Of a stretch of DNA of 11,929 nt, positions 1 to 11,929 are shown piece by piece. The first letter of the stretch is position 1. Each line of letters starts with the position of its first letter. The notes under the pieces are model-generated. The model worked only from the letters and a program-made list of their open reading frames with translations, made no database searches and had not been told where the DNA came from. The DNA comes from Chromatiales bacterium. Lineage in GTDB: Bacteria > Pseudomonadota > Gammaproteobacteria > UBA6429 > Thiohalophilaceae. Location of the stretch: positions 1-11,929 of the forward strand of contig JALXDW010000433.1 of assembly GCA_027070385.1 (NCBI GenBank). Reading direction: 5' to 3'. The position numbers and the translations under genes are program-made.

Positions 1-325
1 GATCGTGAGATTATCCTGAGAGAATAAGGGTAAATAGGAGAACTGGCAATAAATTCCTAGTTTTATTATGGTTACAGCGAGCAACAGGGGCTCAAGTGCT
101 AATTGTTAATCAATTTCATACTCATCGCTTTTATCCGTTTCTTTAACCCTCGATTCCCAGCTATATCATACAGAATTAAGTTTCCAGCCTACATTACCGA
201 AATTTTTCTTATGTTTAGCGGTACTTTTTCTTTTGCGATCATAAACTCATCCTTTTCCAGATTAATTGCTCTCTCTAATATATAATTGCCACACTTTGTT
301 ACACTTTTTTTAAAAACGCAGATTA
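1..325. other. AT-rich intergenic region upstream of mutS
   Basis: No convincing gene is visible. The first 27 bases on the + strand read as eight codons then TAA (ending ILRE-stop) and could be the tail of an upstream gene, but they are too short to support. A 60-codon + strand frame at 103-285 has no good ribosome binding site and a hydrophobic, low-complexity translation, so I do not call it. On the - strand, an ATG at 242-240 with a good AAGGA box begins a frame broken by TAG after 17 codons (189-191); it would otherwise run to 99. I see no RNA gene or clear terminator here. The mutS promoter should lie in the last 60 bases. Confidence 0.6.
281..286 (+). promoter_or_regulatory. Candidate -10 box for mutS
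   Basis: The hexamer TATAAT is a perfect sigma-70 -10 consensus and would start transcription near 293, giving a leader of about 33 bases before the mutS ATG. No good -35 box lies 16-18 bases upstream (CAGATT at 258-263) and there is no extended -10 TG, so in such AT-rich DNA the match could be chance. Confidence 0.3.
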
Positions 326-2917
326 ATGAAGAACAAAATTGAACAACACACCCCCATGATGCAGCAATATCTGCGCATTAAGGCCGAACACCCCGATATT
401 TTACTGTTCTATCGCATGGGTGACTTTTATGAGTTGTTTTTTGATGATGCTCACAAGGCAGCGAACCTGCTTGATATCACGCTAACCCACCGTGGCAAAA
501 CCAACGGTGAGCCTATCCCGATGGCCGGGGTGCCCTACCACGCTGCGGATAATTATTTAGCCAAACTGGTAAAACAGGGGCAGTCTATTGCTATTTGCGA
601 ACAAATAGGTGACCCAAAAACCAGTAAAGGCCCGGTTGCGCGTGAAGTGGTACGCATTATTACACCCGGAACCCTCACAGAGGATTCATTGCTGGATGAA
701 AAACAGATTAATTTACTCTGCGCGATTCATGTCGAACAAAAAGATAAAAACAGTATACCGCTGTTTGGTATTGCCAGTCTGGAACTTAGCAGTGGCCGTT
801 TTAATATTTGCCAGGTAAGTGGTCTGGAAAATTTAAAAAGTGAACTCACCCGCTTGCATCCTGCGGAAGTATTACTTAATGAAACCAATCCGCTTGATTT
901 GCAACAACAACTGCAACAAAATTACCCGGTTAGTTTTAAATTACAACACGAATGGTTGTTTAATCTAGAGCATGCCGAACAAACCCTGTCGGAACAATTT
1001 AAAGTAAAGGATCTGTCCAGCTTTGCCTGTGCGGATGTCCCTTTGGCCACCATTGCAGCAGGTTGTCTTATTGATTATCTTAAAACCACACAGCGTAGTG
1101 CTTTACCCCATATTCAGCGCTTTAAAATTGACCGGAAAAAAGATTATATTTTAATTGATGCCAGCACTCGCCGTAACCTTGAACTGGAATACCATATTGG
1201 CGGCCAGCACAACCATACACTGGCAGGTATTTTAGATTATACCGCCACCGCAATGGGCAGCCGCTTACTACGTCGCTGGATTCACCAGCCATTATGTGAC
1301 AAAACCGTTTTAACCGAACGACATCAACTGATTAATGAATTAATCGAACAACAACGTTACCCACAAATTGATAACACACTCAAACAGGTGGCCGATGCCG
1401 AACGTATTCTTACTCGTGTTGCATTAAAAAGTGCAAGCCCACGTGATTTATCGCGTTTAAGAACAACACTCATGGTGTTACCGGAACTGCAACAGACACT
1501 CAGTGATTTAAAAAGCCCGCTTATAGTAAAACTTGCACAGCAGATCAGTGAACACCCTGTAACATTAAATTTACTAAAAGCCGCCATTGTTGAAAACCCA
1601 CCGGTTGTGATTCGTGATGGTAACTTTATTGCCAAAGGCTATGATAGCGAACTGGATGAATTAAAAAGCCTGCAAGACAATGCCAGCGATTTTCTGAGTA
1701 ATCTGGAAGCACGTGAAAAACAACGTACCGGATTAAGCACTCTGAAAGTCGGATATAACCGGGTGCATGGTTATTATATTGAGGTCAGCCGTAATCAATC
1801 CGACAAAATGCCGGCAGACTACCAACGGCGTCAAACATTAAAAGCAAGTGAACGTTACATTACACCGGAATTAAAAGAGCTGGAAGACAAGGTGCTCAGC
1901 GCCAATGAGCGTGCGCTGGCACGTGAAAAGAAATTATATGATGATATTCTGGAACAACTGAATACCCAGTTACAAGCTTTGCAAACAACCGCCCGTGCGC
2001 TGGCTGAACTGGATGTGCTCAATAATTTTGCAGAGCGTGCGCAAACGAATCACTATTGTATGCCCCACTTTACAAACACAAAACACAGCCAAAACAGTAT
2101 TGAGATTAAAGCTGGCCGGCATCCGGTGATTGAACAGGTTCAAAGCAACCCGTTTACACCCAATGACATTACGCTTAATCACAAACAACACCTGTTTATT
2201 ATTACCGGTCCCAACATGGGTGGCAAATCAACCTACATGCGGCAAATTGCGCTGATAGTGATCATGGCACACATTGGCAGCTTCGTGCCGGCAACAGAAG
2301 CCACGCTGGGTTTGACCGATCAAATTTTTACCCGTATCGGTGCTTCAGATGATCTATCCAGTGGCCGTTCCACTTTTATGGTTGAAATGACTGAAACGGC
2401 CAATATTCTGCACAATGCCACTGAAAACAGTCTGGTTTTAATGGATGAAGTGGGACGCGGTACCGGTACCCAGGATGGCATGTCTCTCGCTTGGGCCAGT
2501 GCCTGGTATCTGGCCGATAAAATAAAAGCCTTAACCTTGTTCGCTACCCACTATTTTCACTTGACACAGCTCCCTGACAAATTTGAAGGTTGTATCAATG
2601 TACACCTCGATGCCGTCGAACACGGTGATAGTCTGGTATTTTTACATCAAGTTAAACAGGGGCCAACGGATAAAAGTTACGGTATTCAGGTTGCCGCTCT
2701 TGCCGGATTACCCAAGAGTGTGATTCAACTGGCAAAACAAACACTCGCTGCATTTGTCGAAGAGCCCCCGTTACCCCAAACAAACCATGCTTCTGCAGAC
2801 AACCGCCAAGTAGAAACCGATTCTGCACTGAAAATGGCACTACAAAATATTGATATAAATCAAACAACCCCCATCGAAGCACTGAAACAACTCGAACAAC
2901 TCAAAAAATTACTCTAA
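326..2917 (+). CDS. mutS: DNA mismatch repair protein MutS
   Basis: MutS recognises mispaired and looped-out bases and recruits MutL in an ATP-dependent way in the cytoplasm. At 863 aa it matches the usual bacterial length (about 853 in E. coli). The N-terminal mismatch-binding domain carries the Phe-X-Glu motif in GDFYELF (Phe34, Glu36). Connector and lever/clamp regions follow. The C-terminal ABC-type ATPase has Walker [10 protein letters not shown] (628-636), the conserved [22 protein letters not shown] block, Walker [11 protein letters not shown] (Asp707, Glu708) and the FATHYFHLT histidine switch. The protein ends with the usual LKKLL-type tail, so it is complete. One oddity is that the GTSTxDG motif after Walker B reads GTGTQDG (713-718), losing a normally conserved serine. 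The ATG at 326 has no good Shine-Dalgarno; I keep it because the protein start aligns with the family. fdxA follows 78 bp downstream. Confidence 0.97.
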
Positions 2918-2995
2918 AAACTCGCAACAACTGACTTTTGGCATTAGAATACGCAACCAATTAATCTTTCATTTTGGCTTTAGGAGTTTCCCCGT

Positions 2996-3319
2996 ATGAC
3001 CTACATCGTGACTGACAACTGCATATTGTGTAAATACACAGACTGTGTTGAAGTATGCCCAGTTGACTGCTTTCACGAAGGCCCCAATTTTCTGGTGATC
3101 GACCCGGACGAATGCATTGACTGCACTTTGTGTGAGCCGGAATGCCCGGCCAATGCCATTTTTGCCGAAGATGAAATACCCGATGGTATGGAAAACTTCC
3201 TTGAACTCAACGAAGAACTGTCACGTGAATGGCCAGTGATAACGGAAATGAAGCCCGCCCTTCCTGAAGCTGAACAATGGGATGGAAAGAAAAACAAGCT
3301 ACAATATCTGGAACGTTAA
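2996..3319 (+). CDS. fdxA: Seven-iron ferredoxin FdxA ([3Fe-4S][4Fe-4S])
   Basis: This is a small cytoplasmic electron carrier of 107 aa, very close to Azotobacter vinelandii ferredoxin I from end to end, including the C-terminal extension that ends KLQYLER. By comparison with FdI, Cys9, Cys17 and Cys50 would bind the [3Fe-4S] cluster, and Cys21, Cys40, Cys43 and Cys46 the [4Fe-4S] cluster. The two extra cysteines typical of the family (Cys12, Cys25) are also present. A strong AGGAG ribosome binding site (2982-2986) lies nine bases before the ATG, much better than that of mutS. A TAGAAT hexamer at 2945-2950 may be a -10 box, but its -35 is poor. The physiological redox partner is not known from the sequence. 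The gene follows mutS, as in many gammaproteobacteria, and runs 21 bp ahead of the addB-like gene, so the two may be co-transcribed. Confidence 0.96.
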
Positions 3320-3340
3320 ACGTTTTAACAAAAGGAACCG

Positions 3341-6334
3341 ATGTCTGCAATTAAACTTTATTTAACGTCGTTTGCGGACAACCCACTCGATACTGTTGCT
3401 CAACAAATTATTGAGCAACATAAAACGAGCCTTCCCCAACTTACCGATACCATTGTGCTTACCGCACAAGCTAATATAGCTTCTGAACTGCGTCACAAGC
3501 TGCTCAATTATGCCCGGCAGCAACATGTTCAGGCCTTACTCGGGCCACAGATCATCCCTATGCAGCAATGGTTGCAATCATTCCAACCTGAGAATATCCG
3601 GGTTGTTAACAGCACCACCCAGGAATTAATACTGGTCGAAGCGCTGCGTCAACATCAGAGTATACTGGGCTCTGCCAGTCCCTGGGTTTATGCTCGCAGC
3701 CTGCTACAGTTATTTCAGGAATTAACAGCCAACAAAATTAAGCTACCCAATAATGAACAGGACTTTATCAAACAGATTAGCCAGGCCTATGGCGTATCTG
3801 AAACACTGAATAGTCAGGATAAAACCAGTCATATAGAAGCACTCAGTCGTGAGGCACACTTTGTTTATACCTTATGGTATGCCTGGCATGAACAGTTAAA
3901 TGCTTACAAAGTGGTTGACTCACAAACTGCATTATTGCTTGCAATGCAAAATGCGACAAAAATATTAGCAACCCAATCCAAACTGAATTTCTATCTGCTT
4001 GGTTATGAAAAACTGACTCAAACACAATACCAGTGGCTGGAACAATTAAGCCAGCAACACGATATTCATTATTTCTTACAGGGACAATACCAACAAACAT
4101 CCAGCTCACTCGATACACGACAATACCATCCTGATAAACATATAACCGACTGTGTTAACCAGCTGTTACAACACAAAGCACAACTTCAGGAACCACGTCA
4201 TAATAACCCCGAGCCATCATCCATACGCCTGCAATTTTTAAATACTGTTTATCGTACCCAGGAGGCTCCACTTTTAGAAAGAGCCCAGACTTATCAAGAT
4301 CAAAATACCCACCCCCTTAACAATGTACATATTTTTGCTGCTAATAATGCTGAACAAGAGGCACGTGCCATTGATATTCAATTACGACGTTGGCTATTGG
4401 AAGGTAAAACCCGACTCGCAATCGTCACTGAAAACCGTCGCCTTGCACGACGCGTGCGTGCCTTGCTTGAACGTAGCGGAGTACATTTACAAGATGCAGC
4501 CGGTTGGGCATTATCCACTACCCGTGCTGCCACTATTGTAGAACGCTGGTTAGAATGTATCGAGCAGGACTTTAACTACCTGGCTCTTTTGGATCTTTTA
4601 AAGTCACCCTTTATCTTCCCTGAATATGATCATGATAGCTTGCATTATGCTGTTTATCGTCTGGAACAGGACATTATACGGCATGAAAATATCAGCAGCC
4701 ATATTAACAGTTACCGTCGTGCCATTACCAAACGTCGAGATCGATTACCTGACTGGTTCGAAGAAACCCACACGATTATCAACACTGTGCTTCAACAACT
4801 GGAAACAGCGGCTGAACCACTGCTGCAGCTCGGTCAACAACAAAATATCACGCCAGCCGGATTCATCCAGGGTATTCTGGATTCTTTTAACCCGCTGGGG
4901 TTAACAACCTCTCTTGCAAATGATGCGGCCGGCATAGAAATTATTAACCTGCTAGAAAAATTAAAGGTTGATTCGGAACTGATTCAGCTAGAATTTGACT
5001 GGAGTGAAGCCAGGGCATGGCTGGCACTGCAACTTGAGGGTAGCCGCTTTATGCCCCCGGCCAGTCAAACACAGGTACAACTGATTGGCTTGTCACAAAG
5101 CGCCCAACAGAAATTTGACGGCTTAATTATTGCGGCAGTTGAAGAAGAATTTCTACCCGGTTCCCCCAGTACTTCAGCCTTTTTCAATGACGCAGTAAAA
5201 TATGAACTCGGCCTTGCGACCTCTTTACAGGAAAAAAATGAACGCTTCTATCATTTTATGCGTTTATTAAATGCCAGTGACTCTATATTACTTAGCTACC
5301 GTAATCAGGGGGACAATGGTGAACCAATAAAACCCAGTAGCTGGCTTGCATTAATTGAACAATTTTACCGGTTAGCTTTCAATGCAGACCTGAAAGACCA
5401 AACATTGCAACAACTCGTCAACGCTCCCGAAAACACATTTACCCATCCTGCACCACGACCTGCGATGGAAGCACAACAACCCCGGCCTTCTTTACCTGAA
5501 AATTTAATTCCTGAAAAAATATCCGCATCACACTATCAGGAACTGATGAACTGCCCTTATCTTTTTTATGCTGCACGCTGCCTGAAACTCGAAGCCACCG
5601 ATGAAATACGTCAGGCACTTTCCAAAGCGGATTATGGTGAACGGATTCATCAGTGCCTGGAGGCGTTTCACCATAAAAGCGGTAAACTACCCGGCCCCTT
5701 CAAGGAAAAAGTCAGCGAACTTAATCGTGATGCAGCCGCTGAACTGTTGAACGCAATAATCAAGGAAGTTTTCAGTCGTGATTTAACTGATAACCACGAA
5801 CATCAGGCATGGTATTTACAAGCAAAAAAAATTATCCCTCATTATCTGGATTGGCAGATCCAACATCAACAAAATTGGAATGTTTATAAGGTTGAGCAAC
5901 AGTTAACAAAAGAACTTGCCATTAATCACAAGCATAAATCTTTGGAAATCAGAGGGCGACTTGATCGTATTGACAAAAATCCGCAGGGACTCGGTGTTAT
6001 CGACTATAAAACAGGTGAAGTCAGTTCCAATAAAAATGTTGAAACCGGAGAACAAGTTCAGCTGCCCTTCTACCATACCTTACTGCAAGATGAGCAACAC
6101 CAAGTTAGCGAGGTTGAATACCTCGATATAAAAAGTAACCATGTTAAAACAAAAGCCAAGCTCAGCGGTGAACAACTCGAGGCGATTGCTGAAGAATCCA
6201 CAGAACGTCTCAAGGAAATTTTCAACCAACTCCACACACAGACAGGCTTACCTGCATGGGGTGACAAAACAACCTGTGACCGCTGCAATATGCAGGGGAT
6301 TTGCCGTAAACAGATGTGGCAGGATCAACTTTAA
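3341..6334 (+). CDS. addB: AddB-like PD-(D/E)XK nuclease, iron-sulfur type
   Basis: This is a 997-aa protein with the layout of the AddB subunit of AddAB helicase-nucleases, which process double-strand DNA ends for RecA-dependent recombination. The N-terminal half resembles an inactivated helicase: residues 1-100 show no Walker A P-loop, and the middle has the family block AIVTENRRLARRVRALLERSGV followed by AGWALSTTRA. The C-terminal nuclease contains His770, GRLDRID with Asp875, VIDYKTG with Asp888 and Lys890, and a Gln907-x3-Tyr911 motif, so the catalytic set looks intact. Cys738 together with the terminal CX2CX5C (Cys979, Cys982, Cys988) matches the four-cysteine iron-sulfur staple of AddB. 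An AAGGAA box (3332-3337) sits close to the ATG. The protein is shorter than Bacillus AddB and fits the roughly 900-aa proteobacterial AddB-related group better. The symbol is used in that homologue sense. The addA-like partner lies 679 bp downstream instead of directly adjacent. Confidence 0.85.
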   Translation: MSAIKLYLTSFADNPLDTVAQQIIEQHKTSLPQLTDTIVLTAQANIASELRHKLLNYARQQHVQALLGPQIIPMQQWLQSFQPENIRVVNSTTQELILVEALRQHQSILGSASPWVYARSLLQLFQELTANKIKLPNNEQDFIKQISQAYGVSETLNSQDKTSHIEALSREAHFVYTLWYAWHEQLNAYKVVDSQTALLLAMQNATKILATQSKLNFYLLGYEKLTQTQYQWLEQLSQQHDIHYFLQGQYQQTSSSLDTRQYHPDKHITDCVNQLLQHKAQLQEPRHNNPEPSSIRLQFLNTVYRTQEAPLLERAQTYQDQNTHPLNNVHIFAANNAEQEARAIDIQLRRWLLEGKTRLAIVTENRRLARRVRALLERSGVHLQDAAGWALSTTRAATIVERWLECIEQDFNYLALLDLLKSPFIFPEYDHDSLHYAVYRLEQDIIRHENISSHINSYRRAITKRRDRLPDWFEETHTIINTVLQQLETAAEPLLQLGQQQNITPAGFIQGILDSFNPLGLTTSLANDAAGIEIINLLEKLKVDSELIQLEFDWSEARAWLALQLEGSRFMPPASQTQVQLIGLSQSAQQKFDGLIIAAVEEEFLPGSPSTSAFFNDAVKYELGLATSLQEKNERFYHFMRLLNASDSILLSYRNQGDNGEPIKPSSWLALIEQFYRLAFNADLKDQTLQQLVNAPENTFTHPAPRPAMEAQQPRPSLPENLIPEKISASHYQELMNCPYLFYAARCLKLEATDEIRQALSKADYGERIHQCLEAFHHKSGKLPGPFKEKVSELNRDAAAELLNAIIKEVFSRDLTDNHEHQAWYLQAKKIIPHYLDWQIQHQQNWNVYKVEQQLTKELAINHKHKSLEIRGRLDRIDKNPQGLGVIDYKTGEVSSNKNVETGEQVQLPFYHTLLQDEQHQVSEVEYLDIKSNHVKTKAKLSGEQLEAIAEESTERLKEIFNQLHTQTGLPAWGDKTTCDRCNMQGICRKQMWQDQL

Positions 6335-6367
6335 GCTTCTTTTTGTTTTTGAACCACGGTGGACACA

Positions 6368-6481
6368 GTGAAATTAATAGTATTCGAAAAAGAAGAGAGC
6401 CTTATCGACACATCAGTACAAGAATTCATAGGCATCAGGTTTAAAGTGAGTCGGGTTGGAAAAGTTCATAAGTGCCCGTAA
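6368..6481 (+). CDS. Possible 37-aa small ORF after addB
   Basis: A GTG start is preceded by GGTGGA (6358-6363), and the frame encodes 37 residues (starting MKLIVFEKEESLID if GTG is read as Met). The composition looks protein-like, with mixed charged and hydrophobic residues and no low complexity. The stop codon lies inside the left arm of the first 43-bp repeat. It could be a remnant of a gene cut short by the repeat array or a chance frame. I recognise no family, and no membrane segment or signal peptide is visible. Confidence 0.2.
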   Translation: MKLIVFEKEESLIDTSVQEFIGIRFKVSRVGKVHKCP

Positions 6482-6593
6482 AGAAAAGAAACGGGCACTA
6501 AAAAAAGATCATAAGTGCCCGTAAAGAAAAGAAACGGGCACTAAAAAAAGATCATAAGTGCCCGTAAAGAAAAGAAACGGGCACTAAAAAAAA
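6464..6593. repeat. Three 43-bp tandem repeats with hairpins
   Basis: Three units of exactly 43 bp begin at 6464, 6507 and 6550. They differ only at the second base of the unit (GTTCATA in the first, GATCATA in the others) and in the length of the last A run. Each holds the 9-bp inverted repeat AGTGCCCGT / ACGGGCACT around the loop AAAGAAAAGAA, at 6471-6499, 6514-6542 and 6557-6585, followed by an A run. Each right arm can equally pair with the left arm of the next unit across a 14-base spacer, so two folding registers compete. On neither strand does a T run directly follow the hairpin, so these are not ordinary intrinsic terminators. The last A run supplies the U tract of the adjacent minus-strand terminator. 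Near-identity of the copies suggests recent slippage or unequal exchange. Confidence 0.95.
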
Positions 6594-6611
6594 AGACGGC
6601 TTTCGCCGTCT
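6586..6611 (-). terminator. Intrinsic terminator of the minus-strand sRNA
   Basis: On the minus strand a perfect 7-bp stem, AGACGGC / GCCGTCT (6611-6605 with 6600-6594), closes a GAAA tetraloop. Eight T residues (6593-6586) follow directly. This is a canonical Rho-independent terminator. On the + strand the hairpin is followed by ATATATTGG, a poor U tract, so it is clearly directed at minus-strand transcription. There is no protein gene on the minus strand upstream of it, which is the first clue to a non-coding transcript. Confidence 0.9.
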
Positions 6612-6825
6612 ATATATTGGTAAGTCCCTTCAGGCTAATCCAGCCCGTTTTTATTCCCGCGCAGTACGAGTTCATCGGTAAATCCTGCAATATCCGTATT
6701 CTGCCTTCATCCTTCCATACAAGCTATCCCGCTTGAATTCACGATTCCATGTGAGAGCTTCCTAACTCTTACTTTTAACTTTAGTCAAATAATGGGGCTA
6801 TTTCCCCGGCCCCCACACCTGCACT
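6586..6825 (-). ncRNA. Candidate CsrB/RsmZ-type CsrA-sequestering sRNA
   Basis: The minus strand of 6625-6805 contains eleven GGA triplets (at + strand TCC positions 6625, 6639, 6655, 6683, 6693, 6710, 6714, 6727, 6746, 6760 and 6803), against about three expected at equal base composition. Many lie in hairpin loops: GGGGC/GCCCC (6794-6813), AGAG/CTCT (6754-6769), TCAC/GTGA (6739-6754), CAAGC/GCTTG with loop GGGATA (6720-6735), AATA/TATT with loop CGGA (6689-6700) and GGCT/AGCC with loop GGATT (6633-6645). The last three are classic CsrA/RsmA target hairpins. Several triplets have the preferred A-N-GGA context. The stretch ends in a strong intrinsic terminator, and the longest ATG frame inside is about 12 codons. 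By family knowledge such RNAs titrate CsrA/RsmA, usually under GacS/GacA (BarA/UvrY) control. The 5' end is inferred from the first hairpin; the estimated length of about 240 nt is similar to CsrC. No strong promoter is visible. Confidence 0.75.
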
Positions 6826-7013
6826 AATTTTGTTAAAGTACCATAAGTCGCAAACTTTACCCGAATAAGAATATAAAACTGTGAACGACTACACACTTTT
6901 AATCCTGTAAGATTCATTAATGGGAAAGATAACAAATAAAAACCGTTTCAACATCATGCGATGCTTTTTCTTGTAATATAAACGGTCTAATTTCGATTAA
7001 AAAATAACCACAC
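6826..7013. promoter_or_regulatory. Divergent regulatory region between sRNA and addA
   Basis: This AT-rich stretch should contain the promoter of the minus-strand sRNA and that of addA. For addA the best -10 is TATAAA (6977-6982), without a good -35. It overlaps the right arm of a perfect 7-bp inverted repeat, ACCGTTT (6942-6948) / AAACGGT (6980-6986). That repeat encloses a small CATC-ATGC-GATG hairpin (6952-6963) followed by CTTTTTC. For the sRNA, minus-strand TTGCGA with CAAAAT at a short 15-bp spacing is the best, but weak, sigma-70 match. Minus-strand CTTACA (6911-6906) equals one half of the GacA/UvrY box. No coding frame is convincing. Confidence 0.4.
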
Positions 7014-10000
7014 ATGACGCAATCTGCACAAAATAACACAATGAAAAACACCAGCTTAATCATTGAAGCTTCGGCCGGGAGCGGCAAAACATATCAGCTC
7101 GTCAACCGACTTGTTCAACTGCTTATCCATGGGGCAAATCCTGCTCATATCGTTGCCATTACCTTTACCCGCAAGGCGGCTGCAGAAATGCAAGCACGCT
7201 TACAGGAACGTGTGTATAAACTCGCAACAATGGATGAAAAACAGCTGATAACTGAATTAGAAAAAATCACTGTAAAAATCAACCGTTCCCTTCTTTCCAA
7301 ATCCCGATCTTTATATGAAAGCGTGATACTCAGCCCACAAACTGTTCGCTGTACAACCTTCCATTCTTTCTGTCAGGAAATTCTGAAACGCTTTCCATTC
7401 GAAGCAGATGTACCACCTGGTTTTGAACTCAGTGAACAAACATACCTGTACAAACAGCAAGCCTGGCAGGCTCTCATGGCGGAGTGTCAACAACAGCCCA
7501 ATACCTCTGTCGCAACAGCCGTCAACTTTTTATTTGACGAATTTGGACTTTACAACACCCGTGAAGCACTCAACAGTTTTCTCGAGCAACGCAGTGACTG
7601 GTGGGCATGGACACAAACAGCCAATAACCCGCCAGGCTATGCCATAAGCCGTATGCAGGACCAATTAGGCGTTAACCCGACAGCCCATCCACTTGATGAT
7701 TTTTTCAACCAAAACACATTGGATGAACAACTGGGCCAGTTTTGCAACGCCCTGAACCATTTGAAAGCCAAAAAATATAAAACCGCACTGAATGCCATCA
7801 GTTATGCCCGTGATAGCAACCTTGATAACAAACAACGTTTGATGCATATGCGGGTTGCATTCCTGACAAAATCCGGTAGCCCTCTGTCACATAAAATAAC
7901 TAAGGAAATGGAAAAAGTACTGGGACAAACCGGTGCAAATAACTTTATACAAACCCACCTGGATATTTGCCAACAACTTCAACAACTCGATGAACCCTTA
8001 AACTTGCAAAAAAGTTATCAGGTCAATAAACACTGGTATATTGCCGGCCATGCATATTTGAACCACTACCAACAAATAAAATTTTCTTTACGGCAACTTG
8101 ATTTCACAGACCTTGAATGGAAAACCTATTGCCTGCTTACTAAAAGTCAACATGCTGTATGGGTTCAATACAAACTTGATGCAAGAATTAATCATTTACT
8201 CATTGATGAGTTTCAGGACACCAACCCGATTCAATGGCGATTACTGCAACCACTGATAGAAGAATTCAGCCAGGATCAACAATCGAATGAACAGCGCAGT
8301 ATTTTATTGGTTGGCGATGTCAAGCAATCTATTTACCGGTTTCGAAGAGCCGAACCCCGACTGTTCCCTGTTGCCAGCACATACATTGAAAAGCATTTTA
8401 ATAGTCAGCATTTGCCCCTGAATACATCCTGGCGCTCTTCCCCTGCTATCATTCATTTTGTGAATAAATTATTCAGCGAAACATCTTTAAGCAAAGCCAT
8501 TCCTGATTTCCCGCAACACACAACCATGCAAAAAGAACTGCCAGGCTGTGTCACCTTGCTTGATTACCCAGAGCTGGAAGAAAAACAAGATAAAGACAAG
8601 CCAACTTCATTTCGTAATCCTCTCAAACAGCCACGGGCTGAAAAAGAGAACCCTAATCAATTGGAGGCGAATCTGATTGCAAATAAAATCAAGGAACTGA
8701 TTCATCATCCTTTAACTGTCACTGATAATAATATTAGCCGCGCACTGCAATACAAGGATATTATTATCCTGCTACGCAACAGAACAAATGCCAGCCATTA
8801 TGAAAAAGCTTTGCACCAGCACGGGATCCCGTTTGTGGGTTCTGAACGTGGTACATTGCTGGACTGCCTTGAAGTGAATGATATCGTGATGTTACTCAAC
8901 TGGTTGATTACTCCTTTCAATAACATTGCACTTGCCAGTATTTTGCGTAGCCCTTTGTTTTCTGTCCCGGAGCATACACTTATGCAACTGGCCCAACTGC
9001 ACTTGAAAGACAATGCCAATAACAACTGGTTTAACAAGATAAAAACACTGTTATCAACATCGGAAGATACCGCCTTGGCTCATGCATTCAAATTACTGAA
9101 TAACTGGAAAAGTATTGCAACACACATTCCCGTGCATGATCTACTGGATGTTATATACAATGAAGCAGATGTACTTGCACAATACAATCGTGCATACCCT
9201 TCACACTTAAAGTCCAGAACACGTCATAATTTAACCCGACTGATTGAATTAGCTCTGGAAATTGATAGTGGCCGTTACCCAAGTTTGCAACAGTTTATTG
9301 CTCATATCCAGGAACTGAAAAACCTGAAAAATGAAGCCCCGGATACTCCGGCCTCAAGCAACGATCTTAACCGTGTCCAGGTGATGACGATACATGCCGC
9401 CAAAGGGCTCGAAGCACCTGTTATATTTCTAGCCAATACCGATACGGAAGGACAGTCTAACTTCACTTACAAAACCATTCTGGAATGGCCCGTTGAACAG
9501 GAATCACCTGACATTATGTTACTGGTGAATAAAACCAGTCAACGTGATCCAGTTACTGAAGCACTTATCCATAAGGATACCCTTGCAGAACAACGCGAAG
9601 CAGCCAACGTGTTCTATGTTGCCATTACACGAGCCCAACAATACCTTTTTATTTCTGCCGCCAAACCATCAAAAACAGGAAACGATTGGTATACACTTAT
9701 TAAAAATTGTTATGCCATTGAACAATCTCAAACTGAACATATTCTCGAACATTATAAAATAAATCAGTCACAACAAACCAACCCACCTGAACAAGTAATA
9801 TCCAAGGCCACTGCCAGCATAGATAAAAGGTTGAACAACTTTATCACTCTGGATACCCGTTACCATGATTTACAAAAAACTCTTTCCCCCAGCCATATTA
9901 TGGAAGAACGACAACATACGAAAACACTTTCAACTGAACAAACAGATTCCGATGCCACTATCCGAGGTATAGTTATTCACGCTATTCTCGAAGATATCAG

Positions 10001-10448
10001 TGAAAATCCGTTACTCCCTGAAACAGTTTGCAAAAATAAAAATGGCCAGGAAATATCGGATAGTTTATGGAAACAATGCTGGCAAGAAGCTCAGGCTGTA
10101 CTCAAGCATAATGATTTTTCTTTTATTTTTCCAAATCAAACTGAGCAACACAATACACAAGGATCGGCCATAAAAACCTATAATGAAGTCCCTGTGAGCT
10201 ATCTGCAAAACAACACAACAATATTTGGTATTATTGACCGTGTTATTGTCTTGGAAAATACCGTACACATTGTTGATTATAAAACCCATCAGTCAGTGGA
10301 TAAAACAAATATTCAAACCATTGCAGCACACTATCAACCCCAATTAATGCATTACCAACAAGCAGCTCAACTTATCTGGCCAGAACATAGCGTACACAGT
10401 TATCTACTGTTGACACATGCAAAGATTTTGTATCAATACGAATCGTGA
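7014..10448 (+). CDS. addA: AddA-like UvrD-family helicase-nuclease
   Basis: This 1144-aa protein should be the motor and second nuclease of an AddAB-type complex acting on broken DNA ends. Superfamily 1A helicase motifs appear in order: Walker A AGSGKT (21-26), Ia ITFTRKAAAEM, TFHSFC, Walker B DEFQD (398-402), motif III GDVKQSIYRFR (from 434), motif IV LNTSWRSSPAI, motif V MTIHAAKGLE (791-800) and motif VI VFYVAITRAQ with the arginine finger at Arg873. The C-terminal PD-(D/E)XK nuclease has RGIVIH (His989), GIIDRV (Asp1075) and VDYKT (Asp1088, Lys1090), so it looks active. RecB shares this layout, but the AddB-like gene upstream and the absence of RecC or RecD here favour AddA. An in-frame TAA at 7005 limits the start to ATG 7014 or ATG 7041; neither has a Shine-Dalgarno. 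It lies 679 bp from addB, which implies its own promoter. Confidence 0.9.
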   Translation: MTQSAQNNTMKNTSLIIEASAGSGKTYQLVNRLVQLLIHGANPAHIVAITFTRKAAAEMQARLQERVYKLATMDEKQLITELEKITVKINRSLLSKSRSLYESVILSPQTVRCTTFHSFCQEILKRFPFEADVPPGFELSEQTYLYKQQAWQALMAECQQQPNTSVATAVNFLFDEFGLYNTREALNSFLEQRSDWWAWTQTANNPPGYAISRMQDQLGVNPTAHPLDDFFNQNTLDEQLGQFCNALNHLKAKKYKTALNAISYARDSNLDNKQRLMHMRVAFLTKSGSPLSHKITKEMEKVLGQTGANNFIQTHLDICQQLQQLDEPLNLQKSYQVNKHWYIAGHAYLNHYQQIKFSLRQLDFTDLEWKTYCLLTKSQHAVWVQYKLDARINHLLIDEFQDTNPIQWRLLQPLIEEFSQDQQSNEQRSILLVGDVKQSIYRFRRAEPRLFPVASTYIEKHFNSQHLPLNTSWRSSPAIIHFVNKLFSETSLSKAIPDFPQHTTMQKELPGCVTLLDYPELEEKQDKDKPTSFRNPLKQPRAEKENPNQLEANLIANKIKELIHHPLTVTDNNISRALQYKDIIILLRNRTNASHYEKALHQHGIPFVGSERGTLLDCLEVNDIVMLLNWLITPFNNIALASILRSPLFSVPEHTLMQLAQLHLKDNANNNWFNKIKTLLSTSEDTALAHAFKLLNNWKSIATHIPVHDLLDVIYNEADVLAQYNRAYPSHLKSRTRHNLTRLIELALEIDSGRYPSLQQFIAHIQELKNLKNEAPDTPASSNDLNRVQVMTIHAAKGLEAPVIFLANTDTEGQSNFTYKTILEWPVEQESPDIMLLVNKTSQRDPVTEALIHKDTLAEQREAANVFYVAITRAQQYLFISAAKPSKTGNDWYTLIKNCYAIEQSQTEHILEHYKINQSQQTNPPEQVISKATASIDKRLNNFITLDTRYHDLQKTLSPSHIMEERQHTKTLSTEQTDSDATIRGIVIHAILEDISENPLLPETVCKNKNGQEISDSLWKQCWQEAQAVLKHNDFSFIFPNQTEQHNTQGSAIKTYNEVPVSYLQNNTTIFGIIDRVIVLENTVHIVDYKTHQSVDKTNIQTIAAHYQPQLMHYQQAAQLIWPEHSVHSYLLLTHAKILYQYES

Positions 10449-10497
10449 CACTGACTTTTAACAAACGTGTATTCTGGCTTAAAATTATTTATCAGGT

Positions 10498-10503
10498 TAA
10501 AAT
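10498..10503 (+). promoter_or_regulatory. Candidate -10 box for ybbN
   Basis: TAAAAT matches the sigma-70 -10 consensus at five of six bases and lies in the 86-bp gap after addA. The best -35 (CTGGCT at 10474-10479, 18-bp spacing) matches at only three of six. Transcription would start near 10510, about 25 bases before the ATG. It is a weak call, and co-transcription with addA is equally possible. Confidence 0.3.
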
Positions 10504-10534
10504 ACATTCCAAATAACCTTTCAGGACAAGAAAA

Positions 10535-11401
10535 ATGACCGATACCGTTGTTGATGTAACTGCCGAAACATTTCAAACCCAGGTTATGGATAATTCCATG
10601 CAAAAGCTGGTGTTACTGGATTTTTGGGCAAGCTGGTGTCAGCCTTGCAAACAACTTGTTCCAATACTGGTGAAGCTTGCAAATGAATACGGTGGTGAGT
10701 TGTTGCTGGCAAAAGTGGATATCGATCAAAATAAAGAACTTGCTGAACATTTTCAGGTACGCAGTGTCCCTACCGTCAAGTTTATTCGTAATGGCCAGAT
10801 TGTCGATGAGTTCTCCGGGGTATTATCTGAAGCCGAAATCAAAGGCAAACTCAGTAACCATATTCAACGTGAATCGGATGCACTGTATCAGCAAGCCATG
10901 GAACAATTACAACAAGGCGATAATGCAGCTATCGCTAAAATGCAGGAAATCTGTTTAAACGATACCGACAATCAAAAGATTGCTATACATTTTGCCAGCC
11001 TCCTTGCTCAAACCCAGCAGTTTGAACAGGCAAAGTGCTTTATTGAGGCCTTACCCGACACGCTGAAAAACAAGGAAGAAATCAAAAGTATTTCAGCACA
11101 AATTAAAATTGCAGAATCTGCCAAAGATTTACCTGAACCTGCCAGCCTTATGGAAAAAATTGAAAAAAATCCCGACGATCTCAAAGCTCGCTATCAACTT
11201 AGCCAACAACTTGTTTTACAGGGTGATATTGCATCGGCAATGGAGCAACTCCTGGAAATTATAAGGCGAGACAGAAAATTTGAAGACGACCTTGGAAGAA
11301 AAGAATTACTCAAACTCTTTGATATTGTCGGCACCCAGGGTGAACAAGGTGCTCAACTTGTCGGTGATTATCGGCGCAAACTGGCACGCGTGCTTAACTA
11401 A
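10535..11401 (+). CDS. ybbN: YbbN/CnoX-type thioredoxin with TPR-like tail
   Basis: This is a 288-aa cytoplasmic protein. An N-terminal thioredoxin domain (about 1-110) contains LLDFWASWCQPCKQ with Cys35 and Cys38 and the cis-proline loop RSVPT (Pro79). The helical C-terminal part (about 115-288) reads as TPR-like pairs such as ALYQQAMEQLQQGD and ARYQLSQQLVLQGD, the fold of the E. coli CnoX (YbbN) family. These proteins hold unfolded clients and pass them to GroEL or DnaK under oxidative stress. E. coli CnoX lacks the first redox cysteine, whereas this protein keeps both, so it may also reduce mixed disulfides. The motif is CQPC and not the CGPC of thioredoxin 1. An AGGACA box (10523-10528) sits well before the ATG. 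The gene starts 86 bp after addA and ends before a convergent dsbC-like gene. There is no signal peptide. Confidence 0.9.
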   Translation: MTDTVVDVTAETFQTQVMDNSMQKLVLLDFWASWCQPCKQLVPILVKLANEYGGELLLAKVDIDQNKELAEHFQVRSVPTVKFIRNGQIVDEFSGVLSEAEIKGKLSNHIQRESDALYQQAMEQLQQGDNAAIAKMQEICLNDTDNQKIAIHFASLLAQTQQFEQAKCFIEALPDTLKNKEEIKSISAQIKIAESAKDLPEPASLMEKIEKNPDDLKARYQLSQQLVLQGDIASAMEQLLEIIRRDRKFEDDLGRKELLKLFDIVGTQGEQGAQLVGDYRRKLARVLN

Positions 11402-11478
11402 ACTGTGAGTACCCATCGCCCAACAGTCCAAGATGGCTTTACAATAAACACCTTACTGCAGTACTTTTATCTGTTTGC

Positions 11479-11545
11479 ATAACCCCACTGCCACTATCCT
11501 GCTGTGTTATATAAACAGGGATAGAGTTCAGGGGGGTTATTTTTT
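11479..11545 (+). terminator. Nested hairpin terminator after ybbN
   Basis: A perfect outer inverted repeat, ATAACCCC (11479-11486) / GGGGTTAT (11533-11540), encloses an inner stem. The inner stem pairs CTATCC and CTGT (11494-11505, with a two-base TG bulge) with ACAG and GGATAG (11515-11524). A run of six T (11540-11545) follows on the + strand. The right outer arm covers the stop codon of the convergent dsbC-like gene. On the minus strand no T run follows, so the structure favours termination of the ybbN transcript. The rest of 11402-11478 shows only a short palindrome, TACTGCAGTA (11454-11463). Confidence 0.6.
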
Positions 11546-11929
11546 GGTCTGTGCCTTCATTTGATCCAGCCCCGCACTTAAACGTGCAGCGGGGATATAG
11601 CCTGGATACAACTGACCATTTTCCAGAATAATGGCCGGGGTACCACGCACTCCCAGCAAATTACCCAAAGCATAATGTTTTTTAACTGGATTATCACACT
11701 CCAGTTTTTTCAGTTTCTCACCACTTTTTGCCCTTGTTAAAGCGGCTTTTTTATCTTTTGAACACCACACTGTCACTGCTTTATCATATGACTCGGAACC
11801 AATTCCCTGTCGCGGGTAAGATAAATAACGAACCTCAATCCCCAAGCGATTAAACTCGGCAACTTCCTTATGGAGCTTTTGGCAATAATAACAATCAATA
11901 TCCGTAAAAACCGTTATGGTGTGTTTAAT
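11537..11929 (-). CDS. dsbC: Thiol:disulfide interchange protein DsbC (3' part)
   Basis: The last 130 residues are visible; the gene runs off the right edge of the window, so its start, signal peptide and dimerisation domain are not seen. DsbC is a periplasmic disulfide isomerase kept reduced by DsbD. The catalytic thioredoxin-fold domain begins with ITVFTDIDCYYCQKLH (active-site cysteines at visible residues 13 and 16). It continues with LGIEVRYLSYPRQG, the WC...EC cysteine pair (56 and 78) that matches the second, structural disulfide of E. coli DsbC, HYALGNLLGV and the cis-proline loop RGTPAI (Pro98), and ends PGYIPAARLSAGLDQM. The active site is CYYC where E. coli has CGYC. The gene converges on ybbN, and its stop codon lies in the right arm of the shared hairpin. 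Because the frame stays open to the window edge, the TTG at 11845 is internal. Confidence 0.93.
   Translation of the reverse strand: MKHTITVFTDIDCYYCQKLHKEVAEFNRLGIEVRYLSYPRQGIGSESYDKAVTVWCSKDKKAALTRAKSGEKLKKLECDNPVKKHYALGNLLGVRGTPAIILENGQLYPGYIPAARLSAGLDQMKAQTKK

Follow-up and report, generated by a model that had tools for sequence, protein, structure and literature searches.

A conserved GGA-rich small RNA gene of predicted Csr/Rsm class between addB and addA in an order of Gammaproteobacteria

Gene order and features of the addB-addA spacer

The window, the whole 11,929-nt stretch of DNA that was analysed, comes from an assembly (G000) that is 83% complete and split into 530 contigs. Its protein genes all lie on the plus strand: mutS (326-2917) and fdxA (2996-3319), followed by addB (3341-6334), addA (7014-10448) and a thioredoxin-fold gene (10535-11401). 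The mutS, fdxA and thioredoxin-fold genes pass the NCBIfam cut-offs, and the other two are assigned to their best families, AddB at 206.3 bits (below the model cut-off of 486.5) and AddA at 577.7 bits (below the model cut-off of 860.75). A gap of 679 nt separates addB from addA, and its minus strand carries the RNA described here, giving the order mutS-fdxA-addB-RNA-addA.

The conserved core of the small RNA (sRNA) gene extends over 6586..6765 on the minus strand and contains 10 GGA; the covariance models R1 and R2 both match precisely these positions, and BLASTN conservation starts near 6765 in two genus mates. The predicted full transcript (6586..6828, minus strand) would be ~240 nt long with 11 GGA, its 5' end being placed by inference at 6828 to about 6820. 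The original prediction had drawn attention to eleven GGA triplets within 181 nt of minus strand, a count that is exact: between 6825 and 6586 the motif occurs 11 times, from 6805 to 6625, and never on the plus strand.

Several of these triplets sit in hairpins of the minus strand. Hairpin 1 (TCACATGGAATCGTGA, 6739..6754) holds a loop GGA (CACAnGGAnnnGTG) that is present in 33 of 33 aligned sequences, with 93.2% of alignment cells paired, and hairpin 2 (CAAGC GGGATA GCTTG, 6720..6735) is perfect in the window, with 79.4% of cells paired. The hairpin AATA CGGA TATT (6689..6700) is present in the window sequence; two genus mates keep only part of it, as read from the alignment. In hairpin 4 (CGGGC TGGATTA GCCTG, 6631..6647), 97.0% of cells are paired and the conserved GGA, within GGCnGGAnnGCC, occurs in all 33 sequences. 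The perfect stems that had been named beforehand are all found, CAAGC/GCTTG within 6735-6720, AATA/TATT within 6700-6689 and GGCT/AGCC within 6647-6631, as is the directional terminator (6611-6586), an intrinsic terminator called on the minus strand with a 7-bp stem (6594..6611) and T8 at 6593-6586. Folding had been proposed as a check; the folding energy of the window RNA is ordinary (z -1.17), with 26 of 200 shuffles folding equally well. The claim that the stretch has no reading frame probably holds. Inspection of three genus members by eye showed no common frame, the longest closed frames span 9-48 codons in 31 sequences (L058 and L068 left out), and a reading of the stretch as an open reading frame was rejected.

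The spacer has two further features. A 43-bp unit, repeated in tandem 3.1 times with 98% matches, occupies 6460-6592, adjoining the RNA terminator downstream, and each repeat unit carries a AGTGCCCG/CGGGCACT hairpin. In the genus mate G002, an extra open frame of 172 aa, partly masked, lies between addB and the RNA (L002, 447-965), so the spacer there is variable.

Distribution, conservation and alternative explanations

The original prediction had thought the RNA possibly too divergent for standard models, and in the window all Rfam families stay below their gathering scores. The covariance search returned PrrB/RsmZ (RF00166) as the best weak match, at 23.2 bits where 44 is the gathering score (E 0.0028), reaching from 6721 to the terminator. 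The RF00166 gathering cut-off is reached in none of the 58 genomes, and scores of at least 20 bits occur at 15 places in them, the window's included. At 22 loci with weak RF00166 matches, GGA was counted on the match strand over the 180 nt that lead to the 3' end: the window has 10 and 17 of the 21 others have at most five, the remaining four being L009 (10), L012 (9), L010 (7) and L027 (6). Weak RF00166 scores thus fall on GGA-poor terminators too, and the weak match was dropped as sole evidence since comparable scores occur there; alone it is poor evidence, and the comparative data must carry the claim.

Three of these loci, each with a weak RF00166 match of 25-28 bits, are candidate Csr/Rsm RNAs in their own right: L009 1501-1610 (+) in G055, L012 1501-1663 (+) in G043 and L010 1501-1612 (-) in G015. 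Two of the genomes also have a copy of the present RNA, G055 beside fdxA (L186) and G015 beside addA (L043). At another locus, L046 2023-1885 (-), outside the RNA and on the opposite strand to it, TwoAYGGAY (RF01731) scores 46.3 bits against a gathering score of 43; inverted repeats abound in that stretch, and the match may be false.

BLASTN of the region against 58 genomes gave matches in seven, the window's own counted, and R1 was built from seven aligned sequences. The 40 genomes of the family that were searched are the same 40 that make up the order, and 35 of them have an R1 copy at E<1e-6; weaker second matches within the same genomes were not counted as members. In one genus of the family the N-terminal part of AddA (L070) shares 75% identity with a protein labelled Thiohalophilus sp., and the order is therefore probably the one to which Thiohalophilus belongs. 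The other five (G003, G005, G010, G012 and G024) gave no convincing match, G012 having only a weak top match of 20.4 bits that was not counted. TBLASTN of the window proteins placed addA, addB or fdxA next to the RNA in 33 of the 35 loci, with addA and/or addB as neighbours in 28 and fdxA in five, and the contigs of the other two (L058 and L068) stop at the RNA on the side where the neighbours would be seen. Among the 28 R1 matches outside the training set, 26 share this addA/addB/fdxA neighbourhood, which provides independent support for the RNA.

No plasmid record matched the RNA. A first AddA scan of named genomes found none; a scan with an AddA alignment gave 80 AddA loci, and in the 22 of these 80 that were searched R1 found nothing at E<=1 and R2 nothing convincing (best 12.6 bits, E 0.027, at L154). 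Across the class, R2 matched 51 of 369 genomes at E<=0.001, four of the 51 in the order. The weaker class-wide matches mostly lacked the addA/addB/fdxA neighbourhood in the loci examined, which indicates that R2 E-values run optimistic, and such matches are not claimed as members. Eight genomes outside the order matched at E<1e-6, and addA, addB or fdxA lies near the RNA in seven of them (L180-L184, L186 and L187), directly beside it in the case of fdxA at L186 and ~0.8 kb away in the case of fdxA at L184. The eighth, L185 (33 bits), is a false positive that overlaps the 3' end of rplS, as read from the frame, and its terminator.

The constancy of the neighbourhood also bears on whether the RNA is free or acts in cis. 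CsrA acts on mRNA leaders too, and since 28 of the 35 genomes have addA or addB next to the RNA, it could be the extended 5' leader of its neighbour or regulate that gene in antisense, acting in cis as a CsrA-binding region rather than as a free sRNA. We consider this improbable. The RNA is directed away from addA in every locus that shows addA, it has its own covarying terminator, and in five loci (L050, L067, L069, L079 and L081) it lies directly beside fdxA with addA and addB absent from the stretch examined, so the RNA does not depend on addA or addB.

Conservation was measured in a MAFFT alignment (A4) of 33 of the 35 members, G004 and G021, which are longer and have 67% GC, being left out. 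Pairwise identity by a simple measure is ~0.67 for the RNA and 0.15 and 0.12 for the 180-nt flanks (31 of the 33 sequences, again without L058 and L068). A 26-pair structure is paired in 90.8% of cells over the 33 sequences, as compared to 27-36% when it is slid by 1-3 columns, and 66 cells are changed on both sides versus 23.2 in shuffles. Such changes on both sides affect all eight terminator pairs and four of the five in hairpin 2, whereas hairpins 1 and 4 each have a single pair of this kind; it should be noted that the terminator supplies much of the covariation and that any sRNA would share this. A long-range consensus helix (columns 88-91 with 141-144) is weak and doubtful, with 83.6% of cells paired and zero double changes.

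The GGA triplets are conserved along with the stems. The GGA columns of hairpins 1 and 4 are invariant, six more are kept in 16-28 and two more in 8-10 of the 33 sequences, and hairpin loops with four or more closing pairs hold 136 of the 288 GGA, as compared to 24% in shuffles. A conserved base-pairing sRNA of the Hfq type, in which the GGAs were incidental, would equally account for the conservation across the order and for a Rho-independent terminator, both of which fit any sRNA. This reading is more improbable still, given that two loop GGAs are invariant and that GGA in hairpin loops is twice as frequent as in shuffles, whereas base-pairing sRNAs typically keep an unstructured seed instead.

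Within the single window sequence the GGA excess is moderate: the count in 6765-6586 is equalled in 107 of 5000 dinucleotide shuffles and that in 6825-6586 in 298 of 5000, with five of 5000 mononucleotide shuffles equalling the GGA count. Among 23,500 stretches of 180 nt from both strands of the window, none exceeds the RNA's count and 57 have 10 GGA, all of them here. Across the 33 aligned sequences the excess is clear, with 288 GGA on the RNA strand (7-10 per sequence) and eight on the opposite strand, as compared to an expected 191.5 +/- 9.4 and a maximum of 213 in 200 dinucleotide shuffles. Chance GGA richness of an intergenic spacer, with which those 107 shuffles and the unremarkable fold of the single sequence agree, is hardly credible in view of the 33-sequence counts, the covariation and the presence of the RNA in 35 of the 40 genomes.

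The spacer between addB and addA thus holds a real gene on its minus strand. With GGA hairpins, covarying stems, two loop GGAs kept in every aligned sequence and a gene neighbourhood seen in 33 of the 35 loci, the assignment to the Csr/Rsm functional class made in the original prediction stands, and the motifs and stems whose lack of conservation among close relatives it had named as refuting are conserved. On these sequence features the gene is very probably a stand-alone member of the class, with sequestration of CsrA as its predicted activity.

Putative promoter and Csr circuit genes

Transcription of the RNA would begin near 6828-6820, a start inferred from a putative promoter with a CRP-type site ~60 nt upstream. 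The site is a CRP-like palindrome (TGTGTAGTCGTTCACA, 6880..6895, minus strand) that has nine of 10 consensus bases and would be centred at about -60 if the start lies near 6828, which we take to be a class I arrangement. A putative -10 box read by eye, TACTTT (6835..6840, minus strand), has a spacing of 47 nt to the site centre and is conserved in three genus members (L040, L041 and L044); in these three a script chose CAAAAT, at 55 nt, as the -10. A sigma-70 scan found no promoter for the RNA.

Over 32 upstream regions (L058, where the contig ends, being left out) the pattern TGTGA-N6-TCACA scores a mean of 8.4 of 10, as compared to 6.7 +/- 0.1 in mononucleotide shuffles, and reaches 9 or 10 in 16 of the 32. 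The best CRP-like sites are not at one common distance, with outliers such as L043, L050 and L067, and a search for -10 hexamers in 26 regions placed eight at 46-47 nt from the site centre and found 15 without such spacing. The palindrome is perfect in genus g12 as well (L068, L069 and L079), although addA does not adjoin the RNA there, and it therefore goes with the RNA and not with addA. In the same 32 regions the GacA box TGTAAG-N6-CTTACA has a mean best score of 7.9 of 12 versus 7.7 in shuffles (7 of 12 in the window, and strong only in L055, at 11 of 12), and FNR and LetA-type boxes score no better than shuffles. Control of the RNA by CRP is moderately likely from this pattern of sites, and CRP-cAMP regulation of CsrB/CsrC is reported for Salmonella and Yersinia (PMC7591399, PMC3523269).

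Most of the relatives have csrA, a uvrY-like gene and a crp-like gene. The original prediction had held that a genome with no CsrA/RsmA gene would speak against the RNA; csrA was indeed not found in G000, but two of the three genus mates have it, and the search of 58 genomes, G000 among them, found it in 50, which makes a gap in the 83%-complete assembly the likelier cause. A UvrY/GacA-like regulator occurs in 33 of 40 genomes, the best matches being 39-56% identical to E. coli UvrY, and that of the genus mate G001 scores 296.2 bits, above the NCBIfam UvrY/SirA/GacA cut-off of 280. No uvrY-like gene was found in G000 or G003, and in G000 the lack of both it and csrA is probably due to assembly gaps. 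A CRP-like protein occurs in 38 of 40 genomes, G000 included (64% identity).

Taken as a stand-alone Csr/Rsm RNA, the transcript probably soaks up CsrA. Transcription would stop at the terminator (6611-6586), and the resulting RNA of ~240 nt would present 10-11 GGA, several of them in CACAnGGAnnnGUG-type hairpin loops, and each motif would occupy one face of a CsrA/RsmA dimer. Production of the RNA would draw CsrA off its target mRNAs and so free these targets from repression.

Relation to RsmZ and other known Csr/Rsm RNAs

The RNA is probably RsmZ-like. In published accounts, P. aeruginosa rsmZ lies between rpoS and fdxA (PMC3349714), fdxA and rsmZ are given as flanks in the same species (PMC3902932), and fdxA, mutS and rpoS are named in the rsmZ region (PMC4353343); RsmY and RsmZ have eight GGA each and sequester RsmA-type repressors (PMC4353343). 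The window RNA has the mutS-fdxA location that would be looked for in an RsmZ, and where it lies directly beside fdxA without addA or addB alongside, mutS follows beyond fdxA in four of the five loci (L067, L069, L079 and L081). GGA hairpins, a single terminator, the fdxA neighbourhood and weak model matches in both directions (RF00166 to the window RNA and R2 to RsmZ) are common to it and PrrB/RsmZ of Pseudomonas. Conversely, it scores far below the RF00166 gathering cut-off, is predicted to be longer (~240 versus 133 nt), adjoins addB and addA instead of rpoS, and belongs to an order with a CRP-like site and a GacA box not above chance.

One genome of the class-wide set has a true RsmZ, at 84.2 bits to RF00166 and downstream of rpoS. 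Neither fdxA nor mutS was found within 17 kb of it, which argues against a shared place in that genome. R2 matches precisely this RsmZ at 22 bits, the best among 23 loci; the match carries weight because it falls on RsmZ, yet 22-bit R2 matches are not rare at whole-genome scale, and common descent is therefore likely, not proven. We accordingly lean towards placing the window RNA in the RsmZ lineage. A broader scenario can be offered as tentative, and as rather less likely: a single ancestral CsrA sponge beside mutS-fdxA may have been inherited across distant gammaproteobacterial orders, its switch in this order having been rewired, with a CRP site taking over from the GacA box and carbon status thereby directly setting the level of free CsrA.

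Similarity to the other known families is looser. CsrB/CsrC (RF00018 and RF00084) belong to the same function class, and one relative, L056, scores 27.5 bits to CsrB (gathering 71); the window RNA is shorter than the 356-position CsrB model, and presumably also differs in having fewer GGA and a different genome place. RsmX/RsmY, represented by TwoAYGGAY (RF01731), are likewise GGA hairpin RNAs, and RF01731 and RF00166 both belong to Rfam clan CL00106. RF01731 has no match at the RNA in the window or in 20 relatives scanned, in an output that gave the best of overlapping clan matches and may thus conceal a weaker one; its single hit is that in L046.

A 2006 study reportedly made a genome-wide prediction of Csr RNAs. 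Titles and the beginnings of abstracts, mostly from non-subscription sources, contain no description of the present RNA, and an earlier prediction is possible; the part of PMC5568370 consulted makes no mention of it. The RNA is ordinary in kind, the Csr/Rsm class being already known, and its placement is the useful part. For an order of Gammaproteobacteria that has been little studied, it would provide the RNA component so far missing from the Csr/Rsm circuit, and the covariance model detects it where Rfam reports nothing. Because the RNA lies beside mutS-fdxA, the age of RsmZ and its line of descent can be put to the test, and the CRP-like site points to carbon status being coupled directly to CsrA in these organisms.
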